DNA from: Comamonas sp.
Lineage (GTDB): Bacteria; Pseudomonadota; Gammaproteobacteria; Burkholderiales; Burkholderiaceae_C
Assembly (NCBI GenBank): GCA_015478895.1
Contig: JADMKK010000020.1
Location: forward strand, 62,001 to 126,000
Direction: 5' to 3'
DNA length: 64,000 bases
Shown here: positions 1-64,000 of the stretch, piece by piece
Layout of the letters: every line of letters begins with the position of its first letter
How positions within the stretch are numbered: the first letter of the stretch is position 1
The notes under the pieces: generated by a model
Told to the model about the DNA's origin: nothing
The model's database searches: none
Seen by the model: the letters and a program-made list of their open reading frames with translations, nothing else
Translations under genes and position numbers: made by a program

Positions 1-686
1 TCTGCGGCGGCTTGGGCGTTGTCGTCGGCAAACAGGTTGTGCTGCTCGGGCACGCGCACTTCGGGGAAGAGAATCCAGCGGATGCGGTCAAGCTGGGGCA
101 GGGTGATGGCGCTATGACGGCCAAATTGGTGTGGAAACATGTTCCACAGCCGTTCCTGAAAGGCTTCAGGTTCGACGTTTTCAAACATTTCGTCTTGGCA
201 GATGGCCAGCCTTGAAGGGATCGCGCCATCCAGACCTGCTGCGTCGAACTGCGCGCGAGTAATGCGCGTTAAGACTACGCCATAGCCCCAAGGGAAGATG
301 GGCTTGCCTTTGTGAGGCCCGTCAATATGTTGCAGCTGTGGGTCTTGCCCCAAGGCGTTGATGACTTGGATAGCGCAGTGGCGGGCTTGGGTGAGCGGGT
401 TGTTCACCGTTTTGGGCTGGCCCGTTGAGGTATCGAGAATCTCGAAGCTATCTCGGCTGGCGTATCGGATGGTGTGGGGGTGCCAGTCCTTGGTCTCCAA
501 AATTAGCGCGCCGCGGTGCGGGTGCAGCACGACAAAGTCTGGGTGCGTGTGCTTGGGGCCAATGGGCACGTCGTACCAGAGCAGGTAGTCGTCCTCCAGC
601 TTTTGCTCTAAACGTTCGGATAAGCGCTTTTCACCCGTTGTCATTCGGTGCAGGCACGTCCCCCGTGCCGGTATTTGCGTTGCCAT
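1..686 (-). CDS. NERD domain-containing protein, probably the N-terminus of a NERD/UvrD-like helicase (C-terminus beyond window edge)
   Basis: Minus-strand reading MATQIPARGTCLHRMTTGEKRLSERLEQKLEDDYLLWYDVPIGPKHTHPDFVVLHPHRGALILETKDW, open to base 1; typical NERD nuclease-related motif (PDFVV..GALILETKDW). Not in the ORF track because it runs off the window. Confidence 0.8.
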   Translation of the reverse strand, partial: MATQIPARGTCLHRMTTGEKRLSERLEQKLEDDYLLWYDVPIGPKHTHPDFVVLHPHRGALILETKDWHPHTIRYASRDSFEILDTSTGQPKTVNNPLTQARHCAIQVINALGQDPQLQHIDGPHKGKPIFPWGYGVVLTRITRAQFDAAGLDGAIPSRLAICQDEMFENVEPEAFQERLWNMFPHQFGRHSAITLPQLDRIRWILFPEVRVPEQHNLFADDNAQAAA

Positions 687-828
687 GGCTGTCTCGCTGC
701 ATGCACCCCTGTTGGTCTGGGTGCTGGTTGTATCTATTCGTTGCAACGCTTATAGAAGCAAATGGCATGTGCCTCAACGCTGGCCTACCATCTGTCAGAT
801 TAGGACTACAGAAATTTTTTGGTGTTTT

Positions 829-873
829 TTGGGGTTAGCCCTTGATAGGTAAGGGCAAGTAGCTATATTTATT
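829..873. repeat. dispersed short palindromic repeat (family A)
   Basis: GGGGTTAGCCCTTGATAGGTAAGGGCAAGTAGCTAT; same core as the copies at 1750 and 7478. Confidence 0.6.
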
Positions 874-1024
874 GAATTTCTACCCATCGCAAACTCTGAC
901 AAGCGGCAGCTTTGGTACGCGTTTGTCGGGTGCTTAAGGGGCATACATTGACTTGTGCGCTGCTGTGTTGGCAGGCACCATGCGGTATGAGTGGCCCATG
1001 CTTGCAAATTTAGAAGGAAGAACC

Positions 1025-1681
1025 ATGTCTGCACCCTACAAACCCATGTCTTTGCCCATCGCCCAAGTGCTTGATCCGCGCCTGTCGCAGGTGCTGGAGT
1101 ACTGGCTGGGCGCAGAGCTGCCCTCCAACGAGAGCGCGCTGGCGCGCAAGGCGTTGTGGTTTACCAAATCCGAGGAGATGGATGAAGAGATTCGCCACCT
1201 CTTTGGCGGGCTGCTGCAAGAGGCTTTGTTGGGCAAATTGGATGCGGAGGCGATGGAGTCGCCGCTGGGTTTACTGGCGGTGTTGATCGTGCTCGATCAG
1301 TTCACGCGCAATGCCTACCGGGGCACGCCCAAGAGTTTTGCGGGTGACAAGCGGGCGCTGGAGTTGGCGCTCAAGGGCATTGATCGGGGCTGGGACGTGG
1401 AGGACACCATTCCTCCCGTCGCGCGCATTTTTCTGTACCTGCCGCTGGAGCATGCAGAAGATATGGAAATGCAGAACAACAGTGTGGTGGCGTTTGAGCA
1501 GCTGCACCAAGAGTCAGAGCCTGAGTTGCAGGATTTTTTTGCGGGCACGCTGGATTACGCGCACAAGCACCTGGATGTGATTGAGCAGTTTGGGCGCTTT
1601 CCCCACCGCAATGCCATTTTGGGACGCGAGAGCACGCCTGCAGAAAAAGCCTATTTGAGCCAGCCGGGCGCTGGTTTTTAG
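1025..1681 (+). CDS. DUF924 family protein
   Basis: ORF; MSAPYKPMSLPIAQVLDPRLSQVLEYWLG...LIVLDQFTRNAYRGTPKSFAGD...PLEHAEDMEMQ is typical of DUF924; AGGAAG upstream of ATG 1025. Confidence 0.85.
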   Translation: MSAPYKPMSLPIAQVLDPRLSQVLEYWLGAELPSNESALARKALWFTKSEEMDEEIRHLFGGLLQEALLGKLDAEAMESPLGLLAVLIVLDQFTRNAYRGTPKSFAGDKRALELALKGIDRGWDVEDTIPPVARIFLYLPLEHAEDMEMQNNSVVAFEQLHQESEPELQDFFAGTLDYAHKHLDVIEQFGRFPHRNAILGRESTPAEKAYLSQPGAGF

Positions 1682-1705
1682 CGCAGCGGTAGCCACGGCT
1701 TTCTC

Positions 1706-1747
1706 GTTAAAAAGCCGCTTGGGCAGGAACCCAGGCGGCTTTTTTAA
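1706..1747 (+). terminator. Rho-independent terminator after the DUF924 gene
   Basis: AAAAAGCCGCTTGGGcaggaaCCCAGGCGGCTTTTTT hairpin plus T-run. Confidence 0.75.
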
Positions 1748-1749
1748 TG

Positions 1750-1794
1750 TTTTAGGCCTCTAGCCCTTATGCAGCAAGGGCAAGTAGCTATCAA
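1750..1794. repeat. dispersed short palindromic repeat (family A)
   Basis: TTTTAGGCCTCTAGCCCTTATGCAGCAAGGGCAAGTAGCTATCAA. Confidence 0.75.
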
Positions 1795-1874
1795 TTGATG
1801 AATCATCCACCCTGCGCCGCGATGGCAAATGCCATTGCAGCGCAGAAAATCGATGGATTGGGTTGCTGAGCGAA

Positions 1875-3440
1875 TTATGGTTTGGCGGTGCTGAACATGT
1901 CCTTGAAGCTTTCGCGCAGCACGTTTTTTTGCACCTTGCCCATGGTGTTGCGGGGCAGTTCTTGCTCAATAAAGCAGCGCTTGGGCACCTTGAAGTTGGC
2001 AAGCTGGCCTTTGATGGCGTTCAGAATTTGCTCGCCATCGAGCGTTGCGCCGGGTTTGGGGATCACGACTGCAACGCCAACTTCCCCAAAATCTGGGTGA
2101 GGCACGCCGACCAAGGCGCTTTCGGCCACGCCGGGCATGTCGTTGATGTAGCTTTCAATTTCAGCGGGGTAGACGTTGTAGCCGCCGCTGATGATCAAGT
2201 CTTTGCTGCGCCCGACGATGGTGACGTAGTCGCTGGCATCGATCTTGCCGACATCCCCAGTTTTGAACCAGCCATCGGCGGTGAACTCTTCCTTGGTCTT
2301 TTCCGGCATGCGCCAGTAGCCTTTGAATACATTCGGGCCTTTGACCTGAATGTTGCCAATCTCACCGGCTGGCATGGGTTGGCCCTGGTCATCGACGACG
2401 CGCAGTTGCACCTCAGGCAAAGGAAAGCCCACGGTGCCGCCCCGGCGGGTGGTCTGGTTGCCATAGCGCGCATCGGCCGCGTAGGGGTTGGAGGTGAGCA
2501 TGATGGTTTCACTCATGCCATAGCGCTCCAAAATGGTGTGGCCGGTGCGCTCCTGCCATTCCTGGAAGGTCTCAATCAGCAGCGGGGCCGAGCCTGCAAT
2601 AAACAGGCGCATGTGCCTGGCTTGCTCGCGGGTGAGCATGGGTTCGGCCAGCATGCGCACATACAGCGTGGGCACGCCCATGAAGACCGTGGCGCGTGGC
2701 ATGGCGGCGATGACGGCCTTGGGGTCGAACTTGGCCATCCAGATCATTTTGCTGCCGTTAATCAGTGCGGCGTGGATGGCGACAAACAGCCCGTGTACGT
2801 GAAAAATTGGCAGTGCATGGATCAGCACATCACCACGCTGCCAGCCCCAGTAGTCTTTCAGCATCACTGCGTTGGATTGCAGATTGCCGTGCGTAAGCAT
2901 GGCCCCTTTGCTGCGGCCCGTGGTGCCGCTGGTGTAGAGAATGGCGGCCACGTCATCGGGCTGCTTGCTCACGGGCGTTTGCGTGGTGGCGCAGCCTGCA
3001 GCCTGCTCCAGCAGGGTGCCGCTCTGGTCATCTCCCAGCGTCAGCACATGCTGGGTGCCAGCTTGCTGGGCGATCGGTGCAATGCGTGCCAGATTGGCAG
3101 GGGTGCAGACAAAAACGGCAGGTTCTGCGTTCTGCACAAAGTATTCAATCTCGGCGTTCTGGTAGGCCGTGTTCAGCGGCAAAAAGATAAAGCCAGCGCG
3201 CAAGCTTGCCAGGTACAGCAGCATGGCTTCCACCGACTTTTCCACCTGTACGGCAATGCGGCTGCCTTCAGGCAGGTTCAGGCCTTGCAGCAAGTTGGCC
3301 ATCTGCGCGCTTCGTTCGTCCAGATCTTTCCAGCTGTAGTTCAGCGGCTGGCCACTGCTGGTAAAGGTTTCCACAGCGGTGTCTTGCAAGTCGCTGGGGA
3401 AAGCTTGGCGCAGGGCGTTAAAGAGGTTGTGGTGGGTCAT
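1875..3440 (-). CDS. matB: malonate--CoA ligase (MatB-like acyl-CoA synthetase)
   Basis: 521 aa; AMP-binding motif YTSGTTGRSKGAML; VQVEKSVEAMLLYLASLRAGFIFLPLNTAY...HALPIFHVHGLFVA...LPRNTMGKVQKNVLR closely resembles MatB proteins. Confidence 0.9.
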   Translation of the reverse strand: MTHHNLFNALRQAFPSDLQDTAVETFTSSGQPLNYSWKDLDERSAQMANLLQGLNLPEGSRIAVQVEKSVEAMLLYLASLRAGFIFLPLNTAYQNAEIEYFVQNAEPAVFVCTPANLARIAPIAQQAGTQHVLTLGDDQSGTLLEQAAGCATTQTPVSKQPDDVAAILYTSGTTGRSKGAMLTHGNLQSNAVMLKDYWGWQRGDVLIHALPIFHVHGLFVAIHAALINGSKMIWMAKFDPKAVIAAMPRATVFMGVPTLYVRMLAEPMLTREQARHMRLFIAGSAPLLIETFQEWQERTGHTILERYGMSETIMLTSNPYAADARYGNQTTRRGGTVGFPLPEVQLRVVDDQGQPMPAGEIGNIQVKGPNVFKGYWRMPEKTKEEFTADGWFKTGDVGKIDASDYVTIVGRSKDLIISGGYNVYPAEIESYINDMPGVAESALVGVPHPDFGEVGVAVVIPKPGATLDGEQILNAIKGQLANFKVPKRCFIEQELPRNTMGKVQKNVLRESFKDMFSTAKP

Positions 3441-3488
3441 GGCAGAAATCCAGGGTTCAAGCGAAACAGTCAGAGAAAGCGGTTGGTT

Positions 3489-4688
3489 TTAATCAGCTTG
3501 CACGGCAGGCAGCAAGCCCAGCTCCTGCAAGATGGCGCAGCGGTCTGCATCCAGCGCAGGCGGCTGGCGGCGCACGACGGCCTGGCCGGTGGTGTTTAGC
3601 AAGGGATTGCTGGCTACGCGCAGCGGTGTGCCAGCAGGCGTGGTGACCTCGGTCAGCATCTGGCGGGCCTGAACTTGGGGGTGTTCCACCATTTCGGCCA
3701 CGGTCTGGTACAGGCCGGTGGGCACGCCGCTTTGTTCCAGCAAAGCAATCCAGTGCGCGCGCGGGGCTTGCTGCAGGCGCTGCTCCAGCAAGGCTTTCAG
3801 GGCTGCCTGGTGCTCACAGCGTACGGCGTTGTTGAGAAAGCGGGGGTCCTGTGCCAGTGCGGGCAGCGCCAGGATTTCGCACAGGCGTACAAAGGCGTTG
3901 TCGTTGCCGACGGCAATCACAAAGCGGCCATCCTGCGCGGCAAACACATCAAACGGCGCCATGGACGGGTGGCGCGTGCCAATGGGACTGGGCACAGAGC
4001 CGGATGCCTCAAGCCGGGCGACGGCATTTTCCAGCAGGGCCACCTGGCAGTCCAGCATGGAAATATCCAGCCGTTCGCCCTGCTGGGTGTGCATGCGGCG
4101 CATGAGGGCCGATTGCACCCCGATCACGCTGTAGAGACCCGCGGCCAGATCACCAATCGAGACACCTACGCGGCACGGGGCATCAGCCCCGTGGCCGGTC
4201 ACACTCATCATGCCGCTCATGGCCTGCACGACCATGTCGTAAGCCGGCTGGCGGTGGTAGGGGCCCGTCTGGCCAAAGCCGGAGATGGAGGCCAGGATCA
4301 GCTGCGGATGGCGTGCATGCAGCATGTCCCAGTTGTAGCCCAGTTTTTCCAGTGTGCCGGGGCGAAAGTTCTCGACCAGAATGTCGGCGCGCTCAAGCAG
4401 GCGCTCAAAAATGACGCGATCTTCGGCGTTCTTGAGGTCGAGTGCGATCGACTCCTTATTGCGGTTCACCGACATGAAATAGGCGGAGACACCCTCTACA
4501 AACGGGCCGATGGCCCGCGCATCGTCGCCGCAGCCGGGCTGCTCCACCTTGATGACACGTGCCCCCAGATCGGCCAGCATCTGGGTGCAGGCAGGCCCGG
4601 CGAGCACCCGCGTCAAGTCCACCACGGTGATACCAGCCAGCGGCAGGGTCGCTGGGGTGGGCGCTGGCTGAGCGGCGTGCAATGTCAC
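3489..4688 (-). CDS. CaiB/BaiF family CoA transferase
   Basis: 399 aa; LAGITVVDLTRVLAGPACTQMLADLGARVIKVEQPGCGDDAR...NRNKESIALDLK, family III CoA transferase motifs. Confidence 0.92.
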   Translation of the reverse strand: MTLHAAQPAPTPATLPLAGITVVDLTRVLAGPACTQMLADLGARVIKVEQPGCGDDARAIGPFVEGVSAYFMSVNRNKESIALDLKNAEDRVIFERLLERADILVENFRPGTLEKLGYNWDMLHARHPQLILASISGFGQTGPYHRQPAYDMVVQAMSGMMSVTGHGADAPCRVGVSIGDLAAGLYSVIGVQSALMRRMHTQQGERLDISMLDCQVALLENAVARLEASGSVPSPIGTRHPSMAPFDVFAAQDGRFVIAVGNDNAFVRLCEILALPALAQDPRFLNNAVRCEHQAALKALLEQRLQQAPRAHWIALLEQSGVPTGLYQTVAEMVEHPQVQARQMLTEVTTPAGTPLRVASNPLLNTTGQAVVRRQPPALDADRCAILQELGLLPAVQAD

Positions 4689-5665
4689 TGGGCAGCTCCA
4701 TTTTTGGTGGCAGCCTGGGTAATGGCCAAGTATTTTTTGCCTTCATCGGCAGCCCATGCCTTGAACTGTGCGGGTGACTGCGAGGGGCTGGCAAGATTGC
4801 CCTGCTTTTCCAGACGGGCCTTCACTTCAGGATCATTGAGTACCTTGGTGCTGGCATCAAAAATCTTCTTGACCACGTCATCAGGCATGCCGGCGGGGCC
4901 ATACAGGTTGTAAGAGATGGTGAAGTTGAAGTCAGGCAAACCGGCTTCCTTCATGCTGGGCAGCTCAGGGAATAGCGGCGAGCGCTCAGCGGTGGTGACG
5001 CCCAGAAGGCGAATCTTGCCCGCTTGCGCGAGTGGCAGCACGGAAGGCGGGGTGCCAAAGGTCATGTCCACATCGCCAGCGGCCACGGCTTGAATGGACG
5101 GAGCACCGCCTTTGTAGGGTACGTGCAGCATTTCAATGCCGAATGCATTTTCAAACGAAGCGCCCGCCAAGTGGGTAATGACGCCTGCACCGGATGAGGA
5201 ATAGCTGAGCTTGGCGGGGTTCTTGCGCGCATGCTCCACCAGTGACTTCACATCTTTTTCCGGGAATTTTTCGCGGACACCAATCAGCATGGGCGAGTAA
5301 GCCCAGCGGGTGATCGGCGTGAAATGCTTGTCGGCGGTATAGCGCACGCTTTTGTAGAGCAACTGGTCAGAGCCGTTGAGGCTCACGGTAGCCAGCAGCA
5401 AGGTATGGCCATCCGGTGCGGCGCGGGCGGCCAAGTCAGAGGCGATGGTGGTGCCGGCGCCGGGCTTGTTTTCCACAATGATGGGCTGACCCAGCTCGTT
5501 GCCCAGCTTTTCGCTGATGACGCGTGCTACCGAATCAGCGCCGCCTCCAGGGGGAAAACCGACGAGCAAAGTAATGGGCTTGCTGGGGAAGCTCTGGGCC
5601 GCAGCCGCAGTGCAGATCAAGGTGCAGACTGCTGTGAGCAGGGTTTTGGTGGGCTTGGTGGTCAT
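4685..5665 (-). CDS. tripartite tricarboxylate transporter substrate-binding protein (Bug family)
   Basis: Signal peptide then FPSKPITLLVGFPPGGGADSVARVISEKLGNELGQPIIVENKPGAGTTIASDLAA; 4-bp overlap with the CoA transferase. Confidence 0.92.
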   Translation of the reverse strand: MTTKPTKTLLTAVCTLICTAAAAQSFPSKPITLLVGFPPGGGADSVARVISEKLGNELGQPIIVENKPGAGTTIASDLAARAAPDGHTLLLATVSLNGSDQLLYKSVRYTADKHFTPITRWAYSPMLIGVREKFPEKDVKSLVEHARKNPAKLSYSSSGAGVITHLAGASFENAFGIEMLHVPYKGGAPSIQAVAAGDVDMTFGTPPSVLPLAQAGKIRLLGVTTAERSPLFPELPSMKEAGLPDFNFTISYNLYGPAGMPDDVVKKIFDASTKVLNDPEVKARLEKQGNLASPSQSPAQFKAWAADEGKKYLAITQAATKNGAAQ

Positions 5666-5754
5666 GGTTGTCTCCTTGGATTTTCTAGGGGTGTCAAACG
5701 GCAAAATGCCTTCTTGTTTGCGCAGGCTCTGCGGCCCGCTGCAAACGACACGGT

Positions 5755-6504
5755 TTACCGGCCTGTGAAGACCGGAGTGCGTTTCTCTTTCCACGCCAGG
5801 CCGCCTTCGGCCAGATCTTGAGAATGCAGGGTGCGTTCCACCTCGCGTTGAATGGCTTGGGGGTCGTGCTGGTTGCGTGCAATCAGGTTGAGGTGTTTTT
5901 TCATGCCACGCACCGCCAGAGGCGCCATGGCGCGCAGCGTGTTGCTGAGTTGGTCGACGGTGTCTTGCAGTGCTTCAGGCTCACACAGGTGGGTAAGGAA
6001 GCCGCAGGCCTTCATGTCGGCAGCATGGAGTTGCTCGCAAGTGAGGAACAGGCGCTTGGCAGTGTCCAGCCCCAGGCGGGTGACGTAGCGCTCCAGCCCT
6101 TGGGCATAGAAATGCAGCCCCAGGCGCGCAGCGGGCATGAACATGTTGGTGTGCTGACTCCCGATGCGAAAGTCGCAGGCCAGCACCAGATCGGTGGCGC
6201 CGCCATACACACCGCCTTGCAGTGCTGCGATAGTGACGGCGTGGCATTGCTCGAACGCATCCACCATTTCGCCGAAACTACTGCCGCTGTGCTGGCTATT
6301 TTTGATGTCTGATATATCATAACCACTGCAAAAATGCTTGCCTTCACTTTGCAGAATCAAGACGCGAATGTTGGAGTTTTTGTTGATAGTCTCTATGTGC
6401 TTGATCAGTTCCGGCAGATCTTCAGCAGCCAGCTTGTTGGCCATGCTGGGCCGGGAAAGTGTGATGTAGGCCACATCCTGATCAATTTTTAATTGTGGTT
6501 TCAT
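5755..6504 (-). CDS. enoyl-CoA hydratase/isomerase family protein (crotonase fold)
   Basis: MKPQLKIDQDVAYITLSRPSMANKL...GKHFCSGYDISD...LQGGVYGGATDLVLACDFRIG; crotonase motifs. Confidence 0.88.
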   Translation of the reverse strand: MKPQLKIDQDVAYITLSRPSMANKLAAEDLPELIKHIETINKNSNIRVLILQSEGKHFCSGYDISDIKNSQHSGSSFGEMVDAFEQCHAVTIAALQGGVYGGATDLVLACDFRIGSQHTNMFMPAARLGLHFYAQGLERYVTRLGLDTAKRLFLTCEQLHAADMKACGFLTHLCEPEALQDTVDQLSNTLRAMAPLAVRGMKKHLNLIARNQHDPQAIQREVERTLHSQDLAEGGLAWKEKRTPVFTGR

Positions 6505-6540
6505 TTTTTCAAAGCCATTAGATATATCAATAATTAAAGT

Positions 6541-7278
6541 ATGAACAGACAAACGGCACCAATAGAGCAAACCCTTGATGGCGTCAGCCTGCAAGACCGC
6601 ATCCGCATTGCGCTGGAAGAGGACATCAACCAGGGCCGTTTGCGCCCCGGGGATGCTTTGAAAGAGCAGCTTTTGTGCGAGCGTTTCCACGCCTCGCGAA
6701 CGCCGATTCGTGAGGCTATTTTGCTGCTCAGTGCCCGCGGACTTATCGACATCATTCCACGTTCAGGCATTTATATTAAAAGGCTTGGTGCTCGTAAAAT
6801 AATAGCAATTATGGAAGGCTTGGCAGAACTGGAGGCAGTGCTGGCCCGGCTGGCAGCGCAGCGGGTGAGTGAGGTGCAGAAGCAGCAACTGCTGGCCTCT
6901 CTGGCACAGACCCAGGTGCATGCGCAAGCAGCCAACTCTGCTGCCTATGCACAAGCGAATGCTGCGTTGCATGAGCTGATATATCAGAGTAGCGCCAATG
7001 AGTTCATTGCTGAGCAAACACAGCATGCACGCCTGCGGATTGCGCCTTATCGCACCCACATGTTTGCCAAGCCTGAGCGCTTACTGCAATCGCAGGAGGA
7101 GCACCAGCGCATTGTGCAGGCCATCGTTCAGGGCGACGGTGAGGCTGCCGCACAGGCAATGCGCACGCACATTTCGGCTGGTGGGCAAGCTTTTGTGGAA
7201 GCCGCGCTGCGTGCGCCGAGCTTTGAGAGCGTGCCTAAGAAGTCGAAGCGGGGGACGGGCAGAGAACGCCTCGCGTAG
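6541..7278 (+). CDS. GntR family (FCD-type) transcriptional regulator
   Basis: IRIALEEDINQGRLRPGDALKEQLLCERFHASRTPIREAILLLSARGLIDIIPRSGIYI winged HTH; divergent from the malonate/CoA gene set. Confidence 0.9.
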   Translation: MNRQTAPIEQTLDGVSLQDRIRIALEEDINQGRLRPGDALKEQLLCERFHASRTPIREAILLLSARGLIDIIPRSGIYIKRLGARKIIAIMEGLAELEAVLARLAAQRVSEVQKQQLLASLAQTQVHAQAANSAAYAQANAALHELIYQSSANEFIAEQTQHARLRIAPYRTHMFAKPERLLQSQEEHQRIVQAIVQGDGEAAAQAMRTHISAGGQAFVEAALRAPSFESVPKKSKRGTGRERLA

Positions 7279-7310
7279 AAGAAAAAGTAGACACAAAAGC
7301 AGGCGCAAAA

Positions 7311-7340
7311 AAGCCGCCTGTGCTGAAGTGCACAGGCGGT
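7311..7340 (-). terminator. hairpin/terminator-like inverted repeat
   Basis: AAAAAAGCCGCCTGTGCtgaagtGCACAGGCGG; A-run on the left makes it a minus-strand terminator candidate. Confidence 0.5.
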
Positions 7341-7477
7341 CGTGTCGAGAAGCCGATAGCTCTTTATTTCAATGAATACGCCAGACCTTGCACCTTGATG
7401 TAGCAGGAGGCTTTTGCACGCTCACTGCCTCAGCGTCCAAGGTAATGCGTGGGTCATTGGATGAGCGATTAATAGCG

Positions 7478-7523
7478 TTTTAGGCCTCTAGCCCTTATGC
7501 AGAAAGGGCATGCAGCTATCAAA
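7478..7523. repeat. dispersed short palindromic repeat (family A)
   Basis: TTTTAGGCCTCTAGCCCTTATGCAGAAAGGGCATGCAGCTATCAAA; nearly identical to 1750..1794. Confidence 0.75.
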
Positions 7524-7573
7524 CTAGATAAATGGTTGCAGAGCGGCTAGCCCTTCACCCTTGCTAGTCCTTG

Positions 7574-7840
7574 TTAGTCTTTGGTCGGGCGACGGCCGGT
7601 GAGCGACCAGCCTGCGTGCAGGTTTTTCTTGTCGTTCTCATATTCCCAATTGGTGCCGCAGCGCTCGCAGACGTAGCGTGTGATTGTCACCATGCCCGTA
7701 GAGCGCTCGCGTTTGTAGTTGGTGCCTTGAGCCAATTCAGCGTGGCCGGGAGTTTTGCGCCAGTTGCGCTGGATGCCGGCGCAGGCTTCGCACAGCTCCA
7801 TCTTTTTGAGTTCGGTCTGACGGTCTTGGTCTTGGGCCAT
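7574..7840 (-). CDS. small zinc-ribbon-like hypothetical protein (88 aa)
   Basis: MAQDQDRQTELKKMELCEACAGIQRNWRKTPGHAELAQGTNYKRERSTGMVTITRYVCERCGTNWEYEND; paired CxxC motifs. Confidence 0.7.
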   Translation of the reverse strand: MAQDQDRQTELKKMELCEACAGIQRNWRKTPGHAELAQGTNYKRERSTGMVTITRYVCERCGTNWEYENDKKNLHAGWSLTGRRPTKD

Positions 7841-7972
7841 GTGAATGTTCTTTCTGCGTGAATCTTGCTTAACTGTGAATTTTGCCGTTGCTGGCTCCAT
7901 GAGCGTGTTGCGCGGTCTTTCACAGCAGGCAGCGGGCCCTTAGTTACCCCCAAGGTACAGCGCTGCATCCGC

Positions 7973-9040
7973 CTAACGTGTTGCAGCTTGCGAAGAACGG
8001 CGCACGATCAGCTGGCCGGGCAGCTGGATGTGGCGGGCAGGCTGCGTGTCACCCGCCATGCGTTCCACCAGGCACTGTACGGCCAGTTGTCCCAGCTGGT
8101 CGGTGGGCTGGGCGATGGTGGTCAGGCCCGGGCCAATCAGCGTGGCCCATTCGGTTTCGTCAATGCCGACAAAGCCCAGATCTTGGCCCAGTTGCCAGCC
8201 ATAACTTTGCACCACACCCATGGTGTAGAGCGTGGCAATGGCGTTGCTGCTGAGAATGGCTGCAGGCTGCTGCTTGGCCTGCGCCGCTTGCAGCCAGGCA
8301 AGTACGTTGGGGTCTGTAGTAAGGCCTGGGTCTGAGATTTCCAGGTGCTGGCCTTGGCAGTTATCCGCTCCAGCGGGCTGTTCAGCGAGCCAGTCATAAA
8401 AGGACTTTTTGCGTGCTGAGCGAGAGCTTACGCCGAGTGTTTGCTCCGTAATCAGGAGAAAGTTGCGCCACCCTTGCTGGCGCAGGTGATCCAGCGCGGT
8501 GTAGACGGCGGCGGTGTTGTCCACGCTGATGAAATCGACATCCATACCGGTTTGCTGGCGGTCTACCAGGACGATGGGTTTGCCGCTGGCCTGCGCTTCT
8601 TCGTAAATTTGCGCGCTGGTATGGACGCGGTTGAGGATCAGGCCATCCAGTTGCGCTGTCTCAAGCGCATGCATCACCCCACGCTCACGGGCAGCTTCAT
8701 TGCCGAGGTTGAACAATACGATCAGGTAACCGGATGCTTGGCAGGCTTGCTCCGCCCCGCGTAAAACGGCAATCGAGAAGGGGTTGGTGATGTCGGCAAC
8801 GGCCAGCCCAATCAGCCGGGTGCGCCCGTGCTTGAGCGACTGCGCCATCGGGCTGGGTTTGTAGCCCATGAGGCGAATCACTTCAGCCACGCGCGCCGCC
8901 GTCTCCGCCGCTAGCTGGGTGCCGCCACCATTCATATAACGAGAAACGGTGGCTTTGGACACGCCTGCGGCCTTGGCGACATCGTTGATGGTGATGCGAT
9001 GGTGTGCCGCAGCACGGGGCGTAGAGCGTGGAAGCGTCAT
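7973..9040 (-). CDS. ptxS: LacI family transcriptional regulator, PtxS-like
   Basis: ITINDVAKAAGVSKATVSRYMNGGGTQLAAETAARVAEVIRLMGYKPSPMAQSLKHGRTRLIGLAVADITNPFSIAVL; divergent from a kgu-type cluster with a PtxS-type operator between them. Confidence 0.8.
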   Translation of the reverse strand: MTLPRSTPRAAAHHRITINDVAKAAGVSKATVSRYMNGGGTQLAAETAARVAEVIRLMGYKPSPMAQSLKHGRTRLIGLAVADITNPFSIAVLRGAEQACQASGYLIVLFNLGNEAARERGVMHALETAQLDGLILNRVHTSAQIYEEAQASGKPIVLVDRQQTGMDVDFISVDNTAAVYTALDHLRQQGWRNFLLITEQTLGVSSRSARKKSFYDWLAEQPAGADNCQGQHLEISDPGLTTDPNVLAWLQAAQAKQQPAAILSSNAIATLYTMGVVQSYGWQLGQDLGFVGIDETEWATLIGPGLTTIAQPTDQLGQLAVQCLVERMAGDTQPARHIQLPGQLIVRRSSQAATR

Positions 9041-9411
9041 AGTGGTTCAGGACAACAAGTGCGCGGGCTGACGTGTTCGAGCGACGCAAAGGCGTAAATG
9101 TAGCTGCATCTGCAGGGTTCTTGTCATTTGAATACAGATGGCGACAGGAAGTGCTATCGACGCAAGATGAAATCGGTTACATGCTAGTTACCAAGAAAAA
9201 TGCCATAAAGCAAAAATCAATTTCTTAATATGAAATTTGCGCAGTGCGGTATAGATTTCTGAAGCTATTTTTCAGCTGCAATAAACGCTAAAAGTAACAA
9301 GCGGTGAAGCTTATTATCTTCTTATCTTGTTGAATTCGTTATGTTTTTTTCATTTTTGTGAAAGCAAGTAGTTGCCGCAATGATGAACACAAACTTGCTC
9401 GCCTAGAATTT

Positions 9412-9425
9412 TGAAACCGGTTTCA
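9412..9425. promoter_or_regulatory. PtxS-type operator palindrome TGAAACCGGTTTCA
   Basis: Exact 14-bp palindrome just upstream of the first ABC permease; matches the PtxS operator described for Pseudomonas. Confidence 0.8.
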
Positions 9426-9441
9426 GCTAAACCTTCGTTGT

Positions 9442-10113
9442 ATGAACTATCAATTTGAATTTGGGCCTGTTTTTGCAGCATGGCCAACGCTTCTACATGG
9501 GACGTGGGTGACGATTCAGTTGTCACTGCTGGCGACCTTGCTGGGGCTCATCGTGGCCATTTTTGGTGCCTGGGGGAAAACTTCAGGCCCTGCATGGGTA
9601 CGTTTTTTCATCAACGCGTATGTGGAGCTCATTCGCAATACGCCGTTTTTGGTGCAGCTGTTTTTCTTCTTTTTCGCTTTGCCTGCGATTGGCTTGCGCT
9701 GGTCGCCTTACACCGCCGCCTTGGTGGCGATGGTGGTGAACTTGGGCGCTTACGCCACAGAAATTATTCGCGCTGGCATTGAGTCAATTCCCAAGGGACA
9801 AATTGAAGCCGGCCTGGCCTTGAATCTCAAACGCTGGGAAATCTTCCGTTATGTGATCTTGAAGCCTGCGCTCAAGACCATTTACCCCGCGCTGACCAGC
9901 CAGTTCATTTTGCTGATGCTCAGCTCGGCGGTGGTTTCTGTGATTTCGGCTGATGACCTGACATCGGTAGCCGCCAATATTCAGTCGGACACTTTCCGCA
10001 GCTTTGAGGTCTACATCGTGGTGGCTGCTATTTATTTGCTGCTGTCGCTGGTGTTTTCTGCCGTGTTCAAGCTGGTGCACCGTGTGTGCCTGAATTACCC
10101 AGACCGTCGCTGA
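9442..10113 (+). CDS. amino-acid-type (PAAT) ABC transporter permease
   Basis: 223 aa; LLHGTWVTIQLSLLATLLGLIVAIFGAW...AYVELIRNTPFLVQLFFFFFALP...GAYATEIIRAGIESIPKGQIEAGLALNL (HisM/GlnP family). Confidence 0.92.
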   Translation: MNYQFEFGPVFAAWPTLLHGTWVTIQLSLLATLLGLIVAIFGAWGKTSGPAWVRFFINAYVELIRNTPFLVQLFFFFFALPAIGLRWSPYTAALVAMVVNLGAYATEIIRAGIESIPKGQIEAGLALNLKRWEIFRYVILKPALKTIYPALTSQFILLMLSSAVVSVISADDLTSVAANIQSDTFRSFEVYIVVAAIYLLLSLVFSAVFKLVHRVCLNYPDRR

Positions 10114-10138
10114 TCCGCAGACGAAGAGGAATTTGACT

Positions 10139-10792
10139 ATGCGTACTTTTGGTTGGTCTGAACTGTGGTTCATCGTCGAAGCGGCGAAATGGACGGTAGC
10201 GCTGTCTTTGATGGCGTTCATTGGTGGTGCCATTGTGGGTTTATTGGTGGCGTTGGCGCGAACTTCGAACCATCGCTTAGCCAGTGGGATTGCTGCGGTG
10301 TTTACCCAGATTTTTCAGGGAACACCCTTGCTTTTGCAGTTGTTCCTGGTGTTTTTTGGTGCGCCCATTCTGGGCTTTGACCTCAATCCTTGGGTGGCGG
10401 CGGCGGTAGCGCTGATGCTCAACAGTGGCGCTTTTCTGGGCGAAATCTGGCGTGGTTGTATCCAGGCTGTGCCTCGCGGCCAGTGGGAAGCCGCGGATGC
10501 GCTGAATCTGAACTACTACTGGCGCATGCGCTCTGTGGTGCTGCCTCAGGCCTTCAAGATTTCTGTAGCGCCTACGGTGGGCTACCTCGTCCAGATCGTG
10601 AAAGGCACTTCCTTGGCCGCCATCATTGGCTTTACCGAGGTGACACGTGCTGGGCAAATCATTAACAACGCCACATTTCAGCCACTAATCGTGTTCGGCG
10701 CTGTGGGTGCGATTTACTTTATTTTGTGCTGGCCACTGTCACTGTGGGCCACACGTCTAGAGCGTCAGCAAGCCCTGGGTGCTGCACGCTAA
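10139..10792 (+). CDS. amino-acid-type (PAAT) ABC transporter permease
   Basis: EAAKWTVALSLMAFIGGAIVGLLVALAR...IFQGTPLLLQLFLVFFG...NSGAFLGEIWRGCIQAVPRGQWEAADALNL. Confidence 0.92.
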   Translation: MRTFGWSELWFIVEAAKWTVALSLMAFIGGAIVGLLVALARTSNHRLASGIAAVFTQIFQGTPLLLQLFLVFFGAPILGFDLNPWVAAAVALMLNSGAFLGEIWRGCIQAVPRGQWEAADALNLNYYWRMRSVVLPQAFKISVAPTVGYLVQIVKGTSLAAIIGFTEVTRAGQIINNATFQPLIVFGAVGAIYFILCWPLSLWATRLERQQALGAAR

Positions 10793-10838
10793 TTGCAGAG
10801 TCCATCAGGGCATTTCAACAACATCCAAGGAGCACAAG

Positions 10839-11630
10839 ATGCAAGCAACTCGTCGTCATTTCACTGTTTCTGCTGCCATGCTGGCAGTAAGCGCTCTGCT
10901 GCCTTTCACAGTATCCGCACAAACGGTGGAAGACATCCAGAAAAAGGGCAAGCTCGTGGTGGGCATGCTGGTGGATTTCCCGCCCTACGGCATCATCAAC
11001 GAAAAAAATCAGCCTGATGGCTACGATGCAGACGTCGCGAAGCTGCTGGCCAAAGAGCTGGGCGTTGCCGTTGACATCGTGCCCGTGACAGGCCCCAACC
11101 GTATTCCTTTTCTGTTGACCAATAAAGTGGATGCATTGGTCGCTTCCCTGGCCATCACGCCCGAGCGTGCCAAGCAGGTACTGTTCTCCTCGCCATACTC
11201 CGCAGCTTCCATCGTGTTGTACGGTGAAAGCAAAATCAAAATCACTGGCCCTGCTGATATGAAGAACCTGCGCGTGGGCGTAGCCCGTGCGTCGACCCAG
11301 GACGTTGCTGTGACCAAGGCCGCACCTGAAGGCACGCAAATTCGCCGCTTTGACGACGATGCGTCGGCCATGCAAGCGCTGATGTCTGGCCAAGTTGATG
11401 CCATTGGCTGTTCAGTCACTGTCGCAGCGCAGATCGCCAAGCGCGCTCCGGCTGGCAAATTTGAAAACAAGTTTCAACTGCTGCAGCAAAACATGGCAGT
11501 GGCCATGCGCCCCGGACAGACACAACTGGCTGACGCCATCAATGCGGCGATTGCAAAAAATATCGCCAATGGTGAGCTGAACAAGCTGTACCAAAAATGG
11601 CTGGGCGCTGATTTGCCCAAGCTCGACTAA
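10839..11630 (+). CDS. PAAT family ABC transporter substrate-binding protein
   Basis: Signal peptide; KKGKLVVGMLVDFPPYGIINEKNQPDGYDADVAKLLAKELGVAVDIVPVTGPNRIPFLLTNKVDALVASLAITPERAK (SBP family 3). Confidence 0.93.
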   Translation: MQATRRHFTVSAAMLAVSALLPFTVSAQTVEDIQKKGKLVVGMLVDFPPYGIINEKNQPDGYDADVAKLLAKELGVAVDIVPVTGPNRIPFLLTNKVDALVASLAITPERAKQVLFSSPYSAASIVLYGESKIKITGPADMKNLRVGVARASTQDVAVTKAAPEGTQIRRFDDDASAMQALMSGQVDAIGCSVTVAAQIAKRAPAGKFENKFQLLQQNMAVAMRPGQTQLADAINAAIAKNIANGELNKLYQKWLGADLPKLD

Positions 11631-11728
11631 TGCATGCATGTGTGCAAGGTCGTTCACGCTGACGTGGCGGCCATCGACAAGCACACATGCCTACGTTTCA
11701 ACCCGAACCAGAAGTCCCGCGGAGTTTT

Positions 11729-12481
11729 ATGACGACCACTGAACAGCCCATCATCCAGCTTCAAAGCGTTGAGAAATGGTATGGCCAGTTTCAGGTGCTA
11801 ACCGATATCAACCTGGATGTTCGCCCTGGCGAGCGTATCGTGATCTGCGGGCCTTCTGGTTCCGGAAAATCCACACTGATTCGATGCATCAACCATTTGG
11901 AAACCATCCAAAAAGGCAAGATCATTGTGGATGGCATCGATTTGACAGCGGGTGGCCCCAATGTCGCTAACGTGCGCCAGGAAGTGGGCATGGTGTTTCA
12001 GCAGTTCAATTTGTTTCCTCATCTGACTATTCTGGAAAACTGCACGCTGGCTCCCATGCGTTCACGTGGGCTGAGCAAAGCAGAAGCGCAAGAGCGTGCG
12101 ATGAAGTACCTCACGCGCGTACGCATACCCGAGCAAGCACAAAAGTACCCGAGCCAGCTTTCGGGTGGTCAGCAACAGCGCGTGGCAATTGCCCGGGCTT
12201 TGTGCATGACACCCAAGATCATGCTGTTTGATGAGCCCACCTCGGCCTTGGATCCTGAGATGGTCAAGGAAGTGCTCGACACCATGATTGGCTTGGCCGA
12301 TGACGGCATGACCATGCTGTGCGTGACGCACGAAATGGGGTTTGCCCGCAGCGTTGCCGACCGCGTCATTTTCATGGCGGAAGGCAAGATCATCGAGCAA
12401 GCGCCACCGCAAGAGTTCTTTACCAACCCTCAGCATCCCAAGACCCAGACCTTCTTGGGCCAAATTCTCAGCAACCACTGA
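11729..12481 (+). CDS. PAAT family ABC transporter ATP-binding protein
   Basis: Walker A GPSGSGKST; LSGGQQQRVAIARAL signature; VMLFDEPTSALDPE-type Walker B (GlnQ/HisP-like). Confidence 0.95.
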   Translation: MTTTEQPIIQLQSVEKWYGQFQVLTDINLDVRPGERIVICGPSGSGKSTLIRCINHLETIQKGKIIVDGIDLTAGGPNVANVRQEVGMVFQQFNLFPHLTILENCTLAPMRSRGLSKAEAQERAMKYLTRVRIPEQAQKYPSQLSGGQQQRVAIARALCMTPKIMLFDEPTSALDPEMVKEVLDTMIGLADDGMTMLCVTHEMGFARSVADRVIFMAEGKIIEQAPPQEFFTNPQHPKTQTFLGQILSNH

Positions 12482-12559
12482 AAACCAAAGTTTTTACGCT
12501 TTGGCCTGATGGCTCCCGCTACCAGGCTTAGCCGCTGCATTCATTGTTTGGAGGCGTTC

Positions 12560-13354
12560 ATGCCCACTCCTAGCTCTACATCCTTGCCAGAAACACTGGT
12601 TTCACTGACTTCATTCGGCGCTGCCGAAGTTCGCCGCCACGGCCAGCTCTGGTTTGCGCAGTTATGCGCACAAGCTGGTGCCAACGCTGTAGAGGTGCGC
12701 GAAGAACTGCTCGTCGATGCAGGACAAGAGTTGCCCGCATTGGCAGCTTGGTTGCAAGACAGCCCGCTGTGGTCTGTCTACTCCTGCCCCCAGCCTTTGT
12801 TTGATAAGCATGGCAGTCTGGATGAAGGCGTGCTTGCGCATGCCCTGACCGCTACCCAGGCGTTAGGAGCTAAGTGGCTGAAGATGTCGATCGGGCAGTT
12901 TGCCGCGCAGTCCATCGAGCATTCCGCGCAAGGCTTTGTCTCATTGGCTAAGCAGATGTTGGAGAGCGGACTCACATTGCTGATTGAAAACGACCAGACC
13001 GTGCGTGCAGGCAGCATTCGTGCGCTACAGCAATTTTTTGCAGCTGCAGATGCTGCAGGTTTGCATTTGCCGATGACGTTCGATATGGGGAACTGGCACT
13101 ACGTGGGCGAGTGTCCCTTGGAGGCTGCGCGCTGCTTTAGCCAGCGAGTCGCTTATGTGCATACCAAGGGGGTGCAGCATCCCGGCAAGTGGGTGGCAGT
13201 GCCTCTGGCGCAGTCGCAGGCTGCATGGCGCACGGTGTTGTTCGCTCTGCCCACAGAGGTGCCTCGCGCCATTGAGTACCCCTTAATTAATGATGAGCTG
13301 ACTGCTTACACACGTCAGGAGCTTGATGCCCTGCGTATTGCCACCGTGCTTTGA
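12560..13354 (+). CDS. kguE: sugar phosphate isomerase/epimerase, KguE-like
   Basis: 265-codon TIM-barrel epimerase-like ORF (AGANAVEVREELLVDAG...LLIENDQT...MTFDMGNWHYVGECP...AYVHTKGV); position directly before a KguK-like kinase. Confidence 0.75.
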   Translation: MPTPSSTSLPETLVSLTSFGAAEVRRHGQLWFAQLCAQAGANAVEVREELLVDAGQELPALAAWLQDSPLWSVYSCPQPLFDKHGSLDEGVLAHALTATQALGAKWLKMSIGQFAAQSIEHSAQGFVSLAKQMLESGLTLLIENDQTVRAGSIRALQQFFAAADAAGLHLPMTFDMGNWHYVGECPLEAARCFSQRVAYVHTKGVQHPGKWVAVPLAQSQAAWRTVLFALPTEVPRAIEYPLINDELTAYTRQELDALRIATVL

Positions 13355-13372
13355 AGCTTGCTGGAAATAGTG

Positions 13373-14326
13373 ATGTCTAACACCAAGACTTTTGACGTTG
13401 CCACCTTTGGCGAAGCTATGTTGTTGCTGATCGCAGACCGCGTGGGTGCGCTGGAGCTGGCGGAATCCTTCAGCAAACGCATTGCAGGCGCCGAAATCAA
13501 TGTAGCCACAGGGCTGTCTCGCCTGGGCTTTAACGTGCACTGGGCCAGCCGTCTGGGTGCGGATTCCATGGGCCGCTATCTGATTAACCAGATGAAAGCG
13601 GAAGGCGTGAACTGCGACCATGTGGTGCAGGATGCATCGCAGAAAACAGGTTTTCAGTTCAAGGGCCGGGTGGATGACGGCAGCGACCCTGAAGTGGAAT
13701 ACCACCGCAAGGGCTCGGCAGCCAGCCTGATGCAGCCCTCTGATATTGATGAGGCATGGCTGCGTCAGGCCAAGCATTTGCATGCTACCGGTGTGTTTGC
13801 CGCGATCTCTCCCAATGCACTGGAAACGGCCCAGCGCACTTTGCAGGTAGCGCGGGCATCAGGCAGCACGATCTCGTTTGATCCGAACTTGCGTCCCACG
13901 CTGTGGCCGAGTCAAGCAGTCATGCAGCGCGAGATCAATGCCTTGGCTGCCGGAGCCGACTGGGTGTTTCCCGGTCTGGCCGAAGGGCAGCTGCTGACCG
14001 GTTTGAACACGGCCCAAGAAATTGCAAAATTTTATCGCCAGCAAGGTGCAAGCCTGGTGGTGGTCAAGCTGGGTGAAGAGGGCGCCTACTACGACGACGC
14101 TCAGGCTGGAACAGGTCACGTACCGGGCTGTCCGGTAGAAAAAGTGGTCGACACGGTAGGTGCTGGGGATGCCTTCGCGGTGGGTGTGATCAGTGGTTTG
14201 CTGGATGGCTTGAGCGTTCCTGCCGCAGTGCGCCGTGCATGTTGGATCGGGGCGCGCCAGGTTCAAGTGCTGGGAGATTCGGAAGGATTACCTACACGTG
14301 ATGAGCTGCAGGCGGCAGGCTACTGA
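13373..14326 (+). CDS. kguK: PfkB family sugar kinase (2-ketogluconate / 2-keto-3-deoxygluconate kinase-like)
   Basis: FDVATFGEAMLLL...GAEINVATGLSRLGFNVHWASRLGADSMGRYL...VDTVGAGDAFAVGVISGLL (PfkB signature). Confidence 0.8.
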   Translation: MSNTKTFDVATFGEAMLLLIADRVGALELAESFSKRIAGAEINVATGLSRLGFNVHWASRLGADSMGRYLINQMKAEGVNCDHVVQDASQKTGFQFKGRVDDGSDPEVEYHRKGSAASLMQPSDIDEAWLRQAKHLHATGVFAAISPNALETAQRTLQVARASGSTISFDPNLRPTLWPSQAVMQREINALAAGADWVFPGLAEGQLLTGLNTAQEIAKFYRQQGASLVVVKLGEEGAYYDDAQAGTGHVPGCPVEKVVDTVGAGDAFAVGVISGLLDGLSVPAAVRRACWIGARQVQVLGDSEGLPTRDELQAAGY

Positions 14327-14385
14327 GGCCGCCTCCTTCGCACCCCCTACTTCCTTCATTCCTAGCGTATTTTCTGGAGAACGCC

Positions 14386-15384
14386 ATGACGCTATCCGCT
14401 CGCAGCCAGATACTGGTATTTCGTGAATTGCCTGTTGATCAATTGGCGCGCCTGGAGGCGGAACACGAAGTGACCGTTGCCAACCCCCGTATTCCTGAGC
14501 AGCGCGAAGCGTTCATGGCCGCCTTGCCACAAGCACAGGCGCTGATCGGTTCAAGCTATCCCATCACCGCTGACTTGCTGGACATGGCGCCTCAGTTGCG
14601 TATGGTCTCCAGCATTTCTGTCGGCGTGGACAACTACCCGCTGGCAGCGCTGGCAAGCCGAGGCATTACCCTGTGCCATACGCCAGGTGTGCTGACAGAA
14701 ACTACGGCGGATACGATTTTTGCGCTGTTGATGGCGACCAGCCGGCGCATTGTGGAACTGGCAATGCTGGTGCGCGAAGGGCGCTGGGAACGCAACATTG
14801 GCGAAGCGCTGTTTGGCCACGATGTTCACGGCAAAACCATCGGCATCATGGGGATGGGGCGCATCGGTCAGGCGCTGGCACGCCGCGCCGCATTGGGTTT
14901 TGGCATGACGGTGCTGTATGACAACCCGACAGCCGTACCCGACGAGCAATTGGGGTTGCTGGCTGGCAAAGTGCGCCACGTACCGCGCGGTGACCTGCTG
15001 GCGCAGGCAGATTTCGTGGTTTCTGTCCTGCCACTGACAGACAGCACACGCAACTGCATGAATGCGCAAGCATTTGCTGCGATGAAACCAGGGGCGATTT
15101 TTATCAACGGTTCTCGCGGCGGCATCGTGGACGAAGCTGCATTGGTTAATGCGCTGGACAGCGGCCATTTGCGAGCCGCAGGTCTGGATGTGTTTCAGCA
15201 GGAACCCTTGCCACTGGACTCGGCTTTGCGTACACATCCCCAAGTGCTTCCACTGCCGCATATCGGCTCCGCCACCCATGAGACGCGTTATGCCATGGCG
15301 CGTTTGGCCACCGATAACTTGTTGCATGTACTGGCGGGGAACCGACAGAAAGCCTGCGTTTTTGTGACACAGCCTGAGCTTTGA
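14386..15384 (+). CDS. kguD: D-isomer-specific 2-hydroxyacid dehydrogenase (KguD / 2-ketogluconate-6-P reductase-like)
   Basis: VSSISVGVDNYPLAALASRGITLCHTPGVLTETTADTIFALLMATSRR...KTIGIMGMGRIGQALARRAALGFGMTVLYDN...INGSRGGIVDEAALVNAL. Confidence 0.82.
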   Translation: MTLSARSQILVFRELPVDQLARLEAEHEVTVANPRIPEQREAFMAALPQAQALIGSSYPITADLLDMAPQLRMVSSISVGVDNYPLAALASRGITLCHTPGVLTETTADTIFALLMATSRRIVELAMLVREGRWERNIGEALFGHDVHGKTIGIMGMGRIGQALARRAALGFGMTVLYDNPTAVPDEQLGLLAGKVRHVPRGDLLAQADFVVSVLPLTDSTRNCMNAQAFAAMKPGAIFINGSRGGIVDEAALVNALDSGHLRAAGLDVFQQEPLPLDSALRTHPQVLPLPHIGSATHETRYAMARLATDNLLHVLAGNRQKACVFVTQPEL

Positions 15385-15430
15385 ATTATTTGACCGCTTT
15401 GTATTGAGTTCAGCAGCACCAGCAAGGAAT

Positions 15431-16081
15431 ATGCACATGGCAGTAAGCCCGGTTTTAACGGCCAGTGATGTGGTCAACGATGCAGCCGTAATCCCAGTCA
15501 TCGTTGTCGATGATGTAAGTTTGGCCGTTCCCATGGCGCAAGCCTTGGTTGCTGGGGGTATCCGCATGCTGGAGATCACCTTGCGCACACCCCAAGCGTT
15601 AGCGGCCATGGAGGCCATTTCCAAAGCGGTGCCAGAAGCATGCGTTGGCGCAGGTACCGCGCGCCGGGCGGCGGACGTGCGCGCAGCCGCCGATGTGGGC
15701 GCTCGTTTTGTGGTCAGCCCGGGCTATACCGCGGCAGTGGGGCAAGCCTGTCGAGATGCCGGTTTGCCGTTATTGCCCGGCGTGGCCACGGGCAGCGAAA
15801 TCATGGTCGCTCAAGAGGATGGATGGGATGTCTTGAAGTTCTTCCCGGCTGCTGCTGCAGGGGGCATACCTTTGCTCAAGGCATGGCAAGGGCCTTTTAG
15901 CGATGTGCGTTTCTGCCCCACCGGCGGGATTAGTACCAGCAATGCTGCAGAGTTTCTTGCCCTGTCCAACGTAGCCTGCGTTGGAGGATCGTGGCTCACA
16001 CCTGCTGCGGTGCTCGCCGCCAAAGACTGGAAAACGATTCAGGCATTGGCAACGCAGGCTTCTCAAATACGGCGCGCCTGA
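15431..16081 (+). CDS. eda: KDPG/KHG aldolase (2-dehydro-3-deoxy-phosphogluconate aldolase)
   Basis: IPVIVVDDVSLAVPMAQALVAGGIRMLEITLRTPQALAAMEAI...VGAGTARRAADV...FVVSPGYTAAV...LPGVATGSEIM...LKFFPA. ATG at 15431 or 15437. Confidence 0.92.
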   Translation: MHMAVSPVLTASDVVNDAAVIPVIVVDDVSLAVPMAQALVAGGIRMLEITLRTPQALAAMEAISKAVPEACVGAGTARRAADVRAAADVGARFVVSPGYTAAVGQACRDAGLPLLPGVATGSEIMVAQEDGWDVLKFFPAAAAGGIPLLKAWQGPFSDVRFCPTGGISTSNAAEFLALSNVACVGGSWLTPAAVLAAKDWKTIQALATQASQIRRA

Positions 16082-16283
16082 GCGCCCTGTATCGAGTTAT
16101 TAACTCGGCATATCTGCCAATTACCCGATCACACCGACGGTTCTAAGGCTCCCAGGACGCTGGAGCCAGTGACTCCTGTTCCAATCGGCGGAACTGTTTG
16201 CTCTGATTGGGTTGGTTTGTGCCTGTCTCCATGAGGGCAAGCGTTCGCAAACTCGAACAATGCTTTTGGAGGACCCACAACGT

Positions 16284-17774
16284 ATGACTGCGAACTTACC
16301 CACCTTGGTGACGTTTGCCATTTACCTGATCGGAATGTTGCTGATTGGGTGGATGGGCTACCGTGCCACCACCAACCTTTCGGACTACATCTTGGGCGGG
16401 CGCAGCTTGGGAAGTGTCGTAACCGCCTTGTCTGCGGGCGCTTCAGACATGAGTGGCTGGTTGCTGATGGGCTTGCCCGGCGCGGTATTTCTATCGGGGC
16501 TGTCTGAAGCGTGGATTGCAATTGGCCTGTGTATGGGCGCGTGGTTGAACTGGCGCTTTGTGGCAGCAAGATTGCGTGTTTACACCGAAAAAGTGGGCAA
16601 CGCTCTGACATTGCCAGACTATTTCACCAACCGTTTTGAAGACCAGAGCAGCATGCTGCGCATCGTGACTGCCGTAGTGATTTTGGTGTTCTTCACCATT
16701 TACTGCGCCTCGGGTGTGGTAGCGGGTGCGCGATTGTTTGAATCCATGTTTGGCATGAATTACCAGACGGCCTTGTGGGTGGGCGCAATTGCCACGATGG
16801 CCTATGTATTCATTGGTGGCTTTCTGGCCGTGAGCTGGACGGACACGATCCAGGCCGCATTGATGATTACCGCGCTGATATTGGCCCCGCTGATGGTGAT
16901 CTACGCCGACGGTGGCGTCCCTGCATCGGCAGCGGTGATTGAAGCGACTCGGCCCGGCGCGTTCGACATGGTGGGCAAGCTGGACATGATTGCCATCATC
17001 TCGCTGCTGGCGTGGGGTCTGGGCTACTTTGGCCAGCCGCATATTCTGGTGCGCTTTATGGCGGCAGAGTCGGTCAAGACCATCCCCAATGCGCGTCGCA
17101 TTGGCATGACGTGGATGATTTTGTGCCTGGGGGGCGCCGTGGCGGTGGGCTTCTTTGGCATTGCCTTTTTTGGCCAGCGCCCAGATATTGCAGGTGGTGT
17201 GACTGCCAATGCGGAAACCGTGTTCCTGGAAGTGGCCAAGCTGCTGTTTAACCCATGGGTTGCGGGTGTACTGCTGGCAGCGGTGCTGGCGGCCGTAATG
17301 TCTACGCTGTCTTGTCAGTTGCTTGTGTGCTCCAGCGCACTTACGCAAGACATTTACAAAACCTTCTTGAACAAGTCTGCCAGCGAAAAGCAACTGGTCT
17401 GGTTTGGCAGGGCCATGGTGTTTGCCATTGCAGTGATCGCCATCCTGATTGCACAAGACCCCAACTCCAAGGTGCTGGGCATGGTCAGCTATGCGTGGGC
17501 TGGTTTTGGTGCAGCTTTTGGCCCCATCGTGCTCTTTTCGCTGCTGTGGAAACGTATGACGCGCAATGGCGCGCTGGCTGGCATGGTGGTGGGTGCTGTG
17601 ACCGTGCTGGTGTGGAAGCAATACAGCTGGCTGAATCTGTATGAGATCGTGCCAGGCTTTATCTTGTCGTCCATTGCCATCGTGGTGTTCAGTCTCATGG
17701 CCGCTGCTCCTTCGCAGCGTATGCAGGCGGTACACGATGAGATGGAAAAAGAGATCGTGCAGCACGGCGAATAA
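16284..17774 (+). CDS. putP: sodium/proline symporter
   Basis: SSS-family transporter; YLIGMLLIGWMGYRATTNLSDYILGGRSLGSVVTALSAGASDMSGWLLMGLPGAVFLSGLSEAWIAIGL typical of PutP. Confidence 0.93.
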   Translation: MTANLPTLVTFAIYLIGMLLIGWMGYRATTNLSDYILGGRSLGSVVTALSAGASDMSGWLLMGLPGAVFLSGLSEAWIAIGLCMGAWLNWRFVAARLRVYTEKVGNALTLPDYFTNRFEDQSSMLRIVTAVVILVFFTIYCASGVVAGARLFESMFGMNYQTALWVGAIATMAYVFIGGFLAVSWTDTIQAALMITALILAPLMVIYADGGVPASAAVIEATRPGAFDMVGKLDMIAIISLLAWGLGYFGQPHILVRFMAAESVKTIPNARRIGMTWMILCLGGAVAVGFFGIAFFGQRPDIAGGVTANAETVFLEVAKLLFNPWVAGVLLAAVLAAVMSTLSCQLLVCSSALTQDIYKTFLNKSASEKQLVWFGRAMVFAIAVIAILIAQDPNSKVLGMVSYAWAGFGAAFGPIVLFSLLWKRMTRNGALAGMVVGAVTVLVWKQYSWLNLYEIVPGFILSSIAIVVFSLMAAAPSQRMQAVHDEMEKEIVQHGE

Positions 17775-17808
17775 GCAGCTGCGCGTACAGCGCAACACGT
17801 GTTCGAAA

Positions 17809-17840
17809 CCCCGCAGCGGCTTGGCCCTGCGGGGTTTTTT
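17809..17840 (+). terminator. Rho-independent terminator of putP
   Basis: AACCCCGCAGcggcttggccCTGCGGGGTTTTTTG hairpin. Confidence 0.8.
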
Positions 17841-18110
17841 GTTGCGTTGTTGCGACGTCGCGTGGTGTTGAATGCAGGAGTGTTGGTGAAGTGGATGCTG
17901 TTGCCAACAACTTTGCTGGGTGGCAATGCACCAAGCTATAGGTTGGCATCTTGTAAAACCAAGGGGTATCAAGCTGGTAGCTAATTTTTTTCGGGGAATA
18001 AACCCTGCATTCGCGCACTATCAGCAAGTGGACGTTGGGTCAATGACCTAAGTCAAGCGTGATGAGGCATCTGTACGCCGTGCACCGATTGCATTAACTT
18101 GCTGCACCAA

Positions 18111-18134
18111 AGCCCGCGTGACGGGCTTTTTTCA
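18111..18134 (+). terminator. second intergenic terminator-like hairpin
   Basis: AAAGCCCGcgtgaCGGGCTTTTTTC. Confidence 0.6.
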
Positions 18135-18191
18135 TGACTTTAATGCCCGGCGTTGTGCAGGTGGCGGGCATGCTTAGATAGCGAGTTTGAT

Positions 18192-19832
18192 ATGACCACT
18201 TCTTCTTCCTCTTTTCCCTCCAGGAGCATGCGCATTGGTGCGCGTCTGGGCGTGGCCTTTGCGGCTGTCATTGCACTGATGGTGTGCATTGTGGTGGTCG
18301 CACTGCTGCGCATGAACAATTTGAGCCATGCAACGCACCAGATCATTGACGTGGAGTGGGCCAAAACCGAAGCCGCCGCAACGCTGGGCGCTATGGCCAA
18401 TCTGAATGCGCGACGCACCGTGCAGCAACTGGTAAGTACCCCCGAAGAGCGCCAGCAATTGCGCCAAGAAATTTTGGGTGGCCGTGAAATGTTTGTAAAG
18501 GCTTTCAAGTACCTGCAAGACACGGTAGACAGGCCTGAAGCACGTGCGCTGATGGACAAGGCCGAGCAAGCTCGGCAAGCCTATGTCACCTCGCAGACGC
18601 GTTTTTATGAATTGCTTGATGGCGGAATGGATATTGAAGCGACCAACGAATTAAAGAACCAGACCTTGCCGCAGCTGGCTTTGCTGCAAAAGTATTCGGA
18701 TGAGGTCGCAGTGCTTGAGAAAAACGTGGCGGTGCTTGCCGGTAATCAGGCGATTGCCGATGTCGATAGCGCGCGCTGGACGCTCAGCTTGCTGGGCTTG
18801 GTGGCTGTGCTGATTGCCTTGGTCATGGCGTGGCGTATCACGCTGTCGATCACGACACCGATGGCGCAAGCCGTGCAGGTGACTCAGGCCGTGGCCGCAG
18901 GCAATTTGAACCACCCCATTGAAGTGACCAGCAACGATGAAACCGGCCAGTTGCTGCAGGCGCTCAAGCATATGAACACCAGCTTGTCCAGCATTGTGGG
19001 GGAAGTGCGCCATGGCAGCGATGCTATTGCCACGGCCACGTCGCAGATTGCCAGCGGTAATCTGGACTTGTCCAGCCGCACCGAAGAGCAGGCCAGTGCG
19101 CTGGAGCAAACCAGTGCCGCCATGCAGGAGTTGGCAGGCACCGTGCAGCAAAACTATGTCAGCGGCAAACAGGCGGCTGAGCTGGCCGAATCAGCCTCCC
19201 AAGTGGCCGTGCGCGGTGGTGAGGTGGTGGGTGAAGTGGTGCACACGATGGAAGCCATCAACACCTCGTCGCGCAAGATTGCGGACATCATCGGCATCAT
19301 TGATGGCATCGCTTTTCAGACCAATATCTTGGCGCTGAATGCCGCCGTAGAAGCGGCGCGTGCTGGTGAGCAAGGGCGGGGCTTTGCCGTGGTTGCCAGC
19401 GAAGTACGTTCACTGGCCGGGCGTTCTGCCGAGGCTGCCAAGGAAATAAAGGGCTTGATTACGGAGTCAGTGGACAACGTTAGCAGCGGCTGCACGTTGG
19501 TGGAAAAAGCGGGCAGCACCATGGATGAAATCGTGGTGAGCGTGCGCCGCGTGGCAGACATCATGACCGAGATCAGCGAAGCCAGCCAAGATCAAAGCAT
19601 GGGTATCGATCAGATCAAACAGGCCATGATGCAGATGGATACAGTGACCCAGCAAAACGCTGCGCTGGTGGAAGAAGCGGCGGCGGCTGCCCAGTCGCTG
19701 GAGTCGCAGGCACAAGGTCTGGTGGGTGCCGTCAGCGTCTTTCATACCGGTAATAACAGCGCACAGTTGCTGCAGCGCCCGGCTGTGCTGGGCCTTCACC
19801 GCGCAGCCCTGCAACTTGAACAAGGAGCGTGA
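18192..19832 (+). CDS. methyl-accepting chemotaxis protein
   Basis: 4-helix-bundle-like sensor, HAMP region and signalling hairpin IIGIIDGIAFQTNILALNAAVEAARAGEQGRGFAVVASEVRSLAGRSAEAAKEI. Confidence 0.97.
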   Translation: MTTSSSSFPSRSMRIGARLGVAFAAVIALMVCIVVVALLRMNNLSHATHQIIDVEWAKTEAAATLGAMANLNARRTVQQLVSTPEERQQLRQEILGGREMFVKAFKYLQDTVDRPEARALMDKAEQARQAYVTSQTRFYELLDGGMDIEATNELKNQTLPQLALLQKYSDEVAVLEKNVAVLAGNQAIADVDSARWTLSLLGLVAVLIALVMAWRITLSITTPMAQAVQVTQAVAAGNLNHPIEVTSNDETGQLLQALKHMNTSLSSIVGEVRHGSDAIATATSQIASGNLDLSSRTEEQASALEQTSAAMQELAGTVQQNYVSGKQAAELAESASQVAVRGGEVVGEVVHTMEAINTSSRKIADIIGIIDGIAFQTNILALNAAVEAARAGEQGRGFAVVASEVRSLAGRSAEAAKEIKGLITESVDNVSSGCTLVEKAGSTMDEIVVSVRRVADIMTEISEASQDQSMGIDQIKQAMMQMDTVTQQNAALVEEAAAAAQSLESQAQGLVGAVSVFHTGNNSAQLLQRPAVLGLHRAALQLEQGA

Positions 19833-19833
19833 C

Positions 19834-20334
19834 ATGGCATATTTCGAATGGGCTGAAGACATGGTGATTGATGGCGGCCCCATCGACAAAGATCACCGCC
19901 TGCTGGTGGATCTGGTCAATGAATTGCACACCGCCACGGCCCGTGGCGCAGGCCGCGAAGTGGTTGCGAGTATTTTGAGCCGCACGCTTTCCAGCACCCG
20001 TGAGCACTTGACCCGGGAAGAAACATTAATGCAGCAAATGGGCTTCCCTGATCTGGAACAGCACAAATGCGGGCATGAGGCGTTCATGGAAAATCTCTAC
20101 GGCCTGCAGCGCAGACTCGAAGAGGGCGGGATTACCGTGGCCTCCCAGCTGTCCAGCGTTTTGCGCGACTGGTTATCGCTGCACATTCGTCGCAATGACA
20201 AAGAGATTTTGAAATTTCAGCGCCGCCGCCAGCGTGAGCAGCAACGTGCAGCAGCGCAAGCTGCCAGCATCCCCGCCCTGGGTGCCAAAGTTACGCCCAA
20301 GCTGCCAGCGAAAACCAAACTGCTGTCACGTTAA
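19834..20334 (+). CDS. bacteriohemerythrin
   Basis: MAYFEWAEDMVIDGGPIDKDHRLLVDLVNELH...HLTREETLMQQMGFPDLEQHKCGHEAFMENL...DWLSLHIRRNDKEI; hemerythrin metal-ligand pattern. Confidence 0.9.
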   Translation: MAYFEWAEDMVIDGGPIDKDHRLLVDLVNELHTATARGAGREVVASILSRTLSSTREHLTREETLMQQMGFPDLEQHKCGHEAFMENLYGLQRRLEEGGITVASQLSSVLRDWLSLHIRRNDKEILKFQRRRQREQQRAAAQAASIPALGAKVTPKLPAKTKLLSR

Positions 20335-20351
20335 CCGCCAGTTCTAATTTT

Positions 20352-20400
20352 TAAATTGATAGCTGCTAACCCTTTATCTATAAGGGCTAGCAGCTATTTT
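20352..20400. repeat. dispersed short palindromic repeat (family A)
   Basis: AATTGATAGCTGCTAACCCTTtatctaTAAGGGCTAGCAGCTATTTTTG; long inverted repeat, shared AGCTAT/CCCTTAT core. Confidence 0.7.
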
Positions 20401-20495
20401 TGTTCATAAACCGTCGGCACGATGTCCTTGGGCGTGCGCCTGCCTGTTGCACCTGCACATGTTGGCGACGCGCACAAGCGCATAGAATTTCGCCT

Positions 20496-20680
20496 TTGGT
20501 GCTCGCAGTGCCCCTCTTGGCGCTGCAGTTAAACGGGAAACATGGGCAGGTCTGCGCTTTATGCAGATCGCCGCGTGTACTGCCCCCGCAACAGTGTGTG
20601 CATGGGTTGTCAATGCTTGGTGCTTTGACAACCAGCCTGTCTGCTTTGCCACTGGAGTTTGCTGCTCTGGGAAGGCTATG
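20496..20680 (+). promoter_or_regulatory. cobalamin (adenosylcobalamin) riboswitch
   Basis: TTTGGTGCTC...TTAAACGGGAAACATGGGCAG...TGCCCCCGCAACAGTGTGTG...CCAGCCTGTCTGCTTTGCCACTGG; B12-element conserved blocks in order, upstream of a BtuB-like receptor. Confidence 0.88.
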
Positions 20681-20803
20681 ACAGTCGGTGCATCAGTCTG
20701 GATACCGGCCAAAAAAGGTCCGGCTTGCTGTCAGCTCTGGCTGCACAAGTTGGTGTTGAGTGAAGCACAGGCGGGGACGCTGGTGCTAACTGATCGATAT
20801 CTC

Positions 20804-22717
20804 ATGCAAACTTTGAATCCCTCAATGACGGATAGCGTGCGCGCATCCGTGCGTTTTCCTATGGCCGCTGTGGCACTGGCTGTGCTGGCATTTACCTCTT
20901 TGACGTCCGCGAAAGAGGTCAACATGGGCACCACCGTGGTCACGGCCACCCGCTCAGAAGCCAAGCTGGATGACGCCTTGGCCGACGTGCGCGTCATTAC
21001 CGCCGAACAAATTCGTAACGCACCGGGTCGATCTTTGGCCGAAGTGCTGCAGCGTTTTGCGGATGTCCGCATGGCCAGCAATGGTGGCCGAGGCAATACC
21101 CAAAGCGCTTACATTCGCGGCAGCAAACAAGTGGTGCTGCTGATTGATGGCGTGCGTTATGGCTCTGCCACCATGGGTACACCCACGCTGGAAGCTATCC
21201 CGCTGGAGCTGATTGAGCGCATTGAAGTGGTGCATGGCCCCGCTTCGGCGCTGTATGGCAGCGATGCGATTGGCGGCGTGATCCAGGTGTTCACCAAGCA
21301 GGGCAAGGGCGCACAAAAAGCATTCGAGCCCAATGCGTCGGTCACTTGGGGCAGCGGTGGCTACAAGGCGGGCGACGCAGGTTTTGTCGGCGCGCAAAGC
21401 GGCTGGAACTACAGCTTGCACGCTGCCCGTGTGTTGGACCCGGGCTTTTCTGTGACCAACGCCAAGCTGAGCGCCTATCGCCCAGACAGCGACAAATTTC
21501 ACCAAACTTCGGTGGCTGCAGCGTTGGGGTATGCCTTCAATGCCGATTGGCGCCTGGACGCCAACTTCATGCACTCTGAAGGTGAAGCGGAATACGACTT
21601 GGACGGCGTTTACACTCCGCTGGGTTTTGCGGTGGTAGATGCTTCGTACAACGCGGTGGAGGCCGAAACGGCGCAGCTCAAACTTACCGGTGTGTTGTCA
21701 CCGATCTGGAAAAGCAGCCTGAGCATTGCCCGTTCGCAAGATAAGCAAAGTGCCCACCACAGCTTGTTGACGGTGGCTGACAGCTATACCGATTTGTTTG
21801 GCACGCAGCAGCAAGAGTACAAGTGGAACCATGAGGTCAAGACCCCGCTGGGCCTGGTGGTGGCGGGTCTGGAACGTTTGGAGCAGAAGGTGTCCTCCTC
21901 CGAAGCCTATGACCGCGATGAGCGCAGCACGAATTCGTTGTTTGCCGGTATCAATGGCAGCCATGCCCGCCACAGCTGGCAAGTCAATGCCCGCCGTGAC
22001 AAGGATTCGCAGTACGGCGGTTTCCACACATGGGGCCTGGCCTATGGCTATGACATCGTGGATGGCCTGCGCGCACATGCCTCGCGTGCCAGCAGCTTGA
22101 AGGCGCCCACGTTCAACGATTTGTACTATCCGTACTCTGGCAATCCGGCACTGCAACCCGAAACGGCGCTGAACAATGAGCTGGGCTTGAGCTGGAAGAC
22201 TGGGGGCCACCAATTTAAATGGGTGCGGTTTGACAACAAGGTGAGCAATTTGATCGCCTGGGCACCGGTTGACCTTAGTGATATGGGCGGCATATGGCTG
22301 CCCAGCAATATCAACAGCACACGCCTGAAGGGCTGGTCGCTGGGCTACCAAGGTCAGTGGCAGCAATGGAGCGCAGCCGCCAGCTACCAGCGCCTGGATG
22401 CGCACGACCAGCAGTCGGGCCAGCGCATGACAGACCGCATGGCCAAGCACCAAGTCACCTTGTCGCTGGATCACCAAGTGGGCGCATGGAAGCTGGGCAG
22501 CTCTGCAGTCCACGTGGGCCGCCGTACCGATAGCAGTGGCAGCATTCAGTTGCCCAGCTACACCACGCTGGACATGTCTGCCGAATACCAGTTGGCCAAA
22601 GACTGGGCCGTGCAAGCGCACGTGGCGAACCTGACCGACAAAACCTACGAAACCGCTTATGGCTACAACCAGCGCGGCCGTACCGGGTTTGTCACTTTGA
22701 AGTGGCTACCCCGCTAA
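20804..22717 (+). CDS. btuB: TonB-dependent vitamin B12 receptor BtuB
   Basis: Plug TTVVTATRSEAKLDDALADVRVITAEQIRNAPGRSLAEVLQRFADVRMASNGGRGNTQSAYIRGSKQVVLLIDGVRYGSATMGTPTLEAIPLELIERIEVVHGPASALYGSDAIGGVIQVFTK; C-terminal TGFVTLKW; follows the B12 riboswitch. Confidence 0.92.
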   Translation: MQTLNPSMTDSVRASVRFPMAAVALAVLAFTSLTSAKEVNMGTTVVTATRSEAKLDDALADVRVITAEQIRNAPGRSLAEVLQRFADVRMASNGGRGNTQSAYIRGSKQVVLLIDGVRYGSATMGTPTLEAIPLELIERIEVVHGPASALYGSDAIGGVIQVFTKQGKGAQKAFEPNASVTWGSGGYKAGDAGFVGAQSGWNYSLHAARVLDPGFSVTNAKLSAYRPDSDKFHQTSVAAALGYAFNADWRLDANFMHSEGEAEYDLDGVYTPLGFAVVDASYNAVEAETAQLKLTGVLSPIWKSSLSIARSQDKQSAHHSLLTVADSYTDLFGTQQQEYKWNHEVKTPLGLVVAGLERLEQKVSSSEAYDRDERSTNSLFAGINGSHARHSWQVNARRDKDSQYGGFHTWGLAYGYDIVDGLRAHASRASSLKAPTFNDLYYPYSGNPALQPETALNNELGLSWKTGGHQFKWVRFDNKVSNLIAWAPVDLSDMGGIWLPSNINSTRLKGWSLGYQGQWQQWSAAASYQRLDAHDQQSGQRMTDRMAKHQVTLSLDHQVGAWKLGSSAVHVGRRTDSSGSIQLPSYTTLDMSAEYQLAKDWAVQAHVANLTDKTYETAYGYNQRGRTGFVTLKWLPR

Positions 22718-22763
22718 GCGCAAGCAGCGATCTGTTCACGCAGATCAGATGGTTTTCCCTTGT

Positions 22764-22803
22764 AGCGCACAGAAGCACTGCCTCTGTGCGCTTTGTTTTT
22801 TCT
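22764..22803 (+). terminator. Rho-independent terminator of btuB
   Basis: AGCGCACAGAagcactgccTCTGTGCGCTttgTTTTTTC. Confidence 0.7.
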
Positions 22804-22815
22804 TGAGTTTTTCCT

Positions 22816-23346
22816 ATGAAACCCAGCAAAGTCCTTGACGAAATTTGCTATCCATTCATTCACGAAACCGCCTGCCTCTGTGACTTTGAAGTAGTCACCG
22901 ATGAGTGGTGCACGCAGCTGGGCATGGCGTTGTCCGCCACACCAGCGGAGCTGGTCGATATCGCAGCCGACCTCGATCACCTGCAGCCTTTGGCGTTTCA
23001 CGTCAATGGCTCCATCCGCGGCAAATTGGCTGTGGAGGAAGCAGATGTGCAATGGGTGCTAGAGCGCATGGCGCACTACCGCCAGGAACTGGGGCCGCGT
23101 GAGCATGCGTTTGTACTGCCCCGTGGCACTGCGCCTGTGCCGCAACTCCACCAGGCGCGCTCAGGCGCAAAAAAGGCGATTCGCGCCATGGTGCGGGTGG
23201 AGCAGGAAGGGCGCGAAGTGGCCGCCGTGCTGCCCCGCTTTTGCAATGCGGTGTGCAATCTGCTGTTTTTAATGACGCTGGCGGTCAATCTACGCCGGGG
23301 CGTGCAAGAGGTCGCTTTTGTTAGCAAAAGCTACAAAGTGCATTGA
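22816..23346 (+). CDS. ATP:cob(I)alamin adenosyltransferase (PduO-type)-like protein, divergent
   Basis: EHAFVLPRGTAPVPQLHQARSGAKKAIRAMVRVEQEGREVAAVLPRFCNAVCNLLFLMTLAVN aligns by eye to the PduO-type pattern FILPGG...LH.ART..RRAER...YLNRLSD; located after btuB. Confidence 0.6.
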   Translation: MKPSKVLDEICYPFIHETACLCDFEVVTDEWCTQLGMALSATPAELVDIAADLDHLQPLAFHVNGSIRGKLAVEEADVQWVLERMAHYRQELGPREHAFVLPRGTAPVPQLHQARSGAKKAIRAMVRVEQEGREVAAVLPRFCNAVCNLLFLMTLAVNLRRGVQEVAFVSKSYKVH

Positions 23347-23387
23347 AAGCACTCGTGGTTGGGTTGCGTAGGCCGCGTGAAGTGTTG

Positions 23388-23543
23388 TTAACGCGTGCGC
23401 GTCACGTTGGCGTCGACTTCACCAAACACGGTAATGCCACTGCCGCTCTGCGCCGAAGTGCTCGAAGGCTGGTAGTAGCCGGAGTTGGCACAGCCGGTTA
23501 ATGCGGCCACGAGGGCCAAAGTTGCCAGAACCGAGATACGCAT
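23388..23543 (-). CDS. small putative lipoprotein (51 aa)
   Basis: MRISVLATLALVAALTGCANSGYYQPSSTSAQSGSGITVFGEVDANVTRTR with lipobox LTGC; GGAGCACTTTCC upstream of the ATG. Below the ORF-track length cutoff. Confidence 0.65.
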   Translation of the reverse strand: MRISVLATLALVAALTGCANSGYYQPSSTSAQSGSGITVFGEVDANVTRTR

Positions 23544-23655
23544 GGAAAGTGCTCCTGAAAAAGTACCTAAGGCTGCATCCTAGAACAGGCGATAGCCCTG
23601 GTGCGTAAGCAAGCGTGTGCTAACAAGCGTGTGCGGTGGGGCAGGAGGGCCAGTT

Positions 23656-24678
23656 TTAACGCGCTGGCTGGGCCTTGGTAATGACGTCCATGGCCGCATG
23701 CACCAGCTTCATGGAAGCCAGTGGGTCATCGCAGGCAATCGGGCGGCGCTGGGGCATGCTGCGCAGCCAGGTGATCTGGCGTTTGGCCAACTGGCGCGTA
23801 GCGGCAATGCCTTTCTCGCGCACCAGATGCATATTGATTTGCGGCGCGTTTTTGCGGGCTTGCCAGTCCAGCTCCTCCCATACCTGGCGGTAGCCGACAC
23901 AGCGCATGCTGGGCACATCCAGATGCAAATCACCGCGTGCGCGCAGCGCCTGAACTTCTGCGAGGAAACCGTTGTCCAGCATGGCATCAAAGCGCTGCGC
24001 AATGCGCGCATGCAGCCAGGCGCGGTCTTCAGTTTCCAAGGAAAAAAGCGTGCAATCGAAAGCGGGGCCTTGGCTTTCAGCTCTCTTTTTAGCTTGGTGA
24101 AAGCTGGACAGGGGCTGCCCCGAAACCTGCCACACCTCCAGAGCACGCTGAATGCGCTGGCTGTCGGCGGGGGCCAGGCGCGCTGCGGTTTCCGGGTCTA
24201 CCTTGGCCAACTCGGCGTGCATGGCTGGCCAGCCCAACTCGGTGGCCTGCGCATCAATGCGGGCGCGCACCTCAGGGTCGGCGGCGGGCATTTCGTCAAT
24301 GCCTTCCAGCAGTGCTTTGAAGTACAGCATGGTGCCGCCCACCAGCAACGGAATAGCGCCGCGCGCGCGAATCTCGGTCACCAGGCGCTGTGCATCTTGC
24401 ACAAACTCGGCAGCGCTGTACGACTGCAGAGGGTCAAGAATGTCAATCAGGTGGTGCGGCACGGCGGCTTGCTCTTGGGGCGTGGGCTTGGCAGTGCCAA
24501 TGTCCATGCCCTGGTACACCAAGGCGGAATCGACGCTGATGATTTCACACGTTTGGCCGCGCTGGTTCAAAACGGCAGCCAGCGTTAAAGCAGCATTGGT
24601 TTTGCCCGAGGCAGTGGGGCCAGCAATGGCAATGCAAGGCAAGGTAGAAGCGGGGGCAGAGGCAGTCAAGATAGGCAA
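23656..24678 (-). CDS. miaA: tRNA dimethylallyltransferase
   Basis: [20 protein letters not shown]...[21 protein letters not shown]...[20 protein letters not shown]...[16 protein letters not shown]. Confidence 0.97.
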
Positions 24679-25156
24679 CGCAAGCTAAAAAATCAAACCA
24701 AACCAGCGCCGCAGCATTGCGCGCCGGGGTCGCCGTGGCGGCGCACCGGCGTGCATGATGCCAAGGCCGCAGCCAAACACTCCAAGCACAGGCCGAAAAC
24801 CAAGGGGTACACAGTGTCATTGAAGCGTTTGCCCGGCACCTGGCCGCCGGCCAAAGCCAACCCCATCATCAGGAGCAGCGCGCACGCTACAGACGCAGGC
24901 AAGGCAGGCGCACAGGGAGCAAAAAGCTCGTGAAACGGCGACTGCCGCGAGCTTGGCAGAAGCGTTGCGTCGCGGTGTCGTTTGCTTGAAATAGTGGTCA
25001 AAAGTGCCGCTGAACCTTATGTATAAAAGGCTGATAGCTAGCAATTTTATGCGATGGCAGGCACATTCATATTCACAAAAGGTGCATGGTTTCGGACTAT
25101 GCTTGCCAAGCTGTTGGCGCCATGTTTGCAGGCGCTGTTCAAGGGAATCTCTGACC

Positions 25157-26026
25157 ATGCTTTTAGGCCTTGCCGCTAATCGGCTGCACCACCAAACCGA
25201 AGATGCCGCCCTGTTTGATTTGCTGCGCGCCTGTGGCGCAGGCATGCGTGAGTTGCAACTGGGCCTGCACGCTGTAGGGCGTACCTATGACGCCATCGCC
25301 GCTGCAGACATGCTGCATCGCTACCCTGGCCTGGTTCGCTACCCCTATGGCCGTGAAGGTGGACTGATGAAGCTGGTGGCCGAAGTGGTCGGCATGGGCG
25401 AAGGCCGCACGCTGGATGGCGCGATTTACCTGACGGATCCGGTCGATCCGTCCTCCATCTTTCCGGAAGCGCTGGCCCTCAAGCGCCAGTGCGTCATTCA
25501 TGGCAAGCCCTTCCTGTCCACGGTGGCCAGCGCACGTGACTGGGTGGAGATGGAACGCATGCATGCAGGTTTGCCGCGTGATGCGAATGCTGACCGTTTT
25601 CACCAGTACGAAAACCACACCGTGGCGCTCATTGCCCACGATGCGATGAAGCCTGCCATGCTGGAATTTGCCAGCAAAAACTTTGAGTTGCTGTCGCGCT
25701 TTCAGCGCCGTGTGGGCACGGGCACCACGGGCCAGCGCCTCAACGAAATGGCATGGAGCAAAGGCTGGCCTGCCGACCTACCTTGGGTAGACCGCTACAA
25801 CAGTGGCCCGCTGGGGGGCGATGCGCAGATTGCCGATCTGGTGCTGGAGCGCCGCTGTCAGCGCGCTATCTTCTTTGAAGACCCGCACGTGGCACGCCAG
25901 CACGAAGCCGATATTCAACTGCTGGAACGCGCCGTGACCACAGTCACGCAAGAGGCCGTCTGCATCACCACGCCCAAGGTTGCGCAGCGCTGGTGCGATG
26001 CTGCGGTGCTGCGCCCCAGCCGCTAA
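25157..26026 (+). CDS. mgsA: methylglyoxal synthase with two MGS-like lobes
   Basis: C-terminal lobe HTVALIAHDAMKPAMLEF...GTGTTGQRLNE...NSGPLGGDAQIADLVLERRCQRAIFFEDPHVARQHEADIQLLERAV matches MgsA; N-terminal lobe GREGGLMKLVAEVV...LDGAIYLTDPVDPSSIFPEALALKRQCV is a second MGS-like unit. Confidence 0.85.
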   Translation: MLLGLAANRLHHQTEDAALFDLLRACGAGMRELQLGLHAVGRTYDAIAAADMLHRYPGLVRYPYGREGGLMKLVAEVVGMGEGRTLDGAIYLTDPVDPSSIFPEALALKRQCVIHGKPFLSTVASARDWVEMERMHAGLPRDANADRFHQYENHTVALIAHDAMKPAMLEFASKNFELLSRFQRRVGTGTTGQRLNEMAWSKGWPADLPWVDRYNSGPLGGDAQIADLVLERRCQRAIFFEDPHVARQHEADIQLLERAVTTVTQEAVCITTPKVAQRWCDAAVLRPSR

Positions 26027-26038
26027 GGGCCGTTGGGT

Positions 26039-26503
26039 TCAAACCGTCGGAGCGGCAGTCTGTTCCTGTAATGCCTGCTGCAATTGCTGGGCATAGCCCT
26101 GCAGCAGGTGCACGGCGGGCTCCTTGCGCGGCCAAGCCAGTGCCACGCCGTCGTTCTCATGGCGCGGCAGCACATGCATGTGAAAGTGAAACACGGTCTG
26201 CCCACCTGCTTCACCGTTGGCCTGGAACAGCGTGATGCCATCCGGGTCAAACGCTCGCTGTGCTGCCGCTGCAACGCGCTGCGCGGTCTGCATCACCGCA
26301 GCGGCCTCTTCGGGCGTGAGGTTAATCACCGTGACCGCATGGCGCTTGCTGGCCACCAGCACATGGCCGGGGTTGACCTGGCCGATGTCCATAAAGGCCA
26401 CGGTCAGATCGTCTTCATAGACTTTGGCGGCGGGAATGTCCCCAGCCACGATCTTGCAAAAAATGCAGTGGCCGGGCGGGGAAGTATCTACAAACATAGG
26501 CAT
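26039..26503 (-). CDS. HIT family protein
   Basis: CIFCKIVAGDIPAAKVYEDDLTVAFMDIGQVNPGHVLVASKRHAVTVINL...QTVFHFHMHVLPR (HxHxH motif). Confidence 0.93.
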   Translation of the reverse strand: MPMFVDTSPPGHCIFCKIVAGDIPAAKVYEDDLTVAFMDIGQVNPGHVLVASKRHAVTVINLTPEEAAAVMQTAQRVAAAAQRAFDPDGITLFQANGEAGGQTVFHFHMHVLPRHENDGVALAWPRKEPAVHLLQGYAQQLQQALQEQTAAPTV

Positions 26504-26525
26504 GGGTGAAGTCTCCTATTAGTTT

Positions 26526-29500
26526 TCAATTCATGGCTTGGGCTTGAGGTGCGGTAGTCGGCAAGGCTTGTGGAGTGACTGCTGGGTGCTGGATATCCAG
26601 TACCACCACCTTCACTTTGCCGGATTGGGCTGCCACGCTGCGTGTGGTGAGCATGCTTTGCATCTCTTCGGCAGTGGTTGGGACAGGTTGGCCCATGCCT
26701 AAGCTTTTCAGTTTTTTGGTGTCTTGTTGCGTTCCAAACCAAAGCACCAAATAAATCCCATGCTCATGGGCTTGCCAGTCGGTGGTGTACTGGCGCACAA
26801 GCTGTGTGTCGGCAGCAGTCCAAACTTCCCGGTGCCACTGCCCTTTAATTTCTATAGGCAAGCGCAGCGCACCCACACTGCAGGTGATATCCACTTCTTT
26901 ATCGTCAGCAACATGTGCTTCCGGGTCGTAGCGCACTTCTCGAGCACCTTGTCGCAGCAATTCAAGCAAATGGTCTCGGCAACGCTCTTCGCCATAAGGT
27001 GTGTTTTGGTCATCGTAAAAACCGCGCCAAGAATCCACGTCGCTGGCGCGAATTTTGGTTTGAACAACGCCTAGTTCTTCTAGCACCCACGCTTGCAGGT
27101 CTTCAATAGATTGGGGTGCAGCATCATTAGCAACACTCTGCACTGCATCCAAAGACGCTGGTACGTAGTTTTGTTCACAACTCTTGCGCAATTGCTGATG
27201 GCAAAGTGATTGCAGCGCCTCGGTGTAGCCGTCTTTCGGCGCATCGCGCAGTGCTTGCAAGCTAGCAATTGCGTCGGGCGTTGTTATGTTGGCTAACTGT
27301 TGCGCGATGGAGTGAAGAAATTCAGTGGCATCCCATGCGTTGTGGCTTCCGCAGGAAACCCCTGCAGGGTGTCTTGCTGCAGGCCAGAGCGCTCGAAAGC
27401 GTTGAAATACCCAAGCGCATTGCGTAGTGCTCCAGATTAGAGCCTCACCATGTTGGACGTAGCGGTGTTTTTGGCTACGTTCTTGAAGTTGCCACAGTAA
27501 GTTGGCATCGATGGCAAGGTTTTCTAATCGCGAGGATGTCGCCTCAAAATCGGTTAGTAGCCGTATGGCTTCCCAAGTCAGGTGTTTTTCATTGTCTGAA
27601 TCTGGATGGGGCCGTTGCTGTGCAATCGTACGAAGCGCATCCAGTGCACGCATGCGAATCAAGTGATCGATCAGCTGAATTTCTGTGCTTGATCGAAGGT
27701 CTGGAAACCGTTGCAGCCATTCTTGCGCAAGGGCTGTGTTGACTGCTGCACAAGCTTCTTCATGCAACAGTTCATGGAGGTTGGAAACATGTTCAACATC
27801 GGCACTCAACTGCGGTTCATAAAACCACCGCAGCCCTTTGTCTAACAGCTTTCTTTGCACCAGTTCTTGATGGATGCATGTTTTGAGAGCTTCTGTCTTG
27901 ACACCAGAGTGCTCATCAAAGCGGCCAGACTGCAAAAAGAAGAAAGCTGACAGGATGCGTTCATCGGACAGGTCTGAGGCGCTGCGACCATTTCGTAGGC
28001 GTTCTAACAGCCCTGCGATAACGATATAGCTGACTCTATATTCAGTATTTTCAACATAGCCTTGCGCAATTTCGTCCAGTGTTGGTGACGTCATTGGCTG
28101 CAGCAAGTGATTTTCAAATCCTTCGTACGCAGCAAGGGCAAGAGATTCATTGAGTACGGCGGGGAGTCGTTCCTCTGGTGGCGCTTTCTCGCTGGAGTCA
28201 CCATAAATACCACGTACGTAAATGGATGCTGGCCGCCAGCAAGCCTCCCAATCACCAGCTTTCAGCGCATCAAGGTGCTCGGTATACCAAGCAATGCTTT
28301 GCTTCTTAGCAGCAGCGTTTTCCGCTTGCCGTTGTGCCTTGCGCTTCTCTTGCTCGATTTCCCAATCCGCCTTTGGGCGAGGGGCAGTTAATTGCATGAG
28401 CCACGCTTGCTCAGATGGATTACCTGCTGCAAATTTTTGCGCTTTGTGGCGTATGGCAGCGCCTTGCTGATCATCATGCTGAGCTAAGAGCACCAGCTCT
28501 TTCCAGCGTCCGTCGTGTGCAGGTAGGGCATCTAGCAATTCGATGAGATCGGGTTCTGCGAGATTTAGAGCCGGTAAATAGTGAGCCAATTGGTACCAGT
28601 TGCTGCGCAGTGTTTCTGGGGTGCTTTGTGTAATCAGCAGAGTGTGCTGAATGGATTTTCGCAACTGAGGTGTATCGGCCAGCGCTGCATTCAGTGGATT
28701 GTTCTCATGCGTGCTGAGGTGATATCTGTCCAGAGCAGATAACCATTGCAGCACTTGTTGGGCACTAGGCGGTTGTGCTCGAACAGCTTTTGCAATGAGC
28801 GCAAAAGCCATTTCATTGACGTCGTCAAGGATGCCGTAATCATCATCTCCTTTCAGTTGAGGTATGCCAGCAGTGAAGACATCTAAAAACTGCAGAAGAT
28901 GCGATTCGGGCAACTCATTTTTGAGAAAGTAGAACTTTCCAGCCATTCGGCTATCGACGACTGCATACGCTAGGCAAATATCGGCCAGCACAGAGGCCTC
29001 AAAATTTTCAAAATCTTGGTGGTGGGCAAAGTCCAAAGCAAGGCGCAAGGCGTCTTCATTTGCCAATGCGGCGAGCTGAGCAACCAGTGTGCGACTCTCT
29101 GAAATACTGAGTTGATTGGCAAGACTACGCAATGCTGCGCTTCGAGCTGCGTAGATGTCATTGGCGTCGATAGCTATGGACGCGAGCGACTGGTGCAGCA
29201 CCTTTACCATGGCAGAGCCTTCTAAGGACTCAATAACCAACACGCGCAGCCAAATCATGGCCGGATCTTTCAGTGTTATCCAATGCGCTACATCCACTTG
29301 TAGATCGGCTTGAGCAAAACAGCGTACCTTCAACGAGTGCAGCGACCCTTGGCGTGGGTTGGCTGCAGTGGCACGCGCCAAAGTCTGCAGCAAAAGGCGT
29401 GCTTGGTAAGCTGGAAGATCGTCGGTTTCGCCATATTCGATAACGGCGATAGGGTCAAAAGCAATAACTTGCTGTGCCAAATGAGCGTCACGAGCTAACC

Positions 29501-30539
29501 ATGCATAGAGGCCACGCAAACTGGCTGGCACCATGCCAAGGTGTTGAAACAGTGCTAGAAGACGGCGGCGCTTGCGGTCGGTGTCGGCTTGCTGTGCTAG
29601 CCATTGGGCTGCCAGATATTCGCCAATGCGACGGTGCATATAGCCAAACTGATCGGCACCATGGGCCATAAAAAGTCTGGTATTGAGCGTGCTGGCAATG
29701 TCGCTTCCATTGGGCAATTGCTCTAAATCTTGAAGCAGCAACTCATCTTCTTCGAGATCTGCATGCGGCTTGCGCACAATGGACTGCTTACCGCAAAGAA
29801 GGAGGGCTGCACACGCAGCGCCTGATGCCGATACAAGCTTTGCAATAGGCAATGGCGGTTTTTTTACGCCGTTGTGTTCTTTTGCCAGCTCTTTGGTCGC
29901 CATCTTGAAAAGCTCTGCCCGTGTCTGCGGCAGCGTTGTTTTACTGGCAACCGCACAGATCAAGTCCAAAGTCTGCGGATTGCCTAGCCAATCTACTAAG
30001 CCCAATTGCTCAAAATGCGTATGCACTTCGGCTGCGCGAGGGACTCCTAAGCGGTGGCCTAGAAAGCTGAGTATTTCTGCTTTTGAGAATGGTTGAAGAT
30101 GGACTTCTAGAGGTGATTGTTCGTAGTCGCCATCTTTGATTGTGGAGGTGTAGCTACGACTGTGCCATTCGGCTACGCGGCAAGAGAGTACAAAGCGCGG
30201 GAAGCCAAGCTGCTCTAGTTTTTCCAGTACTTTGGAAATTGCGTCTCCCTCGTTTTTGGAGGCAGCCTCATCTAGCGCATCGATAACTAAGGTGCTGCCA
30301 TCTTGGTAGATCGATTTGGCATCCCTCTGCATGAGCTTTTTCGCTGTGCAGTAGCTGTAACCGGGCTGTTGCCCAAGGCGCTTCATCAACTCGGTTTTGC
30401 CCATGCCCGCTTCACCCAAAACGATGAGGGGGCGAGTTTCTTGAAGCAGATGTGCTTCGCCAAGTTCAACTTTTTCGTCTTGACTATCAGCACCTACTTT
30501 TGTGTACCAGAGCGTGCGCGGGATGTAGTTATTGTCCAT
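26526..30539 (-). CDS. large NACHT/STAND-like P-loop NTPase with C-terminal PD-(D/E)xK nuclease-like domain (1337 aa), candidate defence protein
   Basis: Walker A GEAGMGKTEL (aa 42-51), Walker B TLVIDALDEA (aa 83-92), LSCRVAEW, FGYMHRRIGEYLAAQWL (NACHT-type FxHxxxxEYLAA), long helical repeat-like middle, C-terminal EVDITCSVGALRLPIEIKGQW (D-x(n)-ExK, K1232). Confidence 0.75.
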   Translation of the reverse strand: MDNNYIPRTLWYTKVGADSQDEKVELGEAHLLQETRPLIVLGEAGMGKTELMKRLGQQPGYSYCTAKKLMQRDAKSIYQDGSTLVIDALDEAASKNEGDAISKVLEKLEQLGFPRFVLSCRVAEWHSRSYTSTIKDGDYEQSPLEVHLQPFSKAEILSFLGHRLGVPRAAEVHTHFEQLGLVDWLGNPQTLDLICAVASKTTLPQTRAELFKMATKELAKEHNGVKKPPLPIAKLVSASGAACAALLLCGKQSIVRKPHADLEEDELLLQDLEQLPNGSDIASTLNTRLFMAHGADQFGYMHRRIGEYLAAQWLAQQADTDRKRRRLLALFQHLGMVPASLRGLYAWLARDAHLAQQVIAFDPIAVIEYGETDDLPAYQARLLLQTLARATAANPRQGSLHSLKVRCFAQADLQVDVAHWITLKDPAMIWLRVLVIESLEGSAMVKVLHQSLASIAIDANDIYAARSAALRSLANQLSISESRTLVAQLAALANEDALRLALDFAHHQDFENFEASVLADICLAYAVVDSRMAGKFYFLKNELPESHLLQFLDVFTAGIPQLKGDDDYGILDDVNEMAFALIAKAVRAQPPSAQQVLQWLSALDRYHLSTHENNPLNAALADTPQLRKSIQHTLLITQSTPETLRSNWYQLAHYLPALNLAEPDLIELLDALPAHDGRWKELVLLAQHDDQQGAAIRHKAQKFAAGNPSEQAWLMQLTAPRPKADWEIEQEKRKAQRQAENAAAKKQSIAWYTEHLDALKAGDWEACWRPASIYVRGIYGDSSEKAPPEERLPAVLNESLALAAYEGFENHLLQPMTSPTLDEIAQGYVENTEYRVSYIVIAGLLERLRNGRSASDLSDERILSAFFFLQSGRFDEHSGVKTEALKTCIHQELVQRKLLDKGLRWFYEPQLSADVEHVSNLHELLHEEACAAVNTALAQEWLQRFPDLRSSTEIQLIDHLIRMRALDALRTIAQQRPHPDSDNEKHLTWEAIRLLTDFEATSSRLENLAIDANLLWQLQERSQKHRYVQHGEALIWSTTQCAWVFQRFRALWPAARHPAGVSCGSHNAWDATEFLHSIAQQLANITTPDAIASLQALRDAPKDGYTEALQSLCHQQLRKSCEQNYVPASLDAVQSVANDAAPQSIEDLQAWVLEELGVVQTKIRASDVDSWRGFYDDQNTPYGEERCRDHLLELLRQGAREVRYDPEAHVADDKEVDITCSVGALRLPIEIKGQWHREVWTAADTQLVRQYTTDWQAHEHGIYLVLWFGTQQDTKKLKSLGMGQPVPTTAEEMQSMLTTRSVAAQSGKVKVVVLDIQHPAVTPQALPTTAPQAQAMN

Positions 30540-30702
30540 TCAGCCTCTTCCTCACTGGCTGTCATTGTGGGGGAGGAACCTCTGGATTCTGGATGGGGTG
30601 AAATCAGGGTTAGTGCTTAATTTCGTCTAGAATCCGCCGCTTCGCTTTTCAGTTGCTCCGCTGACTGGCGTTTTCATATCCGGAGCCATGTAGAGGACTA
30701 CC

Positions 30703-31809
30703 ATGTATAAAAACCTCGCAGCCACGCTCGTGGCCGCCTGCGTTGTCGCCACTTCTTTCGCGCAATCCGAGACAACGCCGAAATCCCCCTCCACAGCCTC
30801 AGCAACCACCAAAGTTGGCTTTGTGTATGTCACGCCCGTTCTGCCCGCAGGATGGACGCGCCAGCATGAAGAGGGGCGGCTGGCACTGGAGCAATCCATG
30901 CCCGGCCAAGTCACCACCAAGGCGGTCGACAACGTGCCGGAAGGTCCGGACGCAGAGCGTGTGATTCGTGACCTGGCACGACAAGGCCATCAATTGATCT
31001 TCACCACCAGTTTTGGCTATATGGAGCCCACATTGCGCGTGGCTCAAGAATTCCCGAACGTGAAGTTCGAACACATCACGGGTTACAAGCAGGCGGACAA
31101 CGTGGCCACGGCCAATGCGCGCCATTACGAGGGGCGCTATCTGTCAGGTATTGCCGCAGGCCGCGTGAGCAAGACTGGCGTAGCGGGTTTTGTGGGCGGT
31201 ATGCCGATTCCTGAGGTAATCCAGGGCATTAACGCGTTTGCCTTAGGCATGCGCAGCGTCAACCCCAAGGCGCAGGTCAAGGTGGTGTGGCTGAACGCCT
31301 GGTTTGACCCACCGCGCGAGCGCGATGCCGCCATGACGCTGATGGACCAGGGCGCCGATGTGTTGTCCTTTCAGGTGGCCAGCACGGCCGTGATGGCGGC
31401 GGCGCAAGAGCGCGGCAAGATGGCCGTGGCCTTTCACTCCGACATGCGCAAAGCTGCACCAGATGCCCAGTTGCTGGCAGTGACCCACCATTGGGATCGC
31501 TATTACGCCGACCGTGTGAAGGCCGCGCAAAACGGCACATGGAAGTCTGGCGACGCCTGGGGTGGCGTCAAAGAAGGCATGGTGCGCGTAGAACACTTTG
31601 GCCCGCAATTGCCCCCAGCCGTGCGCCAGGAGTTGCTGCAGCGCCAGCAAGAGATCGCTGCAGGCCAGCTTGTGCCGTTCAAGGCCACGCATGCCGAGGT
31701 GCGCGATAACCAAGGGCAGCTGCGTATTCCGCGCAACCATCAACTGACGGATGCACAGCTGCTGCAAATGGACTGGCTGGTGGAAGGGGTAATGGGTACT
31801 ACCCAGTAA
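30703..31809 (+). CDS. BMP family ABC transporter substrate-binding protein
   Basis: KVGFVYVTPVLPAGWTRQHEEGRLALEQ...LARQGHQLIFTTSFGYMEPTLRVAQEFPNVKFEHITGYKQADNVATANARHYEGRYLSGIAAG. Confidence 0.9.
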   Translation: MYKNLAATLVAACVVATSFAQSETTPKSPSTASATTKVGFVYVTPVLPAGWTRQHEEGRLALEQSMPGQVTTKAVDNVPEGPDAERVIRDLARQGHQLIFTTSFGYMEPTLRVAQEFPNVKFEHITGYKQADNVATANARHYEGRYLSGIAAGRVSKTGVAGFVGGMPIPEVIQGINAFALGMRSVNPKAQVKVVWLNAWFDPPRERDAAMTLMDQGADVLSFQVASTAVMAAAQERGKMAVAFHSDMRKAAPDAQLLAVTHHWDRYYADRVKAAQNGTWKSGDAWGGVKEGMVRVEHFGPQLPPAVRQELLQRQQEIAAGQLVPFKATHAEVRDNQGQLRIPRNHQLTDAQLLQMDWLVEGVMGTTQ

Positions 31810-31868
31810 GCTGCCCGGGCAGCAAGTTGGAAAGTACGTAGCGCATTGCTGCTCCAGCAACTTGAAAA

Positions 31869-31954
31869 TCAGGAGCTGTATGCCGTTGTCGCAGCTTGTT
31901 TTTGGCATGTTTCATGCTGGAAGCCCAACATTGGCAACGGCAAGCTGCTCCTGA
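31869..31954. repeat. imperfect inverted repeat (family B, GAGCAGCTTGCCGTTG arms)
   Basis: Left arm TCAGGAGCTGTATGCCGTTGTC; right arm reverse complement TCAGGAGCAGCTTGCCGTTGCC. Confidence 0.6.
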
Positions 31955-31973
31955 AATATTTATCTGACTTTAA

Positions 31974-33278
31974 ATGCCCATGTCCATCAAGCTTTACCGC
32001 AGTGCCTTGCTTCGCTTTTCTGAGGATGGGAGCCCGTTGTATGACAGCGATGGGCTGCTGGCCGTCGCTGCGGATGCGCAAGGGCAAGAACGCGTCATTG
32101 CTGCGGGTAGCTGGCAAGCCTTGCAGGCGCCTTATGCAGCGCTGCCGGACGTGGAAATCATCCACCTGCCCGGCAAGCTGATTGCGCCCGGCTTTGTGGA
32201 CATGCACATCCACTACCCGCAAACCGATGTGATCGGCGCACCCGCCGAGGGCTTGCTGCCTTGGCTGGAAAACTACACCTTCCCGCACGAATCGCGCTTT
32301 CATGACCGTGCCTATGCCGACAGCGTGGCGGAGTTTTTCCTCGACGAGTTGCTGCGCAATGGCGTGACAACGTCGCTGACATTTGCAACGTCCCACCCCA
32401 CGTCAGTCGATGCCATCATGGCGGCCTCACAAGCGCGTGGCATGCGCATGATGGCGGGCAAAGTCTTGCAAGACCGCCACAGCCCTGATGGTGTACGCGA
32501 CGACACCGAGCAAGGCCTGATTGACACTGAAAATCTGATCCAGCGCTGGCATGGCGTAGACCGCCTGGGTTATGCGATCACACCGCGCTTTGCGCCCACC
32601 AGCACGCCCGAGCAGTTGCAGGGCGCGGGCGAGCTGGCCGCCAAATACAGCGATGTCTGGATCCATTCCCATGTCTCCGAAAACCTCGACGAAATCCGCT
32701 GGGTGCGGGAGCTATACCCAGAGGCACGCAGCTATCTGGATGTGTACCAAGGCTTTGGTCTGATGCGCGAACGCGCGGTATATGCGCACTGCATCTGGCT
32801 GGATGAAACCGACCGGGCATTGCTGCGAGCCACCCAAACCGCAGCGGCGATCAGTCCGACCAGCAACTTGTTTCTATCGAGTGGCTACTTTGATTATTTG
32901 AAGGCCGATGCCGCAGGCTTCATGTATGGGCTGGCCAGCGATGTGGGCGGCGGCATGAGCTTTTCACCGTTTCGCACCATGCAGGCGGCATACATGGTGG
33001 GGCGTGAGCATCACAGCAAAGAAGGCCTGAGCCTCAAACCCGCGCACCTGTGGTGGCAGCACACAGCAGGCGCTGCCACGGCGCTGGGGCTCGATGGCGT
33101 GATCGGTAATTTGCAGCCCGGTTGCGAGGCGGATTTTGTGGTCATCAACCCCGCATGCACGCCGCTGCTGGCGCGCAAAACACAGCAGGCCGCATCGCTG
33201 GATGAACTGCTTTTTGCCATGATCGTCCTGGGCGATGACCGCCTGATTGAGCAAACCATTGTTTCTCAAGCAAAATAG
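31974..33278 (+). CDS. guaD: guanine deaminase
   Basis: [43 protein letters not shown]...[10 protein letters not shown]...[19 protein letters not shown]...[20 protein letters not shown]. Confidence 0.95.
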
Positions 33279-33342
33279 CGCCATAGCGCTTTATCACACA
33301 GCGCACCCAGCTATAAAAAATTCAGCAAAACAGGACACCCCC

Positions 33343-33909
33343 ATGAGCATCATGAGCGACAAATGGATCCGCAAAATGGCGGAGCAGACCGGCATGATCG
33401 AGCCGTTTGAGCCCGGTCAGATTCGCGAGGCCGATGGCAAGAAAATCATCAGCTATGGCACCTCCAGCTACGGCTACGACATTCGCTGTGCACGCGAATT
33501 CAAGGTATTTACCAACATCCACAGCACTGTGGTCGATCCCAAAAACTTCGACGAAAAAAGCTTTGTCGACATGGAAGGTGACTACTGCATCATCCCTCCC
33601 AACAGCTTTGCGCTGGCGCGCACCGTGGAGTACTTCCGCATTCCGCGCGACGTGCTGACCGTGTGCCTGGGCAAGAGCACTTATGCGCGTTGCGGCATCA
33701 TCGTCAACGTGACGCCGTTTGAGCCTGAGTGGGAAGGCTATGTGACGCTGGAGTTCTCCAACACCACACCGCTGCCCGCCAAAATTTACGCGGGTGAAGG
33801 CTGCGCGCAAGTGCTGTTCCTGCAAGGCAATGAGCCATGCGAGACCAGCTATAAAGACCGCGGCGGAAAATACCAGGGCCAGCACGGCGTGACGCTGCCA
33901 CGCACCTGA
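33343..33909 (+). CDS. dcd: dCTP deaminase
   Basis: [28 protein letters not shown]...[35 protein letters not shown]...[52 protein letters not shown]. Confidence 0.97.
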
Positions 33910-33931
33910 GGCACCGCACGGCGCTGCAACC

Positions 33932-33957
33932 GGCCGACCTTGAGGTCGGCTTTTTTA
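33932..33957 (+). terminator. Rho-independent terminator of dcd
   Basis: GCCGACCttgaGGTCGGCTTTTTT. Confidence 0.85.
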
Positions 33958-33982
33958 TGCCCGTGCTTTTTGCGCAGCTGCC

Positions 33983-35698
33983 TTAGCTGGCGTAAACCAC
34001 GCAGTTGCGGCCGTTGTGTTTGGCTTCGTACAGCGCTTCGTCGCTGCGCCGGATCATTGCAGCCAAATCATCGTTGCCATGACTGTGCAAACTGCTAACG
34101 CCGGCGCTGAGGGTGAGGGAGCCCACATGGGTGAAGCTCATTTTTTCGATAGCGCTCAGCAAATCGCTGGCCAAGTGCTGTGCCGCCGATGCCTCAGTGT
34201 CGGGTAGCAAGATCACGAACTCTTCTCCCCCAAAGCGGGCCACCAGATCGGTTTTGCGGGTGCGTTGGGTCAAGACCAAGGCAAGCTGTTGCAGCACCCC
34301 ATCACCGGCATCATGACCGTACCGATCATTGATACGTTTGAAAAAATCAATATCCATGGAAATCACGCTCAGTGGGCGGCCACTGCGCAGGGCCAGATCC
34401 TGCACCAAGCTGGCCTGGGCTTCAAACCCTCGCCGATTGAGCAAGCCTGTCAGCGGGTCAGTGCTGGCCAGGCGCTGAAGGGTTTGATTGGCCAATTTCA
34501 GTTCTTGATTGGCAGTATGGAGTTCTTGGGTGCGCAGTTGCACCTGGCTGTGCATGGCTGCATTAGCGTCCAGCAGCTGTTGGGTCATCTGTGACAGGGA
34601 TGCTGACAGTTGCCGCACTTCTCGATTGTTACCAGACAAAGGAATCTCTTGCTGCGTATTGCCGGCGCTAATGCGACTGGCTGCGACAGCCAGGTTGCTC
34701 AGGTCGTCACTGACGCTGCGGGCCAGCGAACGGGCCAGCAGTGCGCTCAATAAGCCAACCATCAAGCCTGCTGCCAAGGCCCACCACAAAATATGCTTGG
34801 CATCGGCATACGCCGTCTCCACAGGTTGGCGTGCTACCACCCACCAGCCCAGATCAGCGTGGAAATCTGGCAAGCGTGCGGCTGTCGTGAGATAGGCCTG
34901 CGGGCGGTCTTTCCAGACGATGGGAGCGGCCGTAATGAGAGCTTCGCGCTGGTGCAGTGCCTGCGAAACCGGCAGCGACTGCCCTAGACTGGTGTACGGT
35001 GCCATGACACCGTCTGGTGCGTAAATGAGTTCGCCTTTGCGGTCAAAGATGAAGATACTTTGCTGCAATGTGCGGCCCGTGGAACTGAGCAGCCCTTCAA
35101 CGATGTCGCGTACCCAGTCCCAACTGCCATGAATACCTAATACCCCTGCAATGCTGCCGTCGGGGCGGTGGATGGGAGCGGAAAAATCGACCAATCGCAG
35201 TGGCTCGCCGGTGCTGCTACGTGGCAATAAATCTGCCAGCAGTTTCGCAGGATGCACTTCGCTGATAAAAGGTTCGACCATCCCTTGGCGGAACCAGGGG
35301 CGGGTCGAGACGTTCACCCCTGTGAGCATGTTGCCGGTAGCGTTGCGTACGACCCCTTGCTCGTCCGCGACGCCAATCCATACGTTATGTGGATTGATGT
35401 GCTGGATGCGGTCCAGCATCTTGCCGACGGAGGGGGAGTCAAGGCCCTCATCCCACAACTCCTTGGAGCGCGCCAGCACTTGCGCGCGGTGACTTTGCTG
35501 TAGAAGTTCTTTGCTCAGCAGCATTGCCGCGTTCTGGGCTACCGTAGATAGTGCAGCACCTGCTTGCTGCTCAAGGCGCCATGTGAGTAGCTCTCCCGCA
35601 ATAAAGCTCAAAGTTATTGCGAGCGTTGCAGTCAGGCTGCCAAAGATCAAGGCAATTTGGGTTCGAACACTGGGAAGGGTACGCGCAGGGTGGTGCAT
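33983..35698 (-). CDS. membrane-bound diguanylate cyclase (Cache-like sensor + HAMP + GGDEF)
   Basis: LASTDPLTGLLNRRGFEAQ...ISMDIDFFKRINDRYGHDAGDGVL...VARFGGEEFVILLPDTE; N-terminal TM and extracellular domain. Confidence 0.93.
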   Translation of the reverse strand: MHHPARTLPSVRTQIALIFGSLTATLAITLSFIAGELLTWRLEQQAGAALSTVAQNAAMLLSKELLQQSHRAQVLARSKELWDEGLDSPSVGKMLDRIQHINPHNVWIGVADEQGVVRNATGNMLTGVNVSTRPWFRQGMVEPFISEVHPAKLLADLLPRSSTGEPLRLVDFSAPIHRPDGSIAGVLGIHGSWDWVRDIVEGLLSSTGRTLQQSIFIFDRKGELIYAPDGVMAPYTSLGQSLPVSQALHQREALITAAPIVWKDRPQAYLTTAARLPDFHADLGWWVVARQPVETAYADAKHILWWALAAGLMVGLLSALLARSLARSVSDDLSNLAVAASRISAGNTQQEIPLSGNNREVRQLSASLSQMTQQLLDANAAMHSQVQLRTQELHTANQELKLANQTLQRLASTDPLTGLLNRRGFEAQASLVQDLALRSGRPLSVISMDIDFFKRINDRYGHDAGDGVLQQLALVLTQRTRKTDLVARFGGEEFVILLPDTEASAAQHLASDLLSAIEKMSFTHVGSLTLSAGVSSLHSHGNDDLAAMIRRSDEALYEAKHNGRNCVVYAS

Positions 35699-35916
35699 GA
35701 AATGGCAGCCGTATACAGACAACCTCGGAGCCTTAGCGGTTTTATAGGTAGCGCGCTGTTGCATTACTGCGTGAGGTATTCAGAGAACAACATGGTGCAC
35801 GGTGGTTCTGGGGGTGTCCTACAAGCGAAAGGCATGAGTCACCCGGAGCAAAATCAAACAGGCATTTCTAAGATGGCGCTATCGCTGATTAAACGTGATG
35901 AAGTGCGTACAAAGGT

Positions 35917-36162
35917 ATGACCAAATTCAAAGAAGTTCCGTGGTTTTACGCCGGGTTGTCCATACTGGGCTTACTTGCCATTGCAGGTTTGTTGGCCTTG
36001 CTGACGGATGTGATTGACGGGCATGTCAAGCAGGCCCAAGTGATTAGCCGCGCAGCCAGCTGGCAGGGGCAACCTGTCGGCGTGATGCCTCAAAGGGGAG
36101 CTGCTGCATTCAAAGGTGATCCTTTCCTGCAAGTGAATACCCTTACGATCACTGCACCGTGA
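35917..36162 (+). CDS. hypothetical small membrane protein
   Basis: 81-aa ORF with one hydrophobic segment (FYAGLSILGLLAIAGLLALLTDVI) in a gap before the metallopeptidase gene. Confidence 0.45.
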   Translation: MTKFKEVPWFYAGLSILGLLAIAGLLALLTDVIDGHVKQAQVISRAASWQGQPVGVMPQRGAAAFKGDPFLQVNTLTITAP

Positions 36163-36205
36163 AAAATGCATGGGACACCGTGCCTGAGAGCAGGAAAGGC
36201 AGTTT

Positions 36206-37078
36206 ATGAAGTGGGAAGGCAATCGCCAATCGCGCAATGTGGAAGACCGCCGCAGTGGTGGCGGCGCCCCAGTCTTTGGCGGCCGCAATATTGGTATTGG
36301 CACCATCGTGGTGGCTTTAATTGGCGGCTGGGTCTTGGGCATTAATCCGCTGACGCTGCTCGGAGTGCTTAGCGGCGGCGGAGGTGGGGCGCCGGTGGTG
36401 CAGCAACAATCGCCAGCACAAGGGCCTCCTGCAGGCGATGCGATGGGACAGTTTGTCTCCACCGTTTTGGCGGACACAGAAGACGTTTGGGCGCAGCTCT
36501 TTAAGCAAGGCGGGGCAAATTACAAAGAGCCTAGATTGGTGCTTTTTCGAGGTGCCGTGGGCACGGCTTGTGGAACAGGTCAGTCCGCGATGGGCCCCTT
36601 TTATTGCCCAGGAGATCACAAGGTCTACATCGACCTGTCCTTTTTCGAGCAGCTCAAACATCAGCTGGGAGCCCCTGGCGATTTCGCACAGGCTTACGTG
36701 ATTGCGCACGAAGTGGGCCACCATGTTCAAAACTTGCTGGGAATCTCCGGGCAAGTCGATCAAATGCGCAATCGTGTCAGCAAGATCGAGTACAACCAGT
36801 TGTCAGTGAAGTTGGAACTGCAGGCAGATTGTTTTGCAGGTGTTTGGGCATACCACGGGCACAAGCAACGCCAAATTTTGGAGCAAGGCGATGTGGAAGA
36901 AGCCATGAATGCTGCCTCTAAAATTGGCGATGATGCTTTGCAACGGGCGCAGACAGGGCAAGTAGTTCCTGACAGCTTTACGCATGGCACCAGTGCCCAG
37001 CGACAGCGCTGGTTCAAAACAGGTCTGCAAAGCGGCAACATGCAGGCGTGTGACACGTTCACGGCAAAAATTTTGTAG
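36206..37078 (+). CDS. YpfJ/KPN_02809-type neutral zinc metallopeptidase
   Basis: [20 protein letters not shown]...[30 protein letters not shown]...[17 protein letters not shown]. Confidence 0.93.
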
Positions 37079-37188
37079 TAATACCTAGCTGTTCGTGCGG
37101 TTTTATTTCCCCCGAATCCAGGGGGGAACGCTGGATTTAATGACCTCACACAGTGCTTGGCGCGCACAGTGCGACAATAGCAGTCTCA

Positions 37189-38604
37189 ATGACAAGTTCT
37201 TTTTCATCTTTACTCTTGGCGGAGCCTTTGGCACGCGCCGTGGCCGACATGGGCTACGAGTCCATGACCCCCATCCAGGCCCAGGCAATTCCGGTGGTTT
37301 TAACCGGCAAGGACGTGATGGGAGCAGCGCAAACGGGTACCGGCAAAACCGCTGCCTTCTCGCTGCCGTTGCTGCAACGTTTAATGCGGCACGAGAACAG
37401 CTCGGCCTCACCTGCCCGGCACCCTGTTCGCGCTTTGGTGCTTTTGCCCACCCGTGAGCTGGCGGATCAAGTTGCCCAGCAAATTGCGCTGTATGCCAAG
37501 CACACCAAACTACGCAGCATGGTGGTCTTTGGCGGCATGGACATGAAGCCCCAGACGCTGGAGCTGAAAAAAGGTGTGGAAGTCTTGGTGGCAACACCGG
37601 GGCGTTTACTCGACCACATCGAAGCCAGAAATGTGGTGCTCAATCAGGTGGAATATGTGGTGCTGGATGAGGCCGATCGCATGCTCGATATCGGCTTCTT
37701 GCCTGACCTACAGCGCATCTTGGGCCATCTTCCAAAGACGCGTACCACTTTGCTGTTCAGCGCTACGTTCTCTCCCGAGATCAAGCGTTTGGCGGGCAGC
37801 TATCTGCAAGACCCGGTCACGATTGAAGTGGCCCGTCCTAATGAAACTGCTTCTACCGTGGAGCAGCGCTTTATTGCTGCCAATGATGACGACAAGCGTC
37901 GCGCTATTTGTGCCGTATTGAAAGAGCGCGGCATTCGCCAAGCCTTTATTTTCTCGAACAGCAAGCTCGGATGTGCCCGCCTGACCCGCGCTTTAGAGCG
38001 TGATGGTTACCGCGCCACAGCGTTGCACGGTGACAAGAGCCAGGACGAGCGTTTGAAGGCGCTGGATGCTTTCAAGCAAGGTGAGATGGACTTGCTGGTA
38101 TGTACCGACGTGGCAGCACGTGGGTTGGACATCAAGGATGTGCCGGCCGTATTTAACTACGACGTGCCTTTTAACGCGGAAGACTATGTGCACCGCATTG
38201 GCCGTACGGGGCGTGCGGGTGCCACAGGTTTAGCGGTCACGATGGTGGGCAACTCTGACACCAAACTGGTGGCAGATATTGAAAAGCTGATCAAGAAAAA
38301 GATCAACGTTGAGACTTTGCAGCTTGCTGAGCCTCGCCGTATGCGTGAGCGCGAGAGCTATCGGGAAGCCCCGGGCCGCGAAGAAGTGCAGCGTAGTGCT
38401 TCTGTGCATGGAACCCGTCCGGTGCGAGGGGCGCGACCTGTGCGCAGTGCCTCTGCGGATCCATTTTTTGACAAGCCTTATCAGGCACGCGAATCACATG
38501 TCCCAGCTTGGGACGCTTCCGGACAAGGAACACCTAAAGCCGCCTTCAATGCCAAGGCCAAGCGCAAGATTGCAGCGCTTTTCAAACCTGCTGGTAGCTT
38601 CTAA
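37189..38604 (+). CDS. DEAD/DEAH box RNA helicase (RhlE-like)
   Basis: YESMTPIQAQAIPVVLTGKDVMGAAQTGTGKTAAFSLPLLQRL...VLDEADRMLDIGFLPDLQRIL...HRIGRTGRAG. Confidence 0.95.
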   Translation: MTSSFSSLLLAEPLARAVADMGYESMTPIQAQAIPVVLTGKDVMGAAQTGTGKTAAFSLPLLQRLMRHENSSASPARHPVRALVLLPTRELADQVAQQIALYAKHTKLRSMVVFGGMDMKPQTLELKKGVEVLVATPGRLLDHIEARNVVLNQVEYVVLDEADRMLDIGFLPDLQRILGHLPKTRTTLLFSATFSPEIKRLAGSYLQDPVTIEVARPNETASTVEQRFIAANDDDKRRAICAVLKERGIRQAFIFSNSKLGCARLTRALERDGYRATALHGDKSQDERLKALDAFKQGEMDLLVCTDVAARGLDIKDVPAVFNYDVPFNAEDYVHRIGRTGRAGATGLAVTMVGNSDTKLVADIEKLIKKKINVETLQLAEPRRMRERESYREAPGREEVQRSASVHGTRPVRGARPVRSASADPFFDKPYQARESHVPAWDASGQGTPKAAFNAKAKRKIAALFKPAGSF

Positions 38605-38627
38605 GCGCGTCCTCAGCCAATGACTCC

Positions 38628-38662
38628 AAAAGCCACGTTCCTAAACAGAACGTGGCTTTTTC
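38628..38662. terminator. bidirectional terminator between rhlE-like and apaH
   Basis: AAAAGCCACGTTCctaaacaGAACGTGGCTTTTT. Confidence 0.8.
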
Positions 38663-38675
38663 ACGTTGACAATAA

Positions 38676-39521
38676 TTAACCTGGTTGCTGTTCCTGCAAG
38701 CAACGGACTTGGTGCAATGTGCGCTCTGTAAATTCGCTCGATATTTCCATGGCACTAAGGCAGCCGCCCCATACACAACCCGTATCCAAAGCTAAAAGCT
38801 GGGGTGAATTCATCAAGCCTAAAGTAGACCAATGGCCAAAAGCGACAATGTCTTGTGCGGTTTTACGCTCGGGACACTCAAACCAAGGCATTAATCCCGC
38901 AGGCGCGGCATCTGCAGATTCAGAACTCTCAAAATCCATTAAACCTTCTGCAGAGCAAAAGCGTATCCGGGTCAATGCGTTCACAATCACGCGCCAGCGG
39001 ACATGCATCTGTAAATCGGAAGACCACTGGTTGGGAAAATTGCCATACATATGGGCTAGAAAATTGGCCAAGCCGGGGCCGCTAATCTGATTGTGCACTT
39101 CTTGGGCCAGTGCCAAGGTCTCTTCAAAACTCCACTGCGGTAAAACACCTGCATGCACTAATAGTAACTTTTTCCCTTGGGGACTGACTAGAGAGCGCGC
39201 TAAAGGCTGTTGGGAAATCCAACGCAATAAATGGTCGCGATCCTCTGCATTAAGAATATTTTGTAAGGTATCACGCTTGCCAGGTTTACGAATGCCATAT
39301 GCGCTTGCCAACAAATGCAGATCATGATTGCCAAGCAAGGGTTTTATGGCGTCACCCAGTCGGATGCAGCGGCGCAAAACTTCTGCCGACTGTGGACCGC
39401 GGTTAACCAAGTCACCCAATAAATACAGGGTGTCGCGGCTGGGGGAGAAGGCCAGTTGTTCCATGAGTCTGCCTAACGCATCATCACAACCTTGAATATC
39501 TCCGACTAAGTAGATGCTCAC
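38676..39521 (-). CDS. apaH: symmetrical bis(5'-nucleosyl)-tetraphosphatase
   Basis: VSIYLVGDIQGCDDALGRLMEQLAFSPSRDTLYLLGDLVNRGPQSAEVLRRCIRLGDAIKPLLGNHDLHLLA; GTG start at 39521. Confidence 0.93.
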   Translation of the reverse strand: MSIYLVGDIQGCDDALGRLMEQLAFSPSRDTLYLLGDLVNRGPQSAEVLRRCIRLGDAIKPLLGNHDLHLLASAYGIRKPGKRDTLQNILNAEDRDHLLRWISQQPLARSLVSPQGKKLLLVHAGVLPQWSFEETLALAQEVHNQISGPGLANFLAHMYGNFPNQWSSDLQMHVRWRVIVNALTRIRFCSAEGLMDFESSESADAAPAGLMPWFECPERKTAQDIVAFGHWSTLGLMNSPQLLALDTGCVWGGCLSAMEISSEFTERTLHQVRCLQEQQPG

Positions 39522-39784
39522 TTGGGTTCCTGTCTTTTGTGGCCGTAACGTCCACTCGAATTGCGGACTTTGGAGATTGTAAGTTGGCCTCTCTATTATC
39601 AAGACACTCGCTGCATATGGCTAAAGCCCTAAGAGGCTAAGGCTCGAGGAAGGAAGCTTCGTAATAAGTGATTCTTGAAATGGCTACTTTTAGGCGTTGT
39701 ATTACCTAACTACGTAAAACCCTCAGAGCATAAAAAAAATAATTTATTTATAATGAAATTACTTAACTTAAGGACTTCCTTACC

Positions 39785-40078
39785 ATGACCTCTTACAAAG
39801 AACTTCTGAAGCAACGCGATGCGCTAGAGCAGCAAATCCAAGAAGCGCGTACGCGTGAATTGGCTGACGCTGTGGGCAAGGTTCGTGCTTTGGTCGCTGA
39901 GTATGGTTTGACTTCTGAAGACATTTTCGCCCCAGCCCGTGCAAGCCGTACAGCCAGTACATCCGGCAACAAAGTCGCACCGAAGTACAAGAACCCTGAA
40001 ACAGGTGAAACTTGGACTGGCCGCGGTAAGGCTCCTAAATGGATTCAAGACCAAGACCGCAGCAAGTTTGTTATCTAA
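39785..40078 (+). CDS. H-NS family nucleoid-associated protein
   Basis: 97 aa; C-terminal KVAPKYKNPETGETWTGRGKAPKWIQDQDRSKFVI is the H-NS DNA-binding domain. Confidence 0.95.
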   Translation: MTSYKELLKQRDALEQQIQEARTRELADAVGKVRALVAEYGLTSEDIFAPARASRTASTSGNKVAPKYKNPETGETWTGRGKAPKWIQDQDRSKFVI

Positions 40079-40091
40079 ACTGCTCTCTTCT

Positions 40092-40118
40092 AAAAAACCC
40101 GCATTTGCGGGTTTTTTT
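40092..40118 (+). terminator. Rho-independent terminator of the H-NS gene
   Basis: AAAAAACCCGCatttGCGGGTTTTTTT. Confidence 0.9.
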
Positions 40119-40349
40119 ATGCCTTGGTTTTTTACATTGTGATTAATTTAATATCTATGTAAGTGGCTGAAAATTAAAGTAGTAAATGGAATGTTTCATT
40201 TCTAAATGGTAATTCACAGAGGCGGCGTTGTCGTGCATGCCAAGCAGGGGCGATGTAGCCAGAGGCGCTGCAGAAAATTTCATCTCCATTGCTTGGTATC
40301 AGGGAGCTTTGTCATTGCTTGATGCGGCAACTGGTATTTCAGCGCCACA

Positions 40350-41570
40350 ATGCGCGGCATGAGAAAACAAGTATTGATTGCAGGCGGCGGCATTGCTGGC
40401 ATGGCGGCAGCCTTGGGTGCATCACACGCGGGTTGGGATGTCCGTGTGTTCGAACGTGCGCCAGAGTTTTCTGAGATCGGTGCGGGAGTGCAACTGGGAC
40501 CTAATGTGGTACGCCGCTTGCAGGCTTGGGGCTTGCAGCAGCCATTGCAGGCGGTGGTGGCGACGCCACAGCAGTTGGTGGCGCGCAGTGCGAGCAGCGG
40601 ATTGATTTTGTCGAGTGCGCCTTTAGGGCAAAGCATGGTGGAGCGCTATGGGGCGGCCTACGTCACCATCCACCGGGCAGATTTGCACGCCATGCTGCTT
40701 GATGCAGCGCGTTTGCGCAGCGATGTGTTCATCAATCCGGGGCAAGCGGTGCAAGCCGTGCTGGGCACTGAGCGGGTCACCACCGTGCGTACTTCTAACC
40801 ACAAAGTGGTGGAGGGCGATGCGCTCTTGCTGGCCGATGGTGTATGGAGCAAATTGCGGGGGCCTTTGCTCGGCGACGAAAGCCGCCCGCGCGTGTCAGG
40901 TCACTTGGCATATCGCGCGCTGCTGCCCATGAAAGACGTGCCCAAGGCGTGGCAAAACAATGAGGTAACGGTGTGGATGGGATCGCACATGCACGCGGTG
41001 CACTACCCCGTGCGGCGGGGTGAGTTGCTCAATATCGTGGTCATCATTGAAGGCCCGGCTCCGCAAGATTTGGAGCAATGGGACCACGCTGGTAATGCCA
41101 GCCAACTGGAGCAAGCGCTCAAGAACACCGCCAGCGGTTTACAGGATCTGGTGCGCAGCGTCAGCGCAGCAGGCCAACAATGGCGTTTGTGGCCGCTGTC
41201 TGACAGGGCTCCTTTGCAAGGGCCAGAAGGTATGGCCAAAGGCCTGGTCGGTTTGATTGGCGATGCGGCGCACCCCATGCGCCCGTATTTGGCGCAGGGG
41301 GCCGGTATGGCGATTGAAGATGCCGCAGAGCTGCAGCGTTCATTGTCGATGGATGACCTGGATGTAGAGGTGCGGCTGCGCCGCTACGCCTTGAACCGCT
41401 GGGGGCGCAATGCGCGTGTGCAGGCACGCTCGATTCGCAATGGAAAAATTTTCCATGCTACAGGGCCGGTGCGCTTGGGGCGCGACTGGTCAATGCGCTT
41501 GCTGGGCAGCAAGTTGATGGATGTGCCTTGGCTGTACCGCGGTGACGGCTGCAGCGCGAGCATTCTTTAA
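40350..41570 (+). CDS. FAD-dependent aromatic monooxygenase (salicylate/3-hydroxybenzoate hydroxylase-like)
   Basis: MRGMRKQVLIAGGGIAGMAAALGASHAGWDVRVFERAPEFSEIGAGVQLGPNVVRRLQAWGL...LIGDAAHPMRPYLAQGAGMAIEDA. Start codon uncertain (40350 or 40359). Confidence 0.9.
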   Translation: MRGMRKQVLIAGGGIAGMAAALGASHAGWDVRVFERAPEFSEIGAGVQLGPNVVRRLQAWGLQQPLQAVVATPQQLVARSASSGLILSSAPLGQSMVERYGAAYVTIHRADLHAMLLDAARLRSDVFINPGQAVQAVLGTERVTTVRTSNHKVVEGDALLLADGVWSKLRGPLLGDESRPRVSGHLAYRALLPMKDVPKAWQNNEVTVWMGSHMHAVHYPVRRGELLNIVVIIEGPAPQDLEQWDHAGNASQLEQALKNTASGLQDLVRSVSAAGQQWRLWPLSDRAPLQGPEGMAKGLVGLIGDAAHPMRPYLAQGAGMAIEDAAELQRSLSMDDLDVEVRLRRYALNRWGRNARVQARSIRNGKIFHATGPVRLGRDWSMRLLGSKLMDVPWLYRGDGCSASIL

Positions 41571-41624
41571 CGTGACTGCTTTGACTCCGTTTGTATCGAT
41601 AGCGCATCGCCGGTGCGCTATTTT

Positions 41625-42884
41625 TTAAGCCTCAGTTTTCAGCAGGGGCGATGCGGGCAGGTAGCGAAAAGCGAGCGAAGCACAAGCCAGCCATGCAGCA
41701 ATGGTGAGTGACACCGCCAGATAAGGCTCGATGTCGTGCTGCGTGGCCCAAGCCGCCACGACGCCCGTGAACCACTGCATCAATGCGATGCCCAAAAACA
41801 TGGCCATGGTAAACAGGGACAGTGCGCGGCCTGTAAGTTGCGGCGGGTAGGAGGCCCGCACATCGGCGTATTGCAGGATGCCGTAGCCGGACATCAGCCC
41901 CATGGCGATAAAAGTCAGCACGTTGGCGACCGGGTGCATCCACACACCCATCACCACAAAGAGCGCCGCCATCAGCATGGACAGCTTGCTCAGCCAACTG
42001 CGGCGCCTGTGCGGCCCGGGGTCTAAGCGGCCAAAAACGGCGGGTGTGAACAGCGAAATCAGCGAAACCACAAAAGCCACGTGCCCACTGGCTACCAGGC
42101 TGAAGCTGTACCTGTCCATCAACAAGGGACTGAGCCACAAACCGCGCAGCGAAAGAAAGGCGGCATAGCAAGACATGCCCAGCAACACAATGCCCCAGGT
42201 GTGCGGCAAGGCAAACAGCTCTGCAAAGCGCAACATGGCTTGCCCCCATGACTCGCGCTGGGCTTGCGGTGATGCAGCAGGCAGGGCAGGTTCATGTACC
42301 AGCCAGAAAATCAGGGCCCATGAAGCGGCGCACAAGGCGGTCAGCAGCCAAAAACCTGTGCGCCAGCCACCGAGCTCTACCACCCAGGCCAACGGTGTGC
42401 CTGTAAAAAGCAGTCCCAGGCCGCCCACTCCCATCGACATGCCGGAGAAAAAGGCAAAGCGCTCTGCCGGAAAGTGGCGTGCGATAAAAATGGTGCAAGC
42501 TAAAAATGCGGGTGAGCAGCCCACACCAATCAGCAATTGCCCCGCCATGAGCCACGTGTAGCTGGGTGCTGCGGCAGACACTGCCGAGCCCACCATGGCC
42601 AGTGGAAAGGCCAGCAGCACCGTGCGGCGCAGCCCGTACAAATCAATGCCGATACCCATTAATAGTTGTGCCACACCAAACGACAGGCCAAACAAACCGG
42701 CAAAGGCACCCAGTGACTGGGTGGAAATGCCAAAGTCTTGCAGCAGGCCTTGGGCAAGGATAGAGGTGATGGTGCGAAAGGCCTGGCTCAGTGCAAAGCC
42801 GCTGAGCAGGGCCAGCAGCATGATCCAAAGCTGGCGCTGCCCTGTTGCCCGGGTATTGGTGGTGGGGTGGCTATTTGCAAGCAT
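41625..42884 (-). CDS. MFS transporter
   Basis: 12-TM-like protein MLANSHPTTNTRATGQRQLWIMLLALLSGFALSQAFRTITSILAQGLLQDFGISTQSLGAFAGLFGLSFGVAQLLMG; start chosen at CAT 42882-42884. Confidence 0.88.
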   Translation of the reverse strand: MLANSHPTTNTRATGQRQLWIMLLALLSGFALSQAFRTITSILAQGLLQDFGISTQSLGAFAGLFGLSFGVAQLLMGIGIDLYGLRRTVLLAFPLAMVGSAVSAAAPSYTWLMAGQLLIGVGCSPAFLACTIFIARHFPAERFAFFSGMSMGVGGLGLLFTGTPLAWVVELGGWRTGFWLLTALCAASWALIFWLVHEPALPAASPQAQRESWGQAMLRFAELFALPHTWGIVLLGMSCYAAFLSLRGLWLSPLLMDRYSFSLVASGHVAFVVSLISLFTPAVFGRLDPGPHRRRSWLSKLSMLMAALFVVMGVWMHPVANVLTFIAMGLMSGYGILQYADVRASYPPQLTGRALSLFTMAMFLGIALMQWFTGVVAAWATQHDIEPYLAVSLTIAAWLACASLAFRYLPASPLLKTEA

Positions 42885-42993
42885 GGTGTGGTGCGCTGTG
42901 GCGCGATAACTCTTTGTGGCGCGCAAGCGTAGTGCCTGTTGGGTTGGCACGCTGTCACAGGTGTTTGCAGGCGCTGGCGTTAAAGTGGTGGGC

Positions 42994-43572
42994 ATGACCA
43001 AGCCGCTGCCCATCACCTCTGCTGTTAACACGCTCTCCTGCCGTGCTTTTGCCTGCGATCTGGGGCAGGTGCTGGTGGCTGCGACACCCCGCGGCATTGC
43101 TGCCGTGTTGTTGGGCGATGACGTGGCCGCACTGGAGCAGGACCTGGCCCGTCGCTTTTCAGACTGCTCTGTGAACTGCGCACCTTCGGCTACGCAGCAA
43201 CGCTGGATGGAGTGCGTCGTGCAAGTGCTGCAGCAACCGCAACTGGCAGAGACGATCTTGGCAGAGATGCCTTTGCATCTGCTCACTGGCACTGCGCTGC
43301 AACGCAAGGTTTGGGCGGCCCTGCAGACTATTGCTGTGGGGCAGACACGCAGTTACACCGAACTGGCGCAGGCCATGGGTCAGCCGCAAGCCGTGCGTGC
43401 CATTGCGAGTGCTTGCGGCGCCAATCCTTGCGCAGTCATCGTGCCCTGCCACCGGGTACTGCGCAGCGATGGTGGCTGGGGTGGCTACCGCTGGGGGCTG
43501 CAGCGCAAGCGTTGGCTGCTGCAGCAAGAAGGCGTAATGGCGCAGATGGAGCTTGACGTTGCAGCAAAATAA
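42994..43572 (+). CDS. methylated-DNA--protein-cysteine methyltransferase
   Basis: LTGTALQRKVWAALQTIAVGQTRSYTELAQAMGQPQAVRAIASACGANPCAVIVPCHRVLRSDGGWGGYRWGLQRKRWLL; PCHR active site. Confidence 0.94.
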   Translation: MTKPLPITSAVNTLSCRAFACDLGQVLVAATPRGIAAVLLGDDVAALEQDLARRFSDCSVNCAPSATQQRWMECVVQVLQQPQLAETILAEMPLHLLTGTALQRKVWAALQTIAVGQTRSYTELAQAMGQPQAVRAIASACGANPCAVIVPCHRVLRSDGGWGGYRWGLQRKRWLLQQEGVMAQMELDVAAK

Positions 43573-43772
43573 ATAGCTGAATGCCCTGGTAACACCTTGC
43601 TTTCAGCAACAAAAGCGTTGCAAAGCGTTTAAACACCAAGGCAAGCTGCTTTAAATAATGAAGCACTTTTTAGCTTCATGCATCATTTTTAATAGCTGCA
43701 TGTCATTGCCGCATAAGGGCTTGCAGCCTGTGACGTTGAACGTTCAGAGGCTTGTGCGTATGCGGGCAGCGC

Positions 43773-45134
43773 TTATTTTTTACGGCGCAGCAGGTAAATG
43801 GCGCTCAGCAACAGCAGCCACGGCAAGCCAAAAGCCAGCGTCAGGCGAAACTCTGGCGTGAACGCGGTGGTCAGCAGCACGGCCCCCATCAGCACCGCGC
43901 CCAGCAGCGTGAGCCACGGAAAGCCCCACATGCGAAATGCCACGGGGGCGGCGCCTTCGCGATCACGGCGGCGGCGAAAGGCCAGGTGCGTGACAAAGAT
44001 CATGAACCACGCAAACATGGCGCCGAACATGGCAATCGACATCATCCACATGAACGATTGCTCCGGCCAGAAGGCATTGATCACCATGGCTACGGCCGCC
44101 CCCAGACTGGACACCAGGATGGCGGCCACCGGCACGCCATTGGCATTGGTCTTGCCGAAAGCTTGCGGCGCTTGTTCTGCGCGCGCGAGGCTGAACATCA
44201 TGCGCGAAGTGGTGTAGAGCTGGCTGTTCATGGCCGACAGCGCGGCTACCAGCACCACAAAGTTCAGCACGCCCGCCGCATAGGGGATGTTGATGATCTC
44301 CATCACGCGCACAAAGGGGCTGGTTTGCGTGGCCGCTTCCGTCCACGGCACGATGGCCAGCATCAGCGCTAAAGTCAGCAGATAGAACAGCACGAGGCGC
44401 AGCACCGTGGTTTTCATCGCGCTTTGCACCGCTTTTTGCGGGTGCTGGGCTTCTCCGGCGGCCACGGCAATGGCTTCCACGCCCAGATAACTGAACATGG
44501 CCACAATCACGCCCAGCCACATGCCGCCCAGGCCCTTGGCCCAGAAACCGCCGCCGCTTTGGTAGTTCTCCAGCCCGATACCCGGAATGCTTGCGCCAAA
44601 CACCACATAAGCACCAATCAGCACAAAGGCCACGATGGCGGCCACTTTGATGGACGAGAACGCATATTCCGCTGCGCCATAGACTTTCACGCTGCGCAGG
44701 TTGATGCCAATCAAGATGGCCGAGAACACGCCCACCCACACCCATTGCGGCACGGCGGGAAACCAGTAGGCCATGTAGATGCCCACGGCGGTCACTTCCA
44801 TGCCCACAGCCAGCACCAGCGCGGCCCAGTAGGCGTAGCGCAGCACAAAACCCGCCATGGGGCCGAGGTAGTACTCGGCGTAAGCACCGAAAGAGCCGGA
44901 GGTGGGGTGGGCGACCGTCATCTCGCCCAGACAGCCGATCAGCAGCAAGGCGATGAAGGCGCCGATGGCGTAGCTGATGAGCACGGCGGGGCCGGCAAAG
45001 CCAATCGCAAAAGCGCTGCCCATGAACAGGCCGGTGCCCACCGCGCCGCCAATGGCAATCATCACCATCTGGGCGCTGGTCAGGTGCTGCTGCAGCCCTT
45101 GCTCGCGTTGTTGTATGTCTTGGAAATCGGCCAT
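43773..45134 (-). CDS. amino acid permease (APC superfamily)
   Basis: EQGLQQHLTSAQMVMIAIGGAVGTGLFMGSAFAIGFAGPAVLISYAIGAFIALLLIGCLGEMTVAHPTSGSFGAYAEYYLGPMAGF. Confidence 0.95.
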   Translation of the reverse strand: MADFQDIQQREQGLQQHLTSAQMVMIAIGGAVGTGLFMGSAFAIGFAGPAVLISYAIGAFIALLLIGCLGEMTVAHPTSGSFGAYAEYYLGPMAGFVLRYAYWAALVLAVGMEVTAVGIYMAYWFPAVPQWVWVGVFSAILIGINLRSVKVYGAAEYAFSSIKVAAIVAFVLIGAYVVFGASIPGIGLENYQSGGGFWAKGLGGMWLGVIVAMFSYLGVEAIAVAAGEAQHPQKAVQSAMKTTVLRLVLFYLLTLALMLAIVPWTEAATQTSPFVRVMEIINIPYAAGVLNFVVLVAALSAMNSQLYTTSRMMFSLARAEQAPQAFGKTNANGVPVAAILVSSLGAAVAMVINAFWPEQSFMWMMSIAMFGAMFAWFMIFVTHLAFRRRRDREGAAPVAFRMWGFPWLTLLGAVLMGAVLLTTAFTPEFRLTLAFGLPWLLLLSAIYLLRRKK

Positions 45135-45236
45135 GTGCGCCTAAGGGTTCAGTCGAAACGAAACCTTCAAGTATCGGCGCAGGCGGCTTTTATTGCATGC
45201 ACAAGGAGATGTCATCGGCAATGCGATGACAGGCGC

Positions 45237-45563
45237 TTACAGCAGGCCACTGTCTAAAGCGTGCATGCCATGGCGCAGGCGCACGCGGTTGCAGGCGTCT
45301 GAGCCTGCCGCAAATTCCCGGCAGGGCGAAGGTCGCCACTCGTAGATGCCGCAGGCGGCTTTCTCACCGACTTTGCCTGTCAGCGCGGCGCAGCGGGGGC
45401 GGGCGTAGTCGGTGCCGCGCATGCGGCAGGTGAAATCGTTGACTTCCTCAATCAGACCGCGTGGCACACGGCCACCGTTTTCTTCGGATTCGTAGACGGA
45501 AAAGTCCACGCGAAATGAGGCGCAGCAAGCGCCGCAGGATAAGCAGGGGTGAGGTGTGGCCAT
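45237..45563 (-). CDS. YkgJ family cysteine cluster protein
   Basis: HPCLSCGACCASFRVDFSVYESEENGGRVPRGL...CGIYEWRPSPCREF. Confidence 0.88.
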   Translation of the reverse strand: MATPHPCLSCGACCASFRVDFSVYESEENGGRVPRGLIEEVNDFTCRMRGTDYARPRCAALTGKVGEKAACGIYEWRPSPCREFAAGSDACNRVRLRHGMHALDSGLL

Positions 45564-45573
45564 AAACAGGGCG

Positions 45574-45939
45574 TTAAACGGTTTCGACCCAGCGTTCGAC
45601 TTCGTCGTCGGTCAGCGCGGGCCGGCTGAACTTGGCGCGGGTGTCGTGGCAGCCGTAGGAGGCAAAGGGAAAGTCGTGGCAGGGGCGCGAGCGCTGCGCG
45701 TAAATGCCGCAGCCCACGCAGCCTTCGCCCAGATGCGGTAATTCAGTCAGCGCAACGCAGCGCACCGGGTGGCGCTCGGTGCCGTTCATGCGTGCGCGGT
45801 TGCCTTTGCCGGGCACTTCGTGCGCGAGTGCATCGGGCACGCTGCCGCCCATGGATTGCAGCTCGTACACAGAGAACTCAACGCGGTAATTGGTACAGCA
45901 CACACCGCAGGTCAGGCAAGGATGAATGTCTTGGGACAT
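45574..45939 (-). CDS. YkgJ family cysteine cluster protein (paralogue of neighbour)
   Basis: HPCLTCGVCCTNYRVEFSVYELQSMGGSVPDAL...GCGIYAQRSRPCHDFPFA. Confidence 0.88.
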   Translation of the reverse strand: MSQDIHPCLTCGVCCTNYRVEFSVYELQSMGGSVPDALAHEVPGKGNRARMNGTERHPVRCVALTELPHLGEGCVGCGIYAQRSRPCHDFPFASYGCHDTRAKFSRPALTDDEVERWVETV

Positions 45940-46435
45940 GGTGGGTCAGCGAAAAGAGGGTTCGATAGGCAAAAAATCCAGAAGCACACGGCACACACTG
46001 GCCAGCCGCAAGCGGTGCAGACCTTGCAAAGCAAGGCACAGACCAGCCCACGGCAAACCCAAGGTTTGCAGTGAAAAAAGTGGGAGAAAGGCCCTAGGTG
46101 TGGCCTAAGAGGTAGCGCGGGGTTTTCAGCAGGTGGCTGCAGGCGATGGCGTGCATCGCGCTGCGCCGGCGTGCGGTGCGGCGCAGATCCAGCGTCCGCG
46201 TGCCACTGGCGGAGCAGGAAAAAGGCACAGTCTGCTGCGCTGAAGGGCGGGAAGGCTGAGTAAAAAGAAGAGCTGCAGGCCTTAGTAAAGACTTGCTTTG
46301 CGCTATAAAAGCTTTGCAAAGCAAGAGATTACGCAGGCATGCAGCTCCTGTTTTTGTGTGTGGCGAGCGAAGGCAAAGCAGGGCGCGCATCACACAGGTG
46401 CTCTATGTCTATATCTATAGCGGGTGGCGTAAGGC

Positions 46436-47359
46436 TTAGTCCGCTTGCTGGCCGAGCAGCAGGAACTCCATGAGCGCCTTTTGCACGTGCATGCGGTTTT
46501 CCGCCTCGTCCCAGACCACCGACTGCGGGCCGTCGATGACTTCAGCGGTCACTTCCTCACCCCGGTGCGCAGGCAGGCAGTGCATGAAGACGGCTTCAGG
46601 CTTGGCGGCCTGCATCATGTCCAGGTCCACACACCAGTCAGCAAACGCTTTCATGCGCACGGCGTTTTCAGCTTCATAGCCCATGCTGGTCCACACATCG
46701 GTGGTAACCAGGTCGGCGCCCTTGCAGGCTTCGAGTGGGTCTTTGAACACCTTGTAGCAGCCTTCGCGCGGGGTTTTGCCGTTGAAAGCCAGCTTCTCGT
46801 CGACTTCGTAGCCGCCGGGCGTGCTGACGTGCACGGTAAAGCCCAGCAAATCGGCCGCTTGCAGCCACGTGTTGGCCATGTTGTTGCCATCACCCACCCA
46901 GGCGACGACCTTGCCTGCAATCGGGCCGCGGTGCTCGATGAAGGTGAAGATGTCGGCGAGGATCTGGCAGGGGTGGAACTCGTTGGTCAGACCGTTGATG
47001 ACCGGCACGCGCGAGTGCGCAGCAAAGCTTTCGATCTTGTCCTGGCCAAAGGTGCGAATCATGACCAGGTCCGTCATGCGGCTGATGACGCGGGCGCTGT
47101 CTTCAATGGGTTCGGAGCGGCCCAGCTGGCTGTCGCCGGTAGTCAGGTGCACGACGGAGCCGCCCAGCTGGTACATGCCGGCCTCAAAGCTGACACGCGT
47201 GCGGGTACTGGCCTTCTCGAAAATCATCGCCAGCGTGCGGTCGCTGAGCGTGTGGTGCTTTTCGTAGTTCTTGAATTTCTTCTTGATCAGCGCAGCACGG
47301 CTGAGCAAGTAGTCGTATTCGTCAGCGGTGAGATCGCTAAATTGCAGGTAATGCTTCAT
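46436..47359 (-). CDS. argF: ornithine carbamoyltransferase
   Basis: MIFEKASTRTRVSFEAGMYQLGGSVVHLTTGDSQLGRSEPIEDSARVISRM...NGLTNEFHPCQILADI...MHCLPAHRGEEVT. Confidence 0.97.
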   Translation of the reverse strand: MKHYLQFSDLTADEYDYLLSRAALIKKKFKNYEKHHTLSDRTLAMIFEKASTRTRVSFEAGMYQLGGSVVHLTTGDSQLGRSEPIEDSARVISRMTDLVMIRTFGQDKIESFAAHSRVPVINGLTNEFHPCQILADIFTFIEHRGPIAGKVVAWVGDGNNMANTWLQAADLLGFTVHVSTPGGYEVDEKLAFNGKTPREGCYKVFKDPLEACKGADLVTTDVWTSMGYEAENAVRMKAFADWCVDLDMMQAAKPEAVFMHCLPAHRGEEVTAEVIDGPQSVVWDEAENRMHVQKALMEFLLLGQQAD

Positions 47360-47376
47360 ACGGTAGTCCTCGACGT

Positions 47377-48573
47377 TCAGGCAGCCAGCACGGTTTGCAC
47401 CAAAGGCTTCAGGCGAGCGACGACTTCGTCGGCCTCTTGCTTGCTAATGATCAGTGGCGGCACCAGGCGGATCACGGTGTCCGAGGTCACGCTCAGCAGC
47501 AGGCCGGCTTCAGCCGCCTGGCCGATCAGCGCGCCGCAGGGCTTGGTCAGTTCCACGCCAATCATCAGGCCCTGGCCGCGCACTTCGACAAAGCCTTCAA
47601 TGCCGCCCAGCGCGGCTTGCAGCTGCTGCTTGAGGTAGTCACCGACTTCGGTGGCATGGGCCAGCAGGCCGTCTTCTTCCATGATGCGGATGGTTTCCAC
47701 ACCGGCGCGCATGGCCAGCGGGTTGCCACCAAAGGTGGAGCCGTGGTTGCCCGCAGTCAGCACCTGGGCAGCAGCCTTGTGCGCCACCACGGCGCCCACG
47801 GGCACGCCCGAGCCCAGGCCCTTGGCCAGCGTCATCACATCGGGGGTGATGCCGGCCCACTGGTGGGCAAACCACTTGCCGGTGCGGCCCATGCCGGCTT
47901 GCACCTCGTCCATGATCAGCAGCCAGCCCTTGGCATCGCACAGTGCACGCACTTTTTGCAGATAGTCCACGCGCATCGGGTGCAGGCCGCCTTCGCCCTG
48001 GATGGGCTCCATCATGATGGCGACGATGTTGGGGTTGCCTTCCGTGGCTTCAACCAGCGCTTCGTAATCGTTCGGGCTGACGCGGTTAAAGCCACCGAGC
48101 AGCGCACCAAAGCCGTTGCGCACCTTGGGGTTGGCGGTCGCTGACATGGTGGCAATCGAGCGGCCATGGAAAGCGTGGTCATACACCACGATTTCAGGTT
48201 TTTCAATGCCCTTGTCGACACCGTACTTGCGCGCGATTTTGATCGCTGCTTCGTTGGCTTCCAGCCCGGTGTTGCAAAAGAACACATTGGTCATGGCACT
48301 GCGTTCGGTCAGCATCTGTGCCAGGGTTTCCTGGCCTGGCACGTGGTAGTAGTTGGAGACGTGGATGAGCTGGGCAATTTGCGCTTGCAGCGCGGGCACC
48401 AGCTTGGGGTGGTTGTGTCCCAAGGTATTGACGGCAATGCCGCCCAGCGCATCCAGGTACTCCTTGCCGTTCACATCCCACACGCGGCAGCCCTGGCCTC
48501 GTTCCAGCGCAATGGGTACGCGGCCGTAGGTGGGCATTACGTGGGGCGAGGCAGCCTCAATGTGAGCGGTCAT
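47377..48573 (-). CDS. argD: acetylornithine/aspartate aminotransferase family protein
   Basis: MPTYGRVPIALERGQGCRVWDVNGKEYLDALGGIAVNTLGHNHPKLVPAL...LLIMDEVQAGMGRTGKWFAHQ...TLAKGLGSGVPVGAVV; next to argF. Confidence 0.95.
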   Translation of the reverse strand: MTAHIEAASPHVMPTYGRVPIALERGQGCRVWDVNGKEYLDALGGIAVNTLGHNHPKLVPALQAQIAQLIHVSNYYHVPGQETLAQMLTERSAMTNVFFCNTGLEANEAAIKIARKYGVDKGIEKPEIVVYDHAFHGRSIATMSATANPKVRNGFGALLGGFNRVSPNDYEALVEATEGNPNIVAIMMEPIQGEGGLHPMRVDYLQKVRALCDAKGWLLIMDEVQAGMGRTGKWFAHQWAGITPDVMTLAKGLGSGVPVGAVVAHKAAAQVLTAGNHGSTFGGNPLAMRAGVETIRIMEEDGLLAHATEVGDYLKQQLQAALGGIEGFVEVRGQGLMIGVELTKPCGALIGQAAEAGLLLSVTSDTVIRLVPPLIISKQEADEVVARLKPLVQTVLAA

Positions 48574-48815
48574 GAATCGTTCTCCTGACATGGCAGTCGT
48601 GGCACAAGTTTTGCGACACTTCGCAAAACACAAGCGAATGATTCTAGGGCTGCTCCAGTGCTGTGACATGCTTTGTCTGCATATTTGGAATAACGCCATG
48701 CCAGTTTGGCAATCCCCAGTGCAGTGCTTGTGTCTTATATAAGAGTTAGAATCGCAGCCTCGGTGTTCAACGCGGCGATCCTGCTTGGCATCTCTTCTTA
48801 TCCAGATCTATCCTG

Positions 48816-49130
48816 ATGGTTTCCCCAAACTCCAAAGAATTGTTCATTCAAGGCGTCACCTTGGATGGAAAAACCTTTCGCCCCAGTGACTGGGCAGAAC
48901 GTTTGGCGGGTGTCATGAGCCAGTTTCGCCCTGGTGGGCCTCAGCGGGGCAGCCATTTGGGGTATTCGCCATGGTGCATTCCCACAGCCATGAATGGCGT
49001 GAAATGCATCGTGGTGCACCGTGATTTACAAGCCCATGAGCCGATGGCCTGGGACTTTGTGCTGAACTTTGCGCGCGACAACCACCTGCAAGTGGCCGAG
49101 GCGTGTTTGCTTCCCGACGACAAGAAATAA
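48816..49130 (+). CDS. DUF3579 domain-containing protein
   Basis: IQGVTLDGKTFRPSDWAERLAGVMSQFRPGG...YSPWCIPTAMNGVKCIVVHRDLQAHEPMAWDFVLNFARDNHLQVAEACL. Confidence 0.88.
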   Translation: MVSPNSKELFIQGVTLDGKTFRPSDWAERLAGVMSQFRPGGPQRGSHLGYSPWCIPTAMNGVKCIVVHRDLQAHEPMAWDFVLNFARDNHLQVAEACLLPDDKK

Positions 49131-49161
49131 CGCACGCACCTGCAAAAAACATGCGAATGCT

Positions 49162-49184
49162 GCCGCCGAAGGGCGGCTTTTTTA
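49162..49184 (+). terminator. terminator of the DUF3579 gene
   Basis: GCCGCCgaaGGGCGGCTTTTTT. Confidence 0.75.
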
Positions 49185-49229
49185 TTCCTGCACGTTCTGA
49201 AATCAGCGCTAATTTTCATGTGACAGGCA

Positions 49230-49254
49230 CAAAAAAACCGCCGTGAGGCGGTTC
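49230..49254 (-). terminator. terminator of rpsT
   Basis: Minus-strand GAACCGCCtcaCGGCGGTTTTTTTG. Confidence 0.75.
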
Positions 49255-49327
49255 TTTTGTTTCGCTGGCAGCGCACCCGTAGCAAACGGCGGATGGTCAG
49301 ACCATCCGGGCGATGCCTAAATGTGGA

Positions 49328-49621
49328 TTAGGCGGCCAATGCCAGGGTCTTCACCTTGGCAGACAGGCGGCTCTTATCACGAGCAGCCTTGTTCTTGTGG
49401 AAGATGCCCTTGTCAGCCACGGAGTCCAGCACGGACTGCGCCTTGGCGAACAGTTCAGTGGCCTTCACCTTGTCGCCGGCAACAATGGCCTTCTCAACGT
49501 TCTTGACAGCAGTACGGTACTTCGAACGCAGCGATGTGTTTGCGGCGTTCAGTGCGATGTTTTGGCGAGCGCGCTTGCGGCCGGAGGCCAGGCGGGGATT
49601 CTTTTTGGCTTTAGTTGCCAT
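49328..49621 (-). CDS. rpsT: 30S ribosomal protein S20
   Basis: [51 protein letters not shown]. Confidence 0.97.
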
Positions 49622-49846
49622 GATGTATTTCCTTTGAGTTGTCTGGGGATGATGCCAGCGAAGCCCAAGATTATAGCTGCTCTGAGCGCTGCTTGCTTCA
49701 AACAAGGCGTGAACGCATTGGGTGCGCACGATGAATGCGTGCACCAAGATGGTCAATAGTTCTTGCGGCTTGCACCAAATTGGCGTGTTGCAATTGTTGC
49801 GAAGGATAGGCAGCCAGCTGCATCGCAGCATGGCTACACTGCGCGG

Positions 49847-51409
49847 GTGTCATTATTTAAAGCCGCCTCTACCGTTTCGTTGTTGACTTTGGCCTCCCGG
49901 GTCACGGGCCTGGCCCGCGACTTGATCATGGCCTCCATGTTCGGGGCCAATGCGCTGACCGATGCCTTCAACGTCGCCTTTCGTATCCCCAATCTCTTTC
50001 GCAGGTTATTTGCTGAAGGAGCCTTCAGCCAGGCCTTTGTGCCCGTGCTGGCCGCCACCAAAACCCAAGAAGGCGAAGAGCGCACGCGACGCCTGGTTGC
50101 GAATGTGGCGACGGTGCTGTTCTGGGCACTGCTGTTGACGTGCGTGCTGGGCGTGGCGGGAGCGCCCATTCTGGTATGGCTGCTGGCCAGCGGTTTTGAA
50201 AGCGGCCATGCCCAGGAGGCAGCCGTATTAATGACCCGCTGGATGTTTCCGTATATCGGCTTTATGTCCTTGGTGGCGCTGTGTGCTGGCGTGCTCAATA
50301 CCTGGAAGCAATTTGCCGTGCCCGCGGCCACACCGGTACTGCTCAATGTTTGCATGATCGTTGCAGCCTTGTTGCTGGCACCTTGGCTGCAAGGCCAGGG
50401 CATTGAGCCCATTTACGCCATGGCAGCAGGTGTCATGCTGGGCGGCATGCTGCAGTTGGGCGTGCAATTGCCGGTGTTGAAAAAGCTGGGGTTGCTGCCG
50501 CGCATTGGCATTTCGCCCAGTGCTGTGCGACAGGCCTGGAGCGACCCCGGCGTGCGCCGTATTTTGACGTTGATGGCCCCGGCCTTGCTGGGCGTGGGTG
50601 TGGCGCAAATCAGCCTGATGATTAACACGCAAATTGCTTCCTATCTCACACCTGGCAGCGTGACATGGTTATTTTATGCAGACCGCCTGATGGAGTTTCC
50701 CACTGCCTTGCTCGGTGTGGCGCTGGGGGTGGTGTTAACGCCGCAACTGGCCTCTGCCAAGGCAGCGGGGGATGCGCAGCGTTACTCCGGCATGCTCGAT
50801 TGGGGACTGCGCCTGGTGGTGCTCTTGGCCGTGCCTTGTGCCGTGGGCTTGCTGGCATTTGCGGAGCCTTTGGTGGCCACTTTGTTTCACCGTGGTGCCT
50901 TGCGCAGCCATGATGTGTCGCAAATTTCGACAGCGCTCATTGGTTATGGCGCAGGGCTGGTGGGCCTGGTTGCCATCAAAGTGCTCGCCCCGGGTTACTT
51001 TGCCAGCCAGGACATGCGCACACCCGTCAAAATTGCCGTCTGCGTCTTGGTGCTCACGCAAATTTTGAACGTGGTGCTGGTGCCCTGGATGGCGCATGCG
51101 GGCCTGGCCTTGTCCATTGGGCTGGCCGCGCTGGTCAATGCGCTGTGGCTCATGATTGGTTTGGTGCGCCGTGGTGCCTACCAGCCCGCTGCGGGGTGGA
51201 TGAAGTACCTGTTGCAGGTATTGGCTGCATCGCTGCTGCTGGCGGTGTTTTTGGGCTGGGGTGCGCAGCATTGGGACTGGAAAGCACTGCAGACCAATGA
51301 ATGGGGGCGCGCTGGCTTGATGGCGCTGATGCTGGCAGGCGCTGGTGCGCTGTATTTTGGCGCGCTGTGGCTCAGCGGCGTGCGCATACGCACTTTGCTG
51401 CGCCGTTGA
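49847..51409 (+). CDS. murJ: lipid II flippase MurJ
   Basis: [71 protein letters not shown] start. Confidence 0.96.
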
Positions 51410-51444
51410 GGATGCGGGTATGCGAATGGCGTTAGAGTGGCGCC

Positions 51445-52293
51445 ATGCCGCTGAAACTTGAATCCGTCACCGCCCTTGACCACTTTGCCTGCCTGGTCGG
51501 CCATGACACGAGTTTTCCGCTGCTGGAAGTTGCCACCAGTCTGGCGCAGGACGCCGAGCCAACGCTGGACGTACAGGCTGCACTTTACCAGGTCGATGTG
51601 CTGGCAGAGCGCCTGCGCAACCGCATTCCTTGGGGTGCCAGCGCCATGCAGCGCACGTTCATGCTCAACGAGTTTTTCTATGAAAAGCTGGGTTTTGGGG
51701 CCAATGCCAACGACTTTTCAGCCCCGCAGAACAGCTACATCCACTGCGTGCTGGAGCAGCGCCGGGGCATTCCGATCTCTTTGGCGGTGGTATGGATGGA
51801 GCTGGCATGGGGCATCGGCCTCAAGGCCGAAGGCATCTCTTTTCCTGGTCACTTTTTGGTCAAGGTGCGTGTCGATGAAGGCATCATCATTCAAGACCCG
51901 CTGACTGGCCGGGGCTTGACGCAGGATGCTTTGTCCGAGCGTCTGGAGCCGTTTCGTGAAGGCTGGGGCCTGACCGAAGACGAAATGGCACCGCTGCACA
52001 TGTTCCTCATTCCTGCCAGCGGGCGCGAAATCATTGAGCGCATGCTGCGTAATTTGAAAACGGTCTATACCGAGCCGGAGCAGCGCGCATGGCTGCTGGG
52101 AGTGATGGATCGCCTGATTATTCTGAGGCCCGATGATTGGGGTAGCTTTCGTGACCGGGGTCTGGTTCGTGCCCAACTGGGTCAGCGCGCGGCGGCCATT
52201 GAGGATTTGCAAACCTATGTGCGCAACGCACAGACGCCGCAAGATTTACCCCTGATTGAAGCGCGCATTGAACTGCTGCGTGCAGAGGTCTGA
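51445..52293 (+). CDS. SirB1 family (transglutaminase-like/TPR) protein
   Basis: MLNEFFYEKLGFGANANDFSAPQNSYIHCVLEQRRGIPISLAVVWMELAWGIGLKAEGISFPGHFLVKV. Confidence 0.92.
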   Translation: MPLKLESVTALDHFACLVGHDTSFPLLEVATSLAQDAEPTLDVQAALYQVDVLAERLRNRIPWGASAMQRTFMLNEFFYEKLGFGANANDFSAPQNSYIHCVLEQRRGIPISLAVVWMELAWGIGLKAEGISFPGHFLVKVRVDEGIIIQDPLTGRGLTQDALSERLEPFREGWGLTEDEMAPLHMFLIPASGREIIERMLRNLKTVYTEPEQRAWLLGVMDRLIILRPDDWGSFRDRGLVRAQLGQRAAAIEDLQTYVRNAQTPQDLPLIEARIELLRAEV

Positions 52294-52309
52294 GGTCTGA
52301 GGTCAAATC

Positions 52310-52401
52310 AAAAAAAGAGCAGCTTGCCCTGGTTGAATAAGCACTTCCGCATCATTTGTGTCGGAAAGCTAAGCAACACAACGGCAAGCTGCTCTTTTTT
52401 T
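52310..52401. repeat. 19-bp perfect inverted repeat (family B) between two convergent genes, bidirectional terminator candidate
   Basis: AAAAAAAGAGCAGCTTGCC ... GGCAAGCTGCTCTTTTTTT. Confidence 0.85.
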
Positions 52402-53461
52402 AGACTAATCTGGCCGCTTCCAGTTCTTTCTTGAGGTAGGCGTAAAACAGCGGTGCTGCCACCAAGCCTGCAGGGCCAAATACGGATTCGGCGATAAACA
52501 TCACGGTGAGCAACTCCCACACCGCCATGTGGGTGCGTTGGCCGACCACCTTGGCGTTGATGACGTACTCGGCTTTGTGAATCAAGATCAAGAAGGCCAG
52601 GCAGGTGCCCGCCGCAGTGGGAGACACAGACAGGCCCACCAGCGTCAGCACGACGTTGCAAAACAGATTGCCCACGATGGGAATCAGGCCCGCGATGAAG
52701 GTCAGCATGATCAAGGCCGGCGTATACGGCAAGGCCATGTCGAAGGTGGGCAAGATGAGCAGCAGGAAGATGGCGGTCAGGCAGGTGTTGAACAGCGCGA
52801 TCCAGAACTGGGCCGCCACAATTTGCCGAAAGGCCTCGCCCAGCAGCATGACGCGGCACTGTAAGGCTCGGGTGAGCGCTGCGCGTGGGGGCAAGCGTGG
52901 GCGCACAGCGGCCAGCGCACCAATCAGCAAGCCCATATAAGCGTGCAGCAGGCCACCAAGCCAGGCTTTGCCAGCGGATGCCAGCGCGCCGGCTTTGGCG
53001 GCCAGATATGTGGCAATGGCCTGCTGAATTTCTGCGGTGCCTTGCGGCAGCATGGCGCTCAGCTCCAACGGAAGCTTGGAGCGCAGCTCCAGCACCGTGT
53101 TAGCCAGATAGTCCAGTAGCTCTTTGTACTGGTGAGGCACGTCTGTGAGGTAACCGCGTGACTGCGTCAAGGCAATGGCAATCCACACCAAGGGCGCAAT
53201 ACAGACCAGGGTGGCCGCTAAGACTTGGGCCCAGCGATCAGGCACCGGGCCCGGAGGGCGGCGATCCACGCGAGCGAGCAGCGATGCCAGTCCCCGCGTC
53301 AATAAAAAGCCCAGGCATACACACAGCAGCCCGGGCAGAAGCTTTTGCCACATGACCAGCAGCAGAGTGCTGATCATGAGCAGATAACTGGCGACCATCA
53401 CGCCGCGCGATGGCAGCACAGGGGATTGGCAGACGGTTGGAAGTTGGTGCTGGTTCCCCAT
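52400..53461 (-). CDS. AI-2E family transporter (PerM-like permease)
   Basis: Hydrophobic permease; ALIMLTFIAGLIPIVGNLFCNVVLTLVGLSVSPTAAGTCLAFLILIHKAEYVINAKVVGQRTHM. Confidence 0.88.
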   Translation of the reverse strand: MGNQHQLPTVCQSPVLPSRGVMVASYLLMISTLLLVMWQKLLPGLLCVCLGFLLTRGLASLLARVDRRPPGPVPDRWAQVLAATLVCIAPLVWIAIALTQSRGYLTDVPHQYKELLDYLANTVLELRSKLPLELSAMLPQGTAEIQQAIATYLAAKAGALASAGKAWLGGLLHAYMGLLIGALAAVRPRLPPRAALTRALQCRVMLLGEAFRQIVAAQFWIALFNTCLTAIFLLLILPTFDMALPYTPALIMLTFIAGLIPIVGNLFCNVVLTLVGLSVSPTAAGTCLAFLILIHKAEYVINAKVVGQRTHMAVWELLTVMFIAESVFGPAGLVAAPLFYAYLKKELEAARLV

Positions 53462-53484
53462 GGATGGTCGCTTAGGCTGGATGA

Positions 53485-54537
53485 CTACTTGACTTGGACG
53501 GCAGCACCTTCGCTGCGTTGTGTAATCTTACCAATGGTGTAGACCGTCTCGCCCAATTCCTTCAGGGTTGCTGCAGTTGCTGGTGCCTGATCTGCAGCGA
53601 CCACCAACACCATGCCGATGCCGTTGTTGAAAGTGCGGTTCATTTCCACATCATCAATGCCGGCCGTCTTTTGCAGCCACGCGAACAGCTCCGTCTGGGG
53701 CCAGCTGCCTGCTTGCAGATCAGCGCCTGTGCCTTCGGGCAGCACGCGCGGAATGTTCTCCAGCAAACCGCCGCCAGTGATGTGGGCCAGTGCCTTGATC
53801 GGGTGCTGGGACAAAGCGGCCAGCACGTTCTTGACGTACAGGCGGGTAGGCTCCATCACTGCCTGCTTGAAAGGCTTGCCATCTAACGTGGCGGGCACGG
53901 TGCCATTTTCTTGGGCGCGCTCAATGCACTTGCGTACCAGCGAGAAACCGTTGGAGTGCACGCCAGACGAAGCCAGACCTAGCACCAAGTCACCGGCTTG
54001 TACGTCTTTGCCGGTCAGGATTTTGGACTTCTCTACTGCACCGACTGCAAAGCCTGCCAGGTCGTATTCGCCATCAGGGTACATGCCGGGCATTTCAGCA
54101 GTTTCACCGCCAATCAGTGCGCAGCCAGACAGCTCGCAACCCTTGGCAATACCGCCCACCACAGCAGCGGCTGTGTCGATGTCCAGTTTGCCGCAGGCAA
54201 AGTAGTCCAGGAAGAACAGTGGCTCTGCGCCCTGCACCAGAACGTCATTGACGCTCATGGCCACCAGGTCGATGCCCACGGTGTCATGCATATTCCACTC
54301 AAACGCCAGGCGCAGCTTGGTGCCCACGCCGTCGGTGCCAGACACCAGAACCGGTTCCTTGTAGCGCTTGGGCACTTCAAACAGTGCGCCAAAGCCACCG
54401 ATACCGGCCATTACGCCTTCACGCATGGTCTTTTTGGCCAGCGGCTTGATGCGCTCGACCAGTGCGTCGCCAGCGTCGATATCAACGCCAGCGTCTTTGT
54501 AGGAAATGGGGGGGGAATTGGGGGCAGAAGAGCTCAT
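53485..54537 (-). CDS. purM: phosphoribosylformylglycinamidine cyclo-ligase
   Basis: [70 protein letters not shown]. Confidence 0.97.
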
Positions 54538-54906
54538 GAGATGGATCTGTGCAGGGTGTGGCCCACGTGCGGGCAGAGGTCGTGGCCGATTCTAAGGCGT
54601 GTACTTGCTTTCCTGTGCCAAGTTGCCCTAAGTCGGCAGGACATCGTGGCATTCGCAGCCGTATTCCGCGTGGCTATGGCAGGGCGCATCAATGATGCGC
54701 CTGTGGGAATGGTTGAAGCAGACTAAAATGTTTGAGTTGCCGCGCCTGCTTTTTTGCAGCGTCAGGCTTCTGCTCTTTCCTGCTGCCCGGTGCGCAGGGC
54801 GTTTTCGTTCTTTTTCTTCCATGCCTACGTTCCAGCCTCAGATTGCGATATTTGTGCCGTTGCGCTTGATTGACTTCAGGCAGGGCAGCCTGACTGCATG
54901 CCCTCT

Positions 54907-55605
54907 ATGAAGCAATTGGCGCTGGATATCGGCTTGCCCACGGGCCCATCCCTCTCGCGCTTTTACGCAGGCCGTAACACGCCGGTGGTCAGCCACCTGA
55001 AAACCTGGGTGAATGACGGTTTTGGTGCCGCAACGCGTGCGCCGGTGCCGACGTATCTGTGGGGCGCTTCCGGCTCGGGCAAAACGCATTTGCTCAAAGC
55101 CGTGCGTGAAATGCTCCTGGAGCAAGGGGCGCAGGTGGGCTGGATGGACGCCAGCACGGGCTTTCCGCCAGAGTTTGATGAGCGCTGGTCTGCGGTGCTG
55201 ATGGACGATGTGCATTTGTACACGCCCATGCAGCAGGCACGCGCTTTTAACTGGTTTGTGAATGCCATCAATCCGCCCACTGGTTCACCGTGCTGGATTT
55301 TGTCGGCCGGTGATGCGCCGCCTGCCGCCATGGAAGTGCGTGATGATTTGCGCAGCCGCTTAGGCTGGGGCCATGTCTTTCAACTGCATGTGCCCAATGA
55401 GCAAGAGCGCCGCGAAGTCCTCAAAACCGAAGCTGCCGCACGCGGCGTGACGCTGAGTGCCGATGTGGTGGACTACATGCTCAAGCGCTTTTCACGCGAT
55501 CTGGCCAGCCTGATGCAACTGCTGGACATGCTCGATGAGTTTGCACTGCGCAATAAACGTGCAATTACCATTCCTTTGCTGAAAACCATGCTGGAGACTG
55601 AATGA
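54907..55605 (+). CDS. hda: DnaA regulatory inactivator Hda
   Basis: MKQLALDIGLPTGPSLSRFYAGRN...YLWGASGSGKTHLLKAVREMLLEQGAQVGWMDAST; DnaA-like AAA domain; LMQLLDMLDEFALRNKRAITIPLLKTML. Confidence 0.92.
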   Translation: MKQLALDIGLPTGPSLSRFYAGRNTPVVSHLKTWVNDGFGAATRAPVPTYLWGASGSGKTHLLKAVREMLLEQGAQVGWMDASTGFPPEFDERWSAVLMDDVHLYTPMQQARAFNWFVNAINPPTGSPCWILSAGDAPPAAMEVRDDLRSRLGWGHVFQLHVPNEQERREVLKTEAAARGVTLSADVVDYMLKRFSRDLASLMQLLDMLDEFALRNKRAITIPLLKTMLETE

Positions 55606-55668
55606 GCGTGGGCACAGCCGCTGTGAAGCGCCGTGCGGATGCGAAGCTTCCTTCTTTTGGATTCCTTC

Positions 55669-56370
55669 ATGTCGATTGATTCCCCGACACAGCGACCGCG
55701 GTTGGCGCTGTTTGACCTTGACCACACGCTGCTGCCCATGGACTCTGACCATGGCTGGGGAGCGTTCTCCATCGCAATCGGCTGGTGTGACCCGGCTGAG
55801 TTTGGCCGCCGCAATGACGAGTTCTTTGCGCACTACCAGGCCGGCACCTTGAACGTGCCGGACTACGTCCGTTTTGCCACGCAGGCGATTGTGCAGCGCG
55901 GCGCTCAAGCGTCCCACGCTGCACACCTGCGTTTCATGCAAGAAGTGATTGCACCCGCGATCCAGCCTCAGGCGCTGGAGTTGGTGCAAAGCCATGTGCG
56001 TGCTGGCGATTGGGTGGTGATGACCTCGGCCACCAATGAGTTTGTGACGCGCCCGATTGCTGCTGCCTTTGGCGTGCAAGAGCTGATTGCCACGGAGCTT
56101 GAGCGTGATGCCGGCGGCTGGTATACCGGCGCTGTCAAAGGCTTGCCCAATATGCGCGAAGGCAAGGTGGTGCGCATGGATGCTTGGCTGGCCGCGCGCG
56201 GCCTGCGCTGGGATGATGTGGAATCGACTTTCTATAGCGATTCCATGAACGACGTGCCCCTGCTCGAACGGGTGAACCACCCGGTGGCGACCAACCCTGA
56301 GCCTCGTCTGCGAGCTTTAGCGCAAGAGCGCGGCTGGCGCGTGCTGGACCTGTTTACTGAAAATACATGA
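55669..56370 (+). CDS. HAD superfamily hydrolase (HAD-IB, SerB-like)
   Basis: RLALFDLDHTLLPMDSDHGWGAFSIAIGW...WVVMTSATNEFVTRPIAAAFGVQELIATELE...FYSDSMNDVPLLERVNHPVATNPE. Confidence 0.93.
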   Translation: MSIDSPTQRPRLALFDLDHTLLPMDSDHGWGAFSIAIGWCDPAEFGRRNDEFFAHYQAGTLNVPDYVRFATQAIVQRGAQASHAAHLRFMQEVIAPAIQPQALELVQSHVRAGDWVVMTSATNEFVTRPIAAAFGVQELIATELERDAGGWYTGAVKGLPNMREGKVVRMDAWLAARGLRWDDVESTFYSDSMNDVPLLERVNHPVATNPEPRLRALAQERGWRVLDLFTENT

Positions 56371-57929
56371 TTAAAACCATCATCGACAAATTGCTGGGCA
56401 AAGAGCCCTCCACCCGTTCGCGCACGCCGCGTTTTGGCAAACGCGAAGAGGTGCAGGCCAGCGCGCACGGCATTGATCCGCAACTGGTAGACAACCACGC
56501 AGTGGATGTGGTGCGTACGCTCAAAAATGCGGGCTACGAAGCCTACATCGTGGGTGGTGCAGTGCGCGATTTGCTGCTGGGGCTGCGCCCCAAGGACTTT
56601 GACGTGGCCACCAACGCCACGCCCGAGCAGGTCAAGTACCTGTTTCGCCGCGCGTTCATCATTGGCAAGCGTTTTCGCATCGTGCACGTGGTGTATGGCC
56701 GTGGTCGCGAAAACGAGGTCATTGAGGTCTCGACCTTCCGCGCGTTTCTGGACAACAGCAAGGCCGAGCAGGTATCGGGCAATGAGCGCACCAGCAAGGT
56801 AGCGCTGACACACATGCAACACGCGGTCGATGCCAGTGGCCGTGTGCTGCGCGACAACGTCTGGGGCCCGCAAGACCAGGACGCTACGCGCCGGGATTTC
56901 ACCGTCAACGCCATGTACTACGACCCCGAAAGCGGCGTACTGGTGGACTTTCACAAAGGCATTCAGGACGCTAAAAAGCGTGTGCTGCGCATGATCGGCG
57001 ACCCAGCCACGCGCTACCGCGAAGACCCGGTGCGCATCATTCGCGCCGTGCGTTTTGCGGCCAAGCTCAGCCCGCTGGGCTTCAAGCTGGAAGCCAAAAC
57101 CGCCAAGCCGCTGATTGAATCGCAGCGTCTGCTGGATGAAGTGCCGCAAAGCCGCATGTTTGACGAAATGCTCAAACTGCTGCAAACCGGGCATGCGGTG
57201 GCGTCCATTGCACAGCTCAAGCAGCTGGGCATGGAAAAAGGCATTTACCCGCTGCTGGATGTGGTGGTGGAGCGTGCCGATCAACGCTTTGTGCAGGCGG
57301 CCTTGGCCGATACCGATCGCCGTGTGGGCGAAGGCAAGCCCGTGGCACCCAGCTTTCTGCTCGCGTGTGTGTTGTGGCAGGACGTGAAAAATGGCTGGGA
57401 GCGCCGCCTGAAAAAGGGATTCCACGCTTTCCCTGCGCTCAATGAAGCAATTGACGAAGTGTTCGAGCAGCGCATTGGCGACGTGTCGGGCCGCGGCAAG
57501 CTGGCTGCCGACATGCGCGAAATCTGGATCATGCAGCCGCGCTTTGACAAGCGCACCGGTGCCACGCCATTTGGCATGGTGCTGCAAGCGCGTTTCCGTG
57601 CGGGTTTTGACTTCATGCGACTGCGCGCCGATGTCGGCGAAGTGGAAGAAGCACTGGCCGAGTGGTGGCAGGAATTCCAGTACGCCGATGATGCCCGCCG
57701 GGAAGACCTGGTGGCCCAGGTGCGCGAAGAGCAGCGCCAAAAGCAAAAAGCTGCGCAGCCCGTGGTGCGCCGCGTGGCGCGCCCTGCGCAAGCTGCTGCA
57801 TCGCCGCTGGAAGCCGTGGCGGCCGCAAGCGGTGGCGACGAGGGTGATGCACCGGTGAAAAAACGCCGCCGCCGCCGTCGCAAACCGGCTGCCGGTGGTG
57901 AAGCTGTGCCCGCAACCAGCGCGGAGTAA
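56367..57929 (+). CDS. pcnB: poly(A) polymerase I
   Basis: LKNAGYEAYIVGGAVRDLLLGLRPKDFDVATNATPEQVKYLFRRAFIIGKRFRIVHVVYGRGRENEVIEVSTFRA; 4-bp overlap with the HAD gene. Confidence 0.96.
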   Translation: MIKTIIDKLLGKEPSTRSRTPRFGKREEVQASAHGIDPQLVDNHAVDVVRTLKNAGYEAYIVGGAVRDLLLGLRPKDFDVATNATPEQVKYLFRRAFIIGKRFRIVHVVYGRGRENEVIEVSTFRAFLDNSKAEQVSGNERTSKVALTHMQHAVDASGRVLRDNVWGPQDQDATRRDFTVNAMYYDPESGVLVDFHKGIQDAKKRVLRMIGDPATRYREDPVRIIRAVRFAAKLSPLGFKLEAKTAKPLIESQRLLDEVPQSRMFDEMLKLLQTGHAVASIAQLKQLGMEKGIYPLLDVVVERADQRFVQAALADTDRRVGEGKPVAPSFLLACVLWQDVKNGWERRLKKGFHAFPALNEAIDEVFEQRIGDVSGRGKLAADMREIWIMQPRFDKRTGATPFGMVLQARFRAGFDFMRLRADVGEVEEALAEWWQEFQYADDARREDLVAQVREEQRQKQKAAQPVVRRVARPAQAAASPLEAVAAASGGDEGDAPVKKRRRRRRKPAAGGEAVPATSAE

Positions 57930-57932
57930 GCG

Positions 57933-58436
57933 TTGTCAGAGCGCGTATATATCGGCCTGGGTGCCAATCTGGGTGACCGGGGTGAGGCCCTGCTGCAAGC
58001 TTTGCAGCGCATGGCAGCCTTGCCGCAGACTACGCTGCGGGCGGTTTCCTCGCTCTACAGCAGCGCACCGGTCGATGCCACAGGGCCTGATTATTTGAAC
58101 GCCGTAGCTGTGCTGGAAACCGAGCAGGCCCCGCACAATTTTTTGCACGCCTTGCAAGCGCTGGAATTGCAGGCGGGCCGCGAACGCCCTTATCGCAACG
58201 CGCCGCGTACGCTGGATCTGGATGTGTTGCTGTGGGGCGATCAGCGGCTGGATTCACCCACACTGACGGTGCCGCACCCCCGCATGTGGGAGCGCGCTTT
58301 TGTGTTGCGCCCTTTGGCCGAACTGGACGCCCAGCGCGTGACGGCTGCGCAATTGCACGCGGTGTGCGACCAGCGCATTACCGTTGCCCAAGACCCGCAG
58401 TGGGCTGCGAGCGCTGTGCGCCAGAGCACTCCCTAA
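57933..58436 (+). CDS. folK: 2-amino-4-hydroxy-6-hydroxymethyldihydropteridine diphosphokinase
   Basis: RVYIGLGANLGDRGEALLQALQRMAALPQTTLRAVSSLYSSAPVDATGPDYLNAVAVLET...RNAPRTLDLDVLLWGDQ. Confidence 0.95.
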   Translation: MSERVYIGLGANLGDRGEALLQALQRMAALPQTTLRAVSSLYSSAPVDATGPDYLNAVAVLETEQAPHNFLHALQALELQAGRERPYRNAPRTLDLDVLLWGDQRLDSPTLTVPHPRMWERAFVLRPLAELDAQRVTAAQLHAVCDQRITVAQDPQWAASAVRQSTP

Positions 58437-58453
58437 TAGATCCCTAAAGATCC

Positions 58454-58492
58454 AAAAAAAGCGCAGCCTTTTGCAGAGGCTGCGCTTTTTTG
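58454..58492 (+). terminator. terminator of folK
   Basis: AAAAAAAGCGCAGCCTtttgcagAGGCTGCGCTTTTTTG. Confidence 0.88.
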
Positions 58493-58513
58493 TCGATGGG
58501 CAATGCATAAATA

Positions 58514-58530
58514 AGAGCAGCTTGCCGTTG
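58514..58530 (+). repeat. family B repeat unit (single arm)
   Basis: AGAGCAGCTTGCCGTTG, shared with 52310..52401 and 31869..31954. Confidence 0.5.
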
Positions 58531-58610
58531 ATAAAGCTTGATTTCAGGGTGTTTTGTTGCTGAAGCTGAGGTTCTTCAACGGCTAGTAGCTATATTTTTA
58601 ATGCTGAGCC

Positions 58611-59069
58611 TTAAGCGATTTCGGCAATCAGCTCAATTTCTACGCAGGCGCCCAGTGGAATCTGCGCCACGCCAAATGCGCTGCGTGCGTGCGAGCCCTT
58701 GTCGCCAAACACTTCGCCCAGCAGTTCCGAGCAGCCGTTGGTGACCAGGTGCTGCTCGGTAAAGCTGGCGGTGGAGTTCACCAGACTCATGACTTTGACA
58801 ATGCGCTGCACGCGGTTCAGATCACCGCCGCAGGCCGCTTGTAGCGTGCCCAGCAAATCAATGGCAATGGCGCGGGCTGCCTGTTTGCCTTCTTCCGTCG
58901 AAATGTCGCTGCCTAACTGGCCTGCCCACACTTGGCCGTCTTTGCGGGCAATGTGGCCACTCAAGAAAACCAGATTGCCGGTTTGTACAAAAGGCACATA
59001 GGCGGCGGCAGGCACCGATACGTCGGGCAGAGAAATGTTCAGGGCTTGCAGCTTGTCGTAAACGCTCAT
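58611..59069 (-). CDS. RidA family protein
   Basis: MSVYDKLQALNISLPDVSVPAAAYVPFVQTGNLVFLSGHIARKDGQVWAGQLGSDISTEEGKQAARAIAIDLLGTLQAACG. Confidence 0.93.
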   Translation of the reverse strand: MSVYDKLQALNISLPDVSVPAAAYVPFVQTGNLVFLSGHIARKDGQVWAGQLGSDISTEEGKQAARAIAIDLLGTLQAACGGDLNRVQRIVKVMSLVNSTASFTEQHLVTNGCSELLGEVFGDKGSHARSAFGVAQIPLGACVEIELIAEIA

Positions 59070-59170
59070 GGTGTTTTTTTCCTCGTTGGCGGTGGTCAAT
59101 CTATCTGGAAGGCAAGCTGGCGGTGCTATCGGCTTTGCGCTGGCACCCGCATGGCTTGCATGCTCGCAGT

Positions 59171-61570
59171 ATGCCAAGTCCTGCAGCCATTTCCACGCAT
59201 TCTCCCAAGACCGGGACGTGGTGGATGCTGGGCATGGTGGCTGGTAGCGCGCTGCAATTGCAGCAAGCACAGCTCTGGCCCTGGTGGGCTTATGCAGTCC
59301 TCGCCTTGGTAGCTTTGCTGCTCGGCGTCGCACCCAGGCGTTGGTACCAAACACCGTGGTGGGGCTGCGCGTTGCTGGGTGTGGCGCTGGCATGGGGCTG
59401 GGCAGGGTGGCGGGCCAGCAGTTTTCAAGCGCAGGCCATGCCCGCTGCGTTAGAGGGGCGAGACGTTCGCGTGGTAGGTGTCATTGATTCCATGCCGCAA
59501 ACGGTAGAGCGCGGGCTGCGTATGCCGTTTCGCATAGAGCAGGCGCATCTGCCGGGTCATGCTGCTACAGGGGCGCAGTTGCCGCCTTTGGTGACACTGA
59601 CTTGGTATGGCGCGTTGCCTGAACAAAGGCTGGCAGCAGGACAACGCTGGAGTTGGACGGTGCGTTTGAAAGCACCCCACGGCGCCCGCAACCCTTTGGG
59701 TCTGGACTGGGAGCTGTGGCTGTGGACGCAAGGCATTCAAGCCACGGGCTATGTACGCGATTCCAGCGGCGATGCTGCTCCGCAATGGCTGGCGCAGACA
59801 TGGCACGCACCGGTGGCGCAATGGCGCGGGCATTTGCACCAAGCCATGCAAGCACCAGAGAGCGCCTCAGCACGCATGCGGGATGCCTGGGGCGTGGTGC
59901 AGGCATTGGTAACGGGGGCGCAGTCGAGCATTGGAAAAGCGGACTGGCAGCTGTTTCGAGATACCGGAACGGCGCACTTGGTCAGCATCAGTGGATTGCA
60001 CATCACTATGTTTTCGTGGATGGCGATGGCGGTCGTGAATGTGCTTTGGCGGCGCTGGGCGCGCGCTTGTCTTTGGTGCCCGGCACCGGTGGCGGCAAGT
60101 TGGGCAGGCTTGGTGCTGGCCGCCGCATATGCCGTTTTCAGCGGCTGGGGGATTCCGGCGCAACGCACCTTGGGCATGCTGTGCATCGTCGTGGTGCTGC
60201 GCGTGCAAGGCCGCGCATGGCCTTGGCCTTATGTATGGCTGGTGGTGCTGACGGCCGTGGTGTTGGCAGAGCCTTGGGCGCTGCTGCAGGCCGGTTTCTG
60301 GCTCAGTTTTGTCGCCGTAGCGGTTTTGTTTGCGGCCCAGCCCTCTGTGGTTTCTGGGTCAGCGAGTAGGGGGCGCAGTTACGGCCTGCGTTTAGTGCGT
60401 GAACAGGCCGTGGTCGGTTTTGCGCTCGCACCGCTGACGCTGCTGCTGTTTGGTCAGGTGTCGGTGGTCGGCTTTGTTGCCAACTTGTGGGCGATTCCTT
60501 GGGTCACGCTGGTTATCACGCCGTTGGCCATGCTGGGGGCGGTGTGGTCTCCGTTGTGGCAGGCAGCGGCCTGGTGTGTGAGCGCCATGGTGTGGTGTCT
60601 GGAGCACATGGCGGCATGGCCCATGGCAGTGGCTTATTTTGCCCAAGCGCCATGGTGGGTGGAGCTGGCTGGCGTGCTGGGCTGCTTGTGGATGGTGTTG
60701 CCCTGGCCGTGGCGTTGGCGTGTGCTGGGCGTGCCTTGGTTATTGCCCATGCTGTGGTGGCAACCTGCATTGCCGCCTGTGGGGCAATTTGACGTGCTGG
60801 CGCTGGATGTGGGGCAAGGCAGCGCCGCACTGGTTCGCACGGCACAACACAGTCTGCTGTTTGACACGGGCCCGCGATGGGGTGAGGCGGCCAATGCGGG
60901 TGAGCGCACAGTACTGCCTTTGCTACGCGCCTGGGGTGTGCAGCTCGACCGCATGGTGGTGAGCCATGCGGACAGTGACCATGCTGGCGGCGCTGCAGCC
61001 ATTGCCCAGGCGCAGTCGCAAGTGCAATGGCTGGGTGCAGGTGGCCAGCCTTGCTGGGCGGGCCAGCATTGGCAATGGGACGGTGTGCACTTTGAGTTCT
61101 TGCACCCAGTGTTCGACGGGCAAAAGCCTGCTCCGCTCAGTCGCAACGCCAGTAGCTGTGTGCTTCAGGTGCGCAGCGCGTCCGGGAAAAAGGCCTTGTT
61201 TACGGGCGATATTGAAGCCGCCCAAGAAAGCCTGCTGCTGCGAACTGGCGTACTGGGCCCCGCAGAGGTGGTGCTGGTGCCGCACCACGGCAGTCTGACT
61301 TCTTCTTCATGGGCCTGGGTGCAGGCAGTACGACCTCAATTTGCCATCGTGCAATCGGGCTATCGCAATCGCTTTGGGCACCCCGCAGCAGCCGTGGTGC
61401 AGCGCTATGCGGCGGTGGGCAGCCACGTGGTGGAATCTCCAACATGCGGGGCCGCGTACTGGCATTCTGGGCGGCCTGACTTGTTGCAGTGCGAACGCGC
61501 GATACGGCGTAGGTATTGGCAGCATATTGATAGCGCACTGCGCACCGCTGACTACACTGAGACAAACTAA
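59171..61570 (+). CDS. comEC: DNA internalization-related competence protein ComEC/Rec2
   Basis: DTGTAHLVSISGLHITMFSWMA...GWGIPAQRTLGML...VLALDVGQGSAALVRTAQHSLLFDTGPRWG...VVSHADSDHAGG...VLVPHHGSLTSSS. Exact start uncertain. Confidence 0.93.
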   Translation: MPSPAAISTHSPKTGTWWMLGMVAGSALQLQQAQLWPWWAYAVLALVALLLGVAPRRWYQTPWWGCALLGVALAWGWAGWRASSFQAQAMPAALEGRDVRVVGVIDSMPQTVERGLRMPFRIEQAHLPGHAATGAQLPPLVTLTWYGALPEQRLAAGQRWSWTVRLKAPHGARNPLGLDWELWLWTQGIQATGYVRDSSGDAAPQWLAQTWHAPVAQWRGHLHQAMQAPESASARMRDAWGVVQALVTGAQSSIGKADWQLFRDTGTAHLVSISGLHITMFSWMAMAVVNVLWRRWARACLWCPAPVAASWAGLVLAAAYAVFSGWGIPAQRTLGMLCIVVVLRVQGRAWPWPYVWLVVLTAVVLAEPWALLQAGFWLSFVAVAVLFAAQPSVVSGSASRGRSYGLRLVREQAVVGFALAPLTLLLFGQVSVVGFVANLWAIPWVTLVITPLAMLGAVWSPLWQAAAWCVSAMVWCLEHMAAWPMAVAYFAQAPWWVELAGVLGCLWMVLPWPWRWRVLGVPWLLPMLWWQPALPPVGQFDVLALDVGQGSAALVRTAQHSLLFDTGPRWGEAANAGERTVLPLLRAWGVQLDRMVVSHADSDHAGGAAAIAQAQSQVQWLGAGGQPCWAGQHWQWDGVHFEFLHPVFDGQKPAPLSRNASSCVLQVRSASGKKALFTGDIEAAQESLLLRTGVLGPAEVVLVPHHGSLTSSSWAWVQAVRPQFAIVQSGYRNRFGHPAAAVVQRYAAVGSHVVESPTCGAAYWHSGRPDLLQCERAIRRRYWQHIDSALRTADYTETN

Positions 61571-61647
61571 TTTTGCGCGCTACGGCAGGTCTGCAGGCTT
61601 GATTCTTGCTGTGATGGGCGCAACCTAAATGCAGGAGGCTGAACGGT

Positions 61648-63192
61648 ATGCACAAGTTCGACGAGATGTACGCCATGCTGCCGTTTGATGGCAGTGATGT
61701 GCGGGCGCACTACAAAGCTTACGCACAGTGGTTGGCGCGGCAAGCGCACGCAACGATGCAGGCGCGGCAGGTGGAAGCAGAGATGGTGTTTCGCCGCGTG
61801 GGCATTACCTTTGCCGTGTATGGCGATAAAGATGAGAGCGGCGCAGGTGCGGAGCGCTTGATCCCCTTTGACTTGATTCCGCGCATCATTCCTGCCCACG
61901 AGTGGGGGCGCATGCAACAAGGTCTGGTGCAGCGCGTCACCGCGCTGAATCGCTTCATTGGAGATGTCTATAACGGCCAGGACATCTTAAAAGCGGGCAT
62001 CGTGCCGCGCGATTTGATTGATGGCAACGCCCAGTTTCGGCCGCAGATGGTGGGGCTGCAGGTGCCCGGCAACATTTATGCGCACATTGCCGGTATTGAC
62101 ATCGTGCGTGCTCCCAATGCGCTGGGAGAGGGCGAGTACTACGTTTTGGAAGACAACTTGCGCGTGCCTTCGGGTGTGTCATACATGCTGGAAAACCGCA
62201 AGATGATGATGCGCTTGTTTCCCGACTTGTTTACCACCCATGCGGTCGAGCCCGTCGCCCATTACCCCGACATGCTGCTCGATACCTTGCGCGCCAGTGC
62301 CCCTGCCAGCGCCGCCTCGGCCACTGCGACCGTGGTGGTGCTAACGCCTGGGATGTACAACAGCGCTTACTTTGAGCATGCATTTCTGGCCCAGCAAATG
62401 GGCATAGAACTGGTCGAAGGACAAGACTTGGTCGTGCGCGACAAGGTCGTCTACATGCGCACCACGGGAGGTTTGCAACGTGTCGATGTGATCTACCGCC
62501 GTGTAGACGATGATTTTCTGGACCCTGATGTATTCCGCTCATCTTCTACGCTGGGCTGTGCAGGCCTGATGGACGCCTACCGTGCAGGCAATGTGACGAT
62601 CTGCAATGCCGTAGGCACAGGCATCGCAGATGACAAATCGGTCTACCCTTATGTGCCGGACATGATCCGTTTTTACCTGGGTGAAGAGCCTATCTTGAGC
62701 AACGTCCCCACGTGGGTCTGCCGCAAGCCTGATGACTTGCAGTACGTGCTGGCCCACCTGAACGAATTGGTCGTCAAGGAAGTGCATGGTGCGGGCGGTT
62801 ATGGCATGTTGATTGGCCCCGCTGCCAGCAAAGCCGAAATTGAAGACTTCCGTCGAGCATTGCTGGCCAACCCTGCCGGATACATTGCCCAGCCCACGTT
62901 AAGTTTGTCCAGCTGCCCCACGATGGTGGATGCAGGTATTGCGCCGCGACATATCGACTTGCGCCCCTTTGTGCTGAGCAGCGCGCAAGAGGTGCGGATG
63001 GTGGCTGGTGGGTTGACCCGTGTAGCGCTGAAAGACGGCTCATTGGTCGTTAACTCTTCCCAAGGCGGAGGTACCAAAGATACCTGGGTGCTGGGAGAAA
63101 GCGGTTTGCCTGCCATGCAGCAAAGCATGGGCGGCATGAGCCAATCTATGGACAGTATGGGCATGCAGCAATCGCTGGTGGGAGGGGTGTGA
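61648..63192 (+). CDS. circularly permuted type 2 ATP-grasp protein
   Basis: KFDEMYAMLPFDGSDVRAHYKAYAQWL...RIIPAHEWGRMQQGLVQRVTALNRFIGDVYNGQDILKAGIVPRDLI...VLEDNLRVPSGVSYMLENRKMMMRLFPDLF. Confidence 0.95.
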   Translation: MHKFDEMYAMLPFDGSDVRAHYKAYAQWLARQAHATMQARQVEAEMVFRRVGITFAVYGDKDESGAGAERLIPFDLIPRIIPAHEWGRMQQGLVQRVTALNRFIGDVYNGQDILKAGIVPRDLIDGNAQFRPQMVGLQVPGNIYAHIAGIDIVRAPNALGEGEYYVLEDNLRVPSGVSYMLENRKMMMRLFPDLFTTHAVEPVAHYPDMLLDTLRASAPASAASATATVVVLTPGMYNSAYFEHAFLAQQMGIELVEGQDLVVRDKVVYMRTTGGLQRVDVIYRRVDDDFLDPDVFRSSSTLGCAGLMDAYRAGNVTICNAVGTGIADDKSVYPYVPDMIRFYLGEEPILSNVPTWVCRKPDDLQYVLAHLNELVVKEVHGAGGYGMLIGPAASKAEIEDFRRALLANPAGYIAQPTLSLSSCPTMVDAGIAPRHIDLRPFVLSSAQEVRMVAGGLTRVALKDGSLVVNSSQGGGTKDTWVLGESGLPAMQQSMGGMSQSMDSMGMQQSLVGGV

Positions 63193-63193
63193 C

Positions 63194-64000
63194 ATGTTAA
63201 GCAGAATGGCCGATCACTTGTTCTGGATGTCTCGGTACACGGAACGGGCAGAAAACACCGCGCGCATGTTGAGCGTAAGTTACGACACTTCCATGCTGCC
63301 TATGCGGCCAGATGACGCTACCCGGACATGGCAGGGCGTTTTGTCGATCAGTGAGCTGATTCCTGCTTATGAAGCGCGCTTTCGACACGTGACGCGCGAC
63401 AACGTGCTGTTCTTTATGGTGGCCGATGAGAGCAACCCCGCCTCTATCGTTTCTTGTTTGCGTGCAGCGAGGGAAAACGCAAGGGCTGTGCGCGGAGCAC
63501 TCACCACGGAAGTCTGGGAGACGCAAAACCAGACATGGCTGGCGCTGCGCAAGCAACTGAGCGACGGCGCGCTGGGTAAAGACCCTGGGCAATTTTTCGA
63601 ATGGGTGAAGTACCGCTCGCACCTGTCGCGGGGAGTGGCACTGGGAACCATGCTGCAAGACGATGCCTTTAACTTCCTGCGCCTGGGGACGTTCCTGGAG
63701 CGCGCAGACAATACGGCCCGTTTGCTGGATGTGCGCTTTCACGCCATTCAAAGGGACTACCACGGCATTGATGCCAGCCGCAAAGGGGTGCAGCAATTTG
63801 ATTTCTATCACTGGAGCGCTTTGCTGCGCAGCGTCTCTGCTTTTGAGGTCTATCGCAAGGTGTACCGTGATGTGATTACGCCGGAGCGTGTGGCCGAGTT
63901 GCTGGTGCTGCGTGCCGATATGCCGCGTTCCTTGCATGCTTGCATGCGTGAGGTGGTCTACATCTTAAAAGCCGTTGCGCACGACGGTGCCCTGGACAGC
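63194..64000 (+). CDS. alpha-E domain-containing protein (3' truncated by window)
   Basis: MLSRMADHLFWMSRYTERAENTARMLSVSYDTSMLP...FFEWVKYRSHLSRGVALGTMLQDDAFNFLRLGTFLERADNTARLLDVRFH; open to base 64000. Confidence 0.93.
   Translation, partial: MLSRMADHLFWMSRYTERAENTARMLSVSYDTSMLPMRPDDATRTWQGVLSISELIPAYEARFRHVTRDNVLFFMVADESNPASIVSCLRAARENARAVRGALTTEVWETQNQTWLALRKQLSDGALGKDPGQFFEWVKYRSHLSRGVALGTMLQDDAFNFLRLGTFLERADNTARLLDVRFHAIQRDYHGIDASRKGVQQFDFYHWSALLRSVSAFEVYRKVYRDVITPERVAELLVLRADMPRSLHACMREVVYILKAVAHDGALDS

Follow-up and report, generated by a model that had tools for sequence, protein, structure and literature searches.

The eruA locus and the identity of its product

The window, a 64,000-nucleotide stretch of a Comamonas sp. 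genome, carries on its minus strand a reading frame which is open from its ATG over 1337 aa and has a ribosome-binding-like GAGGAAGAGG just 5' of that ATG (Table 1). It lies between a gene for a HIT-domain protein and a divergent gene for a PnrA/BMP-type ABC substrate-binding protein, and a single copy was found in the 3.2-Mb genome. The open reading frame, motifs and coordinates given in the earlier note were all confirmed: the Walker A sequence GEAGMGKT occupies aa 42-49 (bases 30393-30416), LSCRVAEW aa 118-125, FGYMHRRIGEYLAAQWL aa 298-314 and EIK aa 1230-1232 (bases 26844-26852), and the Walker B stretch VIDALDEA was present as described.

That note had put the protein forward as a candidate undescribed defence protein, and "undescribed" proved to be wrong. 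The equivalog model NF058535 of NCBIfam (release June 2026), named "NACHT domain-containing antiphage protein EruA", matched it end to end (aa 8-1316 against model positions 1-1317 of 1318) with 1238.7 bits and E = 0, the curated cut-off being 1000. By sequence the window protein is a member of the EruA family and, since this family has already been named, does not represent a new system. Other relatives ranged from 772 to 1359 bits on the same model, so the edge of the family is soft. The HyoA model NF058534, with which the protein has the NACHT-plus-helical part in common (best stretch aa 125-754), reached only 114.2 bits against a cut-off of 1200, and HyoA is a sister family of EruA to which the window protein does not belong.

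The protein does look undescribed to PADLOC and Pfam because its matches there were weak or below threshold. PADLOC 2023, which does not include EruA, returned only mad8 and PDC-S73 at 14-16 bits. In Pfam the top match of the NTPase was AAA_22, below its cut-off, and the NACHT family scored 17.6 bits against a gathering cut-off of 26.7. A search of the literature did not find the publication which introduced the names EruA and HyoA, and the antiphage label therefore rests on NCBI curation. The one paper found on a protein called EruA concerns an E. coli regulator which shares the name but is unrelated. The DefensePredictor study reports validated NACHT and PD-(D/E)XK systems, and EruA does not appear in its main text (PMC13092281).

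Table 1. Features of the eruA locus in the window, and homologue loci with an adjoining AAA_14-DUF4143 gene
Feature	Position	Strand	Basis
eruA-family gene, 1337 aa, single-gene NACHT-HEAT-PD-(D/E)xK protein	26526..30539	-	ORF; NF058535 1238.7 bits, cut-off 1000
NACHT nucleotide-binding domain, aa ~9-150	30090..30515	-	98/99 key residues; AlphaFold alpha/beta core; Foldseek NLRC4/NOD2/NLRP3
NACHT motifs: Walker A GEAGMGKT (30393-30416), Walker B VIDALDE, sensor-type Arg LSCR	within 30090..30515	-	
NACHT helical and winged-helix-like part, aa ~151-350; H302/E307 (FGYMHRRIGEYLAAQWL), LRGLYAWL	29490..30089	-	conservation
All-helical HEAT/ARM-like solenoid, aa ~351-1075, putative sensor	27315..29489	-	AlphaFold; secondary PDB matches
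Predicted PD-(D/E)xK nuclease region, aa 1075-1337	26529..27317	-	AlphaFold; Foldseek; 94-96/99 conserved
Predicted active-site residues E1184, D1217, E1230, K1232 (EIK 26844-26852), Q1246	within 26529..27317	-	
Accessory insertion between HIT and BMP-type genes	26506..30626	.	blastn of 10 relative loci
Left core neighbour, HIT-domain protein	26039..26503	-	Pfam PF01230; 22 nt downstream of eruA stop
Right core neighbour, PnrA/BMP-type ABC substrate-binding protein, divergent	30703..31809	+	Pfam PF02608
DUF4143 gene downstream of eruA homologue	L008, L031, L033, L034, L037, L042, L053, L056, L060, L062, L064, L076, L082, L087		
DUF4143 gene upstream of eruA homologue	L056, L083, L088, L091, L094-L098		

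Domain architecture and conservation

Sequence profiles searched against the PDB gave no informative match for the nuclease region and only weak generic P-loop matches for the NTPase, and a comparison of predicted folds was therefore needed. The AlphaFold model of aa 1-1080 (mean pLDDT 87.6) showed an alpha/beta NTPase leading into a body made up entirely of helices. When this model was compared with the PDB using Foldseek, NLRC4 (1.7e-7), NOD2 (2.2e-7) and NLRP3 (6e-7) were matched, all with probability 1.00, followed by SAMD9 and then by HEAT-repeat proteins (karyopherins, CAND1). Whole-chain TM-scores to NLRC4, NOD2, NLRP3 and SAMD9 were low (0.15-0.28) because the solenoids differ. The helical middle over aa ~350-1075, which the model predicts to be a solenoid, may be the sensor region.

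The C-terminal 263 residues (aa 1075-1337) were modeled with a pLDDT of 91.9 and displayed an alpha-beta-beta-beta-alpha-beta core, made up, in model numbering, of helix 110-123, strands 129-136, 140-148 and 151-159, helix 168-177 and strand 187-193. D1217 is located on strand 140-148, E1230 and K1232 on strand 151-159 and Q1246 on helix 168-177, so that the model places the D...ExK residues on adjacent strands as in restriction-endonuclease-like folds. The top Foldseek matches in the PDB were Can2, Cdn1, McrC, PspGI, SfsA, Bax1, OkrAI, NucS, Mus81 and Hjc, which are PD-(D/E)xK proteins, Can2 and Cdn1 being cyclic-oligoadenylate nucleases. Although the individual E-values were weak (best 0.008), the top list consisted mostly of PD-(D/E)xK proteins, and this consistency together with the topology and the residues argues for the assignment. 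On the model, the region is rightly described as a predicted PD-(D/E)xK nuclease with an almost invariant active site E..D..ExK..Q.

To examine conservation we aligned 99 homologues, each of at least 1150 aa, from plasmid records, a scan of a genome collection and a survey of the order. A single-protein query of the genome-contig collection returned no relatives; an alignment-based query then gave 324, of which the best 80 were used. Identity to the window protein was only 20%-40%. Despite this distance from the EruA relatives examined, G45, G47, K48, D87, D90, E91, R121 and W125 were kept in 98 of the 99, which covers the Walker A, Walker B and sensor-type Arg of NACHT/STAND NTPases. H302 and E307 were invariant (99/99), in an H...E-[FY]-x-A-A pattern which resembles the winged-helix motif of NLRs, and L341-R342-G343 was kept in at least 98. 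Within the nuclease region E1184 and D1217 were retained in 96/99, and E1230, K1232, Q1246 and G1261 in 94/99. Nearly all departures from conserved residues occurred in truncated or frameshifted frames, plus one fusion, and the R303K changes are conservative. Judged by this alignment, the NTPase and nuclease motifs are not chance occurrences. The domain order proposed in the earlier note was thus borne out in all three parts, with a NACHT/STAND-type NTPase at the extreme N-terminus (near-invariant motifs and a predicted fold matching NLRC4, NOD2 and NLRP3), a long helical middle and a C-terminal PD-(D/E)xK nuclease (fold model, Foldseek list and the conserved D-ExK-Q).

A Sphingobium plasmid protein of 1548 aa (L011:7893-12539) is EruA-type over aa 1-1129 and has a TM0106-type RecB-like nuclease with an RNase H domain in place of the usual C-terminal end. 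It is a single case and may have arisen by exchange of the effector or by a deletion that fused two genes.

Genomic setting and distribution

In relatives from the genus the HIT-domain and BMP-type genes adjoin and the site is without eruA, as determined by blastn of 10 relative loci. In one relative (L131) 106 bp separate the matched ends, compared with about 4.1 kb in the window. The insert is essentially one gene, with a GC content of ~0.51 compared with ~0.55-0.61 for most of the window. When genomes of the same genus were searched by protein, one distant partial match and no close homologue were obtained, and 10 of 399 genomes of the order passed the EruA cut-off. The single-gene character suggested earlier is upheld, and the empty site and this patchy distribution mark the gene as accessory; conservation as a core gene in all relatives, which the earlier note had said would count against its proposal, was not what was seen. 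Because the neighbours in the window are core metabolic genes, the idea that eruA lies in a defence island there was rejected.

Owing to the insertion, HIT no longer adjoins the divergent intergenic region that it formerly had and now follows eruA at a distance of 22 nt (window 26503-26526), so that it may be co-transcribed with eruA. Further along, window 25600-26007 retains 81%-87% DNA identity across the genus and in relatives is located elsewhere than at the HIT gene; a 340-aa reading frame over this stretch had no Pfam match, and a known structural RNA was dropped as a candidate since no Rfam family matched. A cobalamin riboswitch (RF00174) is located at 20480-20727, ahead of genes for a TonB-dependent receptor and a cobalamin adenosyltransferase-like protein, and the start of the receptor reading frame at 20561 overlaps the riboswitch and is probably too early.

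In a FastTree phylogeny, which has long branches, the window copy clustered, with support 98, with proteins of Marinomonas and Shewanella, copies from the same order grouped with Gallionella and Nitrosomonadaceae, which suggests a host from the GTDB Burkholderiales, and alpha-, beta- and gammaproteobacterial copies were intermixed throughout. Such a mixed tree is what horizontal transfer would be expected to produce. Many homologues are carried on conjugative plasmids and many others on genome contigs, at least some of them chromosomal, and few viral contigs carry relatives. Plasmid homologues adjoin defence genes, including SduA/Shedu (398.6 bits), AbiD, AbiEii/AbiE, a Ppl-like gene and a reverse transcriptase (RT) gene.

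At 22 of 86 homologue loci, the Paracoccus plasmid locus L008 being one example, the eruA homologue is directly adjoined on its own strand by a gene for an AAA_14-DUF4143 ATPase, a type listed by PADLOC as candidate PDC-S01. It is downstream in 14 loci, within 12 nt or slightly overlapping, and upstream in nine, one locus having both; elsewhere in the 1.72 Mb examined there was only one further AAA_14-DUF4143 gene. Its presence requires several gains or losses on the same long-branched tree. Such a partner was found neither near the window eruA nor in the whole genome, and is therefore not obligatory.

Proposed mode of action and relation to known systems

Taken together, we consider it very likely that the window protein is a horizontally acquired, single-gene EruA antiphage protein which works through a sensing solenoid, a NACHT module and a nuclease, and phage defence is its probable role. 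The HEAT-like solenoid (aa ~350-1075) would detect a phage-made molecule or a change caused by infection, either directly or by way of a host protein. Detection would allow the NACHT module to exchange ADP for ATP and to oligomerise, and the resulting clustering would activate the C-terminal PD-(D/E)xK domains. The activated nuclease would then cut DNA of the phage, the host or both, and phage replication would be stopped by restriction or by abortive infection.

The main rival is an NTP-driven restriction system of the McrBC or type IV kind, in which the nuclease itself recognises features of invading DNA such as its modification state or DNA ends. The presence of McrC and restriction enzymes among the PD-(D/E)xK matches fits such a system, as does the sub-threshold AAA_22 match of the NTPase; however, in fold the NTPase is matched best by NACHT signalling proteins (probability 1.00), no DNA-reading domain could be recognised in the window protein, and the invariant H302 with its HR-x3-E-[FY] motif fits a NACHT winged helix and not McrB. 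We regard restriction of this kind as unlikely. We rate lower still the view that EruA acts against plasmids and other mobile elements, or in competition between elements, and not against phages. Conjugative plasmids, on which so many homologues reside, are places where such genes can serve conflict between elements, but the many copies on genome contigs, some at least chromosomal, and the curated family name, which says antiphage, speak against it. That the protein is an ordinary cellular nuclease or regulator with no defence role is highly improbable, for although the window gene lies among core genes it is a lone low-GC insertion absent from relatives, with a patchy distribution, a tree in conflict with host taxonomy and homologues which elsewhere have defence neighbours.

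The antiphage reading sets the window protein beside several known systems. Avs proteins likewise combine a large STAND NTPase with a repeat sensor and an effector, but no PADLOC Avs model matched the window protein, which carries its effector at the opposite end. Animal NLRs (NLRC4, NOD2, NLRP3) and SAMD9 have the NACHT/STAND fold in common with it, whereas neither a death-fold (CARD/PYD) effector nor an LRR was identified in the window protein. The clade 6 proteins bNACHT25 and bNACHT32, the closest experimental precedent considered here, also carry NACHT and a PD-(D/E)XK DNase in one polypeptide; their N-terminal DNase degrades DNA on infection and its active site is required (PMC12169576). 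The bNACHT layout is tripartite, with an N-terminal effector, a central NACHT and a C-terminal sensor (PMC12169576). The window protein departs from this layout and is reversed, with Walker A from aa 42 and the nuclease at aa ~1184-1315, beyond the helical region.

Tentatively, EruA-like proteins could be reversed-polarity NACHT receptors with the effector at the sensor end, some of them forming two-gene systems whose activation the abutting DUF4143 ATPase sets or licenses. The one-gene form would then be represented by the window protein, which does not have the DUF4143 gene seen next to about a quarter of EruA homologues. The locus provides a clear, mobile, single-gene representative of a recently named bacterial family related to inflammasomes, at a site which is empty in relatives. 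Two possibly less familiar points are worth following, namely the reversal of the layout and the frequent presence of an abutting DUF4143 gene. Because its nuclease sits at the end opposite to that in bNACHT, EruA can be used to ask if the position of the effector matters for activation of NACHT, and should the association with DUF4143 prove functional, a role would be found for an ATPase family known to PADLOC only as a candidate.
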